Positions 1 through 64,000 of a stretch of DNA of 64,000 bases are shown here, in pieces. The first letter of the stretch is position 1, and every line of letters starts with the position of its first letter. Both the position numbers and the translations under genes were made by a program. The stretch comes from Bacteroidaceae bacterium (lineage in GTDB: Bacteria; Bacteroidota; Bacteroidia; Bacteroidales; Bacteroidaceae): assembly GCA_017470525.1 (NCBI GenBank), contig JAFUYM010000025.1:1-64000 (forward strand), in the 5' to 3' direction. The notes under the pieces were generated by a model. That model was not told where the DNA came from. It saw only the letters and a program-made list of their open reading frames with translations, and searched no databases.

Positions 1-166
1 CCTCAAGTCGCATCGTGGGGTAAGGGGATGGTGGCTACATATTGATGTTGTGCTGTTGCTTTTTACTGAAAGCTGCTACTAACGACTCATAAATCTACCC
101 TTAATCGTGTATTGGATGATAGTTGCGGATTTTAGGATAATCTCATATAATCATCACGAAAGCGAC

Positions 167-943
167 ATGAAAAGATTTTCACTTCTTCTCTTGCTGGCAA
201 GCATTGCCACAGCAAGCATCAACGCACAAGACACCGATTCCATCAACAGCCCCGACCTGCCTGTTGAGAACGCCAAATTCCCTGAAGAGCACCCTGGCGG
301 ATGGAACTTCGACGTGCTCTTCTCACCCAAAAGGGAGTCCAAATACTGGTATCCGCGCGAAGCATTCAACTTCTCCTTTGGCTTCATCGGCGGAGTGAAC
401 CAAGCCGAAGGAGTTCATCTCAACATGGGGCAATCCTTCGAGATTGAGTTGGGCAACATCCTCAGAGCACAGACCCCTGTGGGCAGGAACGGCGTGTTCG
501 TCATCGGCTTGGGCATCGGATGGAGGAATTACCGCATGACGAACCGACAGATGTTTGCCAAGCACGAGGATGGCAGCATCAGCGTCGAGCCTTATCCCGA
601 GGGTGCCGACCCGAAGTTCAGCCGCATCAAGACCTTCGGCTTCATCCTTCCGCTGAAGTATTACCACAAGGTCGGGCATGGTCGCCGCACTTTCTTCGCC
701 GTGGGTCCCGAACTCTACTACATGCCTCATGCCAGCCTGAAGACCCGCTACCGAACTGAGGAAGGCAAACAAACCCTGAAGGACAACAAACTGCACTTCA
801 ACAAGTTCTCCGTAGGCATCGGCGCAGAGTTTTGTGTGCAGGGGCTGGGCGTCTATTACAAATACAACCCCTTCAACTTGCTCGACACCGATTATGGACC
901 CAAGTTCAGCACCATGACGGTCGGTCTGAAGGTGACATTATGA
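167..943 (+). CDS. Outer-membrane beta-barrel protein, function unknown
   Basis: About 258 residues. I chose the ATG at 167 because it starts a clear signal peptide (MKRFSLLLLLASIATASINA, cleaved before QD); an upstream in-frame start would bury it. After the signal peptide the chain alternates polar and aromatic residues, with many Gly/Tyr/Phe turns and a C-terminal strand ending TVGLKVTL. That pattern fits the small porin-like barrels of Bacteroidota (outer membrane protein beta-barrel family). No catalytic motif was seen. It stands alone, followed by a 270-bp gap that contains a 23-bp-period repeat array. The barrel assignment is inference from composition; the exact role is unknown. Confidence 0.6.
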   Translation: MKRFSLLLLLASIATASINAQDTDSINSPDLPVENAKFPEEHPGGWNFDVLFSPKRESKYWYPREAFNFSFGFIGGVNQAEGVHLNMGQSFEIELGNILRAQTPVGRNGVFVIGLGIGWRNYRMTNRQMFAKHEDGSISVEPYPEGADPKFSRIKTFGFILPLKYYHKVGHGRRTFFAVGPELYYMPHASLKTRYRTEEGKQTLKDNKLHFNKFSVGIGAEFCVQGLGVYYKYNPFNLLDTDYGPKFSTMTVGLKVTL

Positions 944-1002
944 CCATGCCTCCATCAAAAGCATTTCACACTCAAGAAAACCATCCTTTCACAACCTCTT
1001 TT

Positions 1003-1067
1003 TCGCACTGCTCCAGTCCGACGTGTCGGACTGGAGCAGTGCGGTTCATCGGACTGGAGCAGTCCGA
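1003..1067. repeat. Three-unit 23-bp-period palindromic repeat array (copy A)
   Basis: Three 19-bp units start at 1003, 1026 and 1049, separated by 4-nt spacers (CGTG, TTCA). Unit 3 is TCGGACTGGAGCAGTCCGA, a 7-5-7 palindrome. Unit 2 is the same with a GCGG end, and unit 1 is unit 2 inverted in place apart from one terminal base. The same three units recur at 10769-10833 with different spacers. It lies between the barrel gene and the permease promoter. Function unknown. Confidence 0.9.
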
Positions 1068-1162
1068 TTTCGTCCCGCAGCAATTATCATACATTCAACA
1101 CAAAATAAGCCTGTCGAGACCTTTTTCCGTTTTTTGTTATGGGCAGATTCAAAAATATTCTG

Positions 1163-1170
1163 TAACTTTG
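1163..1170 (+). promoter_or_regulatory. -7 box TAACTTTG for the permease gene
   Basis: This matches the Bacteroidota -7 consensus TAnnTTTG and lies 42 bp before the permease start. No convincing -33 TTTG is present at the usual 19-21 bp spacing. Confidence 0.6.
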
Positions 1171-1212
1171 GCACATCATTGAAAAAGGAAGAACTAACTC
1201 ATCAATTCTAAT

Positions 1213-2739
1213 ATGGAAACATTTTTACAAACCGAATGGTTAGGACTCACCACCGGAGCATGGCTGACGCTTGTGATTATCATTGGCATGTTCCTCGCGC
1301 TTATTTTCACGAAAATACAGACTTGGGCGGCATTCGCCACCGCCACGATGGTGCTGTTCCTCACGGGAGTGCTCTCTGCCAAGGACACCTTTGCAGGCTT
1401 CAGCAGTTCCAGCGTGGTGGTCGTGGTCATCCTGTTCATCGTCATTGCAGGTTTGACCTATACAGGGGTGCTGCAATGGATATCAAAGTACCTGATGGGC
1501 ACCCCGAAGAGTGTTTCTGGTGCGATTGTCCGGGTGATGGCACCCGTGGCAGTGCTCAGCGCCTTCCTCAGCAACACGACGGTGGTGGCACTGTTCATCA
1601 ACATCGTGAAGGACTGGAGCCGCAAGTTGGGCATTGCCCCCTCCAAACTGCTGATTCCGCTGAGTTACGCCTCAGGCATGGGCGGCATCTGCACCCTCAT
1701 CGGCACACCACCCAACCTGATTATTTCGGGCATGTACCAAGAAGACACGGGCACAGAACTCAGCATCTTTGCCACAACAGGTGTGGGACTCTTTTGCCTG
1801 GCAGTCGGCATCCTTAGCATGCTCGCCATGCAGAAACTGCTGCCTGTGCGGGAGACACCCGACGAGAAGATGAACGTGACGGGAGCCACCATCGAACTGA
1901 AAGTGCCAGCAAGAAGCCACTTGGTTGGGCAGTGCGTCGAGGCACTTGACCTTGCTGCCACCGACAGCAACTGCCGTCTCATGGGCATTGTCAGTTTCGA
2001 CGGTGAGGTGAACAACAACGTGCAGAATGATGACTACCTGTTGGGAGGCGACACACTCGTCTTCACGGGCGACCGCACCTCCATCTTGTCCCTTGCCAAG
2101 CGCAGCGGACTGGAATGTTCGGTGGCTGACATGGAGATAGAGCCTGAGCGCGGCAAGAAAACCGCCGTGGCGGGACTGGTCATGATAGGCATGGTCGCCC
2201 TCTCCGCTTTCGAGGTCATGCCCCTTCTGCAAGCCGCAGCCTTGGCAGCCATCCTCATGGTGGTTCTCGGATGCTGCACCACCAGCCAGGCATTCAAGAG
2301 CATCGACTGGCAAATCTTCATCATCTTCGCTTGTAGCGTTGCCTTCGGTTCTGCCATCGAAAAGACGGGATTGGCTGAGATGATTGCCAACGGACTCCTA
2401 TCCATTTGCGGCACCAATCCCTACGTCGTGCTCATCGCCATCTGCCTTGTCGGCACGTTCATGACCGAGTTCATCAGCAACACCACCTGTGGAGCCATGT
2501 TCTACCCCATCGCCATGTCGGCAGCAGCCGCCTGTGGAGCCAATCCGCTCACCTTCGCCATTGCCCTCATGATTGCCGTCAGTTCCAGTTTTGCCACCCC
2601 CATCGGTTCGCCCACCCACATGCTGGTTTATATCCCCGGCGGCTACCGATTCACCGACTTCACCAAGATTGGCTTCTGGATGAACCTCATCATCCTTGCC
2701 GCCAACATCTTCATCACCACACTGGTTTATCCGCTGTGA
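1213..2739 (+). CDS. SLC13/DASS-family permease with a central RCK_C domain
   Basis: 508 residues with about ten to twelve hydrophobic segments. Two family signatures are visible: SNTTVVALFI near residue 120 and GTPPNLI near 160, with a second SNTT/GSPTH half near 425-470. Such proteins co-transport dicarboxylates, sulfate or other anions with Na+ across the inner membrane. Between the two membrane halves (about residues 215-300) lies a soluble stretch, with VPARSHLVGQ and LGGDTLVFTGD, typical of a TrkA-C (RCK_C) domain, which usually binds a regulatory ligand. The gene has its own -7 box and an inverted repeat after it, so it is probably monocistronic. The substrate cannot be told from sequence. 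Confidence 0.85.
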   Translation: METFLQTEWLGLTTGAWLTLVIIIGMFLALIFTKIQTWAAFATATMVLFLTGVLSAKDTFAGFSSSSVVVVVILFIVIAGLTYTGVLQWISKYLMGTPKSVSGAIVRVMAPVAVLSAFLSNTTVVALFINIVKDWSRKLGIAPSKLLIPLSYASGMGGICTLIGTPPNLIISGMYQEDTGTELSIFATTGVGLFCLAVGILSMLAMQKLLPVRETPDEKMNVTGATIELKVPARSHLVGQCVEALDLAATDSNCRLMGIVSFDGEVNNNVQNDDYLLGGDTLVFTGDRTSILSLAKRSGLECSVADMEIEPERGKKTAVAGLVMIGMVALSAFEVMPLLQAAALAAILMVVLGCCTTSQAFKSIDWQIFIIFACSVAFGSAIEKTGLAEMIANGLLSICGTNPYVVLIAICLVGTFMTEFISNTTCGAMFYPIAMSAAAACGANPLTFAIALMIAVSSSFATPIGSPTHMLVYIPGGYRFTDFTKIGFWMNLIILAANIFITTLVYPL

Positions 2740-2810
2740 TGCTTTCCTGCACGGATGCAGACTAAGAAAAGTCCACGACGTGCAGTCTTCGCAGCATGTG
2801 TAAAAATAAA

Positions 2811-2858
2811 CACAGCGGGCACATTTTTGTTTACAATAAACAGAAAGTGCCCGCTGTG
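2811..2858. terminator. 12-bp inverted repeat between convergent genes
   Basis: CACAGCGGGCAC (2811-2822) pairs perfectly with GTGCCCGCTGTG (2847-2858) across a 24-nt A/T-rich loop. It sits between the permease and the convergent esterase gene, so a two-way terminator is likely, although neither side has a strong T run. Confidence 0.5.
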
Positions 2859-2895
2859 CTTACGGTTCGCTATAATCAAGTCAACAGGATGGTTC

Positions 2896-4602
2896 CTACT
2901 TCAGCAACTGTGCCGCAGGATGCCCGACAGCCTTTAAGCCTTTGGCTACGCTCTGGGCATTGAGTTGGGCTCCCTGAAGTGAGGTGTGGGTGTGGTCGTG
3001 GTTGAAGTAGGCGGCGGCTTTCTTCTGCCCCAGTTTGTCGAGGGCATCGGCTGTGAGGTTGTGGACATCGATGAGGGTGATGCCGGTCGCTTGGGCTACA
3101 TCACGACACCACTTGCCGTAGGTCTCATTGCGACGCTCTATATAGGACTTGCCTGCCTTTTCCTTGACGGGGTAGATGAATCCCCTGGAATGTCCATCGC
3201 CCTGATGCCATTCGTTGCGCGGGGTGAGTGTGAGCAGAATGGGGGTAGCCCCTTTCTCTTGTGCATCACGTATCATCTTCTTGAGATACCAGCCATAGGA
3301 GTAGATGACCTTGTAGATGCCGCTGCTTTCCATGTGATAGACAGCACAGGAGTCTTTGGCTGAGGCTATGACACCACGTTCCTTGCCATCCTTGATGCCA
3401 CCGATGTCGTTGTGCCCAAACTGGATGAAGACGAAATCGCCAGGTTCGAGGGAGTTATACACCACTTCCCAAAGTCCTTCGTCGATGTAGGTGCGGCTGC
3501 TGCGACCGGCACGTGCCTGATTCTGGAAGACGCACTTGGTGGAATCGAAAACGGTGTAGGCCTGACTGCCCCAGCCCCACATGCCGTCGGGCTTCTTGTC
3601 CTCGTTCTTGCCTGTGGAGTCGCCGCAAAGGAAGACCATGGGCTTGCCCTGCTGACGCTTCTGGTCGCACCGAACAGGGATGACCTTGTCGTTCAGATAG
3701 GTCTTGAAGGTTGCCAGTTGGGGGTCGGTAGAAGCCAAGATGCCTTCGGCTGCACTGGCTGCATTCATGCGGGCACCGTAGGCTGAGGAGTGGATTTTGT
3801 CAAGATAGAAATGGTAGTTGGTCTTCCAAGGACCATACTTTTCCAGTTTGAGGGCTGAGATGTCGTTGAGGTCAATCACTGGCACGTTCATCTCTTTGCC
3901 AATGGCAAAGATGGCTGGAGTGAAGTCGGTGAGTTTACGCTGAATCTTAGTGGGGTCGTCCTTCTCGTAGTCGTTGCGAGGAGTCAATGTGAAGAGAATG
4001 GGAGTAGCACCCTTGGCACGGATTTCGTTGATGAAGCGGCGAGTGTAACCACCGAAGGTATAAACGGTCTCTTGCTTTTTCGTCACCTTATTATAGATAG
4101 AGATGGAATCTTCCTTCACTTCAAGGTGTCCATTGGGACGATAAGACGAACGGGCACGGATGGAATCAATGGGTCCGTTATCGTTGTGCCCCAGTTCAAG
4201 GAACACATAATCGCCTTTCTGCACGGCTTCGAGCACAGGCTTCCACAACTGATTGTAAAAAGTGCGTGGGGAGGTGCCTCCAAGGGCATGATTCTCGACG
4301 GTGATTTTGTTCTCGTCATAGTATTCGTGGGCATAGAATCCCCAGCCCCACTGACCGTTGCTGCCGTTGCCGAGGGTGCCTGTGCGCATGGTGCTGTTGC
4401 CCACGAGGAAGAGCACGGGGTTATTGCCCTTGCGACTGCTGCCTGGGATGGGACGTGCCTGATTGGCGATGTCGATGGAGTCGGCTGTGAGGTCGCGCAC
4501 TCCGTTGATGTCTATCCAGATGTCGCGCTGAGCATGAAGGATTGAAGAATTGAAGAATTGAAGAATTGAAGTCGTCAATAAGACAGTGAGTAACTTTTTC
4601 AT
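2896..4602 (-). CDS. Secreted protein with two tandem SGNH esterase domains (CE12-like)
   Basis: 568 residues from the ATG at 4602, five bases after the Nudix stop; a TTG three codons earlier is not needed. After a signal peptide the protein has two copies of an SGNH/GDSL hydrolase fold similar to rhamnogalacturonan acetylesterases (CE12). Domain 1 (about 45-300) shows VGNSTMR, ELGHNDNG and DKIHSSAYG. Domain 2 (about 315-565) shows CGDSTGK, QFGHNDIG and DHTHTSLQG. Both keep the Ser, the Asn of GHND and the Asp-x-x-His pair; domain 1 has GNS instead of GDS. The likely job is removal of acetyl groups from pectic or other plant polysaccharides in the periplasm. An 8-bp tandem tract lies inside the signal peptide. 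Confidence 0.85.
   Translation of the reverse strand: MKKLLTVLLTTSILQFFNSSILHAQRDIWIDINGVRDLTADSIDIANQARPIPGSSRKGNNPVLFLVGNSTMRTGTLGNGSNGQWGWGFYAHEYYDENKITVENHALGGTSPRTFYNQLWKPVLEAVQKGDYVFLELGHNDNGPIDSIRARSSYRPNGHLEVKEDSISIYNKVTKKQETVYTFGGYTRRFINEIRAKGATPILFTLTPRNDYEKDDPTKIQRKLTDFTPAIFAIGKEMNVPVIDLNDISALKLEKYGPWKTNYHFYLDKIHSSAYGARMNAASAAEGILASTDPQLATFKTYLNDKVIPVRCDQKRQQGKPMVFLCGDSTGKNEDKKPDGMWGWGSQAYTVFDSTKCVFQNQARAGRSSRTYIDEGLWEVVYNSLEPGDFVFIQFGHNDIGGIKDGKERGVIASAKDSCAVYHMESSGIYKVIYSYGWYLKKMIRDAQEKGATPILLTLTPRNEWHQGDGHSRGFIYPVKEKAGKSYIERRNETYGKWCRDVAQATGITLIDVHNLTADALDKLGQKKAAAYFNHDHTHTSLQGAQLNAQSVAKGLKAVGHPAAQLLK
4541..4571 (-). repeat. 8-bp tandem tract (ATTGAAGA x3.9) inside a signal peptide
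   Basis: The + strand reads ATTGAAGA three times, plus seven bases of a fourth copy. It encodes the SILQFFNSSIL part of the esterase signal peptide on the minus strand. Because the unit is not a multiple of three, gain or loss of one copy would shift the frame near the N-terminus. Confidence 0.9.
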
Positions 4603-4607
4603 ATAGG

Positions 4608-5114
4608 TCAAGTTTTAATTAGTTGTAAGCGTTCGAGTTCTTTCTCAAAATTGGGAGTGAACACATTGTTCCCAAGGTTCTCTTTGATTTCTTGCGGAGT
4701 CCAAAAACGTCCTCCATCCAGTTCGTCAGAAGGAGTTATCGCGCCGTCATACACGGTCTTGTAGGCAAACACGAGTTCCTTCTCACGGTCGCTTTCAAAG
4801 ACATACTGCGTGATGCGTTCTGGCGTAAAGTCGGTGACGCCCAACTCTTCGCGCACCTCTCGCTTCAAGGCATCTTCCACACATTCCCCCAAATCCACAT
4901 GTCCACCCACTGCTGTGTCCCACTTACCTGGCTGGATGTCTTTCCATGCCGGACGTTTCTGCAAATAGAGTTCACCTTGACTGTTGAACACATGCAGATG
5001 CACCACAGGATGCAGGAGTTTGCTGCCGCTGTGGCACTCACCACGAGTGGCTGCACCTGTGATGTTGCCGTCTTCATCGACAATTGGGAACATTTCTTCG
5101 TTGTTATCTTTCAT
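4608..5114 (-). CDS. Nudix hydrolase
   Basis: 168 residues. The Nudix box is complete near residues 69-91: G-x5-E, then REVREELGV, giving the magnesium-binding helix that cuts nucleoside-diphosphate-linked substrates. The N-terminus (MFPIVDEDGNITGAA) and the conserved LHPVVHLHVFNSQGELYLQKR stretch resemble the YfcD/isopentenyl-diphosphate-isomerase-like branch of the superfamily. It lies directly before the double esterase (5-nt gap), so the two are probably co-transcribed, though no functional link is obvious. The substrate is unknown. Confidence 0.85.
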   Translation of the reverse strand: MKDNNEEMFPIVDEDGNITGAATRGECHSGSKLLHPVVHLHVFNSQGELYLQKRPAWKDIQPGKWDTAVGGHVDLGECVEDALKREVREELGVTDFTPERITQYVFESDREKELVFAYKTVYDGAITPSDELDGGRFWTPQEIKENLGNNVFTPNFEKELERLQLIKT

Positions 5115-5125
5115 GAGGGGTTTTG

Positions 5126-5157
5126 CGGTTATGGGGTTGTACGGTTATGCGGTTTTA
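5126..5157. repeat. Degenerate 8-bp tandem tract between queA and the Nudix gene
   Basis: The + strand reads CGGTTATG, GGGTTGTA, CGGTTATG, CGGTTTTA. The tract fills the gap between the Nudix start and queA, and its last unit contains the queA stop codon. Confidence 0.75.
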
Positions 5158-6393
5158 GGGGATGAGGAGTGAGGAATCTCCATAACTGAGGAAACGGAAA
5201 TCATGTGAGAGGGCATAGTCATACACCTTCTTCCAGTCACCTTTCAAGAAGGCGGACACGAGCAACAAAAGCGTGGATTGGGGCTGATGGAAGTTCGTGA
5301 CCATCTGCTTGACGATATGATATTCGTAGCCAGGGGCAATGATGATTTGCGTGGAGGAATGGAGAACATCAAGATGATGCTTGTCCATATAGGAAAGAAG
5401 AGACTGTAGGGATTTGAGAGTTGAAGGTTGAGGGTTGAGGGTTTCATAGGGCATCCACTGCGGCACATGCAGTTCCTCAGCACCTTGGGCGGCAAGGATG
5501 CCCATGTAGTAGAGGCTTTCAAGGGTGCGCACACTGGTGGTGCCCACGGCAATGGCTTCCCCTCCGTGAGCAATCAGTTTCTCGATGGTCTGCCGACGCA
5601 CGGCAATATGTTCGGTGTGCATGTCATGTCCCCCTATTTCCTCACTCTTCACAGGCTTGAACGTACCAGCACCCACATGCAGAGTCAGTTCCTCGCGGTC
5701 AATCCCTGCTGCATCGAGGGCATTCAACACCCGCTCGGTGAAGTGCAGCCCTGCTGTCGGTGCTGCCACCGAACCTTTGATTTTGGAATAGACGGTCTGA
5801 TAGGTGGTCTTGTCGCTCTCCTGCGTTTCGCGGTTCAGATAAGGAGGAATCGGCAATTCACCCACGGCATCCAACAGTTCTGCCCATGTGTAGTTTCCGC
5901 CCCATGTAAATTCGATGAGATGAGAAGTGCCATGAATGCCCTTACGTTCACAAGCCAACGTCACTTTTTCGCCATCAGGCATTTCAATTTCTCTCAGCAA
6001 CGCCCCCTCTTTCCACTTCTTCAGATTGCCCACCAGACAATACCACTGCACCCTTCCTTTTTGCGAAAAGTTCAACTGGTAGTCGTTAGGCACGGCTGGT
6101 TCGAGACAAAAGACCTCGATGAGTGCGCCAAGCCCCCCAGCCCCCGAAGGGGGTCTTTTCCTGAAATGGAGACGAGCCTGAATGACTTTAGTATTGTTAA
6201 ACACCATTAAAGCCCCCTTGGGCAAATACTGAGGCAGCGATGTGAACACATCTTCACTCACCTTACCCTGCCGATAGATCAACAACTTGCTGGCATCACG
6301 CTTCGCCAGAGGGAACTTGGCAATGCGCTCATCGGGCAAGTCATAGTTATAGTCTGCAATATGTATATTCTTTGGATTCAACATCTTTACCAT
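5155..6393 (-). CDS. queA: S-adenosylmethionine:tRNA ribosyltransferase-isomerase
   Basis: 412 residues. QueA transfers and rearranges the ribosyl part of AdoMet onto 7-aminomethyl-7-deazaguanine in tRNA, giving epoxyqueuosine. Family landmarks are DYNYDLPDERIAKFPL at the N-terminus, VFNNTKVIQARL, the block around PTAGLHFTE, and the C-terminal LDVLHSSTQIIIAPGYEY followed by TNFHQPQSTLLLLVSAFL. Start candidates are ATG 6393 and ATG 6384, both close behind the birA stop (4-nt gap from the first), so it is coupled to birA. Compared with usual family members (about 350 residues) it carries extra sequence, including YETLNPQPSTLKSLQ near residue 320, which is encoded by a 7-bp tandem tract, and a Gly/Pro-rich insert near 75-85. 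Confidence 0.95.
   Translation of the reverse strand: MVKMLNPKNIHIADYNYDLPDERIAKFPLAKRDASKLLIYRQGKVSEDVFTSLPQYLPKGALMVFNNTKVIQARLHFRKRPPSGAGGLGALIEVFCLEPAVPNDYQLNFSQKGRVQWYCLVGNLKKWKEGALLREIEMPDGEKVTLACERKGIHGTSHLIEFTWGGNYTWAELLDAVGELPIPPYLNRETQESDKTTYQTVYSKIKGSVAAPTAGLHFTERVLNALDAAGIDREELTLHVGAGTFKPVKSEEIGGHDMHTEHIAVRRQTIEKLIAHGGEAIAVGTTSVRTLESLYYMGILAAQGAEELHVPQWMPYETLNPQPSTLKSLQSLLSYMDKHHLDVLHSSTQIIIAPGYEYHIVKQMVTNFHQPQSTLLLLVSAFLKGDWKKVYDYALSHDFRFLSYGDSSLLIP
5414..5443. repeat. 7-bp tandem tract inside queA
   Basis: TTGAGAG, TTGAAGG, TTGAGGG, TTGAGGG, TT on the + strand. On the coding strand it gives the LNPQPSTL peptide, just before a conserved QueA helix. It is an in-frame insertion in a housekeeping enzyme. 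Confidence 0.85.
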
Positions 6394-6397
6394 TCAA

Positions 6398-7165
6398 TCA
6401 ATCTTTCAAAAAACGAACCTCCTTAAACTCGTAACGCACCACATTGCCGTTCCCAAACCGCAGATGCAAATGCCCCGTAGGTTCCACTTCTGCAATCTCA
6501 GCCATGAACTCGCCCCGTACATCGCTGTAACGATGGAAGCCTTCACGGCGATAGAGGTGTTCCATGTATTGTTGCCTCACTTCTTCGCCATTCCCTTCCA
6601 TCAACTTCTGATAGCCTGTCTGAAAGTTCTTCATCACAGATGAAAGGATTTCCTCGCGGTCATGTTCCTGACCTGTCAGCAACCTCAGCGAAGTGGGGTT
6701 CGGTGCATCACTTCTGAACACCCTCTGATTCACGTTGATGCCCACACCAATGATACAGTTGGCAATGCTTCTGCCCTGCAAATCACACTCAATCAACGTG
6801 CCGCTAATCTTCTCCTCGCCTACATAGATGTCGTTAGGCCACTTCACGGTCACTCCCGTCACATACTGCGACAATGTCTGACGAACAGCCACTGCCATGC
6901 ACTGTGAGAGGAGAAACTGACGGGTGGCGGGTATGAAAATCGGGTGACACAACAAAGAGAACGTCAAGTTCTTGCCCCGTTCCGTCTCCCACGAATTACC
7001 CTGTTGCCCTCGTCCCTTCGTCTGGTCGTCAGCCACCACCAACGTAAAGCCAGGCAGGGCATCAGCAGACACAACCTGCCCCGTCCGTTCAGACTCCAAC
7101 ATCTCACGGACAAACAGGTTGGTCGAATCCACCGTTGAAAGATTGATGCGAGAAATGCTCACCAT
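6398..7165 (-). CDS. birA: Biotin--[acetyl-CoA-carboxylase] ligase
   Basis: 255 residues from ATG 7165; a TTG at 7174 is too close to the -7 box to be useful. BirA makes biotinyl-AMP and moves biotin onto the biotin carrier domain of carboxylases. Visible motifs are VDSTNLFVREML, the nucleotide/biotin loop KGRGQQGNSWET near 52-63, VKWPNDIYV near 111, and GVGINVNQ near 145. There is no N-terminal helix-turn-helix, so this is the short class that ligates but does not repress. It is the first gene of a birA-queA-Nudix-esterase run on the minus strand. Confidence 0.95.
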   Translation of the reverse strand: MVSISRINLSTVDSTNLFVREMLESERTGQVVSADALPGFTLVVADDQTKGRGQQGNSWETERGKNLTFSLLCHPIFIPATRQFLLSQCMAVAVRQTLSQYVTGVTVKWPNDIYVGEEKISGTLIECDLQGRSIANCIIGVGINVNQRVFRSDAPNPTSLRLLTGQEHDREEILSSVMKNFQTGYQKLMEGNGEEVRQQYMEHLYRREGFHRYSDVRGEFMAEIAEVEPTGHLHLRFGNGNVVRYEFKEVRFLKD

Positions 7166-7182
7166 ACTTTGCAAATTTCATG

Positions 7183-7190
7183 CAAAGGTA
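7183..7190 (-). promoter_or_regulatory. -7 box TACCTTTG for birA
   Basis: A perfect TAnnTTTG match, 17 bp before the birA ATG, so the leader is very short. It excludes the earlier TTG codon as the start. Confidence 0.7.
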
Positions 7191-7286
7191 ACACAAAATG
7201 ACAAAAAACACCCCCCATGAAGCACTATTTTACCCTCCCAACGAGAAAAAAAGGGCTTTTTATTGTGATTTTAACAAACATTTCCC

Positions 7287-7294
7287 TACATTTG
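7287..7294 (+). promoter_or_regulatory. -7 box TACATTTG for the sensor kinase
   Basis: It lies 53 bp before the chosen ATG at 7348. An in-frame ATG at 7198 lies upstream of this box, which supports the later start. Confidence 0.6.
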
Positions 7295-7347
7295 CGACGG
7301 AAAATGATTTCTCCGAGAAAATATACACACTAACCTATTCTGTCTTT

Positions 7348-9231
7348 ATGCGGCTCATCCGTTTAGTCATATTATCATTTGCATTGGCTTTTCCTTTGTC
7401 CTCGCTTGCACAATACAAAACATTTAGCAAGAATGAGATAGAGGCGGTATTGACTGAACTGGATAGTGCTATTGCCAACAAGAATCTGTATCAAGCGATG
7501 CGCCAGCAGCGTGTCGATAGTTTGGAGCGAGTGGTCAGCACAAGCCCCCCAGATGTGTATTTAGCGAAATGTAAAGAACTATATGAGGCGCTTTCCGACT
7601 TCAATGGCAGACAAGCCCTGAAGGTGTTGGAACGCATTGAAAGAACAGACGAATACGCTAACGACATCAATCTGAGGACATGGGTGCAATTAAACGAATC
7701 GCGCACATACGGAACAATGGGGCTTTATCACAAAGCCAACAACATCACCAACCAGATTGACCCCACCAAACTCTCAAAGGAAGAGCGGCTGCAATATTAC
7801 CACACAGCCCGAAGCAACTACGAGAAGATTTCCGAATATATGTCTGACATCAGCGTAGTGCAAGATGAGGAAAAAATGATGATTACCTATTTCGACAGCA
7901 TCTTGGCACTTCAGCCAGAGGGGGGTGGAAGGGACATCACTATTGCCAACAAGGAAATCTATCTCAATCATCCGCAGAAAGCCCTTGAAGCCATCATGCC
8001 CCGTTTCCCGAAAGCGAAAGGAAAAGAGCATGTCTATATGTGCATGGCATTGGCATCCATCTACAAATTGCTCAACAACCAAGCAAACCACATCTATTAC
8101 CTCGCCCTCACAGCAGTGGAGGACATCAAGGGCGGCACAACTGAATATCAGTCACTTCCCTACCTCGTTTATGCACTCTACGAGGAGAATGAGATTGAAC
8201 GTGCCTACGCCTATCTGATGTGTACGATGGAAGATGCCAACACCTATCCCTCACGCAGTCTTGCGCTCGACGTGTCAAAGTATTTCCCCGTCATCAACTC
8301 ATCGTACAGTTCACATCAGAAAGACATGGAAGACAGTGAGAAACTGAAACGCAACTCACTTGCCTTCACCTTTGCCCTTTTGGCTTTGTCCATCTGTGTG
8401 GCATTCTATTTGGGATGGCACCAGAACAATGCCGCCGCCGAGAGAAAACGTGCAGACGAACTGCAGAAGGCACTCGACCAAGCAGCCATTGCCGACCGCG
8501 TGAAGACCGTCTTCATCCAAAACATGAGACACGAAATCCGTACACCGCTCAATGCCATCATGGGCTTTGCGCAACTCATGTCCAACGACCTCTCGGACGA
8601 AGAACGCTCCCTCTACAATGGCTATATCCAAGAGAGCAACGACCAACTGCTCTCCACCCTCGACAGCATTATTGACGTGAGCAACATGGAAGTAGGCACA
8701 TTCAACTTCCATTTCACCGAAGTGGATGTGGACCAACTCTGCAACGAATGGATGGAAGAGACACGCCAACTGCTTCCTGCTGGCGTCGAGTACATCTACG
8801 AGCCGCAGCGCAACGGACTGACACTCAAAACCGACCAGAAACGTGTCGGACAGGTGCTCCACAACCTTCTCTCCAACGCCTGCAAGAACACCACCAGCGG
8901 AAAAATCACGCTCACCGTCACCCATGACACCTCCGACGACAACATCCTGTTCACGGTAACTGACACAGGCATCGGCATACCTCCAGACAAGACGGATGTC
9001 ATTTTCGAGCACTTTGAGAAACTCGACCACTACAGCCCAGGACTTGGATTGGGTCTCTACGTGTGCCGTCTCATCGCACGTGCCTTGGGAGGCGACATCC
9101 ATCTCGACACAGCCTACACAGGCGGCGCACGGTTCATCTTCACCGTTCCTCGCGACAAGACACCCGAAGGAGAAGGTGCACAGACCTTGCTGGAACAAGC
9201 GAGACTGCAAGCAACAATTCATCATTCATAA
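7348..9231 (+). CDS. Membrane-bound sensor histidine kinase with a TPR-like periplasmic region
   Basis: 627 residues. A signal peptide (MRLIRLVILSFALAFPLSSLAQ) is followed by an alpha-helical periplasmic region of about 310 residues built like TPR repeats. One TM helix follows (LAFTFALLALSICVAFYLGW, about 340-357), then a short coiled coil and the kinase core. The H-box is FIQNMRHEIRTPLNAIMGF (His near 395), the N-box is LHNLLSNACKN, and the G-boxes are DTGIGIPPD and GLGLGLYVC. No receiver or DNA-binding domain is attached and no response regulator gene is adjacent, so the partner must be elsewhere. Signal unknown. Confidence 0.9.
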   Translation: MRLIRLVILSFALAFPLSSLAQYKTFSKNEIEAVLTELDSAIANKNLYQAMRQQRVDSLERVVSTSPPDVYLAKCKELYEALSDFNGRQALKVLERIERTDEYANDINLRTWVQLNESRTYGTMGLYHKANNITNQIDPTKLSKEERLQYYHTARSNYEKISEYMSDISVVQDEEKMMITYFDSILALQPEGGGRDITIANKEIYLNHPQKALEAIMPRFPKAKGKEHVYMCMALASIYKLLNNQANHIYYLALTAVEDIKGGTTEYQSLPYLVYALYEENEIERAYAYLMCTMEDANTYPSRSLALDVSKYFPVINSSYSSHQKDMEDSEKLKRNSLAFTFALLALSICVAFYLGWHQNNAAAERKRADELQKALDQAAIADRVKTVFIQNMRHEIRTPLNAIMGFAQLMSNDLSDEERSLYNGYIQESNDQLLSTLDSIIDVSNMEVGTFNFHFTEVDVDQLCNEWMEETRQLLPAGVEYIYEPQRNGLTLKTDQKRVGQVLHNLLSNACKNTTSGKITLTVTHDTSDDNILFTVTDTGIGIPPDKTDVIFEHFEKLDHYSPGLGLGLYVCRLIARALGGDIHLDTAYTGGARFIFTVPRDKTPEGEGAQTLLEQARLQATIHHS

Positions 9232-9233
9232 TC

Positions 9234-9311
9234 CACAATTCATAATTAGGCCAACGCGATGCATTTTCATCGGGCAACAAACCGAATGGCAATCATGAAT
9301 TATGAATTGTG
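9234..9311. repeat. 14-bp perfect inverted repeat after the kinase gene
   Basis: CACAATTCATAATT (9234-9247) pairs with AATTATGAATTGTG (9298-9311). The same A/T-rich 'aattatgaatt' text also occurs in gaps near 23294 and 41172, so it is dispersed intergenic sequence. It may also serve as a weak terminator. Confidence 0.7.
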
Positions 9312-9328
9312 AATTAAAAAAAAGAAAC

Positions 9329-9769
9329 ATGAATCTGCGACGCACGATACATCTTTTTATCACAGCACCAACCCGCGCCATCCATCGGCGCGGGTTTGGT
9401 GTGCAGTCACCATGGGCATACGAACTCATCCGCGACGTCCTCTTCGAGCCACTGCCCTACTATGCCTACCAGGAACAGCACCTCGACACCCCCCAACAGC
9501 AGCAACTCTTCCGCATCCGCAACCACTTCCGCCACCAGCCCATCGTCATCATCGACGAACAGGCAGGGCAGGCAGCACAGCGTTACGAAGAGGAACTGCA
9601 CACCATCACCCCCGACACCATCCTCATCCTGGAACACACCCACAATGAGAACGCCCCGCTGTGGAACTCCATCGTCCATGACCCACGTGCCATTGTCACC
9701 TTCGACATGGGACAGCGCGGCATGGTCATTTTCGACAAGAAACGCATCAAACAAAACTATCTCCTCTAA
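9329..9769 (+). CDS. Shortened methyltransferase-like protein lacking the SAM-binding core
   Basis: 146 residues from ATG 9329; nine codons of earlier open frame come from the repeat-derived leader. The N-terminus (HRRGFGVQSPWAYELIRDVL) and the C-terminus (VTFDMGQRGMVIFDKKRIKQNY) recall the two ends of a class I SAM-dependent methyltransferase family of Bacteroidota, which as I remember is usually 220-260 residues. The middle here is short and shows no glycine-rich E/DxGxGxG loop. It may be an internally deleted or degenerate member, or a small protein that keeps another role. It is followed after 12 bp by the cobalamin adenosyltransferase gene, so it is expected to be co-transcribed. The family link is from memory and moderate in strength. 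Confidence 0.5.
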   Translation: MNLRRTIHLFITAPTRAIHRRGFGVQSPWAYELIRDVLFEPLPYYAYQEQHLDTPQQQQLFRIRNHFRHQPIVIIDEQAGQAAQRYEEELHTITPDTILILEHTHNENAPLWNSIVHDPRAIVTFDMGQRGMVIFDKKRIKQNYLL

Positions 9770-9781
9770 ACCTCAACTCCC

Positions 9782-10336
9782 ATGAACATCTACACCCGAA
9801 CAGGCGACCAAGGCCAAACCTCACTCGTAGGCGGACAGCGCGTCAGCAAAAGTTGCGCCCGTCTCGAATCCTACGGCACCATCGATGAACTCTGTTCCCA
9901 AATCGGGCTGCTCATCACCTACTGCACCGCCCCCCACGACAGTGAATTTCTCACCAACATTCAAAACACCCTTTTTGTCGTGGGCGGCTATCTTGCCACC
10001 GACAATTCACAACGTGAAGTGCGCACAGGCAATATCGTAACCCCCGACATGGTGACCGACCTCGAGCAAGAGATAGACCGCATCAACGCCACCTTGCCCC
10101 CCTTCCGTTGCTTCATCCTGCCGGGAGGATGCCGTGCCGCCGCCCTTGCCCACGTGTGCCGCACCGTCTGCCGCCGTGCCGAACGCCGCATCCTCGCCCT
10201 CTGCGAAGAAGGAGCCCAAGTCGATGCACAGGTCATAGCCTACGTCAACCGTCTCAGCGACTATCTCTTCGTTTTGGCACGAAAACTCAATGCAGATGAA
10301 AAACATCCTGAAATAATTTGGCAGAGAACAAAATAA
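9782..10336 (+). CDS. ATP:cob(I)alamin adenosyltransferase (PduO type)
   Basis: 184 residues. The enzyme transfers adenosyl from ATP to cob(I)alamin to make coenzyme B12. Signatures are NIYTRTGDQGQTSLVGG at the N-terminus (ATP loop), the RTVCRRAERRI helix near 120, and the closing YVNRLSDYLFVLAR. No diol- or ethanolamine-utilisation genes are nearby, so it most likely supplies cofactor for methylmalonyl-CoA mutase or similar enzymes encoded elsewhere. A new promoter begins five bases after its stop. Confidence 0.93.
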   Translation: MNIYTRTGDQGQTSLVGGQRVSKSCARLESYGTIDELCSQIGLLITYCTAPHDSEFLTNIQNTLFVVGGYLATDNSQREVRTGNIVTPDMVTDLEQEIDRINATLPPFRCFILPGGCRAAALAHVCRTVCRRAERRILALCEEGAQVDAQVIAYVNRLSDYLFVLARKLNADEKHPEIIWQRTK

Positions 10337-10340
10337 GTTG

Positions 10341-10348
10341 TACTTTTG
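10341..10348 (+). promoter_or_regulatory. -7 box TACTTTTG for the small acidic gene
   Basis: A TAnnTTTG match immediately after the adenosyltransferase stop and 30 bp before the next ATG. It sets the start at 10379 rather than at an in-frame ATG at 10346. Confidence 0.6.
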
Positions 10349-10378
10349 CGCCCAAAATCAAAAACATATACAAGAACT

Positions 10379-10600
10379 ATGTATTGGACACTTGAATTAG
10401 CATCAAAACTGGAAGACGCCCCTTGGCCAGCCACCAAGGAAGAACTCATCGACTATGCCACCCGCTCAGGCGCACCGCTCGAAGTGATAGAAAACCTCGA
10501 AGAAATCGAGGACGAGGGAGACATCTATGAATCTATCGAAGAAATCTGGCCCGACTACCCCTCCAAGGAAGACTTTCTGTGGGACGAAGAGGAGTATTAA
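10379..10600 (+). CDS. Small acidic protein, DUF2795-like
   Basis: 73 residues, strongly acidic at the C-terminus (long runs of Asp/Glu ending WDEEEY). The first half (WTLELASKLEDAPWPATKEELIDYA, then APLEVIENLEEIEDEGD) resembles the DUF2795 family, found as short proteins in Bacteroidota. Function unknown. It has its own -7 box. Confidence 0.75.
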   Translation: MYWTLELASKLEDAPWPATKEELIDYATRSGAPLEVIENLEEIEDEGDIYESIEEIWPDYPSKEDFLWDEEEY

Positions 10601-10768
10601 GACCGCATCCTGATTCAGCAGCCTATCAATCAGTAAGATAAACAAAGTAAGTTTATTTGGCTCGCTGATTCATTTTTCTGCGGTATGGATGGCAAGAAAC
10701 CCATGATTGAGGAACAAGATGTTTATCGCAGAGGGATTTCTTATCTTTTTGTTTTTTGTTGGACAAAA

Positions 10769-10833
10769 TCGCACTGCTCCAGTCCGATGCATCGGACTGG
10801 AGCAGTGCGGCATGTCGGACTGGAGCAGTCCGA
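10769..10833. repeat. Three-unit 23-bp-period palindromic repeat array (copy B)
   Basis: Units start at 10769, 10792 and 10815. Each of the three 19-bp units is identical to its counterpart at 1003-1067, and only the 4-nt spacers differ (TGCA, CATG here). It lies in the 464-bp gap 10601-11064. That gap also has a weak stem (ATAAAC/GTTTAT near 10636-10655) and a promoter; I see no gene in it. Confidence 0.9.
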
Positions 10834-11024
10834 AAGAGAAGTTATCGCTTCGCTCAGAAATCAAAGACGTATGTGATGCTGTTAGCCGAACATCGTCTCT
10901 AACTTCTTTAACTTCAAAGAGAGTCAAACTCCCCAAACTTAAATTAATTGTTAATAATTCATTATTTTACAGCCCATCTGATACAAACTTTCGTGCTTTA
11001 GGCTTTCATTTATAGTTTTTTCGT

Positions 11025-11032
11025 TATCTTTG
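11025..11032 (+). promoter_or_regulatory. -7 box TATCTTTG for the GH43 gene
   Basis: A perfect TAnnTTTG match, 32 bp before the GH43 lipoprotein ATG. Confidence 0.65.
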
Positions 11033-11064
11033 CAACAAGAAATGAAACCTAAATCACAAGTCAC

Positions 11065-12777
11065 ATGAAACATCTTACAATGGAACGGAGCCTTTCGGGG
11101 CTTCTCATCGGGGCGGTTTGCAGTATGGCAGCCATGACCGCCTGCACCACAAAAACAACGGAAATGGCAGAAAAAGAATCCCCAACGGTGGGCAACCCCT
11201 ACCTGCCTCTGTGGGAGCATATCCCCGATGGAGAGCCCTATGTGTTTGAAGACCCCGACCAGCCCGGAAAGTACCGTGTCTATATCTACGGCTCGCACGA
11301 CAGCATGATTACTGGCTACTGCGGACGTGAGCAGGTGGTGTGGTCGGCATCGGTCGATAGCCTCTACTGCTGGCGATATGACGGCGAAATCCTGCGTGTG
11401 GACAAGAACGGGAAAGGCGAACCCATCAATGCCGAAGGGAAGGCGGATGTACTGTATGCACCCGACGTGACGATGGTGAAGAATGCAGACGGCACGAAGA
11501 CGTATTATCTCTACCCGAACAATCAGGAATGGGGACGCAATGGCATGGTGGCAAAGAGCAACCGCCCCGACGGTCCCTTCGAGGTGTGCAACTGGAACAA
11601 GGAGAATCCTTTCCAAACAGATGGTGTGCTGAAGTTCGACCCTGCCGTGTTTGTGGATGATGACGGTCGTGTGTATGGCTACTGGGGCTTCGAACGTTCC
11701 TATGCAGCCGAGTTTGACCCTGAAACGATGGCAACCGTAAAGCCTGGCACAGAAATTGTGGAAGACATGATTCCTGGACACAAACAAGATGAGGTGTTCC
11801 GTTTCTTCGAGGCTTCTTCCATCCGAAAAATCAAAGACAAGTATGTGTTCATCTACAGCCGTTTCACCCGGGATGGAGAGTTCGGGTTGCCTATTTCCAA
11901 CTACACTTTGGCATACGCATATAGCGACCATCCATTAGGTCCATGGACGTATGGCGGCACTATCATCGACGGTCGTGGACGCGAAATCAACGAGCAAGGC
12001 GACACCATTGCCTCCGCCTCCCCCGACGGCAACACGCACGGTAGCATCTGTGAAATCAATGGACAATGGTATGTGTTTTACCACCGTCAAACTGGCATCA
12101 ATGAATATGCCCGTCAGGCGATGGTGGCTCCCATCACCGTAAAGGTGGAAGAGGGCAAAGGCGGCAAGGTAGAAATCAGCGAAGGCGAATATAACTCTGA
12201 AGGCTTCGCATTAAATGGTCTGAACCCACTGGAACGCCACTCTGCCGGCATCGCCTGCTGGTACACGGCTCCGAAACCCGCTATACATGCGTGGCCCAAC
12301 AACACCTTCTTTGGTTCTTACGTAGATGCAGGGTATGGTGGCGAATCAGGCATGAGCAAGGAAGAGGCGCAGGCAACAAGCGCCAAGTATGATGCTCCTT
12401 ACGACCTTCGCTACAACACCAATCCTGTTGTGAACAACACGGACGGATCCATCGTGGGCTACAAATACTTCAACTTCAACAGCACAGAAGGACGTGATAA
12501 TGTACAACTCCTATTACTCCTCACCCCAGAGGGCATTGACGGGACCATCGAAATCATGGCAGACCGTCCTTGGACTTCACAAGGAGGAAAACTGTTAGGC
12601 ACTTATAAACTGAGTGCCAACGATGGAACAGAAAAAACATGGGTGCATACAGACCTGCCAGAATTGGGTAAACTGAAGGGTAAGCATGCCATCTTCTTCA
12701 AGTTCAAGTCAGACACCAAGGAGAAATCCCTCTGCACCCTCCACGAATTCGTATTTCAATCAATAAATGAAGGTTAG
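11065..12777 (+). CDS. GH43 family glycoside hydrolase, lipoprotein
   Basis: 570 residues. The N-terminus ends in a lipobox (AMTAC, Cys near 27), so the protein is membrane anchored, probably at the cell surface. The five-bladed GH43 propeller spans about 45-330. Candidate catalytic residues are Asp in FEDPDQPGKY, Asp in YAPDVT and Glu in FRFFEASSI, with HGSICEINGQWYVFYHRQ at the last blade. A C-terminal beta-sandwich (about 410-570, including NPVVNNTDGSIVGYKYFNF) looks like a CBM6-type module. Typical substrates are arabinan or arabinoxylan side chains. It is followed by a nucleosidase gene with a 4-nt gap, an unexpected operon partner. Confidence 0.88.
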   Translation: MKHLTMERSLSGLLIGAVCSMAAMTACTTKTTEMAEKESPTVGNPYLPLWEHIPDGEPYVFEDPDQPGKYRVYIYGSHDSMITGYCGREQVVWSASVDSLYCWRYDGEILRVDKNGKGEPINAEGKADVLYAPDVTMVKNADGTKTYYLYPNNQEWGRNGMVAKSNRPDGPFEVCNWNKENPFQTDGVLKFDPAVFVDDDGRVYGYWGFERSYAAEFDPETMATVKPGTEIVEDMIPGHKQDEVFRFFEASSIRKIKDKYVFIYSRFTRDGEFGLPISNYTLAYAYSDHPLGPWTYGGTIIDGRGREINEQGDTIASASPDGNTHGSICEINGQWYVFYHRQTGINEYARQAMVAPITVKVEEGKGGKVEISEGEYNSEGFALNGLNPLERHSAGIACWYTAPKPAIHAWPNNTFFGSYVDAGYGGESGMSKEEAQATSAKYDAPYDLRYNTNPVVNNTDGSIVGYKYFNFNSTEGRDNVQLLLLLTPEGIDGTIEIMADRPWTSQGGKLLGTYKLSANDGTEKTWVHTDLPELGKLKGKHAIFFKFKSDTKEKSLCTLHEFVFQSINEG

Positions 12778-12781
12778 AACC

Positions 12782-13498
12782 ATGAGAGTTTGTTATGTTG
12801 TAGCGATGGTGGCTGAAGCCAAGCCATTCATCGAACGGTATGGCATCAAGGAAGTGGAGGGGTTCTTTGCCCCCCTTCCTTGCAGGCTGTACGAGGGTGA
12901 AGTGAAGGGGATGACCCTGAACGTAGTGCTGAACGGTCAGCAGAACGGCAGCGACCTCGTGGGTTGTGAGGCGGCAACGGTGGCAACGCTGAGTGCCATC
13001 CAACGACTGAAGCCCGACCTCATCATCAATTCGGGCACTTGTGGGGCATTCCGTGCCAACGGTGCAGGGATTGCCGATGTATTTATTGGCAACGGAGTGA
13101 TGTTCCACGACCGACGTGTGCCGGGCGATGATGCTTGGGGCACCCAAAGTCTGGGGAACTACGCCGTGTGGGAAGGCTCTCAAGCCTTGGCTGAGGCATT
13201 GGGACTGAAAATGGGGAAGGTGACCACAGGTTCGTCATTAGACATGCAACCTTGCGACCTCGACATGATTCAGCGACATGGCGGCGAGTTGAAAGACATG
13301 GAAGGAGCCGCCGTTGGCTTCGTCTGCTCACTCCTGCACACCCCCATCCTTTACGTGAAATCCGTCACCGACCTCTGCGACGGAGGGGCTGAAACCTTCG
13401 AGGAGTTTTCCCGCAATCTTGGCAAAGCATGCGAGGCTCTGAAAGTGGCGAATGAGCAGGTGATTGACTATCTAACGGGGCAAATACGCGTTGTTTAA
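12782..13498 (+). CDS. MTA/SAH-type nucleosidase (nucleoside phosphorylase fold)
   Basis: 238 residues from ATG 12782, just after the GH43 stop; an ATG at 12767 would overlap the GH43 gene. It shows the PNP/UDP family features: VVAMVAEAKPFIE at the start, NSGTCGAFR (phosphate/ribose loop) near 80, and the conserved KDMEGAAVGFV near 170, whose Glu binds the ribose. A late Asp (SVTDLCDGG) fits the base-activating aspartate. These enzymes hydrolyse 5'-methylthioadenosine or S-adenosylhomocysteine. Futalosine hydrolase is an alternative within the same fold. Confidence 0.82.
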   Translation: MRVCYVVAMVAEAKPFIERYGIKEVEGFFAPLPCRLYEGEVKGMTLNVVLNGQQNGSDLVGCEAATVATLSAIQRLKPDLIINSGTCGAFRANGAGIADVFIGNGVMFHDRRVPGDDAWGTQSLGNYAVWEGSQALAEALGLKMGKVTTGSSLDMQPCDLDMIQRHGGELKDMEGAAVGFVCSLLHTPILYVKSVTDLCDGGAETFEEFSRNLGKACEALKVANEQVIDYLTGQIRVV

Positions 13499-13542
13499 TG
13501 TTTTTTAACTTTTAGTTCCCGACGGTACGGTAAAATTTTTCA

Positions 13543-13550
13543 TAAATTTG
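13543..13550 (+). promoter_or_regulatory. -7 box TAAATTTG for the ABC exporter
   Basis: TAnnTTTG match 77 bp before the exporter ATG, leaving a leader of about 70 nt. Confidence 0.55.
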
Positions 13551-13626
13551 CACACAAGAGCGTGTTTCCACTTAAGAAGTCCCCAAAAGACGGAAGAAGT
13601 TGGAAGTGAAGTGATTAGTTTATAAC

Positions 13627-16533
13627 ATGACAGACATTATTCTTTCGAGTTTCCTGAGCCTTTTTGCCTTATTTGGCAAGGAGGAGCAAGTAGATGAGGA
13701 ACGGGCAAAAGCAATGCTCGTCAACTACTTGCGTCACCAGTTCGGAATCAGGAACATCGATACTTATATTGGTCTGTATAGTGATATGCGTGTTGCCTAC
13801 GAGATGTCGGAAGACTTGAATGTGGCAGATGTGGTGGAGTCTATCTGCACGAACCTGCATGGGCAGATACGTGCAACAGAAGAGCCACTGCTGCTGTTGC
13901 GACTCATGGAGTTCTGCGGCAACAAAGAGGGAAAGGTACACGGCATTTTCCAAGTCATGGCTGAGAAATTCCACATTTCCGAAAGCCTGTTCCAAGATTT
14001 TGTGGATTTTGTGAACGGAACGGAAACAAAGAATGTCATGTTACATCGGCTGGACGGATTTGATGGTGAACTGAAAACCTTATACAATGACAGCAGCAAG
14101 ACATTGGTCTTCACATACATAGGCAGCGAAACCGTACTGTTGAATGATGTCCCTGTGTTGTCGGGAGCCTATCAGGTGTGGATGCAGAGCAGTGTACTAA
14201 AAGGACACAACGGAAAACCCGTTTATTATTCCACCATCATCGATGCCCACAACAAGAAAATAGGGCTGGCAGACAGCACACGGGAGGAAAAGGTGGAATT
14301 TCGCGGACGCAACATCAACTTCCGATTCCCGAACAGCGACAACGGCATGCACAACCTCAGTTTCACTCTGCATAGCGGCGAGTTGCTTGCCATCATGGGT
14401 GGTTCGGGCACAGGCAAATCGACCTTGCTTTCCATTCTCAATGGTAGCATCATTCCACAAGAAGGCAGCATCACCATCAACGGGCATGACATATCAGAGC
14501 CAGAAGCCAAACTGCTGATTGGCTTTGTTCCACAAGATGACTTGCTAATTGAAGAACTCACGGTGTATCAAAACCTGTGGTTCACTGCCAAACTCTGTTT
14601 CGATGGGATGCCCGACGAAGAAATTGACCGCCGTGTGATGAAAACGCTGAAAGACTTAGGGCTTGACGCTGCCAAGGACTTGAAGGTTGGCTCAGCCATT
14701 AACAAATACATATCGGGGGGGCAGCGAAAACGACTGAATATCGCACTGGAACTGATACGTGAGCCATCCGTGCTGTTCCTCGACGAACCCACCTCTGGGC
14801 TTTCATCGACTGACACGGAGAAGGTGGTGAACTTGCTGAAAGAACAGACCTGCAAGGGCAAGTTGATTGTGGTGAACATCCATCAACCATCCAGCGATGT
14901 GTATAAACTGTTCGACCGCCTGTGGCTACTCGATCGAGGTGGATACCCCGTGTTCGACGGCAATCCCATTGATGCCATCACCTATTTCAAGGAAGCGGCA
15001 AACTATGCAGATGCAGAAACAAGCACCTGCCCGACTTGCGGGAACGTGAACCCCGAGATTGTCTTGAACATCATTGATGAGAAGGCACTGAACCACAGTG
15101 GTGAAATCTCTGATAACCGCAAGATGACACCACAGGAATGGCATCGTCTCTATTTGGAGAGAAGACCAGAGCAACCTGCACCCCAAATTAGCGCAGTGCC
15201 ATCTTCCGACCAGAAGAAACCCCATGCGTTCAAGCAGTTCGCCATCTTCCTGCAACGCAACATCAAGACAAAAATCACGAACCTCCAATACCTGAGCATC
15301 ACTCTGCTGGAAGCCCCCCTGCTTGCCATCGTCTGTGCTTTGCTCACACGCTATGCCCCAGCAGAAGGCTACAGCGTGAGGGACAACAAGAATCTGGTCA
15401 GTTACTTCTTCATGGCAGTGATTGTAGCAACATTCATCGGCATGAGCGGAAGTGCAGAAGAAATCATCAAAGACCGCTCGTTGCTGAAACGAGAGAAATT
15501 CCTGCACCTCTCCTACAGCAGTTACATTTGGTCGAAAATCATCTATATGGCAGGCATTTCGTTAATACAAACCTGCCTGTTCATCCTCATCGGCAATACC
15601 ATCATGGACTTGCAAGGACTCTTCGGCATGTGGTGGCTCATCCTATTCATCACCGCCTTCCTTTCAAATCTGATAGGTCTGTTGCTCTCGCAAAGCCTCA
15701 GTTCTGTCATTGCCATCTACATCAGCATCCCGATGCTGCTCATTCCTCAGATACTGCTTTGCGGACTGGTTGTCAGTTTCCCTGACCTCACCCCTAAGAG
15801 CACCACAGGAAATGTGCCTGTCATTGGCGACATCATCCCCTCAAGATGGGCATACGAAGCGTTGGCTGTCACATCCTTCACCGACAATGAGTACGAAAAA
15901 GACCTCTTCGAACTGGACAAGAAAAAATACGAGAACCTCTACTATAACTCCGTCTTCCTCTATGAATTGCAGTCGCAACTGGAGACGATGAATGATGAGC
16001 AGAAGAACGGAAAAGAAGTGAAGCCCGAACATCTGGAAGTGATACGGACAAACCTGCCGCTCCTGGCTCGGTATGAAGGCGTGAAGCCATATCAGGGCGA
16101 TTATTCTTACGTTTCATTACACCAATACATGAAAGAGACGGAACGGTATCTTGTAAAGGAAGGGAACAAGGCGACACTGAAGGAAGATGCCCAGATGGCA
16201 AAGATGATACGAGAGAAAGGCAAAGATGCAGTCCTTGCATTGAAGCGTGACCACTGCAACTTGAAACTGAAGGATTTAGTGACAGGAGCCGACCAAGGAC
16301 GAGTCATCGACATCGTAGATAGTTATATCGTGCCTCGTGCCGGCATTGTTTATCTGACACCTCACGACCCGTTGGGAAGAGCCCCATTCTACAGCAGCGA
16401 GAAACTGCTTGGCAAATGGCACGTCAAGACGCTCTGCTTCAACCTTGCCGTCATGTGCATCATGAGCATCATCCTCGCCATCCTCCTCTTCACAGACTGT
16501 CCCGGGAAGTATGTCAGGAAAGAAGGTTACTAA
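13627..16533 (+). CDS. ABCG-like ABC transporter, ATPase fused to permease
   Basis: 968 residues. An acidic helical N-terminal region (about 1-150, TerB-like) precedes the ATPase. Walker A is GGSGTGKST near 258, the signature is SGGQRKR near 363, and Walker B is LFLDEPTSG near 383. Next comes a linker with a CPTCG pair near 472. Five TM segments lie at about 555-720 (ABC-2 membrane type), then a large soluble loop and a last TM near 940-960. The order ATPase-then-TMs is that of the ABCG/White half-transporters, so it would dimerise as an exporter. Substrate unknown. The CxxC and the N-terminal extension are outside the classic ABCG layout. Confidence 0.88.
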   Translation: MTDIILSSFLSLFALFGKEEQVDEERAKAMLVNYLRHQFGIRNIDTYIGLYSDMRVAYEMSEDLNVADVVESICTNLHGQIRATEEPLLLLRLMEFCGNKEGKVHGIFQVMAEKFHISESLFQDFVDFVNGTETKNVMLHRLDGFDGELKTLYNDSSKTLVFTYIGSETVLLNDVPVLSGAYQVWMQSSVLKGHNGKPVYYSTIIDAHNKKIGLADSTREEKVEFRGRNINFRFPNSDNGMHNLSFTLHSGELLAIMGGSGTGKSTLLSILNGSIIPQEGSITINGHDISEPEAKLLIGFVPQDDLLIEELTVYQNLWFTAKLCFDGMPDEEIDRRVMKTLKDLGLDAAKDLKVGSAINKYISGGQRKRLNIALELIREPSVLFLDEPTSGLSSTDTEKVVNLLKEQTCKGKLIVVNIHQPSSDVYKLFDRLWLLDRGGYPVFDGNPIDAITYFKEAANYADAETSTCPTCGNVNPEIVLNIIDEKALNHSGEISDNRKMTPQEWHRLYLERRPEQPAPQISAVPSSDQKKPHAFKQFAIFLQRNIKTKITNLQYLSITLLEAPLLAIVCALLTRYAPAEGYSVRDNKNLVSYFFMAVIVATFIGMSGSAEEIIKDRSLLKREKFLHLSYSSYIWSKIIYMAGISLIQTCLFILIGNTIMDLQGLFGMWWLILFITAFLSNLIGLLLSQSLSSVIAIYISIPMLLIPQILLCGLVVSFPDLTPKSTTGNVPVIGDIIPSRWAYEALAVTSFTDNEYEKDLFELDKKKYENLYYNSVFLYELQSQLETMNDEQKNGKEVKPEHLEVIRTNLPLLARYEGVKPYQGDYSYVSLHQYMKETERYLVKEGNKATLKEDAQMAKMIREKGKDAVLALKRDHCNLKLKDLVTGADQGRVIDIVDSYIVPRAGIVYLTPHDPLGRAPFYSSEKLLGKWHVKTLCFNLAVMCIMSIILAILLFTDCPGKYVRKEGY

Positions 16534-16628
16534 ACAAAACATACGCGGGGTTGCCCATCATCCCCTTGTTCCAATCAAGAAACAAATCACAACATTCTAA
16601 TAACATAACAATAAACAAAATTCTAACA

Positions 16629-17435
16629 ATGAAGAAATTATCTTATTTCGCTGTCGCTCTTACAGCCGTTGCTTTTGCAGCATGCACTGGCAACAAAACT
16701 CAAAACACTCAAGACGGAACTGATTCTGTCAAGTCTTTCGAACAGGAGCAAATTGAGGAAAACATCAAAGTACAAATGGACAGCCTCGCCGCAGAGTTTG
16801 GCAAACTGAAGTCCGTGCCAATCATCAAAACTGAAGATGATGGCAAGATTGAACTCACCGACGAGGAGAAGCAGGTGAAACCTGACTATCTGCTCGCCCC
16901 CTCTGTGGCTGAAAACGCTGTCACACTGGCAGAAAAGTATCGTGCCCTCAGCGCACTGGCTGTGGACAAGGAAGTGGCTAAACTCTACGACATGCCAACT
17001 GACGAGTACGATGAAGCCATCACAAAACTTGCCACCGACATCAATGACCCTTCTTTCAAGGTGCTGGATGGTGCTGACAATGTCTTCGAGGCTTCAGGTG
17101 CCCTCTATGAGGCAATGAACGAAAACAGCCGCATCAACTATTTCTGGCAGTTGGCTTCCACCTCCATCGTTGAGCAACTCTTTGTCACGACCCAAAAGAC
17201 AGACAAGTTTATTACGGCATTCGATGACGACGCAGTTTCCAACATCACATTCCGTGTAGCACTGCTTCAAGATGCCATCCAGCGTCTGTCCGAGTACGAC
17301 CCAGAGATTAAGCCTGTTGCAGAGGCTATCAAGCCACTTGCTGTGCTCAACGCCATCTCCGTGGATGAGTTTAAGAGCCAACTTGAAGAGGCGAAGGAAG
17401 AAATCGCGAAGTCTCGCAATGCACTCCTCAAGTAA
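16629..17435 (+). CDS. Lipoprotein of unknown function
   Basis: 268 residues. The signal peptide ends AFAACTGN, a lipobox with Cys near 20. The mature chain is acidic and mostly helical, with an acidic linker first (LTDEEKQVKPDYLLAPS) and a long helical region after it. The family was not recognised. It follows the ABC exporter by 95 bp and ends at a strong terminator, so it may be the last gene of that unit. Confidence 0.65.
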   Translation: MKKLSYFAVALTAVAFAACTGNKTQNTQDGTDSVKSFEQEQIEENIKVQMDSLAAEFGKLKSVPIIKTEDDGKIELTDEEKQVKPDYLLAPSVAENAVTLAEKYRALSALAVDKEVAKLYDMPTDEYDEAITKLATDINDPSFKVLDGADNVFEASGALYEAMNENSRINYFWQLASTSIVEQLFVTTQKTDKFITAFDDDAVSNITFRVALLQDAIQRLSEYDPEIKPVAEAIKPLAVLNAISVDEFKSQLEEAKEEIAKSRNALLK

Positions 17436-17456
17436 GAAAAAGCCATCCAACACAAA

Positions 17457-17500
17457 AGAAGGCGGAAGTGTCATCCAAACACTTCCGCCTTCTTGTATTT
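17457..17500 (+). terminator. Rho-independent terminator
   Basis: A perfect 15-bp stem (17457-17471 with 17479-17493), a 7-nt loop, then TGTATTTTTT. It ends the lipoprotein transcript and lies just before the convergent purF-like stop at 17526. Confidence 0.85.
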
Positions 17501-17525
17501 TTTATCTCCGAAACCTATCACTCCT

Positions 17526-19013
17526 CTACTCGTTAGAGTTGTCTTCCTCCAACGAATGGAACGAACTTCCATCGAAGCAATGGGTGCAAATCTGGCATTT
17601 GTCCAGTCCAATCGCCTCCACAATGGTCTCCAGTTTCGAGAACTTGAGGCTGTCGAGGTTCAACCGACGGGCTATCTCTCCCACCATCGCCTTGTATTCG
17701 GGCGAATCAGTGGTGGCATACGCCTTGATGCGCTCGGCTGGCACCTCCACATTCTGTGCTGTCTGAGCATCAGCCAGCATCGTGGCAGTGCGCGAATGAG
17801 TCTCCAAGTCCTTGATGACACGACGTGTAATCAATTCCAGTTCAGACTTCGAGGCAGAGAAATTCACAAACGGACAAGCATAAATCAGCGGTGGACAAGC
17901 AATGCGCATGTGTACCTCTTTGGCACCCAGTTCCTTGAGCACCTTGGTATTCTCTCTCAGTTGAGTTCCGCGCACAATGGAGTCGTCGCAGAACAAACAA
18001 CGTTTGCCTCTCAACATGTCTTTGTTGGGAATCAACTTCATCTTTGCCACCAGGTTGCGCACCTCTTGATTTGGTGGCATGAACGAGCGTGGCCAAGTGG
18101 GTGTATATTTGCTGATGCCTCTACGGTAGGGGATTTTGCTTCCTGCACTGTAACCCACAGCCATGCCGATGCCCGAGTCGGGGATGCCACCCACGGCATC
18201 GACCTCCACATCATCGTTCTCCCCCATCACGCGACCTGTCTCGAAACGCACATCCTCCACATTCTTGCCTTCGTATGAAGAGGTGGGGAAACCGTAATAT
18301 ATCCAGAGGAAGGCACACATCTGCATCTTCTTGTTCGGCTTGCGCAACTGCTCCATGCCATCGGCACGTAGCCGCACAATCTCGCCTGGTCCCACGTAAT
18401 AGGTGGTCTCATAGCCCAGATTGGGGAATGCCGTGTTCTCGCTGGTGGCAGCCATTGCTCCCTCCTTCTGTCCGATGACAATCGGGGTGCGCCCCCAAGC
18501 ATCACGTGCAGCGATGATGCCGTCTTCTGTCAGCAGCAACATGGAGCAGGAGCCTTTCACTGTCTTGAACACATTCTCAATGCCGTCCACGAAGTTCTTT
18601 CCTTGCACAATCAACACGCCAATCAACTCGGTCGGATTGATTTTGCCCGATGAGAACTCCGACAAATACATGTTCTCCTCCAGCAACCTGCCCGCAATCT
18701 CTTCCATATTGTTGATTTTTGCCACCGTCACAATGGCAAACCTGCCCAAATGGCTGTTGAAGAGCATGGGTTGCGCATCTGTGTCGCTGATGATGCCAAT
18801 GCCTGCCTCGCCTTCAAACTTTGACAACTCCGCCTCAAAACGAGTGCGAAAATAAGTGCTTTCAAGATTGTGGATGGCACGGTAGAAGCCTTTTTCCTTG
18901 CTGTATGTTGCCATACCGCCACGGCGTGTGCCAAGATGCGACTGATAATCGGTGCCATAGAAAAGGTCAGCCGCACACTTTTCCATCGATACGGTTCCGA
19001 AGAATCCTCCCAT
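17526..19013 (-). CDS. Amidophosphoribosyltransferase paralogue lacking the N-terminal glutaminase Cys
   Basis: 495 residues from ATG 19013. The -7 box at 19044-19051 overlaps an earlier TTG and rules it out. It has the two-domain PurF layout: Ntn glutaminase-like domain, then a phosphoribosyltransferase domain with the PRPP loop LFCDDSIVRGTQ near 345. In true PurF the propeptide or Met is removed to expose a catalytic Cys (MCGI/V). Here the same place reads MGGFFGT, so the nucleophile is absent, although the later glutaminase landmarks (SHLGTRRGG, NSHLGRFAIVTV) remain. It may use free ammonia, act as a regulatory subunit or have a different reaction. The gene is isolated from other purine genes. 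Confidence 0.85.
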   Translation of the reverse strand: MGGFFGTVSMEKCAADLFYGTDYQSHLGTRRGGMATYSKEKGFYRAIHNLESTYFRTRFEAELSKFEGEAGIGIISDTDAQPMLFNSHLGRFAIVTVAKINNMEEIAGRLLEENMYLSEFSSGKINPTELIGVLIVQGKNFVDGIENVFKTVKGSCSMLLLTEDGIIAARDAWGRTPIVIGQKEGAMAATSENTAFPNLGYETTYYVGPGEIVRLRADGMEQLRKPNKKMQMCAFLWIYYGFPTSSYEGKNVEDVRFETGRVMGENDDVEVDAVGGIPDSGIGMAVGYSAGSKIPYRRGISKYTPTWPRSFMPPNQEVRNLVAKMKLIPNKDMLRGKRCLFCDDSIVRGTQLRENTKVLKELGAKEVHMRIACPPLIYACPFVNFSASKSELELITRRVIKDLETHSRTATMLADAQTAQNVEVPAERIKAYATTDSPEYKAMVGEIARRLNLDSLKFSKLETIVEAIGLDKCQICTHCFDGSSFHSLEEDNSNE

Positions 19014-19043
19014 AAATTGTTCGTCAATTTGAAATTCAGGATG

Positions 19044-19051
19044 CAAAGGTA
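19044..19051 (-). promoter_or_regulatory. -7 box TACCTTTG for the purF paralogue
   Basis: A perfect match 30 bp before ATG 19013. It decides the start, because the open frame continues through it. Confidence 0.7.
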
Positions 19052-19108
19052 AGAAATAAAAGTGAAAAGTGACCTAAAAAAATAAGAAATGTGTTTTCAA
19101 GCGTGCTT

Positions 19109-19186
19109 GAAAAGTGAAAAATTTGCTGCCGCAGCAGTAAACCAACAGAATGACCAACAAATACGGCAGCAAATTTTTCACTTTTC
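19109..19186. repeat. Inverted-repeat element with perfect 23-bp arms upstream of the ATPase
   Basis: Arms 19109-19131 and 19164-19186 are exact reverse complements around a 32-nt loop. A smaller perfect hairpin, TTTTCAAGC/GCTTGAAAA, overlaps its left side (19094-19113). The right side runs into a 7-bp tandem tract (CACTTTT, CACTCTT, CACTTTT; 19179-19202). No coding content. Confidence 0.85.
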
Positions 19187-19212
19187 ACTCTTCACTTTTC
19201 ACGTCTTTTTTG

Positions 19213-19220
19213 TACCTTTG
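19213..19220 (+). promoter_or_regulatory. -7 box TACCTTTG for the ATPase gene
   Basis: A perfect match 21 bp before the ATPase ATG, directly after the repeat element. Confidence 0.65.
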
Positions 19221-19241
19221 CAAAAATAAAAGAAGAGAACC

Positions 19242-20084
19242 ATGAGAAAAAGAGCAGACTACATCCAAAGCATCGAGATTCAGGCTTTGTGGAAGGGTGG
19301 CAGACACATCATCTGGAACCTGCAACCTGACGTGAACATCCTCAGCGGCATCAACGGTGTGGGCAAGAGCACCATCATCAACCACTCCGCCCGCACCCTC
19401 AGCATGATAGACAAAGACGAAATCCGACTGGACGAAGCACCTCAAGGAGTCGCCATCCGTCTCATGCCCGAAGATGCCACCTACATCAAGTTCGACGTCA
19501 TCCGTTCCTTCGACCGTCCGCTCCTGCACAGCGACCTTTTGGAGAAACTCTCCGACTCGCGCGTGAAGACCGAACTCGACTGGCAGATTTACCGTCTGCA
19601 GAAGCGGTTCCTCGACTATCAGGTGAACATCGGCAATCGCATCATCGAACTGCTCACCAGCGGCAACCCCGACGACCAACTCAAGGCAGCCGAAGTCAGT
19701 GCCCCCAAGAAGCAGTTTCAGGACATGATAGACGAACTCTTTTCCGACACCCACAAAAAGATAGACCGCAAGAGCAACGAAATCCAGTTCATACAAACCA
19801 ACAGCAGCGGCACCACCGAACTCATCACCCCCTACCAACTCTCCAGCGGCGAAAAGCAGATGCTCGCCATCCTCATGACCGTGCTGGTGGAGAACCGTGA
19901 GCCTTACGCCCTGCTGATGGACGAGCCCGAGATTTCCCTTCACATCGACTGGCAGCAACGCCTCATCGACCTCATCCGCCAACTCAACCCCAATGCCCAA
20001 ATCATCCTCTCCACCCACTCCCCCGCCCTCATCATGGACGGATGGATGAGCAACGTGACAGAAGTGGAAGAAATCAGTAATTAA
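19242..20084 (+). CDS. AAA/ABC-type ATPase (OLD/SMC-like)
   Basis: 280 residues. Walker A is GINGVGKST near 35. The later part has an ABC-like signature LSSGEKQML near 203, Walker B LLMDEPEISLH near 222 and a switch histidine in LSTHSPALI near 260. Between them is a short helical stretch instead of long coiled coils. ATPases of this form often act with a nuclease or effector made by the next gene. Here the next gene encodes a DUF4435 (TOPRIM-type) protein, an arrangement seen in OLD/PARIS-like defence pairs. The two genes are 151 bp apart because an inverted-repeat element lies between them. Confidence 0.82.
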   Translation: MRKRADYIQSIEIQALWKGGRHIIWNLQPDVNILSGINGVGKSTIINHSARTLSMIDKDEIRLDEAPQGVAIRLMPEDATYIKFDVIRSFDRPLLHSDLLEKLSDSRVKTELDWQIYRLQKRFLDYQVNIGNRIIELLTSGNPDDQLKAAEVSAPKKQFQDMIDELFSDTHKKIDRKSNEIQFIQTNSSGTTELITPYQLSSGEKQMLAILMTVLVENREPYALLMDEPEISLHIDWQQRLIDLIRQLNPNAQIILSTHSPALIMDGWMSNVTEVEEISN

Positions 20085-20091
20085 GGAGGAA

Positions 20092-20218
20092 ACGCTTCGC
20101 GCCTTTAGAAAAACAAGAACCTTTTGCTCGGCGTAGCCAAAAAGCAAAAAAATATAAGACAAAATATTTTTTCTTGTTTTCTTTTATTTTCTTTTATTTT
20201 TCTAAAGGCGCGAAGCGT
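20092..20218. repeat. 127-bp element bounded by perfect 22-bp inverted repeats
   Basis: Arms 20092-20113 and 20197-20218 are exact reverse complements. Inside, AAAACAAGAA (20110-20119) can also pair with TTCTTGTTTT (20171-20180), and CTTTTGCT/AGCAAAAA gives another short stem. The rest is T-rich. It separates the ATPase from the DUF4435 gene and begins 8 bp after the ATPase stop. Confidence 0.9.
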
Positions 20219-20235
20219 AAAAATAACTATTATAT

Positions 20236-21237
20236 ATGTCTCGCCATCTTACAGCCAACCTCTCCTCAGCCTACATCGAGGCAGCCAACCGCCTCCGTCC
20301 CAAGACGAAGAAGCGGAAGATTGTGGCATACGTCGAATCGTATGACGACATCTTCTTCTGGCGCAGTGTGCTGAGCGAGTTCGAGGACGAACAGACCGCC
20401 TTCGAGGTGATGCTTCCATCGCGTACCAACCTCAACCGAGGCAAGAAGACTGCCATGATGAACCGCCTCGGCTCCTCGCTGGGAGGCTACATGATTGCCT
20501 GTGTCGATGCCGACATGGACTATCTCCTGCAACGCTGCACCCCCTCCTCCCAGCGCATGCTCGACAATCCCTACGTCATCCACACCTATGCCTATGCCAT
20601 CGAGAGTTACCAGTGCTATGCACCCAGCCTCCACAACGTCTGCGTGATGGCTACCCTCAACGACCGCGACATTTTCAACTTCGAGGAATACCTCAAGCAA
20701 TACTCCGAAATCATATACGAACTCTTCGTGTGGATGGTTTGGCTGCATCGCCACGGACGCTTCAACGACATGCCGCTCAACAACTTCAACAACATCGTCG
20801 CCGTGGAGCAACTCAACGTGCAGAACCCAGCCGAAGCCCTCGAACGAGTGCGTCGTAATGCCAACCGAAAAGTGGCGTGGCTGCAACAACACGTGAAAGA
20901 AGCCAAGGGCAAACTCACCCGACTGAAAGAAGAACTCTCCGATTTGGGCGTACACAAAGAAAACACCTATATGTTCATCCAGGGGCATCACCTCATGGAA
21001 AACGTCGTTTCCGCTGCCATCGAACCCGTCTGCACCATCCTCCGCCGCCAGCGCGAGAAGGACATCAAGCAACTCGCCAACGGCAACCAGCAGCAACTCA
21101 ACAACGAACTCGCCAGTTACTCCCACAGCCAGTTCCAACCCACCCAGATGCTTCGCCGCAACACCCAATACAAAGAGTGCGAAGCATACCAGATGCTCCG
21201 CACTCGTGTTGCTACATTCTTGAAAGAACGAACCTAA
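20236..21237 (+). CDS. DUF4435 protein with a TOPRIM-like acidic triad
   Basis: 333 residues. The N-terminal half has the features expected of DUF4435/TOPRIM folds: Glu in AYVESYDDIFFW near 33, a VMLPSR...GKKTAMMNRL stretch, and CVDADMDYL near 95 giving a D-x-D pair. These acidic residues bind metal in nucleases of the OLD and AriB type. The C-terminal half is helical and basic. It is paired with the preceding ATPase. It ends exactly where the convergent GH51 gene ends (adjacent stop codons, no terminator seen). A defence role is inference from the pairing. Confidence 0.75.
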   Translation: MSRHLTANLSSAYIEAANRLRPKTKKRKIVAYVESYDDIFFWRSVLSEFEDEQTAFEVMLPSRTNLNRGKKTAMMNRLGSSLGGYMIACVDADMDYLLQRCTPSSQRMLDNPYVIHTYAYAIESYQCYAPSLHNVCVMATLNDRDIFNFEEYLKQYSEIIYELFVWMVWLHRHGRFNDMPLNNFNNIVAVEQLNVQNPAEALERVRRNANRKVAWLQQHVKEAKGKLTRLKEELSDLGVHKENTYMFIQGHHLMENVVSAAIEPVCTILRRQREKDIKQLANGNQQQLNNELASYSHSQFQPTQMLRRNTQYKECEAYQMLRTRVATFLKERT

Positions 21238-23232
21238 TTACTTCACCTTGATTCTGATGACATTGGCAGAATAAGGTTCTGCCTTAAAGGTCATCTTCTT
21301 GCTCAACTTGATACCCTTGGTCTGAGGAGCAACAGGCTGTGCATCGTAGTTGTTCTCCACGTCGAGCGAAGCGCCGCTCAAAGTGGTGAGAGATGCCTGT
21401 GCAGGAATCTTGAACTTGCTCAAGTCGATGGTAGCGTCCTTCGCTTCGGCTGCCGCATTGATGAGTTTAATGTACAACTCGCCTTTCTCGGTGTTGAGCA
21501 CAGCGGAAGTTCCCTGATACTTATCGCCACCTTCAAACTTCGCCACATCGCCATAATAGTAGTCACCGGCTGTAGTGCCGAACATCTGCTGCACGTAGTA
21601 ACTGCAAGTCAAGATGACACGCTGGTTGTCGAAGTAAATGAGGTCCGGATTCCATGATTCATGTCCTTTTTTGCAGAAGAGAGGCGCATAACTGGTCATG
21701 GTGACCACATCGCCGTTTCGCTCGATGCCCAGCAGATAAAGTCCCTCGTAGAGTGCGTCAGCCAATTTCTTGTCCTTGGCTGCATATTCGCCCAGATAGA
21801 CCTTCGTCTTGCGGTCGCGTGGGTAGTTGTCGTAGTTCTGCTGATTGTTCAGGAAGTAGTCACGAGGCTCGTAGTAGTGCTCATCAAGCACATCCACGCC
21901 TGTCTCTTCAGCGATTCTCCATCCGTTGTCGAAGTCAGGGTTGCCCTTGTGGGAACCTGGACCTGCCGTGCCTACAATCACGATGTCAGGATATTTCGCA
22001 CGTACTCTGTCGTAAATGTATTTGAATCGCTCTTCAAACTCCTTAGTGATCTTCTCCTCGTTGCCAAGACCCAGATACTTCAGGTTGAAGGGCTTCGGAT
22101 GGCCAGCCTCGGCACGTTTCTTGCCCCATTTAGTGTTCACGTCACCGTTTGCCCACTCGATGAGGTCAAGGGCTTCGTCCACCCATTCGTCCATTTCGCT
22201 CATAGGCACCACGTCCTGCGCCTGTGTTCTCATGCCCCAACCACCGTTGGTACCTTGACAACTCACGCCGCAAGGAAGAATCGGCAGCGGCTCCATACCC
22301 AAATCTTCACAGAACTGGAAATACTCATAGTAACCGAGACCCATCGACTGATGGTAACCCCAAGTGTTCTTGATGCCACGCCGCTGCTCCTTCGGACCAA
22401 TGGTAGTTTTCCAACGATAGGTGTCCCAGAAACCGTCACCACCACCATGCACCACGCAACCACCAGGGAAACGCATGAACTTAGGCTGCAAGCCTTCCAG
22501 AGCCTCAGCCAAATCCTTTCTCAGACCGTGTCCCTTGTACGTGTCCTCGGGCATGAGCGAAACCATATCCACATCAAGGTCGCCTTGGTTGAGCACCAGA
22601 ATCTGCAAGATGGCATTGGCACAATCCTCAGAGGCTGTCAGCACGGCTTCATACTTCTTCCATGACTTGTCGCCCACGTTGAGTGTGGTCTCTGCCAGCA
22701 CCTTCGGGTCTTTGCCCCATCCTTGCGACTGACCTAACACCACGCGCACCTGCTTGGCATCGCCGAAATTGCGGAAGAACACAGAGAAGTCGTACTTCGC
22801 CCCAGCCTTCACGCTGATGCCGTCGAAGCCCCCGTTTTCCAAGCCGAATCCTTTCCAACCCGCATAGTCGTAATACTCCTTCACACGCTCAGTGTGCAGT
22901 CTCATGTAAGTAGGATTATTGGGGTGAATCGGGTTGTCCATCCTCACCTGCAAAGTACCCAGCGAGTGCCCCGGACGAATCTGCTTCCACGATGTACCGG
23001 GTCCCCAGCCATCGCGTTCAGCAGGACTGAACTCAAACGAGCCGTTCTCCACCAGTTCGGCATACAGACCTCCATCTGCCGAGTAACTGATATCCTCGAA
23101 GAAGATACCAATCAGTTCCTTACTAATCTGCTTGCCCCCTGCTGGAGCCTTCACCTTCTGCGCCGTCATCGTCGAAGGTGCCACCAATGCTGCCGCCAAA
23201 GCCACAGCCTGCAATGTGTTACGTAATCTCAT
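21238..23232 (-). CDS. Alpha-L-arabinofuranosidase, GH51
   Basis: 664 residues from ATG 23232, where a signal peptide begins (MRLRNTLQAVALAAALVAPS, ending TAQ). The upstream open frame is repeat-derived. An N-terminal beta-sandwich of about 190 residues precedes the TIM barrel. The acid/base Glu is in LGLGNEEK near 390 and the nucleophile Glu in VYLGEYAAK near 480. A C-terminal beta-domain follows. The enzyme releases arabinose from arabinan, arabinogalactan or arabinoxylan in the periplasm. It has its own promoter at 23323 with a long leader. Confidence 0.92.
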   Translation of the reverse strand: MRLRNTLQAVALAAALVAPSTMTAQKVKAPAGGKQISKELIGIFFEDISYSADGGLYAELVENGSFEFSPAERDGWGPGTSWKQIRPGHSLGTLQVRMDNPIHPNNPTYMRLHTERVKEYYDYAGWKGFGLENGGFDGISVKAGAKYDFSVFFRNFGDAKQVRVVLGQSQGWGKDPKVLAETTLNVGDKSWKKYEAVLTASEDCANAILQILVLNQGDLDVDMVSLMPEDTYKGHGLRKDLAEALEGLQPKFMRFPGGCVVHGGGDGFWDTYRWKTTIGPKEQRRGIKNTWGYHQSMGLGYYEYFQFCEDLGMEPLPILPCGVSCQGTNGGWGMRTQAQDVVPMSEMDEWVDEALDLIEWANGDVNTKWGKKRAEAGHPKPFNLKYLGLGNEEKITKEFEERFKYIYDRVRAKYPDIVIVGTAGPGSHKGNPDFDNGWRIAEETGVDVLDEHYYEPRDYFLNNQQNYDNYPRDRKTKVYLGEYAAKDKKLADALYEGLYLLGIERNGDVVTMTSYAPLFCKKGHESWNPDLIYFDNQRVILTCSYYVQQMFGTTAGDYYYGDVAKFEGGDKYQGTSAVLNTEKGELYIKLINAAAEAKDATIDLSKFKIPAQASLTTLSGASLDVENNYDAQPVAPQTKGIKLSKKMTFKAEPYSANVIRIKVK

Positions 23233-23322
23233 ATTTGTTTTGGTTTTAGTTTTTCTATAAAATAGTTTTTGTCTGTCAAGAAACACTCCGAATGGTGAAT
23301 TATGAATTATCAAATCACGTTG

Positions 23323-23330
23323 CAAAGGTA
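23323..23330 (-). promoter_or_regulatory. -7 box TACCTTTG for the GH51 gene
   Basis: A perfect match, 90 bp before the GH51 ATG and directly downstream of the terminator of the preceding gene. Confidence 0.65.
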
Positions 23331-23331
23331 C

Positions 23332-23365
23332 AAAAAATTACCTGCCCGTTCTATCAGGCAGGTAA
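23332..23365 (-). terminator. Terminator of the lyase/beta-helix gene
   Basis: A 9-bp stem (TTACCTGCC 23338-23346 with GGCAGGTAA 23357-23365), followed on the minus strand by six T. The hairpin and loop are nearly identical to the terminator at 25852-25881. Confidence 0.85.
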
Positions 23366-23388
23366 CAAAAACTATTACAGATGTAACA

Positions 23389-25701
23389 TTACGGCTTAAA
23401 CACCACGTTTTCCACATGGTTGCCCACAAACATGGGCACGTAATCGGCGGTCTTGTACCATTTGGGTTTGCCTAGCATATCATCATAGATGGCTTGCCCA
23501 TTGATTTTGAGTCCTTCGAAGGTGATGTTCTTCACGGCACGGTCAGGAGAGTAGCCGTTCAGGACGGACATATAGAGCTGTTCTCCATAGTAACGGATAT
23601 TGCGGAACGTCACGTTCTCCACTCCAAGACCAGGGGCAGCACAGTACTTGTCATTCCACCCCACCTTCACATGCAAGAGGCAGCCCTGATGAAGGTTCTC
23701 GATGCGGATATTGTCGAAAAGCACGTTGCGGACAAGGTTGTTGTCGCCGCAATTGATGGCAAGGCAACCTTGGTAATCGACCTGCGGTTCGCTCTGGCAG
23801 AGGATGTCGATGTTCTCATAGATGAGGTTCTCCACGGTGTCACGCCTTTCGGGATGAGGACCAGCGGCGGCTCCATGCAAGCCGATAAAGATGGGATGCG
23901 CCACGTCTGCCCAAAGGGTGGAATTCTTCATGCGGACATTTCTGACAGAACCTTCAAAACCCTTGCGAGTGGCATATGCCGTGGTGCAGTCGTCGGAGTT
24001 GCGACAGAAGACACGGTCGTACAGCACATCCGACGAGGCAAAGACGTTGAGTCCGTCGCCCCATCCGGGGTGAGAAATGCTGCACACATTGTGAAGGGTC
24101 ACATGCTCAGAGCCTCCCACAGGACAGGTGTTCACCACCAGCCCATCCACCAGCACGTTCTTCGAGCGATACACATGGCAACCCTCATAGCCACGACCCG
24201 GACGAGCCACACCACGACCGAGAATGCTCACGTTCTCCGCATCGTCGATGGCAAACGTGCCTGTGAAATAAGCACCACCAGCCAGATAGACGGTCGTGTT
24301 CGATGCCACCCGAATCGTGTCCTCCTCGTACAGTCCCGGAGCATAATAGACGAAGTTCCGCTTCTCTCTCTTCGCCTCCTTCTTTGCCACTTCGGCAGAG
24401 ACAGGCGGCTTGGAGGTGAAGAGCAAGAGGTTATTGGTGATGTCGCCATCAAACTCCACGCTCACGTTTTCGGGCTGGAAGAGCAGGAACTGCACCGTGG
24501 AGTCGTTCTGCACATTGGCAATGGTACCACGATAGTCGGGGCGCACCCTCGCACTCTTGTACTTCTTATTTTTGCACACCACCCTCACAAACACATCGCC
24601 CGTGAAATCAAAGAACGCATACGAAATCTCCCTCACCCCATGCTTGCCAGCGCCAAGAGGCGCATTCACCTTCGCCATATAGGTGTCAATCTTCGTCCAT
24701 TCCTTGCTGCTCCGTGGCTGAATGAACACGTCATAGTCATGTTTCAGCGGCGCACCTTCGGGAGCTGGATAGGTATAGACCTGATGCAGTTTCGTGTATT
24801 CCTTCACCTTGGGCTTCTCGCCCTTCACAATCCGTTCCGTGTAAGGCATCTGCAAGCCCTTCCGCTTCACATAGTGGTTGTAGGGCAGTTCGTAGATGTC
24901 CCACAACTTGCCACGGCTCATCTGCCCGGGTTCTGTCCAGTCGTTGTACAACCCCGTGCAATCCGTCCACGTGGTGAAGGGCACGTCATAGCCAAGGTTG
25001 TACTTTGCCGTATATTCAAAGCCCTTCAGCAGTCGGTTGTCGAGTGCACCCCAGAGGTCATCCCCCTGCTCCCACGCCATTTCGCACGTCTGTGCCAAGG
25101 CCTCCAACCCCAGTTGCACATGCCCTTGGTCACGACCCGTCTCCTGACATTGCCCTGTCTCGCCGATGTACTTGGGTAGCGAACCATTGTCGTTGGCATG
25201 AAGGAAATAATCAACAGATGCTTTGTACAGCACACTATCCTCCAAGAAAATGGCACACGCCATCCGCTGACGATTCACAATCGCGCCCCAATTGCCGTTG
25301 GCGTAGGGACTGTCAGCCTCAAACTTGTCAAGCGTCGGCAAGATGGCACGGCGCACCATGGCAGTCCATTCGTCCGTCTGGTGAGCCTTCATCAGCGTCA
25401 TGGCTCTCACCAAGTCATACCCCTGGATGGTACACAGCGGTGCATCATGTCCGTCGAAGCGTTGCAGGGTTTTGGCGTACGCATTGATGATTGCCACCGC
25501 CTTGTCCGCTTCCCCCTTCACGGCAAAGTCGTATGCCGCCTTCATGTCCCGTTCACTCCCATTCTTCGAGCCACGGAACTGCCCATCGCGAGCCACCACC
25601 TCGTAGGGACCCGCCATCTTGTAGTCTGTTTGTGCTTGCATCATCCCACAGGATGCCATCACAGCAAGCATCGCCATCAATACATTCTTCATATCTATCA
25701 T
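23389..25701 (-). CDS. Alginate-lyase-type domain fused to a right-handed beta-helix (GH28-like)
   Basis: 770 residues; the start is ATG 25701 or 25692. After the signal peptide (ending MMQAQ) comes an alpha/alpha-toroid domain (about 25-290) of the alginate-lyase/PL38 type, with the marker TGRDQGHVQLGLEAL near 191 and a later QGDDLWGALDNRLLKGFEY. Residues about 470-770 form a right-handed beta-helix with GH28-like features: HPGWGDGLNVF, CRNSDDCTTAYA and the rung repeats NVRMKNSTLW / NVTFRNI. The central part (290-440) links them. Such a fusion would join a lyase-type uronan-binding domain with a polygalacturonase-like domain. The substrate is probably pectic. The gene has its own promoter and terminator. 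Confidence 0.75.
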   Translation of the reverse strand: MIDMKNVLMAMLAVMASCGMMQAQTDYKMAGPYEVVARDGQFRGSKNGSERDMKAAYDFAVKGEADKAVAIINAYAKTLQRFDGHDAPLCTIQGYDLVRAMTLMKAHQTDEWTAMVRRAILPTLDKFEADSPYANGNWGAIVNRQRMACAIFLEDSVLYKASVDYFLHANDNGSLPKYIGETGQCQETGRDQGHVQLGLEALAQTCEMAWEQGDDLWGALDNRLLKGFEYTAKYNLGYDVPFTTWTDCTGLYNDWTEPGQMSRGKLWDIYELPYNHYVKRKGLQMPYTERIVKGEKPKVKEYTKLHQVYTYPAPEGAPLKHDYDVFIQPRSSKEWTKIDTYMAKVNAPLGAGKHGVREISYAFFDFTGDVFVRVVCKNKKYKSARVRPDYRGTIANVQNDSTVQFLLFQPENVSVEFDGDITNNLLLFTSKPPVSAEVAKKEAKREKRNFVYYAPGLYEEDTIRVASNTTVYLAGGAYFTGTFAIDDAENVSILGRGVARPGRGYEGCHVYRSKNVLVDGLVVNTCPVGGSEHVTLHNVCSISHPGWGDGLNVFASSDVLYDRVFCRNSDDCTTAYATRKGFEGSVRNVRMKNSTLWADVAHPIFIGLHGAAAGPHPERRDTVENLIYENIDILCQSEPQVDYQGCLAINCGDNNLVRNVLFDNIRIENLHQGCLLHVKVGWNDKYCAAPGLGVENVTFRNIRYYGEQLYMSVLNGYSPDRAVKNITFEGLKINGQAIYDDMLGKPKWYKTADYVPMFVGNHVENVVFKP

Positions 25702-25780
25702 TTTTTTGATTCCTCATCTCCATTTACGAACGAAGAAACAAAAACACTTACATGCAACTCATAAAAGTTCATGCATGATG

Positions 25781-25788
25781 CAAATTTA
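25781..25788 (-). promoter_or_regulatory. -7 box TAAATTTG for the lyase/beta-helix gene
   Basis: TAnnTTTG match 79 bp before ATG 25701, between the fructan-operon terminator and this gene. Confidence 0.5.
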
Positions 25789-25851
25789 CATCTTTTTTCT
25801 CTCATTTTCTTGCCTACGCGATATTTTTTCACGATATGACCAAAAAGGCAC

Positions 25852-25881
25852 AAAAAAACCTGCCCATTCTATCAGGCAGGT
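25852..25881 (-). terminator. Terminator of the fructan operon
   Basis: Stem ACCTGCC (25858-25864) with GGCAGGT (25875-25881), followed on the minus strand by a run of seven T. It ends the transcript after the fructokinase. Its stem and loop nearly match those at 23332-23365. Confidence 0.85.
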
Positions 25882-25948
25882 AATAAAATTTTCACAAATG
25901 CAGCAGTGCCGTTCCGTCCCTTTCTTATACAAAATCGGGAGCAACCCT

Positions 25949-26854
25949 TCATTTCAGTTCCTCGGGAAGGACGGGCATGGCACCATGCTGGGTGCAGACA
26001 AAGGCACTCACCTTCACAGCACGTTCATGGGCTTCCTTCACCGTCTTGCCCAGCAGCAGCGAGGAAACAAACGTAGCCGTAAACGAGTCGCCAGCACCTA
26101 CCGTGTCCGCCACTTCCACCTTCGGAGTGCCTTGCACACTCATCTCACCATCTGGGGTGAACACATACGAACCATTCACGCCACAAGTCAGAATGAGCAT
26201 CCGCAAATTGTACTTCATCAGAATGGCACGGCACTTGCTCTCGAAGTCAATGCTCTGCCAAATGGTGTCAAAGTCCTCGTCACTCTCGGGCAAAGCCCCA
26301 AACACACGACTCACCGTCACCAGTTCCTCATCGTTAATCTTCAGGATGTTGCACATTTCCAGCGATGCCTCAATCACCTCTTTCGTGAAAAAGTTCTGCC
26401 GCAAGTTGATGTCAAACACTTTCAGGGCATCCTTCGGCATATCATCAATGAAACTCCGGATGGTGTTGCGACTCACATACGACCGCTGTGCCAGCGAACC
26501 CCAGCACACGGCATCAGCCCGACGAGCCAAGTCAGCCAACGCCTCCGAGTAGGGGATGTTGTCCCATGCCACACCCGTCTTGATGTCATACTGAGGAATG
26601 CCGTTCTTGTCCAGCGTTACCTGCACCGTACCCGTCTCGTAGGGCACCTTCGGGATGACCACCTTCTGATTTACCTGTTGGCAAATCTCCAAGATTTCAT
26701 CGCCCAGTGCATCGTCGCCCACCGCACTGGCAGCATACGAGTCCAGTCCGAACTGTCCACAATGATACGCAAAATTCGTTGGCGCACCGCCAAACTTTCT
26801 TCCTTCGGGGAGGCAATCCCATAGTGCCTCGCCTATACCTACTACAGTCTTCAT
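25949..26854 (-). CDS. PfkB-family carbohydrate kinase, probable fructokinase
   Basis: 301 residues. It shows the ribokinase/PfkB signatures: GEALWDCLPEGRKFGGAPTNFAYH at the N-terminus (substrate loop) and DTVGAGDSFTATFV near 250, whose Asp is the catalytic base. It is the last gene of the fructan operon, one base after the GH32 stop, and matches the place of fructokinase in the Bacteroides levan locus. It would phosphorylate cytoplasmic fructose to fructose-6-phosphate. Confidence 0.9.
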   Translation of the reverse strand: MKTVVGIGEALWDCLPEGRKFGGAPTNFAYHCGQFGLDSYAASAVGDDALGDEILEICQQVNQKVVIPKVPYETGTVQVTLDKNGIPQYDIKTGVAWDNIPYSEALADLARRADAVCWGSLAQRSYVSRNTIRSFIDDMPKDALKVFDINLRQNFFTKEVIEASLEMCNILKINDEELVTVSRVFGALPESDEDFDTIWQSIDFESKCRAILMKYNLRMLILTCGVNGSYVFTPDGEMSVQGTPKVEVADTVGAGDSFTATFVSSLLLGKTVKEAHERAVKVSAFVCTQHGAMPVLPEELK

Positions 26855-26855
26855 A

Positions 26856-28553
26856 TTATTTAAGTTTAGATTTAGGAAATACCAAATTAGTCAACACCAC
26901 CTCGCCATTGTTGCCAAACACTTCTACCGAACACTCGTCCACAAACACCCGCAGACTCGTCAACTTGCGATGCACGGGAGCCACCGTCACGGCAGGGAAC
27001 GACTGGCTGAACGAGGTGTCGCCACACTTCGTGCGGTCACACGTCAGCGTCATCGCCTTCTGGTCATAACTGATGCGGAACTCGTCGCCCTCAGGGTTCG
27101 TCAGGGTGATGGCAGTCGAGCCGTTCACCCTGTACGTCTTGTCCAGCCCCTTGCCGTCATACTCCTTGGCAGGTCGGCTGCCCAGATAGCACTCCTTGCC
27201 CACCCGGTAGAGGAACACGTCGCGGGCAATCGAGTTGGCAGAGCGGAACTGCTGCGTCGGCACGTCGTTGGCATACTCCCAGTTCGACATCCACGCAATC
27301 ACCGTGTGCCTCCCCTCGGGGGCGTTCGACCACGACACCGTGGCATAGTGGTCCTTGCCATAGTCCATCCACAGAGCCTTACCGTCCTGATAGCGGGCAG
27401 CCTCATCCACCGTAAACGTGTGTCCATCGAAGTCGCCCACAAGATACTGCGTGGCCGAGCCGCCGAAAGGCCCACCCGGATTGATGTTGCACAGCAGCAC
27501 CCACTTGCTCTCCTTCGAGCCCTCCACCTGCACTTTCATCAGGTCGGGACACTCCCACACACCGCCATGACAGCCCAGCCCCGTGCCGAAGCGAGACTCC
27601 TCCGTCCAGTTCTTCAAGTCGGGTGACGAATAGATACGCATCTCCTGCCCAGCCGCCAAAATCAGATTCCAAGCCCCCGTGTCCTCATTCCAGAACATGT
27701 TCGGGTCGCGGAAGTCAGCCACATCCGCTGTCAGAATCGGGTTGCCCCCATACTTCTGGAACGTCCTGCCGCCATCCGTCGAGTAAGCCAGACACTGGCT
27801 CTGCACAGCGTCAGCCGCCGTGTAGAGAGCCACCACAGCCCCCCGTCCGAATCCAGCCGTGCCCTCCTTGTCCACCACACACGAGCCCGAGAAGATGGCG
27901 CCATGAGCATCAGGAGCAATCGCCACCGCCTCGTGCCGCCAGTGGACGAGGTCGGTCGAAGTCGAGTGCCCCCAGTTCATGTTGCCCCACATCGAGCCGT
28001 AGGGGTTGTACTGATAGAAGAGATGCCACGTGCCGTCCTCATAGAACATGCCGTTCGGGTCGTTCATCCAGCCATACAGCGGCGTGTGATGAAACACAGG
28101 GCGATACCGCTCACGGTTCGTCGTGTCGAACGAGTCAGCAAGTCTGATTTCCTTCAGAAAGACCTCGCCAGCCACCCCGCCCCTGTTGGAGCGGTCTATA
28201 TGTACATGAGTCCACAAAGCCAGGTTCCTGCCCCTCCACTCGTCCAGCAGCAGAGGCACATAATAGTCCACCTTGTTCAGAGCCAGCCGCACATTGATAA
28301 TCCTCTGCTGCACACCCTCTGCCACCAGACGGATTTGTGCCTCGGGAGCCTTCTCCTCCACAGGCAGCAGCAGATACTTCTCTTTTACATCGGATGACAA
28401 CTTGACTATGCAGTTATCATCTGCAAGACGTGTCACTTCCACCTGCTGTGCCTTTGCCCCCAAGAGGCTGTCACACAACAGAAAGGAAACCAACATCCAT
28501 TTCGTTTGAAAAGTTCTTCGGAGCGTTGCCCGAAGTGTTACCATTCTTGTCAT
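26856..28553 (-). CDS. GH32 exo-acting fructanase/invertase-type enzyme
   Basis: 565 residues from ATG 28553; longer open frame upstream lies in the previous gene. After a signal peptide (ending LLGAKAQ) there is an N-terminal beta-sandwich of about 120 residues. The GH32 propeller carries GWMNDPNG near 164 (nucleophile Asp), FRDPNMFW near 283 and WECPDLMK near 333 (acid/base Glu). A C-terminal beta-sandwich ends LRVFVDECSVEVFGNNGE. The complete triad suggests release of fructose from beta-fructan oligosaccharides in the periplasm. A 26-bp repeat lies inside its signal-peptide code (28511-28536). Confidence 0.93.
   Translation of the reverse strand: MTRMVTLRATLRRTFQTKWMLVSFLLCDSLLGAKAQQVEVTRLADDNCIVKLSSDVKEKYLLLPVEEKAPEAQIRLVAEGVQQRIINVRLALNKVDYYVPLLLDEWRGRNLALWTHVHIDRSNRGGVAGEVFLKEIRLADSFDTTNRERYRPVFHHTPLYGWMNDPNGMFYEDGTWHLFYQYNPYGSMWGNMNWGHSTSTDLVHWRHEAVAIAPDAHGAIFSGSCVVDKEGTAGFGRGAVVALYTAADAVQSQCLAYSTDGGRTFQKYGGNPILTADVADFRDPNMFWNEDTGAWNLILAAGQEMRIYSSPDLKNWTEESRFGTGLGCHGGVWECPDLMKVQVEGSKESKWVLLCNINPGGPFGGSATQYLVGDFDGHTFTVDEAARYQDGKALWMDYGKDHYATVSWSNAPEGRHTVIAWMSNWEYANDVPTQQFRSANSIARDVFLYRVGKECYLGSRPAKEYDGKGLDKTYRVNGSTAITLTNPEGDEFRISYDQKAMTLTCDRTKCGDTSFSQSFPAVTVAPVHRKLTSLRVFVDECSVEVFGNNGEVVLTNLVFPKSKLK
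28511..28536. repeat. 26-bp hairpin repeat, copy 1 (inside GH32 signal peptide)
   Basis: Core CTTCGG-AGCGTTGC-CCGAAG with conserved flanks. Identical over 26 bp to copies at 28597-28622 and 29602-29627. Confidence 0.9.
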
Positions 28554-28596
28554 AGGCTTAAGTAGTTTAATATTACCATTTATCAATTTTTTGAAA

Positions 28597-28622
28597 AAGT
28601 TCTTCGGAGCGTTGCCCGAAGT
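28597..28622. repeat. 26-bp hairpin repeat, copy 2 (intergenic)
   Basis: It sits in the 70-bp gap between the DUF1573 stop and the GH32 start. Same 26 bp as the other two copies; a short hairpin could form in the mRNA between these genes. Confidence 0.9.
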
Positions 28623-28623
28623 T

Positions 28624-29487
28624 TCAGTTCCCCACTCGCACCGTTGTTCGCAAGTGTCGAGGGTCGTTGGAGATAATCGTCCACACCACATCCTGCTTGC
28701 CTTCCACCCACTTGGGCGGAATCTTCACCACAAGTGGTTTCTTGCCAATAGTTACATCTGTTGATAGCAGGTCACCTTTCTCGCTGTAGATGCGATGCAC
28801 CACCAGTTCTCCACTGCCCACATTACGCAGGGTCATCATGGTGGCTCCTGTTGGCAGCCGCCTTTCTGTCTGAAGTTCAGAATCATGGGCACCAGGCTTC
28901 GTGTTGTCTATCACCATCACCTTCATGTTCATCTTCACTTTCTCACCAAACACTTCCACCGTTTTGCTGAACTGCTGTGCTCCCCATCCCACACGTTCGT
29001 CGGCCACCAGTGTGACAGGTATCGTTCCCCTGCCATATACCGCCACCTGCATCTGCTTGCTTTCGCCTCGTTTCATTTCTCCAAAATCCAGTCGCGTAGT
29101 CGAAAGTCTCAACTTGCCCACACGGACAGGATAAGCCTTCCCGATGCTCTCTTCCGAAGAAACGACCTCACCCTCCAGTTCCAGGTTCAGCCCCACCGTG
29201 TCAGTCAGCGACACCACCTGCACCCGAGCCGACTCCAAAAACTCGCCACCCTTTCCCTTCGGGTCAAACAAGAGCGTCACAGCCACAGAATCACCGCTGC
29301 TCACCCACTTTTTAGCATCATACGTAGCGGTGGTACATCCGCACGATGTCCACACATGTGCCACTCTCACAGCATCTTCCCCTTGGTTATGAAGCCAGAA
29401 AGTCCGTTTCACTGCACCATCCTCTTCATGCACCGAGCCTACAGAAAGAGTGGTTGCCAAAACCAACAATTTGATGGGACCAATCAT
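28624..29487 (-). CDS. DUF1573 (ASH-like) secreted protein in the fructan operon
   Basis: 287 residues from ATG 29487, which overlaps the preceding GH32 stop by one base (a GTG one codon earlier is less likely). The N-terminal half has the DUF1573 hallmark TSCGCTTATYDAKKWVSSGDS near 48-68, in an Ig-like beta-sandwich; a second similar module follows. DUF1573 proteins are common in Bacteroidota, but their role is unknown. One between two GH32 genes is not part of the standard levan locus. It may act as a periplasmic or envelope partner of the fructanases (inference). Confidence 0.8.
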   Translation of the reverse strand: MIGPIKLLVLATTLSVGSVHEEDGAVKRTFWLHNQGEDAVRVAHVWTSCGCTTATYDAKKWVSSGDSVAVTLLFDPKGKGGEFLESARVQVVSLTDTVGLNLELEGEVVSSEESIGKAYPVRVGKLRLSTTRLDFGEMKRGESKQMQVAVYGRGTIPVTLVADERVGWGAQQFSKTVEVFGEKVKMNMKVMVIDNTKPGAHDSELQTERRLPTGATMMTLRNVGSGELVVHRIYSEKGDLLSTDVTIGKKPLVVKIPPKWVEGKQDVVWTIISNDPRHLRTTVRVGN

Positions 29488-31835
29488 CACTTCTTGCTAT
29501 TGACGATTTTTTTACCGTTCACAATGCAGATACCCTCCTTGACCACAGGCAGTTTCCGACCTGTCAAATCGTAGATACCAGCAGGAGCCGACATATTAGA
29601 AAAGTTCTTCGGAGCGTTGCCCGAAGTTTCCATCTCTTTTTCCACATTCACACTTTCGATGGCTGTAGTTCCTCCACCAGTGAGGTTCCATGCCTCAAAT
29701 GTCACGTCCTCCAATGCCCCTTCATTCAGCAACTCCACACCCACAGCATCGGTGTCCGTACAGAACACACGCACACTGGTAGCCCACTCGTCATTGACGA
29801 AAATGTCCAACACCGAACCATCCAGAAATACGTCCAGACTCATCTTCTCACCTTGCTTCACCACTCTGGGGAGCACACTCTTGTAGAGTCCGTCGAACAC
29901 CCCCGCATCGTTCACCTTTCTTTCCAGAGAGGTCATATCCACACAGAGCGTGTTATCTGCTGGATGATAATATATCTTGGCAGATTTTTCACCATATTTC
30001 AGAAGTTCCACGCCAACGTCGCTATCTGCCACACCAAACTCAATCAAAGCCTCCACCTGTCTGCCTCCAACAGAAGCCTTCTCCTCCGAGCGTAATGCCC
30101 TCAAGCCACTGTAAGGCTTCTGCACCAACTTGCCGCTGGCATCCAGACTCCACTCTCGAGGCAGACTGTAGCAGTGAGCATACCCCATTCGGTAGTTCTC
30201 CTCGCTTGCCAACTTGTCAGGCACAATGCCTAAGGCTATCGTCTTGCCATCAGCCGTCTGCAAGATTGTAGGCGAGAGCATACCATATCCTTCGCGAGCC
30301 ATGCCACTCAGTTCCACTGTTTGAGGTGTGGAAGACTCAGGCACGAAATGCCCCCGAGCATCCACGTTGCCCACATAGTAAATCGTTCTCACACCTGCAT
30401 CCGAACCCTGCGGCGTGACCGTCATGAGCCACTTGTCACCCATTTTTGTCACATTGGGCATCTCCCAAAACGTACCACATTGCGAGGCCTTTTCGCCTGT
30501 GTAGAACAAATCACCCGTATTGCTCCAAGTTTTGGTCTGAGCATCATACTTGTGCAATGTGCAAGTACCCACACCGTCCTTGCTGCTGCCAACAATCAGG
30601 AAAGCCCCCTCATTGGTGCGGAAGAAGTAAGGGTCGCGAAAATCGTCGGAAAGACCAGCAGGGCGACCAGCAATCAGCGGATTCGCTTCGTCCTTCCGCC
30701 ATGTCAGCAAGTCATCACCGACAGGTCGTGCCATGTCGATGGTCGCCTTCACGTTGTCCACCCCCGTATAGACCAGCCACGGCTCACCACCCGTCACGAG
30801 ACCATCCTGCATCACACATCCCGACCAGCATCCCTTCTTGTCATACACATCTCCCGGGGTCAATGCAGCAGGTGCTTCCTCCCATGTCAGCAAGTCCGTG
30901 CTCAGCAGATGTCCCCAATGCAGACGTGCCATGTAAGGACCGTTGCCATTCTTCTGGAAAAACAAATGATACTTGCCGTCAGCCATAACCATCCCATGAC
31001 ACTCATTAGTCCATCCATGAGACGGCATACCGTGCCAGCGAGGATGCAGCACATCCCCGTCCCATGCCGATGCAGGCACAGCGAGGTCCGCCGCACCACC
31101 ACCGACACTGAGCCGGGACAGTTCGTCAGCACTGAGCACCCTGTTCCATATCTTCACCTCGTCTATTGCCCCATTGAAAGTGTTGATGTCAAACACCCCG
31201 CTCTTCATCACCTCGCTGCCCTTGCCCATACGCCAGTTGGCCGCACCCACCGTCAGTTCGTAGGGACACTTCGCCTGCCCCACCTGCTTGCCGTTGCGAT
31301 AGAGCACAATCTGGTTGCTCGACTGATCCAGCGTCACCGCCAAGTGCGTCCACTCATACATGGGCATGACATCCTCCGCCACACAGGTCAGCACCCAACT
31401 CTTCAGATAGCACTTGAACTGATAGCCGCCCTGCGAGTTGAGCATCAGGGCGAACCCCGTCTTCCTGTCATCGTCCAGATTCCCTGCCACCACCCCATAC
31501 GTCGGGGTTGCCTCAGCCTCTGCCACATTCATCATCGGGTAAGACTCCACCGCACACCACAGCGACAATGTCATGGCACTGCCACCCAACTTCGCATAAC
31601 TGAGTGCACCCTCCACATAGTTTGAATATCCGTCCAGACGGAGAGCACCACCTTCCACCCCCTTGGCGGCTGGCAGCACATGCACACCCCTCACCGAGAG
31701 CGGCGAGCCCGACACCTGTTCCGTCACTGTGCCGTCCTGCTGCGGCTCCATCGGGAAATAATACTCCTGAGCCATCGCCCCCGTCAACGAGGAGCCTGCC
31801 CAGAGAAGAGACAAAAAGAGTTGTTTCGTTTGCAT
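29487..31835 (-). CDS. LamG-GH32 protein with altered nucleophile motif
   Basis: 782 residues with signal peptide (ending GAMAQ). A LamG/concanavalin-type domain spans about 25-235, then a GH32 propeller and sandwich. Where the other GH32 here has GWMNDPNG, this one has GWTNECHG near 275, so the nucleophile Asp is replaced by Glu in an otherwise gap-free alignment. FRDPYFF near 400 and FWEMPN near 457 are kept. The C-terminus (GIYDLTGRKLP ... NGKK) is a short type IX-style tail, preceded by one copy of the 26-bp repeat that codes for TSGNAPKNF. It occupies the place of the surface endo-levanase in the Bacteroides locus, but could have changed activity or bind only. Confidence 0.88.
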   Translation of the reverse strand: MQTKQLFLSLLWAGSSLTGAMAQEYYFPMEPQQDGTVTEQVSGSPLSVRGVHVLPAAKGVEGGALRLDGYSNYVEGALSYAKLGGSAMTLSLWCAVESYPMMNVAEAEATPTYGVVAGNLDDDRKTGFALMLNSQGGYQFKCYLKSWVLTCVAEDVMPMYEWTHLAVTLDQSSNQIVLYRNGKQVGQAKCPYELTVGAANWRMGKGSEVMKSGVFDINTFNGAIDEVKIWNRVLSADELSRLSVGGGAADLAVPASAWDGDVLHPRWHGMPSHGWTNECHGMVMADGKYHLFFQKNGNGPYMARLHWGHLLSTDLLTWEEAPAALTPGDVYDKKGCWSGCVMQDGLVTGGEPWLVYTGVDNVKATIDMARPVGDDLLTWRKDEANPLIAGRPAGLSDDFRDPYFFRTNEGAFLIVGSSKDGVGTCTLHKYDAQTKTWSNTGDLFYTGEKASQCGTFWEMPNVTKMGDKWLMTVTPQGSDAGVRTIYYVGNVDARGHFVPESSTPQTVELSGMAREGYGMLSPTILQTADGKTIALGIVPDKLASEENYRMGYAHCYSLPREWSLDASGKLVQKPYSGLRALRSEEKASVGGRQVEALIEFGVADSDVGVELLKYGEKSAKIYYHPADNTLCVDMTSLERKVNDAGVFDGLYKSVLPRVVKQGEKMSLDVFLDGSVLDIFVNDEWATSVRVFCTDTDAVGVELLNEGALEDVTFEAWNLTGGGTTAIESVNVEKEMETSGNAPKNFSNMSAPAGIYDLTGRKLPVVKEGICIVNGKKIVNSKK
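29602..29627. repeat. 26-bp hairpin repeat, copy 3 (in GH32 coding region)
   Basis: It codes for SGNAPKNF in the linker before the C-terminal tail of the LamG-GH32 protein. Identical to the copies at 28511 and 28597. Confidence 0.9.
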
Positions 31836-31940
31836 GATGAATGGGGTATTAAAAGCCTCAAAAAGTGGTGTGACTCAGCCCACTTGAGAGGTGACGAGCA
31901 TACCCCCGAGAGGAAAACTCCCAGGGGTTTGCTCTGGTTA

Positions 31941-33101
31941 TTACTTCAGATAATCAATACAGTTTTTCGTGAATCGCTCGATGTTGCCCTGATAAGCATT
32001 CTGCGTGCCCTCCTGAGGTGCATTCTGTCGGAACTCGTATGTGGAGAGACCGCAAGCGATGATGGAGCCAGCAAAGTCAGTTGTAGGATGAAACTCGATG
32101 ACACCAGCACAGCAATAGTCAGCCACATGTCCCCAAGTAGTCAGCACCGTAGAGTTGGTTGCATCCTGCCAGTTAGCCACCACATTGGGCTGGCCAGAGA
32201 AGCCATAAGCGTTCAAGTCCCACATGCAGTTGTGGTCTTCACGCAGACCAGGACCCTCCATCGGATAAGTTTCAAAACCATAGCCATTGGGGTCGCCAGC
32301 CTCCAGACCCACGAAGGCAGCGTGGTCACGGTGGTCGTATGCAGCATCCATCTTACAGCCAATCACACTGTTCATACACCACACATCCGTGCCCGTTCCA
32401 CCTTCGCCATCGCCATAGATGCCCGGTGCATACTGAGCGTCTATACGACCTATGAAAGAAACCAACTGAGTAGCCTGCTTAGTCAGGAAAAGTTTGCCAC
32501 CATCCTGCACGTATGCCTTCAGAGCAGCCACGTCCGAAGATGACAGCGGAAGATTGCCATGCCCCAAGCCAATGCGGTCAATCTGAATCCAAATCATCGA
32601 CACCTCGTCGGGCGAGAGCGATGAGAGGTCGGAAGAGTGAACAAACACACCCGTCTCTGCATCCACATACTGAGCCTTGAACCATTCTGCTGCTGCCACT
32701 TCATCATCGTCTGGCAGGTCTGTATAGTTCTGAACTGTCAGATAATAGCCGACCTTCAGTTTCGACTCTACAGTGATGGCTATAGTAACACCCTCAGACA
32801 CGCGACCATTGTCATAAATCGCCTTCACCGTGTAAAGATGCTCCTGATTATCGTCAGCATTTGCAATCGTGTAGGTGTTACCCTCCACTGCCACAATCTG
32901 CACACCGTCTTTCAGCACAGCAGCCTGTGTAGCACCGTCTGGCAGCGTCCAAGTCAATGTCAACGCTCTGCCTTCAATGGCATAGTTATAGTTAGAGACT
33001 GGAATGGAATAGGGAGTGTTGTCATATTTCACATCTTCGCATGAGGTCAGCACTGCAACCAGCGACAGCATCATTGTGAAAATAAAAGATATCTTTTTCA
33101 T
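31941..33101 (-). CDS. Surface glycan-binding lipoprotein, DUF4960-type
   Basis: 386 residues. The lipobox is LTSCED (Cys near 21). An Ig/FN3-like domain (about 25-110) is followed by a DUF4960-type region with SMIWIQIDRIGLGHGNLPL and AYVQDGGKLFLTKQATQLV, which resembles a glutamine-amidotransferase-like fold. In the Bacteroides levan locus the gene after susD encodes such a surface binding protein. It should sit on the cell surface next to SusC/D and hold fructan chains. The following gap (31836-31940) has a short hairpin (AAGTGG/CCACTT, 31863-31885). Confidence 0.82.
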   Translation of the reverse strand: MKKISFIFTMMLSLVAVLTSCEDVKYDNTPYSIPVSNYNYAIEGRALTLTWTLPDGATQAAVLKDGVQIVAVEGNTYTIANADDNQEHLYTVKAIYDNGRVSEGVTIAITVESKLKVGYYLTVQNYTDLPDDDEVAAAEWFKAQYVDAETGVFVHSSDLSSLSPDEVSMIWIQIDRIGLGHGNLPLSSSDVAALKAYVQDGGKLFLTKQATQLVSFIGRIDAQYAPGIYGDGEGGTGTDVWCMNSVIGCKMDAAYDHRDHAAFVGLEAGDPNGYGFETYPMEGPGLREDHNCMWDLNAYGFSGQPNVVANWQDATNSTVLTTWGHVADYCCAGVIEFHPTTDFAGSIIACGLSTYEFRQNAPQEGTQNAYQGNIERFTKNCIDYLK

Positions 33102-33164
33102 AATTGTCTTCTTTTTTTGATGGTTATATAAATATATGTGTATGTTATTTCTTTGATGAGGAGT

Positions 33165-34826
33165 TTATTGAGCATCAGGAGCAGCCTTGTAAAGCCCGTT
33201 ACTGTTGGTGATTTCATCCAGCGGAACAGGGAGGAACAGTTCACTCTCTGTCAACGATGCTCCAACCAGATAGGTGCGCAACTGACTTTCTGATGCATAA
33301 TATGCATTCATGGTCTCCACGGCAGTGCCCCAGCGGACGAGGTCGAACCAACGGTGTCCCTCCATGGCAAGTTCCAGACGACGTTCCATTCGCACAGCCT
33401 TGCGGGCACGAATCTGATTCCAGTTGGTGGCAGAATATTCGCCCACCTTGTAGTTGACATTGATGGGGTCGATATCCACAGGTGCATAATCTGGATCTAC
33501 GCTTCGTGCAGCCTTTCGACGAACGGAGTTGATGAGGTCACGCGCCTTGTCCAGTTCCTTATTCTGCTCAATCAGGCTCTCAGCATAAAGGAGCACCACA
33601 TCGGCATAACGAAGCAGACAGAAGTTGAGCGAACTGCATCCCCAAGGCCATTCCGTTGTAGCACGAGCATCATTGGGGTCTATCAGACCCTTCTTTCCAG
33701 AATATTCGCCATAGAGGTCGTATGCACGGCACCAGCCTGCGGTGTAGGTGTAGCCACGGAAGGGAATGCCGATGCGTCCGACGGTGAAATCAAGCCGTGG
33801 GTCAACATTGCCTGCGTAAGAGAGTGACACGTGTTCTGATGGAGCGTTCCCGTCAATGTAGGGAAGCCCGTTGGCATCAGTGCGGAAGGCATCCACAAGA
33901 TTCTGACTGCCAAGGAAGAAATCGTCGCCTGTGCCAAAAAGGTCACCGTCACTATAGGTGGTGTTGAGCAGATTAGACCAATTGATGTGGGCATTGTTGT
34001 CGGCAGTGGAGCATTGAATGGCAAGGATGGACTCATAGGTGTTGTTAAAGTCAATCTTCGACATGTCCAAATAGTTGTTGTAAAGTTGGTATTTACCGCT
34101 ATTCACCACAATGGCTGCCCACTTCTCCGTTTCAGCCCAGTCACTGATTTGTGCAGACACTTTAGCATGAAGTGCGGCGGCGGCATAACGTCCTACACGC
34201 CCAGCAGTTGGTGCATTCTCTGGCATGTTTTCGTAGGCATCCTCTAGGTCTTGACAGATAAACTTGTAGATGTCAGCCTGAGTGTATGTCATATTGTCCA
34301 CCGTGTTGGGGTCATCATTCTCTGTGATGTAGGGCAGATACTTAAAGATGCGCACAAGGTCGAAGTAGTAATAGGCACGAAGGAATTTGAGTTCTCCGAT
34401 GAGCCCAGCAGCATTTTCAACCGACGAAGCCTGAATGGCAAGCATCGCCTTGTGCACACGCGAGATGGCATAGTAGTTGTTCTGCCATTTGTTCAGACAA
34501 CTGATGTTGTCACTGGTGAGGTTGGCAATTTCGAGTTGGTGCACGTTGCCTTCCATCGAGGTGGCTCCACCGCCTTTGTAGGCATCGTCGGAACGGACAT
34601 CGAAAATCCAGTTGGTGGAGGGTCCTGCAAAGGCTTCATTGTTGCCAAAATAGTGTGCTTCGAGACCTGCGTATGCTGATGCCAAAAGCCCCTGTGTGGC
34701 TTCCGCATCAAGTTGGTCTTTAGTGAACTGCCCGTAGGGAGCCCGATCAAGAAGGTCGGAGCAGGATGTTGTACTCATGAGAGCGGCTGAAGCCAAGAGC
34801 ACTGTATATAGAATCTTTTTCTTCAT
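33165..34826 (-). CDS. SusD/RagB-family nutrient uptake lipoprotein
   Basis: 553 residues. Lipobox TSCSD (Cys near 22), then DRAPYGQFTKDQ as usual in the family. TPR-like helices include AYYYFDLVRIFKYLPYIT, and the C-terminal region contains RRLELAMEGHRWFDLVRWG, the RagB/SusD marker. It caps the SusC barrel and helps capture fructan. It starts 12 bp after susC. Confidence 0.95.
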   Translation of the reverse strand: MKKKILYTVLLASAALMSTTSCSDLLDRAPYGQFTKDQLDAEATQGLLASAYAGLEAHYFGNNEAFAGPSTNWIFDVRSDDAYKGGGATSMEGNVHQLEIANLTSDNISCLNKWQNNYYAISRVHKAMLAIQASSVENAAGLIGELKFLRAYYYFDLVRIFKYLPYITENDDPNTVDNMTYTQADIYKFICQDLEDAYENMPENAPTAGRVGRYAAAALHAKVSAQISDWAETEKWAAIVVNSGKYQLYNNYLDMSKIDFNNTYESILAIQCSTADNNAHINWSNLLNTTYSDGDLFGTGDDFFLGSQNLVDAFRTDANGLPYIDGNAPSEHVSLSYAGNVDPRLDFTVGRIGIPFRGYTYTAGWCRAYDLYGEYSGKKGLIDPNDARATTEWPWGCSSLNFCLLRYADVVLLYAESLIEQNKELDKARDLINSVRRKAARSVDPDYAPVDIDPINVNYKVGEYSATNWNQIRARKAVRMERRLELAMEGHRWFDLVRWGTAVETMNAYYASESQLRTYLVGASLTESELFLPVPLDEITNSNGLYKAAPDAQ

Positions 34827-34838
34827 ATCTGTACCTTT

Positions 34839-37800
34839 TTAGAATGTTACATTAAAACCGAGTGTAAAAGTACGGCTACGTGGATAAGGACCATTGTCAG
34901 TTCTTGAACCGTAGGCGCCAATGGCAATTTCTGGGTCGAGTCCATCGTAACCAGTGATGGTGAAGAGGTTTTCCACCTGTCCGAACACATTAAGATTGGA
35001 AGCGAAGAACTTCTTGCGGATTTTCTCAGGGAGAGAATAGGAGAGTTTAATGTATTTCATCTTAAAATAAGAGCCATCCTCGATGTAGTAGGTTGACATG
35101 CGCATCTCATTGTTATCGTCAGTGAACGCGATAGCAGGCACAGAGGCTCCAGTGTTGGTGGGAGTCCATGCATTGAGGGTCTCACTGCCACGGTTGGAGG
35201 TAGCATTGCCGTAGCCGAAGAAGTGGAGTTGCTTTTTGGTCATGTTGTAGATGTCAAATCCAAACTCTCCCGTGAAGAACATGCTGAGCGTCCACTGCTT
35301 CCAGTGCAGGTCAAGATTGAGACCCATAGAGAAGTCAGCCGACGGGTCGCCTATGATACAGCGGTCACTCTCGTTGATGATGCCGTCACCATTGAGGTCA
35401 CGATATTTCAGTCTGCCCGGGGCTGCACCTTGCTGAGTGGCATGGTTGTACACTTCTGTCTGGTTTTGGAAGAGACCATCCACCACATAGCCGTAGTAAA
35501 CACCCATAGGCTGACCTTCCATCAGGCGGATGTCGCCGCCGATGCTTTTCTGCTGGTCATTGAGTTTGAGCACCTTATTCTTATAGTGTGCCATGTTGAG
35601 TGAGCCTTCCCATGAGAAGTCACCGTAGGAAGGTGAGCGATAGTCGATGGTGGCTTCGATACCCACGTTGCGCATGTCGCCTGTGTTCTGCCACTGAATG
35701 GCATTTTCGCCTGCCACAGAGAGCACAGGGGGCTGAGTGAGCATGTCGCGTGTCTTCTTGATGTAGAAGTCGCCCGAAAAACCGAGCGAACCGCCCAGGA
35801 ACCGCATGTCAAGACCGATGTTGGTTTGAGTGGTAGTTTCCCACTTGATGTTGGTATTACCACTCGATGCAAGCACTACACCTGCCACAGTGGAAGTGCC
35901 TGTGCCATTGAGGTCGTAGGCGGCATTGCCCTTGTTGTAGGCATACATGCTGTAGGTGGCATAGTTGCCAATCTCCGAGTTACCATTCTGTCCCCATGCC
36001 AAACGTAGTTTAATGTCATCTATCACGTCGTTAGCATGGAAGAAGGGTTCGCTGGAGATGCGCCAAGCGGCACTGACAGCAGGAAACACACCAGAATTGT
36101 CATGCTTGCCCAGACGTGAACTCTGGTCACGACGCAGGGTGAAACTGGCAAGATAGCGGTCGGCATAGTTGTAGTCGGCTTTACCGAAAAGGGAGAAAAG
36201 CCCCCAAGAGGTCTTGCCACCATCATTGGTCTGTACACCTTCACCTGCACCGAGGGTCATGTAATTCTTGTCGAGGAAGGCATACTGGTCGCGATAGGCG
36301 GAGAATCCGTCGTAATGATAGCCAATGGCTTCAGTACCCAACAGGGCTGTGAGCGTGTGCTCGCCCCATTTGTGGTTGTAGTTGGCAGTATTTGTCCATG
36401 TCCAAGTGTCACCCTTTCCGTAAGTTCGACTTACGCTGGCTGTTCCGCTGGCTTCGAGAGGACGGCCATAGCCCGTATTGTCGAACTGTATATGGTCTAT
36501 GCCGAAAGAACTCTTGAGAGCGAGTCCTTCAATAGGGTTGAGTTGCAGATAGGCATTGCCAAAGATGCGCCAACTCTCATTGGTGTTGTCACGACTGTTG
36601 TATAGTTCATGCACAGGATTGGTGATGTCAGAACTGAGAGCCTGCAACGGAGAACTGAAGGAGCCGTCGGGCTGACGAACAGGCAGACCCGGGAACTGAC
36701 GCATAGCGTTGAAGGGGATGCCAGCATCGCCTCCTGTGGCTCCGATGTTGTTGTTCCATTTGGCAAGCATAAGGTTTTCGCCCACCTCTATATATTTGCT
36801 GATTTTGTAGGTCGAGTTAAGACGTACGGTATAGCGGTCATAAGTGCTGCGTTCCATCACACCATCCTGCTTGATGTAGTTGCCAGAAAAGAGCATGGTG
36901 CCCTTGTCGGAGGCGTTGCTGACGGAGGCATTGACATTGTGAGTCCAGGCTGTGCGATACACCTCATCCTGCCAGTCAGTATCGGCAAGCCGATAGCCGT
37001 TCACAGAAGGGTTGAGATAAGCATTGCCGTGAGTATCGTATGTGAAATAAGGATTATAGGCAGCCTGACCAGAGTTGGTCATGGCACGATAATAGGCAGT
37101 TCCCCACTCATTGGCTGAGAGCATGTCATGCTTTTTTGCCACCACTTGTGCACTGGCTGTATAGCCTACATTGACAGAGAGTTTGTCGCCTTTCCCCTTC
37201 TTTGTCGTGATGATGACCACACCATTGGCTGCCCGGCTACCGTAGATGCTGGCAGAGGATGCATCCTTCAAGATTTGAAGGCTCTCGATGTCGGCAGGAT
37301 TGATGGAGTTGAGATTTTCGGTGGTTGCCACACCGTCAATGATGTAGAGAGGCGAGTTGTTGCCGTTAAAGTTACTCATGCCTCGAATCTGGATGCTGGA
37401 ACTTCCGCCGCCAGGTGCGGGGTCTGTCACGACGTTCACACCAGAGATGCGCCCCTGAAGGGAGTTAAGCATGTTGGGCGAACCTTCACTTTGGGGCTTT
37501 TTCATGTCCATCACACCAACGGCACCCGTGAGGTCTGCCTTGCGGACAGTCTGATAGCCCACAACCACCATTTCGTCCAACAGTTCTGTGTTTTCCTCCA
37601 GCACCACATTCATCGTGGCTTGAGGCTGGAGCACCTGTGTCTTGTAACCGACGAAGGAGATGGTGATGGTTTTGCCTTTGGGGACGGTGAGGGTGAACCT
37701 GCCGTCCAAATCGGTGGCGACACCATTGCTGGTGCCAGTCTCCACGACAGTGGCTCCCATGACGGGTTCGTTGAACACATTCTCAGTCACGGTGCCGTTG

Positions 37801-37874
37801 ACCGTGATGGTCTGTGCCCATACCACCAGAGGAGCGACCAATGTCAAAAGACTCAATAGAAGTTTTTTCATCAT
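34839..37874 (-). CDS. SusC/RagA-family TonB-dependent outer-membrane transporter
   Basis: 1011 residues; the start is either of two adjacent ATGs (37874 or 37871). A signal peptide ends VWAQ. A carboxypeptidase-like domain (TVTENVFNEPVMGATVVETGT to SFVGYKTQ, about 25-95) comes next, followed by the TonB-box region (LLDEMVVVGYQT), the plug (IQIRGMSNFNGNNSPLYIIDG) and the 22-stranded barrel ending TFTLGFNVTF. It imports fructan oligosaccharides. It is the first gene of the operon and follows a promoter plus a cluster of TGTTGC sites. Confidence 0.96.
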   Translation of the reverse strand: MMKKLLLSLLTLVAPLVVWAQTITVNGTVTENVFNEPVMGATVVETGTSNGVATDLDGRFTLTVPKGKTITISFVGYKTQVLQPQATMNVVLEENTELLDEMVVVGYQTVRKADLTGAVGVMDMKKPQSEGSPNMLNSLQGRISGVNVVTDPAPGGGSSSIQIRGMSNFNGNNSPLYIIDGVATTENLNSINPADIESLQILKDASSASIYGSRAANGVVIITTKKGKGDKLSVNVGYTASAQVVAKKHDMLSANEWGTAYYRAMTNSGQAAYNPYFTYDTHGNAYLNPSVNGYRLADTDWQDEVYRTAWTHNVNASVSNASDKGTMLFSGNYIKQDGVMERSTYDRYTVRLNSTYKISKYIEVGENLMLAKWNNNIGATGGDAGIPFNAMRQFPGLPVRQPDGSFSSPLQALSSDITNPVHELYNSRDNTNESWRIFGNAYLQLNPIEGLALKSSFGIDHIQFDNTGYGRPLEASGTASVSRTYGKGDTWTWTNTANYNHKWGEHTLTALLGTEAIGYHYDGFSAYRDQYAFLDKNYMTLGAGEGVQTNDGGKTSWGLFSLFGKADYNYADRYLASFTLRRDQSSRLGKHDNSGVFPAVSAAWRISSEPFFHANDVIDDIKLRLAWGQNGNSEIGNYATYSMYAYNKGNAAYDLNGTGTSTVAGVVLASSGNTNIKWETTTQTNIGLDMRFLGGSLGFSGDFYIKKTRDMLTQPPVLSVAGENAIQWQNTGDMRNVGIEATIDYRSPSYGDFSWEGSLNMAHYKNKVLKLNDQQKSIGGDIRLMEGQPMGVYYGYVVDGLFQNQTEVYNHATQQGAAPGRLKYRDLNGDGIINESDRCIIGDPSADFSMGLNLDLHWKQWTLSMFFTGEFGFDIYNMTKKQLHFFGYGNATSNRGSETLNAWTPTNTGASVPAIAFTDDNNEMRMSTYYIEDGSYFKMKYIKLSYSLPEKIRKKFFASNLNVFGQVENLFTITGYDGLDPEIAIGAYGSRTDNGPYPRSRTFTLGFNVTF

Positions 37875-37929
37875 AGTGGGTTTTGTTTAATAGAATTAGT
37901 AATAAATGTTTCGTTTGGTTTTTCTGCTG

Positions 37930-37937
37930 CAAAGGTA
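37930..37937 (-). promoter_or_regulatory. -7 box TACCTTTG of the fructan operon
   Basis: A perfect match 55 bp before the susC ATG. No good -33 TTTG is seen, as expected for an activator-dependent promoter. Repeated TGTTGC sites lie 28-100 bp upstream. Confidence 0.7.
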
Positions 37938-37964
37938 GAGCAAATCACATTTATCACTAAAAAC

Positions 37965-38030
37965 AAATGTTGCAACGACTGCAAAAGTTGTTTCAACGCA
38001 ACATTTTTGCGAGAGGTTGCAACATTTTTT
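37965..38030 (-). promoter_or_regulatory. Candidate operator cluster upstream of susC
   Basis: AAATGTTGCAAC (37965-37976), GTTGTTTCAAC (37987-37997), GCAACATTTTT (37998-38008) and GTTGCAACATTTTTT (38016-38030). The shared half-site is A/T-rich ATGTTGC in both orientations. Related sites lie upstream of the MFS permease (41000-41064), so the neighbouring AraC regulator is the likely binder. Confidence 0.6.
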
Positions 38031-38031
38031 T

Positions 38032-39648
38032 CTATCTCCTCAAGGTTTCCGTGGGTGCCACTCCAAAGAGGTCTTTGTAACACTTGGCAAAATAGGAGGG
38101 GCTGGAGAATCCGACGGTGTAGGCGGCTTCGCTGATGTTGTGGTCGCCTCCCTCGAGCAGTTCCCGTCCCCGCGTCAGTCGGGCAATGCGCAGCAGTTCG
38201 TTGGGTGAATGTCCTGTGAGGGCTTTGATGCGACGGTACAGTTGCACACGCCCCAGATTCATTTCGGCTCCCAACATATCGACCGTGAGTTCAGGGTTGT
38301 CCATCTGATGAGCCACAACTGTATTGAATTTGTCAAGGAACCGCTGGTCTTGGGGTGCCAGTGCCTCGCCCCGTTCCTTCAGTTCCTCGCTGTGCTCCAT
38401 CTCCACCTCGATTTCCTTCCGTTCGGCAGTGGTCATCTGTGCCTCGATGAGTTTGTCACGCTCTGTCTCCAGTTCGTCGCGCTGCCGCTGCAGGAGTTCG
38501 TTCTTGTGCTGCAGTTTGGCGTTCATGCGGTGCTTCATCAGCACAAAGCGGATGCCGAGCACAATGACTGCCAACAGGAGCAGGGCGAGGGCGATGAAAG
38601 TCCACATCACCATTTTCTGAGCGGAATAGTCCTTGAAGAACTGGTCGAGGCGTGTGTTGAGAAACTCGATTTTCCTGTCTTGGTCGGCAATGTGGCTTGC
38701 CTGTATGCGCATCAAGTGTACATTTCCTTTATTGACAAGGCTGGTCTCGAACACCTGTTCGCGCTGATAGGGCAGTCCGTTCAGGATGCAAGCGGCGGTG
38801 TGAATCGCCTTGTCGCCGCCTGTCTGATAGAGGAAAGAGGCTTCGAGGGTACCATCCTCCACCCGCCCCACTCCCACGGTGTCGTCGAGCAGGGCATCCA
38901 CCCCAATGAACAGCGGCAAACGAGGATAGTGGAGCCGTCCCGATGCCATGCCCTGCTCGATGGCTTCACGGGCACCAATCGCCATGCGGTCATTGTAGGC
39001 AAAGACAATGTCGACAGGAGAGTCGGCAAGCAGCGGCATGACACTGTCCACCACCTCGACGGCACGCCGACGCTGCCAGTTAGCCACGAGGTCAGCAGCA
39101 ATGCGGATGCTGGGAAAAGAGTCAAGCACTTCGTGCAGTCCCTGCTTGCGTTCCTGCGACGAGGTGGACGAAGCCAGACCTTCGATTTCCACGATGGTGC
39201 CGCCCTGGGGCAGGAGGTCGAGGATGTAGTGGGCTGCCTTTCTGCCCACCTCCACATTGTCACCACCCACAAAGGCGGTGTATTTCTCGCTGTTAATCTT
39301 GCGGTCAACCAGCACCACAGGGATGCCCGCATCGTATGCTTTCTCGATGACAGGGCGGAGCGGTTCCCATTCATTCGGTGCCACGACGATGGCATCCACT
39401 TGCCGCTCGATGAAACGCTCGATGTCGGCAATCTGCTTTTTCGTGTCGTCGGGAGTGGAATGGATTTCCACATCGAGGTCGGTATGGAAGAACGCCTCGC
39501 GCCGCATCTCCTCATTCATCTGGTTGCGCCACTCGTCCATCGAGCACTGCGAAACAGCCACGATTTTCTTCTTCTCCGTCTGACACGAAAGAAGCAGAAA
39601 GGCATAGATGCACAAATGCAGGAAAACAGATAATAGGCTCTTGTTCAT
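38032..39648 (-). CDS. Membrane-spanning fructose-type sensor with direct AraC output
   Basis: 538 residues. The N-terminus is a hydrophobic segment ending LLLSCQ, which also looks like a lipobox. A periplasmic sugar-binding domain of LacI/RbsB type (about 28-300) has IVAVSQCSMDEWRNQ, DAIVVAPNEWEP and VVLVDRKINS. A TM helix (about 347-368) is followed by a long coiled coil (370-425) and an AraC HTH (about 430-538) with GRVQLYRRIKALTGHSPNELLR and YTVGFSSPSYFAKCYKDLFG. Levan sensors in Bacteroides have the same sensor but insert kinase and receiver domains; neither is present here. It probably activates susC and the permease directly from the membrane. Promoter at 39672. Confidence 0.88.
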   Translation of the reverse strand: MNKSLLSVFLHLCIYAFLLLSCQTEKKKIVAVSQCSMDEWRNQMNEEMRREAFFHTDLDVEIHSTPDDTKKQIADIERFIERQVDAIVVAPNEWEPLRPVIEKAYDAGIPVVLVDRKINSEKYTAFVGGDNVEVGRKAAHYILDLLPQGGTIVEIEGLASSTSSQERKQGLHEVLDSFPSIRIAADLVANWQRRRAVEVVDSVMPLLADSPVDIVFAYNDRMAIGAREAIEQGMASGRLHYPRLPLFIGVDALLDDTVGVGRVEDGTLEASFLYQTGGDKAIHTAACILNGLPYQREQVFETSLVNKGNVHLMRIQASHIADQDRKIEFLNTRLDQFFKDYSAQKMVMWTFIALALLLLAVIVLGIRFVLMKHRMNAKLQHKNELLQRQRDELETERDKLIEAQMTTAERKEIEVEMEHSEELKERGEALAPQDQRFLDKFNTVVAHQMDNPELTVDMLGAEMNLGRVQLYRRIKALTGHSPNELLRIARLTRGRELLEGGDHNISEAAYTVGFSSPSYFAKCYKDLFGVAPTETLRR

Positions 39649-39671
39649 GGTTTATTGCATGTTTACAGGTG

Positions 39672-39679
39672 CAAAGATA
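39672..39679 (-). promoter_or_regulatory. -7 box TATCTTTG of the sensor-regulator
   Basis: Perfect match 23 bp before the ATG. The terminator hairpin of the permease gene lies right where a -33 element would be. Confidence 0.6.
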
Positions 39680-39712
39680 AAAGAAAAAGTTGGAATCTTC
39701 GCAGATTCCAAC
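39680..39712 (-). terminator. Terminator of the MFS permease gene
   Basis: A 9-bp stem GTTGGAATC (39689-39697) with GATTCCAAC (39704-39712), followed on the minus strand by TTTTTCTTTT. Confidence 0.85.
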
Positions 39713-39765
39713 CCACTTTTTAACAAACTAATCTTTATCTAATACCTAAAACATATCATATATCA

Positions 39766-40929
39766 TCATTTTCTTGTCCAAAAACAGAAGAGATAAAGCA
39801 CTCCGAGCGCCATGACCGCCACGGCTCCTGCCTGCCCCATCATGTCGGAAGCAAAGCCCATGAGCAACGGGAAGAGCGTTCCGCCAAAGAGCCCCATAAT
39901 CATGAGTCCGCTCACCTCATTCTGCTTTTCGGGCACCGCCTCGAGGGCACGGGCAAAGCAGAGGGAGAAGACGTTGGAGTTGCCATAACCGACAAGAGCG
40001 ATGGCAGTGTAGAGCATCCAGCGAGAGGTGCCGAAGAACATGCCGAGCATGGAAAGAGCCATGAGCACCACCGAGAGAAGCAGGAAGGTGCGATTGCTGA
40101 CCCGTTGCAAGATGAAACTGCCCGTGAAGCAGCCAATGGTGCGGAAAATAAAGTAGAGACTGGTGGCAAAGGCAGCCTCGTTGAGCGTCATGCCCAGCCG
40201 CTCCATCAGCAGTTTGGGAGCAGTGGTGTTGGTGCCCACATCGATGCCCACATGACATACGATGCCAAAGAAGCAAAGCAGCACAAGAGGGTTGCCCAGC
40301 AGTTTGAGGGCACCGCCAAAGGCTTTGCCGACAGATTCGCCACGGTCTGCGGCAGGTTCTTCATGGATGGAAGTGGCAAAGAGCAACAGAGTGGCAATGA
40401 TGCCTATAATGAGATAGGTAGGGAAGAGCACACGCCAGCCAAGACCGAAAGAAGGGATGGTGGCGGCAGCACCCCACATGGCGATATAAGGAGCCATGAA
40501 CGAGGCGATTGCCTTGACAAACTGTCCGAAAGTGAGAGTGGAAGCCAAGTTACCGCCCTGCATCACGGTGGACACAAGGGGGTTGAGCGAAGTCTGCATC
40601 AGTGCGTTGCCGATGCCAAGGAGGGAAAAAGCGATGAGCATCACGTAGAAATTCTCTCCAAAGATGGGGATAAGCAGCGCCACAGCGGTGACAACAAGGG
40701 AGAGGAGCACGGTGTTCTTCCGTCCTATCCTGTTCATCAAGAGGCTAGTGGGCACACTGAACAGGAGAAACCAGAAGAAGACGAGCGAGGGGAAGAGGTT
40801 AGCCATTGAATCGGAAAGGCTGAGGTCTTCCTTCACATAGTTGGAGGCAATGCCCACGAGGTCAACGAAGCCCATGGCAAAAAAGCAGAACATCACGGGC
40901 ACGATTTTGGTCAGGTTTTTTGTAGTCAT
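39766..40929 (-). CDS. MFS sugar permease (FucP/hexose type), probable fructose importer
   Basis: 387 residues with 12 predicted TM helices. It starts TTKNLTKIVPVMFCFFAMGFVDLVGIASNYVKEDL and contains SVPTSLLMNRIGRKNT and GIGNALMQTSLNPLVS, as in the FucP-like glucose/galactose/fucose transporter branch. In the Bacteroides levan locus the corresponding gene imports fructose into the cytoplasm for the fructokinase. It has its own promoter with operator-like sites similar to those of susC. Confidence 0.9.
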   Translation of the reverse strand: MTTKNLTKIVPVMFCFFAMGFVDLVGIASNYVKEDLSLSDSMANLFPSLVFFWFLLFSVPTSLLMNRIGRKNTVLLSLVVTAVALLIPIFGENFYVMLIAFSLLGIGNALMQTSLNPLVSTVMQGGNLASTLTFGQFVKAIASFMAPYIAMWGAAATIPSFGLGWRVLFPTYLIIGIIATLLLFATSIHEEPAADRGESVGKAFGGALKLLGNPLVLLCFFGIVCHVGIDVGTNTTAPKLLMERLGMTLNEAAFATSLYFIFRTIGCFTGSFILQRVSNRTFLLLSVVLMALSMLGMFFGTSRWMLYTAIALVGYGNSNVFSLCFARALEAVPEKQNEVSGLMIMGLFGGTLFPLLMGFASDMMGQAGAVAVMALGVLYLFCFWTRK

Positions 40930-40964
40930 GTTGAGATGATAAGATGATTAAAGTTTTTCGCTGG

Positions 40965-40972
40965 CAAAGTTA
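40965..40972 (-). promoter_or_regulatory. -7 box TAACTTTG of the MFS permease
   Basis: Perfect match 35 bp before the permease ATG; no clear -33 box. Confidence 0.65.
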
Positions 40973-40999
40973 CGGTTTTCCATCTGGCTGGAAGGAAAG

Positions 41000-41064
41000 A
41001 TTTGTTGCATGAGACAACAAATTTGTTGCGAAGAAACATTTTTTAGAAGACTGGTAACATTTTT
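41000..41064 (-). promoter_or_regulatory. Candidate operator cluster upstream of the MFS permease
   Basis: ATTTGTTGC occurs at 41000-41008 and 41021-41029. The palindrome CAACAAATTTGTTG covers 41015-41028. AAACATTTTTT (41035-41045) and GTAACATTTTT (41054-41064) follow. The half-site resembles that upstream of susC. The rest of the 244-bp gap 40930-41173 holds only the A/T-rich 'aattatgaatt' dispersed sequence. Confidence 0.55.
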
Positions 41065-41173
41065 CAGGGTCAGAACCTTACAACCACCCTGCCTTCAATG
41101 GGGCTCTTCTGGAATTTCAGAGATGCATTGCCTAAAAGGAAGAATGACCAGCAAGCCGCATGGCAATTATAAA

Positions 41174-42736
41174 TTATGAATTAAAATTTATATCCACCCA
41201 ACCCCTTGAACTGCCATGCGGTGCGATGCTGAACAAGCCATACTTTGCACCTATCCATTTGCCTTCACGGGCCTGGAAGGGTTCGGGAAGACTGGTATAG
41301 TGTTGACCGTCGAGGCTGTAGGAAAGATGACACACTGCCCCCTTCTCACAGTGGATGCCGAAGGAGATGTGGCAGTCGTAGTTCGTCTTTGCACCTGCCC
41401 CATATTTTCGAGCCTTCACCTGAACGAGCACCTGCTCCGTCTCCTCGCCACCGTTGTCGGCATCCCTGCAGGTGATGCGCTTGAGGAGGAACTGCCCGTT
41501 CTGCAACTCCACAGAGAGACGGCAATAATCGCGCCCCATGATGATGAAGCCCGACTGCTGACCGTCTGCCTTTGCGGTGATGGTCAGATGCAGCGTGTCG
41601 GCGAAGGTCTCGCCATCAAACTTTTTCAGATACAAGTTCGGCACTTCCCACATATTCTTGAACTGGGCAGACACGTTGTGCCCATAGACACGCACCCCGT
41701 TAGGAGTCGGGAAGCCAAAAGCATCCTGATAGTTGGCATGCCACTGGTAAAGAAGACCCTCTCCCCCGACCCCTCTCCCATAAAGGGCAAGGGGGGAACC
41801 CTTCGGGGTGTTTGTCTTTGAAGAACCGACCGCATGGCTCCCCTCGCCCTTTACGGGAGAGGGGTCGGGGGAGAGGGTCTTCTTCATCATGGGAAAACCA
41901 TTCTTCATCTTCACATCCAGCAGGTGCAGGATGCGACCGTATGCCCCACGTTCCTGAAAACAGACGAACTTGTCTGCCACCCAACCGCCCTGATGGATGC
42001 CGTCTTGGTTGAACACCACCTTGCTCTCGTAGGGACCATACACATTTTTACTCCTTAATGCCACCTGCCACCCATGTTCCACGCCACCAGCAGGAGCAAG
42101 GATGTAGTAGTAGCCATCCTTCTTGTAGAATTTCGGTCCCTCTATCGTGTGGTTGCCCTCTACTTGTCCATCATACACCAACACAGGCTTCCCTATCACC
42201 CGGATGCCATCTGCTGACAATTCCCTCACTGTCAGCACACTGTTAAAACCGCATCGGCTGTTTGCCCAACCATTCACGAGGTAACACCTGCCATCCTCGT
42301 CCCACAACGGGCATGTGTCAATCACACCCTTTCCCTCCATCACCAACACAGGCTCACTCCATCGTCCCCGAGGATTGTCCGTCTTCACCATAAAGACACC
42401 ATAGTCGGGGTCGCCCCAATAAATATAATAGGTATCACCATGCCTCCTGATGCTTGGAGCCCATACCCCACAACCATGCTGCACCGTGTTGTAATGCTCC
42501 ACAGGCAAAAGTCGCTCCACCGCATAATTCACCAACTCCCAATGCACCAAGTCCGTGCTGTGCAGAATGGGCAAGCCCGGTGTACACTGGAAACTGCTCG
42601 CCGTGAGCCAGTAGTCGCCCTCCGTGCCTTCACACACATCAGGGTCGCTGTAGTCAGCAAAAACGATTTGTGCCTGTGCAGACATGATGCCACACAGGGT
42701 CAGAAGAAAAATCTGCAACGTAGTCTTAAGTTTCAT
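41174..42736 (-). CDS. GH43 (subfamily 12-like) glycosidase with an in-frame palindromic insertion
   Basis: 520 residues from ATG 42736, overlapping the GH88 stop (ATGA). Signal peptide ends SAQAQ. The propeller shows YSDPDV near 33, GVWAPSIRRHG near 95, DTCPLWDEDG (Asp) near 140 and HTIEGPKFYKK (acid Glu) near 195. A C-terminal concanavalin-like sandwich (about 340-520) is typical of beta-xylosidase/arabinofuranosidase members. Residues about 285-330 (TLSPDPSPVKGEG ... GVGGEGLLYQ) come from a 135-bp inverted-repeat insertion between propeller and sandwich. With GH88 it likely trims decorated xylan or a uronic-acid-rich glycan. Confidence 0.88.
   Translation of the reverse strand: MKLKTTLQIFLLTLCGIMSAQAQIVFADYSDPDVCEGTEGDYWLTASSFQCTPGLPILHSTDLVHWELVNYAVERLLPVEHYNTVQHGCGVWAPSIRRHGDTYYIYWGDPDYGVFMVKTDNPRGRWSEPVLVMEGKGVIDTCPLWDEDGRCYLVNGWANSRCGFNSVLTVRELSADGIRVIGKPVLVYDGQVEGNHTIEGPKFYKKDGYYYILAPAGGVEHGWQVALRSKNVYGPYESKVVFNQDGIHQGGWVADKFVCFQERGAYGRILHLLDVKMKNGFPMMKKTLSPDPSPVKGEGSHAVGSSKTNTPKGSPLALYGRGVGGEGLLYQWHANYQDAFGFPTPNGVRVYGHNVSAQFKNMWEVPNLYLKKFDGETFADTLHLTITAKADGQQSGFIIMGRDYCRLSVELQNGQFLLKRITCRDADNGGEETEQVLVQVKARKYGAGAKTNYDCHISFGIHCEKGAVCHLSYSLDGQHYTSLPEPFQAREGKWIGAKYGLFSIAPHGSSRGWVDINFNS
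41750..41884. repeat. 135-bp inverted-repeat element inside the GH43 gene
   Basis: Arms of 45 nt (41750-41794 and 41840-41884) pair with two mismatches around a 45-nt loop. The total length is 45 codons, so the reading frame is kept. The arms are rich in C/G runs (CTCCCCCGACCCCTCTCCC). Confidence 0.92.
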
Positions 42737-43914
42737 TGTGGATAGTTTTTGAGTCTTAAAAGTGCTTCCAGATAGTAGTAATCGGCATAGTTGATGCTGG
42801 CATCCACCTCTGTGCCAGCAGGCATGTTGCCCACACTGTGCAGGAGGAAGGCAGGATTTTTCTCGCGGCTCTGGTAGTCGGCAGAACTGAGAGTGATGAG
42901 CATCCGTTTTGCCTCCTTCATGTAGCACTCCGACACAGGCGTTTCCACATATTGTGCCAGTTCTACGAGAGCACTCGCCGCAATGGCGGCGGCACTGGCA
43001 TCGCGGAAGGAGTGCGGTATCATCGGGTCGCCCATGTCCCACCAAGGGATGCCATCGTCAGGCAAACGGGACAGATACGCCTCCGTCACCTGCTGGGCAA
43101 AGTCGAGGAAACGCTGCTCCCCAGTGTAGCGATAGACCATTGTATAGCCATAAATCGCCCATGCTTGTCCACGGCTCCACAGGGTGTTGTCTCCAAAGCC
43201 CTGATGAGTGCAGTTGTACAGATGCCTGCCCGTCACAGGGTCATACACCGCCACATGATTCGCCGTATGGTCGGGACGGAACTGATACTTCATCGTCGTG
43301 TCAGCATGACACACTGCTATGTCATAGTTCTCCTTCTTGCCAGAGAAGAAGAGCAGTTCGAGGTTCATCATATTGTCCATGATGGTGTTATGTCCACCAA
43401 ACATCGCCACATTTCTCGGCCATGACAGCAACGTGCCTACACGGGGATTGAACAGCGTGGCAAGCGAGTCGGCAGCCGCAAGCAGCACCTCCCTGTAATG
43501 CTCATCATGCGTCGTCTCCCACCCTTTCAGATAAGAGCCAATCATGATGAATCCCAAGTCGTGGTCGTAGATGGGGCTGTACGCCAGATACTCCAACTCC
43601 TGGGTGAAGCGTCGAGCCTCAAGTGTGTCAGCACACATCCAAAGAATGCCAGGAAAGAACCCTGCACACCACTCATCGGGTCTCTTCACGCTTCTCAAGT
43701 TCCAATGGTGCTCTGCCGCACCCACATATCGGGGAGTCAACGTGTAGTCTATCTTCCCATCCCTTCCACGCAATTCCCTCAAAGTCCGCTCCACCTGCCC
43801 ACGGCAATACTCCACCTGCCCATCCACATCCAGCACCTGCGCCACAGCCACAGAGCCACGGCAAAGATACGCCAAAGCCACGAGAACGGCAAGAAAACAA
43901 GCCCTGTTTTTCAT
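42733..43914 (-). CDS. GH88 unsaturated glucuronyl hydrolase
   Basis: 393 residues, signal peptide ending SVAVAQ. GH88 enzymes hydrate the 4,5-double bond of the unsaturated uronic acid left by polysaccharide lyases. The (alpha/alpha)6 barrel shows WCAGFFPGILW near 83, the catalytic-type Asp in YDHDLGFIM near 116, GQAWAIYGY near 255 and SFRDASAAAI near 303. It fits the alginate-lyase-type enzymes at 47.5 and 23.4 kb, which would supply its substrate. It lies between the ECF sigma factor gene and GH43 in one operon. Confidence 0.93.
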   Translation of the reverse strand: MKNRACFLAVLVALAYLCRGSVAVAQVLDVDGQVEYCRGQVERTLRELRGRDGKIDYTLTPRYVGAAEHHWNLRSVKRPDEWCAGFFPGILWMCADTLEARRFTQELEYLAYSPIYDHDLGFIMIGSYLKGWETTHDEHYREVLLAAADSLATLFNPRVGTLLSWPRNVAMFGGHNTIMDNMMNLELLFFSGKKENYDIAVCHADTTMKYQFRPDHTANHVAVYDPVTGRHLYNCTHQGFGDNTLWSRGQAWAIYGYTMVYRYTGEQRFLDFAQQVTEAYLSRLPDDGIPWWDMGDPMIPHSFRDASAAAIAASALVELAQYVETPVSECYMKEAKRMLITLSSADYQSREKNPAFLLHSVGNMPAGTEVDASINYADYYYLEALLRLKNYPQ

Positions 43915-43950
43915 CTTTTACGCAATTTTTTGTTCATCAACGATTCTTTT

Positions 43951-44445
43951 TCAGGAGGCAAAAGCACGGCGAACCTGCTCACGCACCACCTTACGGCTGA
44001 CAAAAAGGTGCGCCTCCACCGTCCGAGGACTGATGTGGAGTTGCTCGGAAATCTCGGCAATGCTGCGCCCCTCAAAGCGAGAAAGCCCATACACCATCCG
44101 ACGCTTCTCGGGCATCGCACGAAGCACACACCTCTCACATTCCTCAATCTCATGGACACGCACCGTTTGTGCCGTGCTCTCCACCGCCACACCCTCATGC
44201 GTGTACATATCACATATATGCTCCCACATCCGCTTGCGCCGCAAGTGGTCAACCATCAGATGGCGGCACGTGGTGAAAAGCAATCCCTTCACAGAGTCAG
44301 CATGCAGACCCACCTGCATCTCCAGCAGTCGCACGAAAGCATCCTGCACGATGTCTTCGGCAAGGGCGATATCCCGCACCCGTACATTGACATAGTTGAC
44401 AAGCAACTGGCGATACTGAATGAAAGCAAACTTAATCATGTCCAT
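43951..44445 (-). CDS. ECF-type RNA polymerase sigma factor without adjacent anti-sigma
   Basis: 164 residues; ATG 44445 or 44439. Region 2 is visible as LAEDIVQDAFVRLLE and TCRHLMVDHLRRKR. Region 4 is RMVYGLSRFEGRSIAEISEQLHISPRTVEAHL, giving the -35-binding HTH. In Bacteroidota such sigma factors normally precede a FecR-type anti-sigma and SusC/D. Here the next genes, 36 bp on, are GH88 and GH43, and no anti-sigma is nearby. It is divergent from the propeller-AraC regulator. Gene control of the GH88-GH43 operon is a plausible inference. Confidence 0.9.
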   Translation of the reverse strand: MDMIKFAFIQYRQLLVNYVNVRVRDIALAEDIVQDAFVRLLEMQVGLHADSVKGLLFTTCRHLMVDHLRRKRMWEHICDMYTHEGVAVESTAQTVRVHEIEECERCVLRAMPEKRRMVYGLSRFEGRSIAEISEQLHISPRTVEAHLFVSRKVVREQVRRAFAS

Positions 44446-44473
44446 AAGAGTCAGTCTAAAGGTTGTTATGCTG

Positions 44474-44481
44474 CAAAGTTA
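44474..44481 (-). promoter_or_regulatory. -7 box TAACTTTG of the sigma factor operon
   Basis: Perfect match 28 bp before ATG 44445. Confidence 0.65.
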
Positions 44482-44596
44482 CATCTTTCTCCACTCTCTT
44501 CAATACTTTTCCCACCAATTGTTTTCCGAGTAAATAGAAATGGAATAAATATTTGTCATATTATTTATTTTCAACTATTTGACCAATTACTATTTC

Positions 44597-44658
44597 TTTG
44601 TCCTGAATTATTTTAAGGACAAAAGTTTGGTGTATTTCTTCAAAAAACGTTACCTTTG
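44597..44658 (+). promoter_or_regulatory. Promoter with upstream inverted repeat for the propeller-AraC regulator
   Basis: -33 TTTG (44626-44629), 21-bp spacer, -7 TACCTTTG (44651-44658). Just upstream TTTGTCCT (44597-44604) pairs with AGGACAAA (44616-44623), an operator-sized inverted repeat in the usual activator position. The ATG is at 44684. Confidence 0.65.
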
Positions 44659-44683
44659 CAACCACTAACCTCACACAACATAT

Positions 44684-47302
44684 ATGGCACCACACATCAT
44701 TTCCTTTCTTTGCTGCTGGCTGATGGCAATTGCTCTCAGCGGTCAACCCATGCGGCACTCCGACCAACTGACCTCGTATGACGGTTTAGGGCACGAAACC
44801 GTGTTCAAAATATACAAAGACCGTCAAGGTCTGCTGTGGCTCGGCACCAACAAGGGAATACGTTCATACAATGGGCACACGGTCTGCAAGATACACAGCG
44901 ATGCCGAGATGGGATTTGTCTATACCCTCGAAGAAACGGCAGAAGGACAGTTGCTGGCAGGAAGTTCCACGGGACTTTATGAGATTGACCGTAAAAAAAG
45001 AACGGCACGACACATTGCCAAAGAGGTGGAAGATGTCAATTCCATCTGTGGCGACCTGATAGGTGGGACGGGCGGACTGTGGAAGAAGAAAGAAGGCAAA
45101 TACCAAGCGATGCCTATCGAAAGCAGCGTCATCTCCAAGGGAAATGCCGTGACAGACATCATCCCCGATGGGAAAAACGGCGTATGGGTCAGCACCACAA
45201 AACGACTGGTACACCTGCCCCTTTCTGACGGCAAGATGCAGAAGTACAGCATCCCCGACTCCTTGATGGCTGGCAACATCAACCGCATCTGTCTGATTGG
45301 CAATCAGATTCATATCGGCACACGCAATGACGGGCTGTTGACATTCGACACCCAAACCCACCAGACACGGCGAGGATTGAGCGTACCTTCCAACGTGATT
45401 ACCGACGTGAACACCGACGGCAAACGCTACCTCTATGTCTCCACCGATGGCAATGGTGCCTACACCCTCGACGTGCTGCATGACAGCATCGTGGAAGAGC
45501 ACCACGGGAGAACCGATGCTATCTACACCTTTTGGAGAGACAAACAACTTGGAATCAATTATTTCGGTTACTATTTGGAAGGCTTTTCCCACAACCTCTA
45601 CACCCGCCACCTTGTCAGCACCTACCAGCACAAAGAATTGGACACACGCTCTCTGCCCACACGCAGTTTCTGCCGCTACGGGCACCTGCTTGCCATCGGC
45701 ACGAGGAAAGGACTTTACCTCGTGGATGAAACACTGAACAATACCTGCCACATCACTCCCAATGAACTGGGAGCCAACATCGTGACCAACATCGTGTTTT
45801 TCCAAGGGCAATTTGTCGTGGCCACTTACGAGAAAGGGCTACGAAGACTCAGCACCGACGGTGTGCTTACTCCCCTGCTCGATAAAGGCAGTTTTTCCCA
45901 CCTCTGCCCCTCCCCCGACGGCAATCGGCTCTTTGCCATCAGCAATATGGGCGTGACAGTGATGGACGAGCAATTGTCCGTCATCAAACAATTCGACAGC
46001 CACAACAGCGAACTGCCTGACGAGTATCTGACCGACATCCTGTTCGACCAGACTGGCAAAGCGTGGATTGGAAGCCTGTCACAACTCTGTGTCTATGACC
46101 CGCTGCTCCACACGATTCAGTCGAACGGTTTCCCTCAGAATTTCTTCAACGAAATGCCTTCTCTGAAATTCTCCATGGCAGCCGATGGAGAGATGCTGGC
46201 ATGGTCGGGCAACCGGCTCTACAAATCACGAATCGACTTCAGCGCTTACGAAAAGGTGAACATCTGCCAACGCCTTCACATCGACGAAATCAACTTCATT
46301 CTATGGCATCAGAACCACTACTGGATGGGCACGAGCGAAGGACTCTTTGTGGTCGATAAAGACTTCTCGTCACACATTCAGCATTTGAGCGAGGCGGACG
46401 GCTTGCCGTCCCTTCGTTTCCAGAGCCAGGAGTGGCAGGTAGAAGCAGATGGCACCCTCTGGATGGCAACCGACAGGGGCATTGTAACCATGACGAAAGA
46501 GCAGCAGAATCACTTGGGCGACAGCATTCCCGGCAAGGTGGCGATGAACACACTGATATGGGACGGGAGCCGACTCGCAGCCTTTCAGCCCCTCCTGCTC
46601 AACTATGGCACCGATTTAGGAAAGATGTACGAATGGGTGCTGGATGGCAATGCACCCCAAGTGTGTGCCGATGGAGAAATGGCTGCACCTACGGAACAAA
46701 TATGGGGAAGGCATCGACTGAAGGTGCAGTTGCTGGGGCATCCCGAAACACAGATGGAGATGACCTACATCTATCTGCCATCGCCCCTCTTCTGGGCATG
46801 TACTGCCATCTTGCTGCTCATCGGCTTGAGCATTTGGCTGGCACGACACGAGGCGGTGAACACCTACAAAGCCGAGGAAGACGAGAAAAAACGATTGGCA
46901 GAGGAGGCACGGCAGGCTAAACTTTATGAGCGGCAACGACTGACGGAAGATGAGCGAACTGACATATATAATAAAGTACGCATGTATTTGGGTGAGCATC
47001 CCGACTATCGGAACGTATCCTTCCGTCTGGGCGATTTGGCAGATAGAGTGGGCATCTCGTCGGCACGGCTCTCCCAAATGTTCAGCATTCACCTCCACAC
47101 CTCCTTTGCAGACTATGTGAACCGTCTCCGCATCGAGGATTTCAAGACGAGGGCAAAGGATGCCGCCTGCAACCAGTACACCACTGTCGCCCTTGCCGAG
47201 ATGTGCGGACTGAAGAAGTCAGCCTTTTTTGCTGCCTTCAAGAAATATGAAGGATGCACCCCTAATGAATGGATGGAACGGGAGGGCATCGAACGAAAAT
47301 GA
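44684..47302 (+). CDS. Propeller sensor-TM-AraC regulator without kinase or receiver
   Basis: 872 residues. The N-terminal signal is short (ending ALSGQ). About 680 residues of two-component-regulator propeller repeats follow (GLLWLGTNKGIRSYNG, GVWVSTTKRLVHL, GKAWIGSLSQLCVYDP and others). One TM (LFWACTAILLLIGLSIWL, about 703-720), a charged coiled coil and an AraC HTH (about 765-872: VGISSARLSQMFSIHLHTSFADYVN, LAEMCGLKKSAFFAAFKKYEGCTPNEWM) complete it. Hybrid two-component systems (HTCS) share the ends but carry HisKA, HATPase and receiver between; all are missing and the spacing leaves no room. It would sense oligosaccharide in the periplasm and act on DNA while tethered. It precedes a lyase gene and has a paralogue at 50250. 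Confidence 0.88.
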   Translation: MAPHIISFLCCWLMAIALSGQPMRHSDQLTSYDGLGHETVFKIYKDRQGLLWLGTNKGIRSYNGHTVCKIHSDAEMGFVYTLEETAEGQLLAGSSTGLYEIDRKKRTARHIAKEVEDVNSICGDLIGGTGGLWKKKEGKYQAMPIESSVISKGNAVTDIIPDGKNGVWVSTTKRLVHLPLSDGKMQKYSIPDSLMAGNINRICLIGNQIHIGTRNDGLLTFDTQTHQTRRGLSVPSNVITDVNTDGKRYLYVSTDGNGAYTLDVLHDSIVEEHHGRTDAIYTFWRDKQLGINYFGYYLEGFSHNLYTRHLVSTYQHKELDTRSLPTRSFCRYGHLLAIGTRKGLYLVDETLNNTCHITPNELGANIVTNIVFFQGQFVVATYEKGLRRLSTDGVLTPLLDKGSFSHLCPSPDGNRLFAISNMGVTVMDEQLSVIKQFDSHNSELPDEYLTDILFDQTGKAWIGSLSQLCVYDPLLHTIQSNGFPQNFFNEMPSLKFSMAADGEMLAWSGNRLYKSRIDFSAYEKVNICQRLHIDEINFILWHQNHYWMGTSEGLFVVDKDFSSHIQHLSEADGLPSLRFQSQEWQVEADGTLWMATDRGIVTMTKEQQNHLGDSIPGKVAMNTLIWDGSRLAAFQPLLLNYGTDLGKMYEWVLDGNAPQVCADGEMAAPTEQIWGRHRLKVQLLGHPETQMEMTYIYLPSPLFWACTAILLLIGLSIWLARHEAVNTYKAEEDEKKRLAEEARQAKLYERQRLTEDERTDIYNKVRMYLGEHPDYRNVSFRLGDLADRVGISSARLSQMFSIHLHTSFADYVNRLRIEDFKTRAKDAACNQYTTVALAEMCGLKKSAFFAAFKKYEGCTPNEWMEREGIERK

Positions 47303-47312
47303 GTCTCCAGCA

Positions 47313-47377
47313 CCGTACCCCTCGGGTATGACCAGGCGCACCCCTCGAGTACAACCAACCGTACCCCTCGGGTACGA
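47313..47377. repeat. Three-unit 23-bp-period array between regulator and lyase gene
   Basis: 19-bp units start at 47313, 47336 and 47359 with 4-nt spacers (CCAG, CCAA). The consensus is CCGTACCCCTCGGGTACGA, palindromic around CCTCG. It begins 11 bp after the regulator stop and ends 89 bp before the lyase ATG. Confidence 0.85.
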
Positions 47378-47466
47378 TTCTGGAAATACTTGCATTTTGT
47401 CATTTTCCCCTAAGTGTTTTCTCCTTTTCATTCGTATAAGAGGGAAAAAGACTGAAAAACGAAACG

Positions 47467-50163
47467 ATGATGAAAACTTTTCTGAAAGTGACGCTGACGG
47501 TACTGGGTGTATGCGTCGGCACAACAGCGACAGCACAAGAGTACAACACGGAGCGTGGGTTCATCCACCCTGGTGGTCTGCACACTCAGGCAGACTTCGA
47601 CCGCATCAAGCAACAGTTGGCAGATGGCAACGAGAAGGTGAAGGCTGCCTACAACGTGCTGAAGAGTGCAGCCTATTCACAGGCTTCGGCAGCCACCTAT
47701 CCTGTGGAGACGATTGTGCGAGGCGGCAGTGGCGAGAACTACATCAACGCGGCACGGGGTGCCACGATTGCCTACCAGAATGCCTTGCGTTGGAAGATAG
47801 ACGGCACCAAAGCCAATGCCGACCATGCGGTGAAAGTGCTGATGGATTGGTGCAACACCACCAAAGCCATCAGCGGCACGTCCGACCAGTGTCTGGCAAA
47901 AGGGCTTTATGGCTATGAGTTTGCCCAAGCAGCCGAATTGATGCGTGACTACGAGGGATGGAGTCGTGAGGACTTCCACAAGTTTCAAGAGTGGATGCTT
48001 CAGGTGTGGTATCCCGGCTGCATCGGGTTCTTGCGCAACCGCAACGGCACGTGGGAGAACACTGGCAAATGGTGGCAGGCTCCCGGACACTACTGGAGCA
48101 ACTGGGGTCTGTGCAACGCCTTGGCAGTCATCAGCATCGGTGTGCTGTGCGACGATGTGTTCATCTACAACCAAGGCATGTCCTTCATCAAATACGACCA
48201 AGTGGGCACCTTCAAAGACCCACGCACCGACAACCCCATCCTGAACGATGGCTTGACGGAGTTCTGGGGCAATCTGGTGGTGACCACGACCGAATCGGAG
48301 TTGGAAACAGGAGCCTACGGCAAACTGGGACAGACGAACGAGAGCGGACGCGACACGGGGCATGCGGCAATGGCGTTGGGACTTGCCATCGACATCGCTC
48401 ACCAAGGGTGGAACCAAGGGGATGACCTCTTCGCCTACATGGACCACCGCATTGCCGCTGGCATCGAATATGTGGCTGCTCAGACACAGAGCGTAGAAGG
48501 ATTGCCTTGGACGAACTACAAGTATGGCACCAATGGCATCTATTACACAGATGGTCGCTGTTGGGAGATGACAGCACCTGCCCTTGGTGCACAGATGCGA
48601 CCCTATTGGGGCACCGTCATCGGTCATTACGAGGGTGTGAAAGGCGTGAAGATGCCTTTCTCCGAACAGGCATACAACGAGATGGGCATCGATGCCGGCG
48701 GACAAGGCAGCACCTCGGGCGGCTACGACCACTTGGGCTATTCGGTGCTGATGAACACACGCGACCAGCAACTGGCTACTGCCGACCAAGTGCCGACGGA
48801 ACTCTCTCCCCAAATCACCTACAACGGCAAGACCATTGCCCACAGCGAACTGGGTGGATTGACCAACACCTATCAGACCACCGCCCTCACCAACCGTGCA
48901 TTGGCAGCAGGCACCGTCCTCACCCTCTCGCCTCAACTGCCCGAGGGCACGACCGACACGGGTAACTGGCAATGGAACACAGGTGAGACCACCCGCGAAA
49001 TCACGGTCACCGCCGATCGGTCTTTCATCTACAGAGCCACCTACACCAACGAACATGGCATTGAAAGCCAGATTTGTTTTCCCATCGCGGTGCAGGGCGA
49101 TTGCCATCCCACTCCTGTCAAAACCTCCATCACCTATAATGGCACAACGACCGAGAATGCGACTGACATCACAATCCTCTACGGCGGTTCCGTCACGCTT
49201 GGCGTGACAGACAATGCAGGTTATGGCAATTACAAATGGAGCACCAATGCCACGGCACAGTCCATCACTGTGTCTGGCATCCGAGCCAACAAAGACGTGA
49301 CCTGCACGTTCTACAACCAAGGTGGATGTGCAACGACCGTGACTTTCCACATCACCGTGCGTGATGTCCGTCCAGACCTCATCCTCAACGACAACACATT
49401 GCAAGACACGCTCACCGTCATCTGTACAGAAGGCGACAAAGTCACGCTTACCCCCACCACTGCAGCCACTCGCAGAAACGGTACATGGCTGTGGGACAAT
49501 GGTAGTGCCGAAAACAGCCTAAGCATTGACAGCGTGGAGACCAGCACTTTCCACACCGTCACTTACACTATCGGCGATGCCATCACCACTCTTCATTATT
49601 CCATCTATGTGAAAGATGCCACCGACCGCCTTTTTCCAATGGGCAACTACCTTATCCGTCACCGTGACAGCGGCATGCTGCTCACCAACCGTGGGGACTC
49701 AGCGGTATTGGCACTTCCCATTCATGGTATGGAGGAATCCACAGAAGCACACTATGATGCCACCCAGGTGTGGTTCATCGACAACCCTGGCACAGCACGT
49801 TATGATTTCATCTCTCTTGCCGATTCCACCCACATGACCCAGACAGGAGTCATGAAGAAAAACACCTTTCGCCCACACCGCCTCAGTTTCGCCAAAGGCA
49901 CTGACTACTGTGCCATCAGTAACAGCAGTAGCCAGTACTGGGTGGTGGAGAGCGACCTCAACATCCTCTACGGCACCACAAAAAAACTGACCGACTATCC
50001 CTTTGAACTGATTCCAGCAGACCACTCCTCCACATCCATCACCTCCCCCGTTCCCCCATCTCCATCCCCCATCACCATCTATGACCTCTCGGGACGCCGA
50101 CTGTCTGGCATCCCCGCCAAGGGGTTCTACATCAGCAACGGAAAAAAATATTGGGCAAGATAG
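47467..50163 (+). CDS. Large secreted alginate-lyase-type polysaccharide lyase
   Basis: 898 residues. Signal peptide (MMKTFLKVTLTVLGVCVG, ending ATAQ). The alpha/alpha-toroid lyase domain covers about 28-400, with GFIHPGGLHTQADFDRIKQ, WWQAPGHYWSNWGLCNALAV, SGRDTGHAAMALGLAID near 293 and NQGDDLFAYMDHRIAAGIEY. The last two parallel motifs in the 23.4-kb fusion protein. Several Ig-like modules (about 440-720), a beta-trefoil-like stretch and a type IX-style tail (IYDLSGRRLSGIPAKGFYISNGKK) follow. It fits the PL38/alginate-lyase group and would cut a uronic-acid polymer by elimination, feeding GH88. Confidence 0.78.
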   Translation: MMKTFLKVTLTVLGVCVGTTATAQEYNTERGFIHPGGLHTQADFDRIKQQLADGNEKVKAAYNVLKSAAYSQASAATYPVETIVRGGSGENYINAARGATIAYQNALRWKIDGTKANADHAVKVLMDWCNTTKAISGTSDQCLAKGLYGYEFAQAAELMRDYEGWSREDFHKFQEWMLQVWYPGCIGFLRNRNGTWENTGKWWQAPGHYWSNWGLCNALAVISIGVLCDDVFIYNQGMSFIKYDQVGTFKDPRTDNPILNDGLTEFWGNLVVTTTESELETGAYGKLGQTNESGRDTGHAAMALGLAIDIAHQGWNQGDDLFAYMDHRIAAGIEYVAAQTQSVEGLPWTNYKYGTNGIYYTDGRCWEMTAPALGAQMRPYWGTVIGHYEGVKGVKMPFSEQAYNEMGIDAGGQGSTSGGYDHLGYSVLMNTRDQQLATADQVPTELSPQITYNGKTIAHSELGGLTNTYQTTALTNRALAAGTVLTLSPQLPEGTTDTGNWQWNTGETTREITVTADRSFIYRATYTNEHGIESQICFPIAVQGDCHPTPVKTSITYNGTTTENATDITILYGGSVTLGVTDNAGYGNYKWSTNATAQSITVSGIRANKDVTCTFYNQGGCATTVTFHITVRDVRPDLILNDNTLQDTLTVICTEGDKVTLTPTTAATRRNGTWLWDNGSAENSLSIDSVETSTFHTVTYTIGDAITTLHYSIYVKDATDRLFPMGNYLIRHRDSGMLLTNRGDSAVLALPIHGMEESTEAHYDATQVWFIDNPGTARYDFISLADSTHMTQTGVMKKNTFRPHRLSFAKGTDYCAISNSSSQYWVVESDLNILYGTTKKLTDYPFELIPADHSSTSITSPVPPSPSPITIYDLSGRRLSGIPAKGFYISNGKKYWAR

Positions 50164-50212
50164 TTTTTTAGGTAATTATTTGGGGGTGTCGGAGAAAAGA
50201 CGTACCTTTGCA

Positions 50213-50220
50213 ATCGACTA
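50213..50220 (+). promoter_or_regulatory. -7 box TACCTTTG of the output-less sensor
   Basis: Perfect match 29 bp before the ATG at 50250. Confidence 0.65.
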
Positions 50221-50249
50221 ACTGACTCATTATTGACCTTCATATACTC

Positions 50250-52481
50250 ATGAAAAGACTTGTTTTCTGCGTGTGGGCTGTGTTCGTCCTTGTCATGACG
50301 ATGACGGCTCAATCGGTTTCCACGGGTGGACGGTTTCCCCGTGCCATACGCCATTCTGACCGACTGACTTCCTACAAGGGGTTGGGGCATGTGAGTGTGT
50401 TCGACTTCTACAAGGACAAGACGGGGCTGGTGTGGATTGCCACCAACAGGGGTGTCTGTTCGTACAACGGGCACGTGGTGAGGCGCATGAGAGGCTGGGG
50501 AGAGACTGGACTGGTGCTGACACTCAACGAGGCGGAAGACGGCAGACTGCTGGCTGGATGTGCCACGGGGCTTTACGAGATTGACCGCAAGGAGGAGGCG
50601 ATGCGGAGGATTGCACCCGACATCACCGATGTGAATGCCATCTGCGGCTCGCTGGTGGGTGGCTCCTGCGGTCTATGGAAGAAGGAGGGGGATGGATATG
50701 TGCCTGTCCCCATCGAAGGGAACATCATCTCGAGAGGCAACTATGTGACGGACATTGTACGCGACGGAGAAGATTATGTGTGGGTGAGCACGGCGAAGAG
50801 GCTCATACATCTGTCGCTGAAGGACGGAGGGATGGACAGGTATGGCATTCCTGACTCGCTGCTGACGCACAACATACGATGCATCTGTCTTGTGGGCAGG
50901 CTTCTCTATGTGGGCACACGCAACAATGGTCTGCTCACGTTCGACACGCGCTCTCACCAGACTTATCGGGGAGTGTCGGTGCCATCGAATGTCATCACCG
51001 ACCTCCGTTCGGACGGCAAGCGGTTTCTCTATGTTGCCACGGACGGCAAGGGCGCTTACACCATCGACACGAAGACCCGCGAGGTGGTGAAGGTGTCGGA
51101 GGGCAAAACGGATGCTGTTTATACGTTCGGGCACGACCCGCTACTGAACATTGATTATCTGGGTTATTATCTGGAGGGGTTCAGCCACGAACTGACCACA
51201 CGGCAGATGGTGGGTATTTATGGCAATGGCGACATTGCAACCGACACGCTGGCGACCAGAAGCCTGTGCCGTGAGGGGCAACAGATGGTGGTGGGCACCC
51301 GTAAGGGGCTTTACCTCATCGACGAGGCAAAGGGCTCAACTCGCTACTTCTCTCCTCAAGAACTGGGCGCCAGCATCGTGACGAATGTGTGCCACTTCGG
51401 AGGGGTGTTCGTGGTGGCGACTTACGAGAGCGGACTGCGGAGGCTGACGACAGACGGGCTGCTTTTGCCACTGGTGGATAATGGCAGTTTCTCTTCCTTG
51501 CGCACTGACCCCAAGGGGGAACGTCTCTATGCTGCGGGCAACACGGGCGTGACGATTTTCAACCAGCGGTTAGAGGTGGTGCAGCACTTTGACAGCAAGA
51601 ACAGCGAATTGGCTGACGAGTACCTGACGGATGTGCTGCCCGACGGGTCGGGCAAGGCATGGGTGGGCAGCCTCTCGCGCCTCTATCTCTACGACCCCGT
51701 GATGCAGACGGTGCAGGCGGGTGGTTTCCCACAGGGTTTCTTCAATCTGGCTCCTTCGCTTCACTTCACCATGACTGCCGACGGCGACATTCTGGCTTGG
51801 TCGGGCACCCATCTCTACAAAACCAAAACGGATTGCAGCAGTTATGAGGAGATTCCGCTTTACGAGCGTTTCCACATCGGCGACATTGCTTTTATCCGCT
51901 GGCACAAGGGGCACTACTGGATTGGCACGAGCCAAGGTCTGTTCATCACCGACAAGGATTTCTCTACGGGTGCACTCCACTTGAGCGAAGCCGACGGACT
52001 TCCGTCGCCACGGTTCCAAAATCAGGAGTGTCTGACCACGACAGACGGCTCTCTTTGGATGATGACCGACCGTGGCATCGTCGTCATCACCCCCTCCCAA
52101 CAGCAGCATCTGCGCGACAGCATCCCTGCCCATGTGATGCTGAATGATGTGGAGTGGGACGGCAGCAAACTCAGTGCGTTCCAACCTCTTCTGCTCAACT
52201 ACAGCACCGACTTGGGGAAGATGTACGAATATACCCTCGACGGAAACGACACTTTGGTATGTACCGACGGCGACATGGTGCCTCTGGGATGGCAACACTG
52301 GGGCAGACATCGGCTCACGGTGTGGCTCATGGGGCATCCTGAAACCCAGATGCAACTTTCCTACTGGTATTTGCCTTCTGCCCTCTTCTGGGCAATCTGC
52401 ATCATCTTCGTGCTCCTCGGAGTGTCCTTGTGGTTGGTGTACCGCGACAGGCACTTCCACAAGCAGCAGTTCTCACGGTAA
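50250..52481 (+). CDS. Propeller sensor ending after its TM helix (no output domain)
   Basis: 743 residues, colinear with the sensor half of the regulator at 44684 (for example IRHSDRLTSYKGLGHVSVF, ATGLYEIDRKEE, GTRNNGLLTFDTRSHQT). After the TM helix (LFWAICIIFVLLGVSLWLVY, about 711-730) it stops within 12 residues, where the paralogue continues into an AraC domain. A strong terminator starts 31 bp after the stop and the next gene is serB, so the missing part is not displaced downstream. The propeller sequence is not decayed and the gene has its own promoter, so it looks selected. Possible roles are decoy or partner subunit of the 44684 regulator. Confidence 0.88.
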   Translation: MKRLVFCVWAVFVLVMTMTAQSVSTGGRFPRAIRHSDRLTSYKGLGHVSVFDFYKDKTGLVWIATNRGVCSYNGHVVRRMRGWGETGLVLTLNEAEDGRLLAGCATGLYEIDRKEEAMRRIAPDITDVNAICGSLVGGSCGLWKKEGDGYVPVPIEGNIISRGNYVTDIVRDGEDYVWVSTAKRLIHLSLKDGGMDRYGIPDSLLTHNIRCICLVGRLLYVGTRNNGLLTFDTRSHQTYRGVSVPSNVITDLRSDGKRFLYVATDGKGAYTIDTKTREVVKVSEGKTDAVYTFGHDPLLNIDYLGYYLEGFSHELTTRQMVGIYGNGDIATDTLATRSLCREGQQMVVGTRKGLYLIDEAKGSTRYFSPQELGASIVTNVCHFGGVFVVATYESGLRRLTTDGLLLPLVDNGSFSSLRTDPKGERLYAAGNTGVTIFNQRLEVVQHFDSKNSELADEYLTDVLPDGSGKAWVGSLSRLYLYDPVMQTVQAGGFPQGFFNLAPSLHFTMTADGDILAWSGTHLYKTKTDCSSYEEIPLYERFHIGDIAFIRWHKGHYWIGTSQGLFITDKDFSTGALHLSEADGLPSPRFQNQECLTTTDGSLWMMTDRGIVVITPSQQQHLRDSIPAHVMLNDVEWDGSKLSAFQPLLLNYSTDLGKMYEYTLDGNDTLVCTDGDMVPLGWQHWGRHRLTVWLMGHPETQMQLSYWYLPSALFWAICIIFVLLGVSLWLVYRDRHFHKQQFSR

Positions 52482-52512
52482 AAGAACAAGTCATGCCATG
52501 AAAATAAGGTAG

Positions 52513-52537
52513 GCAGCCCATGGGGCTGCTTTTTTTG
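52513..52537 (+). terminator. Rho-independent terminator after the output-less sensor
   Basis: GCAGCCC (52513-52519), loop ATG, GGGCTGC (52523-52529), then eight T. It confirms that the transcript really ends after the short sensor. Confidence 0.9.
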
Positions 52538-52546
52538 CTGATTTTT

Positions 52547-52577
52547 TTTGTATTGTGTCTAATTTGCACTATATTTG
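52547..52577 (+). promoter_or_regulatory. serB promoter, TTTG-N19-TATATTTG
   Basis: -33 TTTG at 52547-52550 and -7 TATATTTG at 52570-52577, the textbook Bacteroidota spacing, 18 bp before the serB ATG. Confidence 0.8.
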
Positions 52578-52595
52578 CCGAAAAAATAGGTAGGA

Positions 52596-53825
52596 ATGAC
52601 GGAAGAACTGATTTTACTGCGCATCACAGGCGAGGACAGACCTGGGCTGACGGCGAGTATCATGGATGTGTTGGCACGATATGATGTGGACATTCAGGAC
52701 ATAGGACAGGCGGACATTCACTCGACACTCTCGCTGGGCATCCTCATCAGGGTGGCTGAGCAGAATTCGGGCTATGTGATGAAGGAACTGCTCTTCAAGG
52801 CGAGTGAACTGGGGGTGAACATCGGTTTCCACCCGGTGACGATGGACGAGTATGAGGCATGGGTGGGACGGCAAGGCAAGAACCGCTACATCCTGACGGT
52901 GCTGGGCAGGCAACTGAGGGCACAACAGATTGAGGCGGTGAGCAAACTAATTGCCGACCAAGGACTGAACATCGACGGCATCAAGCGGTTGTCGGGACGG
53001 GCGAGCATCCTGCACCCGAAGGAGAAGACGAGGGCTTGCATCCAGTTTTCGGTGCGCGGCACTCCGAAGGACAGGGAGGCGCTGCATGCGGAACTGCTGA
53101 GGATGTCGAGCGAACTGGAGGTGGACGGGTCTTTCCAGACGGATGACATGTACCGACGGATGCGCCGACTGATTTGCTTCGACATGGATTCGACACTGAT
53201 CCAGACGGAGGTGATTGACGAACTGGCACGGAAGCATGGGGTGTATGACGAGGTGGCTGCCATCACGGCAAGCGCGATGAGGGGTGAGATTGATTTCAAG
53301 GAGAGTTTCACGAAGAGGTGCAAATTGCTGAAGGGGCTGGATGTGAGCGTGATGCGTGAGATTGCGGAAAACTTGCCGTTCACGGAGGGTGTTGACCGTC
53401 TGATGTATGTGCTGAAGAAGTATGGGTATAAGATTGCCATTCTGAGCGGTGGCTTCACGTTCTTCGGTGAGTATATCCAAAAACGGTATGGCATCGACTA
53501 TGTGTATGCGAATGAGTTGGAGATTGACGAGACGGGGCATCTGACAGGGAATTATGTGGGTGAGATTGTGGATGGCAGACGGAAGGCTGAACTGCTGAAA
53601 CTGATTGCGCAGGTGGAGAAGGTGGATTTGCAGCAGACCATTGCTGTGGGCGACGGGGCAAACGACCTGCCGATGCTGTCGCAGGCGGGTCTGGGCATCG
53701 CGTTCCATGCCAAGCCGCGCGTGGTGGCAAATGCACAACAGAGCATCAACACCATCGGACTGGACGGGGTGCTGTATTTCTTGGGGTTCAAGGACTCGTA
53801 TCTGGACGAGAAAGGAAGGGAATGA
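52596..53825 (+). CDS. serB: Phosphoserine phosphatase with N-terminal ACT domains
   Basis: 409 residues. Two ACT-like regulatory segments (about 1-170) begin LILLRITGEDRPGLTASIMDVLARYDVDIQDIG. The HAD core carries DMDSTLIQTEVIDELA near 197 (nucleophile Asp), ILSGGFTFF near 287 and AVGDGANDLPMLSQAGLGIAFHAKP near 350. It makes serine from phosphoserine. It sits amid carbohydrate genes without an obvious link; the clan-A glycosidase begins 31 bp after it and may share its transcript. Confidence 0.96.
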   Translation: MTEELILLRITGEDRPGLTASIMDVLARYDVDIQDIGQADIHSTLSLGILIRVAEQNSGYVMKELLFKASELGVNIGFHPVTMDEYEAWVGRQGKNRYILTVLGRQLRAQQIEAVSKLIADQGLNIDGIKRLSGRASILHPKEKTRACIQFSVRGTPKDREALHAELLRMSSELEVDGSFQTDDMYRRMRRLICFDMDSTLIQTEVIDELARKHGVYDEVAAITASAMRGEIDFKESFTKRCKLLKGLDVSVMREIAENLPFTEGVDRLMYVLKKYGYKIAILSGGFTFFGEYIQKRYGIDYVYANELEIDETGHLTGNYVGEIVDGRRKAELLKLIAQVEKVDLQQTIAVGDGANDLPMLSQAGLGIAFHAKPRVVANAQQSINTIGLDGVLYFLGFKDSYLDEKGRE

Positions 53826-53856
53826 GGATTTGTAATGAACTAAAACCTATTGATAT

Positions 53857-56643
53857 ATGAAAAAGAGACTCTTTTTAGGGATGATGGTTTTGAGTGCCAT
53901 CACGGCACAAGCACAAACGAGTGCTGACTTCATGCAAGCCATGAAGAAGGCGGATGTGGACATCACTTTCGACGTGACGGACACGGGCAAGGAATACAGG
54001 GTGAAATGGGGCATGGACACGGCTTGGAATTGGGATTTCAATGTGAACCGTGGCATCGCCCATATTGGCAAGGGAAATTTTGAAACGGGTCGCATCTCGT
54101 TCCAACCCACAGCCGAAGTCATTGACAAGGGGGATGGCACTTACGAACTGACCGCCAACCAGAAGTCGGCAATGCGTAGCCGATGCAACAACATCCTGCT
54201 GACAGGATGCAACAAGGTGGAAATCAACAACGACCAAGAGGATGCGCTCAATCAGGAAAACGGCAACTACGAGAAGTACCAAAGCCTCTATCTAAACAAA
54301 CCTGAGGCATGGTATAAACTCATCAAGGCGAGTGTGGCATACGCCAAGGAGTGCGGTGTGGAGGTGGTGAGCATCGCTCCCTTCAATGAGCCTGACTATG
54401 CAGGTTGGGGACAGGGCTCGAAAGCCAGCATGAAGGAGATTTGCCGCCTCATCAAGGCTGACCCCTATTTTGATGGCATCCGCATCAGTGCGGGCAACAC
54501 GCTCAACTGCGACTATGCACTGGAGTGGTATAACTATTGCCTCGACTACATCGACGAGGGCAACACCCACCAATTGGCTGGTTCGTTTGACAACTATGCC
54601 AACTTCTTCGCAAAGGTGAAAGCAGATGGCAAGGTGGCGACAGCCGATGAACTGCACAATGTGGGCGAAGCCATTGTGGGTGTGGAGTATGGCATGGAAA
54701 CAGGCATCTGGTGGGGCTTCGACTCGAAGGCTCGCGGTCAGTTCTGCATCGACTCCAACGAGGGGGTGCGCATCGGCTATGGTGAGAACCGCAGTGCCTG
54801 GACAAGCGGTGCAGTGTATCGCAACGAGAAGACTGGCGAGGTGCACGGCTACCTTGGCTCGTCCGAACGTCAGGCGGTAGCCTCTTCCTTCTCCTTCATC
54901 AGCACCACAAAGGATGTGTTTTTCAACGGATATGGTCCCACTCGCATGTATGTTTATGACGTGCCAGGCGGAAAGTCGGGCAGTTATCAGAAAGGGCAAA
55001 TCAACGCCGAGCGCCTCTTCGACATCACGTGGGGCGAAGACGTGGCACCAGGAGTCATCGATGGCACCTACCAAATCATGAATGCATCATCGAGGAAACT
55101 GCTCACCTACATGGGCACCAGCCCTGCCCAGAGCGCATCGCGAAAGACATCGGGCACCACACAACAGTGGAAAGTCTATCCTGGCTATACCGACGGCGAC
55201 ATCTCCTACTGGTTCATCGACAATGCCAACTCAAGCAGCAACATTACAAAAGTGAATCTGAACGTACTGAACAATAACTTGAATGCAGGGGCATCCGTCA
55301 TCTGCTGGGATGCTGGGCATGCCATGAACGAACAGTGGTATTTGAAATACGCGAAAGACGGCTACTACTACATCATCAGCCGACTGAGCAACAAATACCT
55401 CTATTGCAGCAGCACCACCTCTGGCACTGCTTTGTCTCTGCAAAATGCCCCTACCGAATCGACCACGGAGAGCAACCTGAAGAAATACCTGTGGCGATTC
55501 ATGCCCACCGATGCCAAGGCTGAAACCACAGCACCTGCCGCGCCGACTGCACTGAATGCCAAGCAGCGGATAGGTAGCGTAGAACTGACATGGACGGCAC
55601 CAACAGATGAGGACGTGACCTCCTACACCATCCTGCGAGGAGAGATGACAACAGGCAATGGGCAAGAGACGACAGAGTACAGCACCATCGGACGCAACAT
55701 CACCACCACATCCTTCATAGACAACACAGCCACACCAGGCAAGCATTACCTCTACAAAGTCTTGGCTGTGGATTATTCTGGCAACCGCTCCGAAGCATCA
55801 GAGGCACTTGAAGCCGCTCCACTCACAGAGAAAGCCTTGCTGTGCCAGTTGCAGTTTGACGGCGACCTGACCGACCAATCCGCCAATGCCTTCAATGCCT
55901 CCATCTCTGGCACTGAAACCTATTCTTCCACCTCCCTGCTTGTCAAGTCGGGTGAGAAGAGTCTGAAGATGGATGGCAACACCTACGCCATGCTGCCCTA
56001 TGCCGCAACCCATCAGGACGAAATCACCATTGCCACTTGGATGCGCCAAAGTGCCGCTGGCAACTGGATGCGCCTGTTCGACTTCGGCAACGGCACCGAC
56101 CAATACATGTTCTTCACCCCATCGAACGGCAGCGAGATGCGCTTCGTGATGAAGAACGGAGGCGACGAGCAGATACTCACTAACAAGAAGTCGCTCAGCC
56201 GCACCACCTGGCACCACGTAGCCATCACCCTGAAACCTGTCGGTGAGAAGGTGCAAGCCATCCTCTACATCGACGGAGAGAACATCGCTGAAAGCAGCGA
56301 CTTCACCATCAAACCATCCGACATTGCCCCGTCGCTCTGCTACATCGGACGTTCCATGTTCGCTTCCGACCCCTACTTCAACGGCAGCATCGACGATTTC
56401 CGCATCTACAACTACGCCCTCACAGCCGACGAGGTGGCAGGCATCATGACTGACTCAGAAGTGGTGTCAAAAGACATCAAGGACTACTACGAGGAAGCCG
56501 TCAGCACCAGCATCAAGCGTGTGAAGGACAACGAACAAGAGGCAAAAGGCACCCATGTACGGTACGACCTGAGCGGAAAGCCCGTTCAAGAAGAGGCAAA
56601 AGGCATTCTCATCCAGAACGGAAAGAAAATCTATGTGAAATAA
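53857..56643 (+). CDS. Multidomain clan-A glycosidase (GH30-like) with ricin, FN3 and LamG modules
   Basis: 928 residues with signal peptide (ending TAQAQ). The catalytic region (about 20-390) has SIAPFNEPDYAGWGQ near 177, with the acid/base Glu of the clan-A NEP motif, and features such as NPKPEAWY-like and FNGYGPTRMYVYD near 365. GH30 is the closest fit; GH39 or GH5 cannot be excluded. Then come a ricin-type trefoil (about 395-545), an FN3 domain (about 555-650), a LamG domain (about 660-865) and a type IX-style tail (YDLSGKPVQEEAKG ... NGKKIYVK). It probably degrades a plant polysaccharide at the surface. The following regulator begins at the next base. Confidence 0.75.
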   Translation: MKKRLFLGMMVLSAITAQAQTSADFMQAMKKADVDITFDVTDTGKEYRVKWGMDTAWNWDFNVNRGIAHIGKGNFETGRISFQPTAEVIDKGDGTYELTANQKSAMRSRCNNILLTGCNKVEINNDQEDALNQENGNYEKYQSLYLNKPEAWYKLIKASVAYAKECGVEVVSIAPFNEPDYAGWGQGSKASMKEICRLIKADPYFDGIRISAGNTLNCDYALEWYNYCLDYIDEGNTHQLAGSFDNYANFFAKVKADGKVATADELHNVGEAIVGVEYGMETGIWWGFDSKARGQFCIDSNEGVRIGYGENRSAWTSGAVYRNEKTGEVHGYLGSSERQAVASSFSFISTTKDVFFNGYGPTRMYVYDVPGGKSGSYQKGQINAERLFDITWGEDVAPGVIDGTYQIMNASSRKLLTYMGTSPAQSASRKTSGTTQQWKVYPGYTDGDISYWFIDNANSSSNITKVNLNVLNNNLNAGASVICWDAGHAMNEQWYLKYAKDGYYYIISRLSNKYLYCSSTTSGTALSLQNAPTESTTESNLKKYLWRFMPTDAKAETTAPAAPTALNAKQRIGSVELTWTAPTDEDVTSYTILRGEMTTGNGQETTEYSTIGRNITTTSFIDNTATPGKHYLYKVLAVDYSGNRSEASEALEAAPLTEKALLCQLQFDGDLTDQSANAFNASISGTETYSSTSLLVKSGEKSLKMDGNTYAMLPYAATHQDEITIATWMRQSAAGNWMRLFDFGNGTDQYMFFTPSNGSEMRFVMKNGGDEQILTNKKSLSRTTWHHVAITLKPVGEKVQAILYIDGENIAESSDFTIKPSDIAPSLCYIGRSMFASDPYFNGSIDDFRIYNYALTADEVAGIMTDSEVVSKDIKDYYEEAVSTSIKRVKDNEQEAKGTHVRYDLSGKPVQEEAKGILIQNGKKIYVK

Positions 56644-58077
56644 TTGAAACGGACACTGTTACATATCATCGGACTGTTGGGAGCAATGACCTGTTGCGCC
56701 CAACAGTTTGTTTTCTCTTCCATTGACACCTCCGATGGGCTGAGCGACAATTTTGTGCTCCACATCCTGCAACTGCACGATGGCAGAATTGCCGCAACCA
56801 CCTTGCATCACATCGACCTGTGGGACGGACACACCTTCCAAAGCATCCAGAAAGAAAAAGAGTCCTCCCAATTGCTCAAAGGCTACAGGGGGGCTTACCA
56901 TGTCTATGCCGACAAGGACAACCGCCTTTGGGTGAAAGACTACAAGAAACTGTGGTGCTATGATGCCCACCTCCACCCCATTGCCGACTGTCTGCCCGAT
57001 AGTGCCGACGATGTGTACGTGGACGACCGTGGAGAAGTCTTCTTTGTTCGGCAAGACACGACCAATCTCCTGCTCGACCTCCAGACACTTCGCGACAAGC
57101 AATACCGTTTCTATGCCAACGGGGATGTGGTCTGCTACGACGGCAAGAAGAAACTCTACACCGTACAAGCACACCTCGATTCCACAGCCATCACGTCCTT
57201 AGTCATCGCCGACACCCTCCGACAGCGTTTCTACCAACTCATCGACCAGAAACTTTGCCTCGAATTTGACACAAAGACCCGTCGATGGACAGAAATCTTC
57301 CGTGCCAACCAACTGCACACCATCGCACAGACCGATGCCCACACCGCCTACATCGTCAGCCGTGATGGCATGTGGCGGATAGACCTTGATTCCCGAAAGG
57401 CTGAAACCATCGAGCAAGTGATGATGGCAGACGGCTCTTACATCTCCTCCAGTCGCCTAAACACCATCTACACCGACCGAGACGGAACCGTCTGGCTCGG
57501 TTCCTACGACCACGGGATGCTGAAGGGAGTGCGAAACAACGGACAATTGGCTGTTGATAATGGACCGTTGACTGTTGAAGAGAAGCAACACCCCATCAGC
57601 ATGGAACAACTATGGGGCATCCTGACAGGGATTGCCTGTGGCATACTCTTCGTCTTCCTCGGATATCTCTGGCATCGGCGCAAAAAGACCCATTTAGAGA
57701 AAACGGAAAAAGAGGAAGCCCAAGCCCCCGTAGCAACACCCACCACCCCGATTGACCACGAACTCATCAACCGCGCCACCACCTTCGTGGAACAAAACCT
57801 CACCACACCCAACTACACCGTCGAACGGCTAGCACAAGACCTCTGCATGGACCGCACCGGACTCTACAAGAAGATGACCTCGATGCTCGGCAAGACACCC
57901 ACCGCCTTCATCCGCAGCATCCGAGTGCAACACGCCGTCAAACTCATTCAAACGGGGACACTCACCATGACCGAGGTGGCAGAACAATCAGGGTTCAGTT
58001 CTGCATCCTACATGGCAAAATGCTTTCAGGAAGACCTCGGCAAGAATCCTTCCGAACTCCGTGAAAATCAACCGTAA
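56644..58077 (+). CDS. Short propeller-TM-AraC regulator with a TTG start
   Basis: 477 residues. The only possible start is TTG at 56644, directly after the TAA of the preceding gene, because the signal peptide (KRTLLHIIGLLGAMTCCAQ) begins there; the two genes are therefore translationally linked. The sensor is small (about 20-300, a few propeller-like blades: DGRIAATTLHHIDLWDG, DGTVWLGSYDHGML). A linker (NGQLAVDNGPLTVEEKQ) looks repeat-derived. The TM helix is LWGILTGIACGILFVFLGYLW (about 320-340), then an AraC HTH (about 375-477: CMDRTGLYKKMTSMLGKTPTAFIR, AEQSGFSSASYMAKCFQEDLGKNPSELR). No kinase or receiver. It likely controls the GH31 gene through the repeats at 58061-58174. Confidence 0.85.
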   Translation: MKRTLLHIIGLLGAMTCCAQQFVFSSIDTSDGLSDNFVLHILQLHDGRIAATTLHHIDLWDGHTFQSIQKEKESSQLLKGYRGAYHVYADKDNRLWVKDYKKLWCYDAHLHPIADCLPDSADDVYVDDRGEVFFVRQDTTNLLLDLQTLRDKQYRFYANGDVVCYDGKKKLYTVQAHLDSTAITSLVIADTLRQRFYQLIDQKLCLEFDTKTRRWTEIFRANQLHTIAQTDAHTAYIVSRDGMWRIDLDSRKAETIEQVMMADGSYISSSRLNTIYTDRDGTVWLGSYDHGMLKGVRNNGQLAVDNGPLTVEEKQHPISMEQLWGILTGIACGILFVFLGYLWHRRKKTHLEKTEKEEAQAPVATPTTPIDHELINRATTFVEQNLTTPNYTVERLAQDLCMDRTGLYKKMTSMLGKTPTAFIRSIRVQHAVKLIQTGTLTMTEVAEQSGFSSASYMAKCFQEDLGKNPSELRENQP

Positions 58078-58174
58078 CACCCTGTTGAATCAACACGAAA
58101 ATCAACCACACTACTCTGTTGAATCAACCAGACTACTCTCCAAAATCAACAACGATACCTTGTTGAATCAACCA
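58061..58174 (+). promoter_or_regulatory. 22-bp-period repeat cluster between AraC regulator and GH31 gene
   Basis: Units containing AATCAAC start at 58061, 58083, 58095, 58117, 58139 and 58161. The spacing is 22 except for one 12-bp step. They alternate AAAATCAAC and TTGAATCAAC; each pair is set 19 bp apart (58064/58083, 58098/58117, 58142/58161). The first unit overlaps the last codons of the regulator and the last ends 30 bp before the GH31 -7 box. Two HTH motifs per AraC domain fit such paired sites. Confidence 0.75.
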
Positions 58175-58204
58175 GAGCGTTCTTTTCCATCACCCCAAAA
58201 GCAC

Positions 58205-58212
58205 TACCTTTG
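58205..58212 (+). promoter_or_regulatory. -7 box TACCTTTG of the GH31 gene
   Basis: Perfect match 35 bp before the GH31 ATG with no -33 box, as in activator-dependent promoters. Confidence 0.65.
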
Positions 58213-58247
58213 CATCGAAAACCAATTCACCAAAAACTATACACATT

Positions 58248-60635
58248 ATGAAGAAAAACATCTCTTTTCTCATTTCTGCCATCTCCCTTCTCTGTATGCC
58301 AGTCGGCACACACGCGCAGAAAGTTGAGTTCTACACACCCAACACCGTCCGTATTGTGAAAGACAACGGACAGCCTGTGGAGAAAAAGTCGCTTGTGGTC
58401 ATTGCCTCGCCCGAAAAGGTGAAGGTGAGCCAAACCAAGCAAGGCGCTGCCACCATCTACAAATCCTCCGCCCTCACCGTCAAGGTCGAGAATGGCAAGG
58501 TGTCCTTCTCCGACGCGAAAGGCAACCTCCTGACCAGCGAAGGCGAGAGCACCTTCACTCCCATCACGAAAGGTCCTGACACAGGAGCCTTCCGCGTGAA
58601 GCAAACCTTCTCTGTCACAGCCGACGAAGGCATCTACGGCATCGGGCTTCTCCAGAACGGCAAGATGAGCCAGCGCGGAGAGAACCGCCGCATGGAACAG
58701 AGCAACCTCGAAGACTTTGCCCATTTCTATCAGACCATCAAGGGCTACGGCATCTATTGGGACAACTACTCCCCCACCCATCTCGCCACCCCTGCCGAAA
58801 GACAGGCAGGCGCGGTTGAACTCGAGTCGGAAGTAGGCAAACTTATCGACTACTACTTCATCTACGGCGGCGATGCCGACGGCGTCATCGCCGAAATGCG
58901 CCACCTCTCAGGCTCCGTGCCCATGTTCCCCCTCTGGACGTATGGATTCCATCAGTCACGCGAACGCTACAAGTCACAGAACGAACTGCTGGAGGTGGTG
59001 CACAAGTACCGCGACCTCAAGATACCTTTCGACGGCATCATTCAGGACTGGCAGTACTGGGGCAGCAACTACAATTGGAACGCCATGGAGTTCATCAACC
59101 CCGAATTTGACCGCGCACAAGACATGATTGACGAAGTGCACCGCCAGAATGCCCACATGAGCATCTCCATCTGGGCATCGTTCGGTCCCGAGACCAAAGC
59201 CTTCAAGGAACTCAAGCCCAAGGGTCTCATGCTCGACTTCGACACATGGCCCCAGAGCGGACTCTCCCAATGGCCCCCACGCAAGGACTACCCCAGCGGT
59301 GTGCGTTGCTACGACGTCTATAGCAAAGAAGCCCGCGATGTCTATTGGAAAAACCTCTCCCGACTGCACAAGATGGGCATCGATGCCTGGTGGATGGACT
59401 CCACCGACCCCGACCAGATGGACCTGACCGAAGAGCAGCGCGACCAGCCCACCTCGATGGGTTCTTACCGCAGTGTGCGCAATGCCTTCCCCCTCATGAC
59501 CGTAGGCGGAGTGTATGACAACCAACGTGCCGTAGATGAGTCGAAGCGCGTCTTCATCCTCACACGCTCCTACTTTGCAGGCCAGCAGCGTTATGGCGCC
59601 AACACCTGGAGCGGCGACATCGGCTCCTCATGGGACTCCTTCCGCAAGCAGGTGCCCATCTGCCTCAACTACACGCTCACAGCCAACCCCAACGTCAATG
59701 CTGACATCGGTGGTTTCTTCGCAGGTTCTTACAGCACACAGGGACACAACTCAGCCACCCGCAATCCACAATACCAGGAACTCTACGTGCGCTGGATGCA
59801 GTTCGGTGCCTTCACACCCATGATGCGCAGCCACGGAGCCGATGTGTATCGCGAAATCTACTACTACGGCAAGCAGGGCGAACCCGTCTATGATGCCCTC
59901 GTCGATGCCATCCGTCTCCGTTACCGCTTCCTGCCCTACATCTACAGCCAGTCATGGCAGGTGACCAAAAACAATGACTCCTTCATGCGCGCCCTTTTCA
60001 TGGACTTCAAGGCTGACAAGCAGACCTGGAACAACAACCGCGAATTCCTCTTCGGACACAACGTGCTCGTATGCCCCGTCATCGACCCGCTCTACACACA
60101 AGAGAAGATTGTCCGCACCGACCCCATGTCAGGCTGGGACAAGCAGGACTTGAAGCGCGAGACCTACGCGCCAGTGGATTGGAATGCCCCCAAGACCTTC
60201 GGCGTCTATCTGCCAGCAGGAGCACAGTGGTATGACTATTGGACCAACACCCGACTCAACGGTGGTCAGACCCTCCAAGCCGCAGCACCGCTCAACCACG
60301 CACCACTTTACATCAAGGCAGGCTCCATTCTGCCCCTTGGTCCAGCCGTGCAGTATGCCAACGAAAACAAGTTCGACAACCTCGACCTCGTCGTCTATCC
60401 CGGTGCCGATGCCACCTTCACCCTCTACGAAGACGAAGGCGATAACTACAACTACGAGAAAGGCGCATACAGCACCATCCTCCTCACATGGAACGACCGC
60501 AGCAAGACCCTCACCATCGGCAAGCGCACAGGCTCGTTCGACGGCATGCTGACCACCCGCACCTTCCATGTCAAAATCGTCGGCGGCACAGAAAAGACCG
60601 TCACCTACAACGGAAAGGCAATGACGGTGAAATAA
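58248..60635 (+). CDS. GH31 alpha-glycosidase, probably alpha-xylosidase type
   Basis: 795 residues with signal peptide (ending GTHAQK). An N-terminal beta-domain is followed by the TIM barrel: FDGIIQDWQYWGSNYNW near 262, IDAWWMDSTDPDQ near 382 (nucleophile Asp), SGDIGSSWDSFRKQ near 463 (acid/base Asp) and QFGAFTPMMRSHGAD near 523. A C-terminal DUF5110-like domain (ADATFTLYEDEGDNYNYEKG) completes it. WMDSTDPD and the overall form resemble bacterial alpha-xylosidases, but alpha-glucosidase activity is possible. It is monocistronic, with repeats and promoter before it and a terminator after it. Confidence 0.92.
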   Translation: MKKNISFLISAISLLCMPVGTHAQKVEFYTPNTVRIVKDNGQPVEKKSLVVIASPEKVKVSQTKQGAATIYKSSALTVKVENGKVSFSDAKGNLLTSEGESTFTPITKGPDTGAFRVKQTFSVTADEGIYGIGLLQNGKMSQRGENRRMEQSNLEDFAHFYQTIKGYGIYWDNYSPTHLATPAERQAGAVELESEVGKLIDYYFIYGGDADGVIAEMRHLSGSVPMFPLWTYGFHQSRERYKSQNELLEVVHKYRDLKIPFDGIIQDWQYWGSNYNWNAMEFINPEFDRAQDMIDEVHRQNAHMSISIWASFGPETKAFKELKPKGLMLDFDTWPQSGLSQWPPRKDYPSGVRCYDVYSKEARDVYWKNLSRLHKMGIDAWWMDSTDPDQMDLTEEQRDQPTSMGSYRSVRNAFPLMTVGGVYDNQRAVDESKRVFILTRSYFAGQQRYGANTWSGDIGSSWDSFRKQVPICLNYTLTANPNVNADIGGFFAGSYSTQGHNSATRNPQYQELYVRWMQFGAFTPMMRSHGADVYREIYYYGKQGEPVYDALVDAIRLRYRFLPYIYSQSWQVTKNNDSFMRALFMDFKADKQTWNNNREFLFGHNVLVCPVIDPLYTQEKIVRTDPMSGWDKQDLKRETYAPVDWNAPKTFGVYLPAGAQWYDYWTNTRLNGGQTLQAAAPLNHAPLYIKAGSILPLGPAVQYANENKFDNLDLVVYPGADATFTLYEDEGDNYNYEKGAYSTILLTWNDRSKTLTIGKRTGSFDGMLTTRTFHVKIVGGTEKTVTYNGKAMTVK

Positions 60636-60668
60636 CCCTTCGCCATTTCCTGCCACTCCAACCATACC

Positions 60669-60705
60669 ATCCGCGAAACCGTAACAAGTTTCGCGGATCT
60701 TTTTG
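60669..60705 (+). terminator. Terminator of the GH31 gene
   Basis: A perfect 11-bp stem (60669-60679 with 60688-60698), 8-nt loop, then CTTTTTG. Confidence 0.85.
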
Positions 60706-60783
60706 TATCCTTGTGCCTCAGTTCCTATTCATGCCATCACTCTTATGTACCTCTTCATGTCGTCACCCGTAGCCTCTTCCAAC

Positions 60784-60911
60784 TTTGGCTTGATAACACT
60801 AAAATATTTGGCTTGAATATACATTTTGATTTGGCTTGATTATAACTTTGTGTATTCAAGCCAAATTGAAAGTTGTATTCAAGCCAAATCTGATTGGATA
60901 GTCAGGCTAAA
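60784..60911. repeat. Five to six unit 23-bp-period array with inverted units
   Basis: Units start at 60784, 60807 and 60830 (TTTGGCTTGA plus three bases) and at 60853 and 60876 (TATTCAAGCCAAA, the exact reverse complement of unit 2). A weaker sixth unit (10 of 13 matches) starts at 60899. All steps are exactly 23 bp, including across the change of orientation. It lies in the 487-bp gap 60636-61122. The rest of that gap holds the GH31 terminator, a promoter and no gene that I can see. Confidence 0.92.
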
Positions 60912-61067
60912 TATAAAGGAGTATACGAGTAACTGATTCAACAGGTGGCGGATGGAAGACAGAAGAAGCAACAGGCATGAAGAGGCTAGAAACCTGTTGC
61001 TTGTCCTTTTTGAGAGGACAAACGATGTGTTGATTTGTCTGAAATGACATGTTTTTCCGTCTTTTCT

Positions 61068-61098
61068 TTTGCATTACGGAGAGAATTATTTATCTTTG
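61068..61098 (+). promoter_or_regulatory. Promoter TTTG-N19-TATCTTTG
   Basis: -33 TTTG at 61068-61071 and -7 TATCTTTG at 61091-61098, 24 bp before the solute-binding lipoprotein ATG. It rules out an upstream in-frame start. Confidence 0.8.
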
Positions 61099-61122
61099 CA
61101 AAATATAACTAAGATAAAAACA

Positions 61123-61947
61123 ATGAGACAGACAAAACTATGGGTGATCACCGCCATCCTCACCATTTGCGGAATGATGGCGTTCGCATCATGCACGGCG
61201 AACGACCCAAATCCATCGGAACAGCAGCCCACCATACAGCGTATTGTTGAGCGTGGAAAGTTGATGGTTGGAACCACAGGCGACTACCGACCACTGTCGT
61301 ACAGAGAGGCTGATGGCAACTACTGGGGCTTCGGCATTGAGATGGCAGAGAAGATGGCAGAGCGTATTGGGGTTGGTATCGAATACGTGCAGACCTCGTG
61401 GCCCACGTTGACAGCAGACGTGTTGGCAGAGCCACAGACCTTTGACTTCGCCATTGGGGGCATCACCATCACAGATGCCCGAAAGGAAACGATGCTGATG
61501 AGCGACGGCTATCTATGCAACGGCAAGACCATCCTCTGCCGCGCCGACGAGGCCGACCGCTATCAGTCGTTGGCTGACATCGACCAGCCCGAAGTGCGCG
61601 TGATGGTGAATCCCGGCGGTCTGAACGAGAAGTTCGCCAACGAGAACCTGACCCACGCACAGATCATCGTTCACCAGAAGAACGAGGAGATTCCCTCGCA
61701 GGTGGCTGAGGGCAACGCCGACGTGATGATAACGGAAATCACCGAAGCCCCGTGGTATGTGCAGAACGACGCGCGCCTCGCCGCCCCACTGCTGAACGCT
61801 CCCTTCACCTACGGCGAAATCGGTGTGCTGATGTGCAAGGGGCAAGACGACCTGCTCGCCCTCGTCAACAGCGTCATCGCCCAGATGAAGGCAGACGGCT
61901 CACTGCGCCAACTCCACGAGAAATACGGGCTGGTGTATGGGTACTAA
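61123..61947 (+). CDS. Family 3 solute-binding lipoprotein (PheC/cyclohexadienyl-dehydratase-like fold)
   Basis: 274 residues. Lipobox AFASCTAN (Cys near 25). It has the SBP_bac_3 pattern: VERGKLMVGTTGDYRPLSY near 48, GFGIEMAEKMAERIGV, FDFAIGGITITDARKETMLMSDGY near 125, and a C-terminal helix ending LRQLHEKYGLVYGY. These proteins bind small polar molecules in the periplasm; a branch works as cyclohexadienyl or arogenate dehydratase. No ABC permease genes are next to it, so transport is not assured. Its signal peptide closely resembles that of the next gene. Confidence 0.82.
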   Translation: MRQTKLWVITAILTICGMMAFASCTANDPNPSEQQPTIQRIVERGKLMVGTTGDYRPLSYREADGNYWGFGIEMAEKMAERIGVGIEYVQTSWPTLTADVLAEPQTFDFAIGGITITDARKETMLMSDGYLCNGKTILCRADEADRYQSLADIDQPEVRVMVNPGGLNEKFANENLTHAQIIVHQKNEEIPSQVAEGNADVMITEITEAPWYVQNDARLAAPLLNAPFTYGEIGVLMCKGQDDLLALVNSVIAQMKADGSLRQLHEKYGLVYGY

Positions 61948-61993
61948 ATAGTATCAATGGATAAAGCAGTTATAATCAAATTAAAACAGAATA

Positions 61994-64000
61994 ATGAAAC
62001 AGACAATACTATGGGTGCTCGCCGCCATCCTGACACTCAGCGGCGCAATGAGTGCTGTGGCGCAGACCTCGGACGGGGCTGCCTACACAATTACGAGAAT
62101 CTCCAACCCCGACTGCGGGGAGCGGCAGCCCGATGGTCTCGTGCCAGGCGGCGACCGTGAGAACAGTTATGCCTGGCGCATGGCCCTGCGCGGTGACGAG
62201 ATTTACATTGCCACGGCACGCAACATTGCCAGCGTACTGGTGAACATGTATGGTGCAAGGATGACCAGCGACCATCTGACGATGGATGACTTCTGGGCAC
62301 TGATTGACGCGGTGGACAACGGCGACATCCTGCGCAATGATGCCAACGAGGGGGCTAACATCATCAGTTACAACCGCACGACGGGCGAGTTCCGCGTGGT
62401 GTACACCGCTGAGAACGGCATCTATTTCCGCTCGGCAGTCACCTTCGGCGATAATGTCTATTTCGGCTCGTACAGTGCCAATCCCGATGCCGAGCAATAC
62501 ATCCTGAGGCTCGACAGCGAGGGCGAGTTCACGAAGGTGTTCACCACCCACGGTTCGGTGTCGATGAGAGCCAACTGCGTCTACGACGACCACCTGTTCT
62601 TCGCCGGTGTGGAGGAAAGGGAACTGACCATCGAGGAGATGCTGGAGATGCTCTTCTCGGGCAAAGGCACACCGACCTACATGGCCGTGCTGCGCAAGTC
62701 GGTCGATGATGACACGGTGTGGGAGCGCGTTGCCGACTACCGCGACTTCGGCGACCTGCCTTACGACAATATCATGTCTTCATGGGCAGGCAGTCCAATC
62801 TGGGAACTGGCGTCACACGCCGGATATATCTATGCCACCGCACCGAGCACGGCGGGCTTCGTCATCTGGCGCGGCCATCCTGCCGCCGACGGCGAACAAG
62901 CCAACGACTACGGATGGCATTGGGAAGAGGTGGCAGGACTGAACAACGGCATCAACAACCCCGGCCTGAGCAGCGTCGCGGGTGGCGAACCCAGCACCAT
63001 GCGCTCGCTGATAGGCTCCGTATTTGAATACCAGGGCAGGCTCTATGCCTACAATTTCGACCATTCCTTCGGTGGCGAGGCAGCGGCTTTCGCCGGCATC
63101 ATGCAGAAACTTGGCGGGCAGAACGTGAAGGCAAACGACTATCTGGAATACATCTACAACACGCTGCACAACCCGCAGAAGATATGGAGGCTGGACGACG
63201 AGACCGGACGCTTTGAGGAGTGCACGGAGTTCACACGGCTCATGGAGGGCACCACCAATGAGTACGTCTGGCGCATGGGCGAATACGACGGACAACTGTA
63301 CATCGCCACCATGGATGCAGGCATCTTCTATGGTTACCTGACGCAACTCACCAACGGCAGCCTCATCAACATGAGTGCCGAAGAACTGCAGACGAAGGTG
63401 CAGTATATTGCCAACGCCATCAGCATCCTTGCAAGGGTGAAGGCAAACAACACCAAGGATGAACTGCAAACGAAATTAGAGACGCTGAAAGGTCTGCTCG
63501 CCATCCTACAACCAGGAGACGGGGAATCCGAGGCAGAACTTGCAGAGAAGATTGGCACGCTCGTGGAAACCGCGAAATTACTCATTCAGGCCAAACTTGA
63601 TGCCATGGACGGCGAAACGCTGCTTGACAAACTGCTCATAGAGGCACTGACGAAAGCGAAGGAGCACATCGAGGACCTTGCCGACAGAATTGACGTGGAG
63701 GGGGTCAAGAAATACCTCTACATCAACAACATCGTGAAAAACAGCGAATGGGGCTTCGACCTCTACCGCACCACTGACGGGGAAACCTTCGAGACCATCA
63801 CCACCAGCGGCATGGGCGACAAGTACAACTACGGCTGTCCTTCGTTTCTCGCCACTGACGAGGGTCTCTATTTCGGCACTTGCAATCCGTTCTACGGAGC
63901 ACAACTCTACCTTCTCACCAACAATCAGCATGCTAGCAAGGTCGTTACCAGCATTGACAGCCTAGCCGCAAGACGTGACCTTGACAACTGTTATTATACC
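61994..64000 (+). CDS. Secreted propeller-like protein, 3' end beyond the window
   Basis: The frame is open from ATG 61994 to the last base (669 codons, no stop), so the gene is partial. The signal peptide is MKQTILWVLAAILTLSGAMS, ending AVAQ. The chain has repeated blade-like pieces with aromatic/Gly turns (GDEIYIATARNIASVL, FGDNVYFGSYSANPD, HAGYIYATAPSTAGFVIW, EYDGQLYIATMDAGIFYG, TDEGLYFGTCNPFYGAQLYLL), which suggests a beta-propeller. A helical segment of about 110 residues (EELQTKVQYIANAISILARV ... ALTKAKEHIEDLADRI) is inserted between blades. The family was not recognised. It follows the solute-binding lipoprotein by 46 bp and is probably co-transcribed. Confidence 0.75.
   Translation, partial: MKQTILWVLAAILTLSGAMSAVAQTSDGAAYTITRISNPDCGERQPDGLVPGGDRENSYAWRMALRGDEIYIATARNIASVLVNMYGARMTSDHLTMDDFWALIDAVDNGDILRNDANEGANIISYNRTTGEFRVVYTAENGIYFRSAVTFGDNVYFGSYSANPDAEQYILRLDSEGEFTKVFTTHGSVSMRANCVYDDHLFFAGVEERELTIEEMLEMLFSGKGTPTYMAVLRKSVDDDTVWERVADYRDFGDLPYDNIMSSWAGSPIWELASHAGYIYATAPSTAGFVIWRGHPAADGEQANDYGWHWEEVAGLNNGINNPGLSSVAGGEPSTMRSLIGSVFEYQGRLYAYNFDHSFGGEAAAFAGIMQKLGGQNVKANDYLEYIYNTLHNPQKIWRLDDETGRFEECTEFTRLMEGTTNEYVWRMGEYDGQLYIATMDAGIFYGYLTQLTNGSLINMSAEELQTKVQYIANAISILARVKANNTKDELQTKLETLKGLLAILQPGDGESEAELAEKIGTLVETAKLLIQAKLDAMDGETLLDKLLIEALTKAKEHIEDLADRIDVEGVKKYLYINNIVKNSEWGFDLYRTTDGETFETITTSGMGDKYNYGCPSFLATDEGLYFGTCNPFYGAQLYLLTNNQHASKVVTSIDSLAARRDLDNCYYT

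Follow-up and report, generated by a model that had tools for sequence, protein, structure and literature searches.

Dispersed three-hairpin arrays in a Bacteroidaceae genome share a shape but not a sequence and resemble REPIN/BIME-like repeats

Introduction

What kind of element keeps its units identical at two places in a chromosome while the nucleotides between those units differ? The question is raised by two arrays in a 64,000-nucleotide stretch of Bacteroidaceae DNA (the window), which comes from a 3.24-Mb assembly that is 83% complete (GCA_017470525.1; hereafter the source genome). An initial annotation, made from the letters of the window, suggested that the units were under selection or being copied, as protein-binding sites might be, and that they were neither a CRISPR nor a recent duplication.

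Several known classes of palindromic repeat serve for comparison. Canonical REPs carry a GT[AG]G tetranucleotide at the foot of the hairpin; in a REPIN, two units in inverted orientation replicate together as a pair; and a REPtron is a RAYT gene flanked by its own repeats.

Results

Two window arrays share every unit base and differ in their spacers

Each array consists of three 19-bp units at a period of 23 bp, and the unit is a palindrome of 8-bp arms around a 3-nt centre, TCGGACTG-GAG-CAGTCCGA. Arrays 1 and 2 agree at all 57 unit bases, exactly as the initial annotation had reported, while the 4-nt spacers are CGTG and TTCA in array 1 versus TGCA and CATG in array 2; in both arrays the first unit runs opposite to the other two (Table 1). 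Allowing up to three mismatches, TCGGACTGGAGCAGTCCGA matches the window eight times (two units being matched on both strands), versus a mean of 0.01 in 100 shuffles. The distinction that the annotation drew between conserved units and free spacers holds, and we agree that no recent segmental duplication is involved and that a CRISPR array is ruled out, the spacers being 4 nt long and drawn from a small set rather than long and unique. The far flanks are unrelated; a degenerate 17-nt arm recurs outside the arrays of this family, distinct to the left of array 1 and weak at array 2.

A strict geometry scan found a third window array, built from another unit. Folded as single-stranded DNA, arrays 1 and 2 are strongly structured (z -11.0 and -10.2), and the fold of the third array is not stronger than that of shuffled sequence (z -0.9). 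Rfam has no match in the window at gathering scores.

The right flank of array 2 (~10837-10915) is a different dispersed repeat (AGAAGTTATCGCTTCGCTCAGAA ... TAACTTCTTTAACTTC), with relatives at two to three places each in G010, G012, G017 and G043 and at one place in G042 (G-numbers denote the genomes of relatives). Window positions 1-138 have an exact inverted copy close to the end of contig C72, next to a further array (L064); beyond this repeat the two contigs diverge, which marks a repeat or an assembly fork.

Table 1. Positions of arrays, units and hairpins in the window and in loci of related genomes.
Feature	Location	Strand
Outer arm of array 1, CTTTCACAACCTCTTTT (outward AAAAGAGGTTGTGAAAG)	986..1002	-
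Array 1, unit 1 (inverted)	1003..1021	-
Array 1, unit 2	1026..1044	+
Array 1, unit 3	1049..1067	+
Array 2, unit 1 (inverted)	10769..10787	-
Array 2, unit 2	10792..10810	+
Array 2, unit 3	10815..10833	+
Third array, built from CCGTACCC-CTC-GGGTACGA (another unit type); intergenic, three 19-bp units at a period of 23, without clear arms	47313..47377	+
Palindromes inside RAYT-like genes	L208:6138, L209:4144, L216:4800 and 4860, L217:4917 and 4977	
Hairpin arrays of G161 and G213	L261:1501-1567, L262:1501-1567	

The unit belongs to a family of at least 37 arrays

Searching the source assembly for the unit core with one mismatch returned 49 forward and 60 reverse matches. Laying out 100 of these 109 gave at least 37 arrays of this unit type (type 1), of which some at contig ends may be one locus counted twice, so the counter-reading that only two copies exist fails. 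The arrays are spread over many contigs with unrelated far flanks; 36 have three units and one (L041) has two. Unit positions 7-12 are invariant in 110 of 110 units, and variation consists mainly of G/C exchange at positions 4, 6 and 16 and of changes at the ends. Central trinucleotides occur in both orientations, pyrimidine and purine alternate in 59 of 73 spacers, and the outer units are inverted in 33 of the 36 three-unit arrays.

By crude ORF calls these many palindromic units are chiefly extragenic: among the 37 listed arrays, 12 lie in tandem, 8 in convergent and 7 in divergent contexts, 2 lie in ORFs and 8 at contig ends. T-runs adjoin several arrays, and some arrays, judged by eye, stand directly behind stop codons. 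Outside the type-1 arrays conservation reaches background at about 17 nt, with an outward arm consensus of approximately AAAAGAGGCTGTGGAAG; a typical copy has one well-preserved arm and another that starts TTTT. Because the two arms of a copy match at fewer positions (222) than in shuffles (mean 263), we rejected the idea that they form a paired closing stem. Three 19-bp hairpins, each an 8-bp stem closed by a 3-nt loop, are joined by 4-nt linkers and bordered by two degenerate 17-nt outer arms, which gives an element of ~99 bp.

Array copies located at contig ends, L033, L041, L057 and L069 (G011:C59), have one flank in common and the other different, as would be expected if arrays served as break points of recombination or assembly.

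At least four unit types coexist in the source genome

We built a 65-bp covariance model of three hairpins from 14 arrays of the source genome and G011, two of which are overlapping stretches of a four-unit array. With 150 candidates scored, the model gives 148 matches in the source genome, both strands counted, at 82 places: the 37 type-1 arrays and 45 more. We read 41 of these 45 (40 fetched loci and the third window array; four were left out), and all 41 combine the same geometry with other unit sequences, 20 being type 3, 15 type 2, three type 4, two type 5 and one a mixed call. At least four unit types coexist in this genome, and the three units inside an array are homogeneous, all of one type in 40 of the 41; in L311 the third unit is shifted. 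Outer units are inverted in 27 of the 40 scorable arrays of these other types and in 14 of 24 congener arrays, orientation counts from which L041, having only two units, and one array whose loop could not be read are excluded. Neither GT[AG]G nor its complement occurs in the 73 type-1 spacers or in the 80 spacers of 40 other arrays of the genome, and for lack of this tag at the hairpin foot we do not file the arrays as canonical REPs.

The arms suggest a second possible identity, a classical MITE, in which a non-autonomous copy of a DDE insertion sequence would have the outer arms (CTTCCACAGCCTC...) as terminal inverted repeats and the hairpins as passengers, as in BrickBuilt. Scored against a reference arm from type 1, with the better side taken, inverted-repeat arms are common to types 1, 3, 4 and 5 (means of 9.0-9.5 of 12 positions; background 3.6) and average 7.5 in the 24 congener arrays, and the length of ~99 bp also suits a MITE. 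However, the arms are degenerate with usually only one well kept, type 2 lacks them (mean 4.9), and no target duplication has been established, which makes a classical MITE very doubtful.

The sequence looks nearly private to one species and the geometry is not

A strict pattern spanning the type-1 unit junction occurs in 2 of 45 genus genomes and 2 of 399 family genomes, in each case the source genome and G011, whose one array lies in a stretch 98.5% identical to the source DNA across 622 bp. No viral contig contains the strict pattern, and viral carriage is rejected for it on that count. Among named genomes the pattern finds five stretches, one of them in the MAG Bacteroidaceae bacterium RGIG3230 from goat reticulum; the other four are single matches in unrelated organisms that we have taken for chance. 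Judged by sequence, the type-1 family looks nearly private to one species.

A repeat count in 228 kb of G011 revealed a different unit, CCGACGTG-CCC-CACGTCGG, arranged at the 23-bp period; three of its arrays have three units and a further one has four. The strict geometry scan finds no array in 140 kb of G037 and none in shuffled sequence. At E <= 0.01, with both strands counted and 116 candidates scored per genome, matches to the covariance model occur in 22 of the 45 genus genomes, of which 18 are array-rich (at least 36 matches) and four have 1-3 matches; 23 genomes have no match among the candidates scored. Within the low-match group, G006 and G036 have full arrays, G023 has three hairpins at a period of ~24 and G040 has two hairpins. 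Across the family, where the threshold was 1e-4 and 17 candidates per genome were scored, matches occur in 16 of 301 genomes; 14 belong to this genus and two, G161 and G213, to one other genus. Because the number of candidates scored per genome was capped in both searches, absences are not proven. G161 and G213 have 19-bp hairpins of the GTGTAGTG-CGG-CACTGCAC type, three or more in a row at the 23-bp period, and the geometry is therefore not confined to one genus.

Units differ from species to species: TCGGAGTC-CCC-GACTCCGA in G008 and G044, CCGACGTC-CCC-GACGTCGG in G007 and G012, TCGGTGTG with CCC or GGG in G016, and TCGCACCC-GTC-GGGTGCGA in G035. The sequence is replaced; what mostly stays is the 8-3-8 hairpin, repeated three times at a period of 23 bp.

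These comparisons bear on the protein-binding sites that the initial annotation had proposed. A chromosome-organising or regulatory protein might place a dimer on each palindrome every 23 bp, its specificity changing between species, and the strict period and number, the palindromic units and the strong conservation within a species would all accord with such a protein. It could hardly read alike the four or more unit types of one genome, however, and it also has to contend with central trinucleotides that flip orientation, arrays within a coding gene (see below) and 23 of 45 genus genomes in which the 116 candidates scored gave no match. Sites of fixed sequence are unsupported, given sequence replacement across species at mostly kept geometry and arrays in frame within a gene, and a protein of shifting specificity seems to us very improbable.

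Stems change on both sides

The covariation set comprises 28 arrays from 19 genomes; alignment A4 excludes G026, the second G011 locus (L196), G023 and G040, and the best G026 match left out of it (L186) is an array on later reading. In this set 89% of cells are paired. Both-side changes occur in 18 of 24 pairs, a number reached by 7 of 500 shuffles. Cells changed on both sides number 140, where shuffles average 57 and no slid control exceeds 42. The covariation score is 0.505; shuffles give 0.185, and the slid controls stay at or below 0.141. All of these counts lean towards structure because the model chose the arrays. Units 1 and 2 taken as a single long hairpin pair at 81%, as expected of units that are alike.

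Compensated stem changes are also what one would see if the arrays acted as RNA hairpins selected for pairing, that is, as terminators, attenuators or stabilisers of mRNA 3' ends, and the strong folds of arrays 1 and 2, the T-runs and the positions behind stop codons agree with such regulatory sites. Against this, the tandem, convergent and divergent counts, crude as the ORF calls are, indicate that arrays do not shun promoter sides, and in 13 genomes an array sits in frame within glycerate kinase. Further, the third window array has a fold no stronger than shuffles, Rfam has no match in the window at gathering scores, and a strict scan downstream of the cobalamin adenosyltransferase gene, over 1 kb in each of nine congeners, found no array. 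Regulatory RNA is, in our view, quite unlikely.

One site in glycerate kinase holds five unit types

In the gene for glycerate kinase (PF02595), an array lies in frame within the coding sequence, with conserved flanks at nine loci beside a RAYT-like gene. Our survey matched 36 genomes, from which 26 loci were taken and 21 parsed, and its counts exclude G015, G040, G037, G021, G036 and G002. The site is occupied in 13 genomes, including the source genome (C41:32921-32985, of type 3 and not the type 1 of the window), and is without an array in seven parsed genomes (G003, G041, G028, G006, G004, G025 and G001). Five unit types occur there: eight genomes have a GTC-centred type, G007 and G012 share a CCC type with GACGTC arms, and the other three carry CCGACGTG-CCC (G011), TCGGTGTG-GGG (G016) and TCGCACCC-GAC (G035). 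The encoded peptide is variable and pairing is preserved, in 88% of cells versus at most 49% when slid (9 of the 13 arrays); both-side changes are not unusual at this site, 49 of 500 shuffles reaching the count.

A shared left arm favours one ancestral array, since rewritten, over repeated filling of the site. At this site 13 species have five unit types and all three units change together. It is conceivable, if rather unlikely, that shape, count and frame are inherited while the letters are rewritten in concert. Such rewriting would point to an enzyme, for which the Y1 protein encoded nearby is a possible candidate, that replaces existing arrays with another current unit in addition to inserting new ones.

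A RAYT-like gene accompanies most array-rich genomes

The RAYT-like gene near glycerate kinase encodes, in G007, a 347-aa protein with the motif PDHLHG. All 15 aligned RAYT-like proteins have PDH[LF]H, and each matches NF047646, the model for the REP-associated tyrosine transposase, with a score under the cut-off. PF01797 is too insensitive for these proteins; a 326-aa protein of the source genome matches it above cut-off. In a search of solved structures the RAYT profile gave weak matches only (best E 0.2), among them a very weak match to DprA (E 0.2). Between glycerate kinase and the RAYT-like gene, L208:4796-5725 encodes a helix-hairpin-helix protein (HHH_3).

A close RAYT-like gene (at least 74% identical to the G007 copy) is whole or nearly whole in 12 genomes; the G026 copy contains a stop, and G031 and G034 have fragments only. 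Counting genes and fragments, 14 of 18 array-rich genomes have it versus 0 of 27 other genus genomes (Fisher p 1.8e-8, uncorrected for kinship). In nine of 12 loci an array lies 0.6-1.5 kb upstream, on one side only and within glycerate kinase; there is no flanking pair, and the arrangement differs from a REPtron in this respect. The loci without an array there are G028 and G041, where glycerate kinase is empty, and G015, with a weak match 3 kb off.

The initial annotation had proposed testing for a co-occurring protein. The RAYT-like clade co-occurs with arrays in 14 of the 18 array-rich genomes and is missing from the source genome, which is array-rich without a close RAYT-like gene, as are G008, G044 (97% complete) and G035. 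In the source genome the glycerate kinase and helix-hairpin-helix genes are assembled, and the ~590 bp beyond them hold no RAYT frame. The only relative found by searching this genome is 41% identical and lies elsewhere; forms 84-86% identical to it occur in array-free G037 and array-rich G030, and more distant relatives are present in many array-free genomes. The 326-aa Y1 protein of the source genome is not supported as the specific partner: the 14 kb of its locus L068 contain no type-1 unit (up to 4 mismatches), and a type-2 array lies 6 kb from it (L068:12076).

The link between arrays and RAYT-like genes may reflect shared ancestry. In a GH43 gene tree of 20 genomes the array-rich genomes do not cluster (148 of 500 shuffles score as low), and kinship alone may therefore not explain the link, although a single gene that may not follow the species is weak ground for this.

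Within the RAYT-like genes, where the coding sequence is variable, lies a 19-bp palindrome of 8-3-8 form, GCTGCRAC-NNN-GTYGCAGC, that shows compensated change, much like in-gene REPs (Table 1). It has the shape of the array unit and was rejected as its source, being rare elsewhere: one occurrence in 220 kb of source-genome loci, two in 228 kb of G011 (one of them the gene itself) and none in 140 kb of G037.

Discussion

The window arrays belong to a large family of dispersed repeats that share a shape and not a sequence. Their geometry is nearly fixed, their outer units are mostly inverted, their units are species-specific with compensated stems, and in one gene they lie in frame. In-frame arrays and sequence replacement at kept geometry fit a REPIN/BIME-like repeat better than fixed binding sites. 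We put a probability of roughly 60% on the reading that these are non-autonomous REPIN/BIME-like elements whose hairpins are handled by an HUH/Y1 transposase. We infer this enzyme and the mobility from the geometry, the inverted outer units, the in-frame intragenic copies and the gene association. That the arrays fall into the class of mobile REPIN/BIME-like repeats we hold with considerable confidence; that a RAYT carries out the step is more tentative, at slightly under even odds.

On this reading, the hairpins would be recognised as single-stranded DNA by an HUH/Y1 transposase (RAYT) acting in trans, which would copy or move whole arrays. Element and enzyme would drift together, giving each species its own unit sequences, and the copies in the source genome would have spread before its RAYT was lost, or via another Y1 enzyme. 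Against the REPIN/BIME-like reading stand the missing GT[AG]G tag, arms that do not pair copy by copy and the armless type 2. The comparison of arrays also revealed no instance of transposition and did not define a clean empty site with a target duplication.

Like REPINs and BIMEs with their RAYT (TnpA_REP), the arrays are short palindromes in dozens of copies with outer units often inverted, mostly extragenic and sometimes in frame in genes, in lineage-specific unit families and with a Y1 gene in most carriers. Unlike them, they lack a GT[AG]G or CGTC tag, usually have exactly three units on 4-nt linkers, share outer arms and replace the unit sequence between related species. In Pseudomonas fluorescens SBW25, REP triplets are rarer than expected (PMC3116915). 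Bacteroidetes have Y1 subclasses with atypical REP-like structures, including untagged hairpins beside subclass 2.6 and in-frame REPs in subclass 2.4 genes (PMC6006769); these share with our arrays the phylum, the Y1 protein family and untagged or in-frame hairpins. The sections of that paper compared here describe no triplet geometry, and our arrays may belong to the same type as its atypical structures, seen here more completely.

Other described repeats are more distant. The CGTC REP has a terminal CGTC tag and a 4-5 nt loop (PMC3733652), whereas our hairpins have 3-nt loops and no such tag. Rickettsia palindromic elements are likewise palindromic and inserted in frame in genes (PMC3733652), but in another host, and the likeness is one of published description rather than of sequences. 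The BrickBuilt MITE of Porphyromonas gingivalis is, as described, also an intergenic Bacteroidetes element with 23-nt repeats and small inverted ends (PMC4596501); its direct repeats, 1 to 22.8 in number, follow one another without spacers, and its ends resemble GAGACC (PMC4596501), whereas our arrays have mostly three hairpins, spacers and other arms. A literature search on REP-like repeats in Prevotella, Bacteroidetes and the rumen, mainly in open journals, found no title on a three-hairpin array among the matches listed.

The arrays provide a natural series, with one geometry, many unit sequences and in part a single site, in which REP-like sequences change while structure is kept, and this series lets one ask whether RAYT proteins drive unit change. 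A repeat of this kind is missed by sequence searches between related species, and in rumen metagenomes it can interfere with gene calling and with the assembly of short reads. Taken together with the conservation of shape, the changing letters suggest a mobile or DNA-processing system that keeps the form of its element while letting the sequence go.
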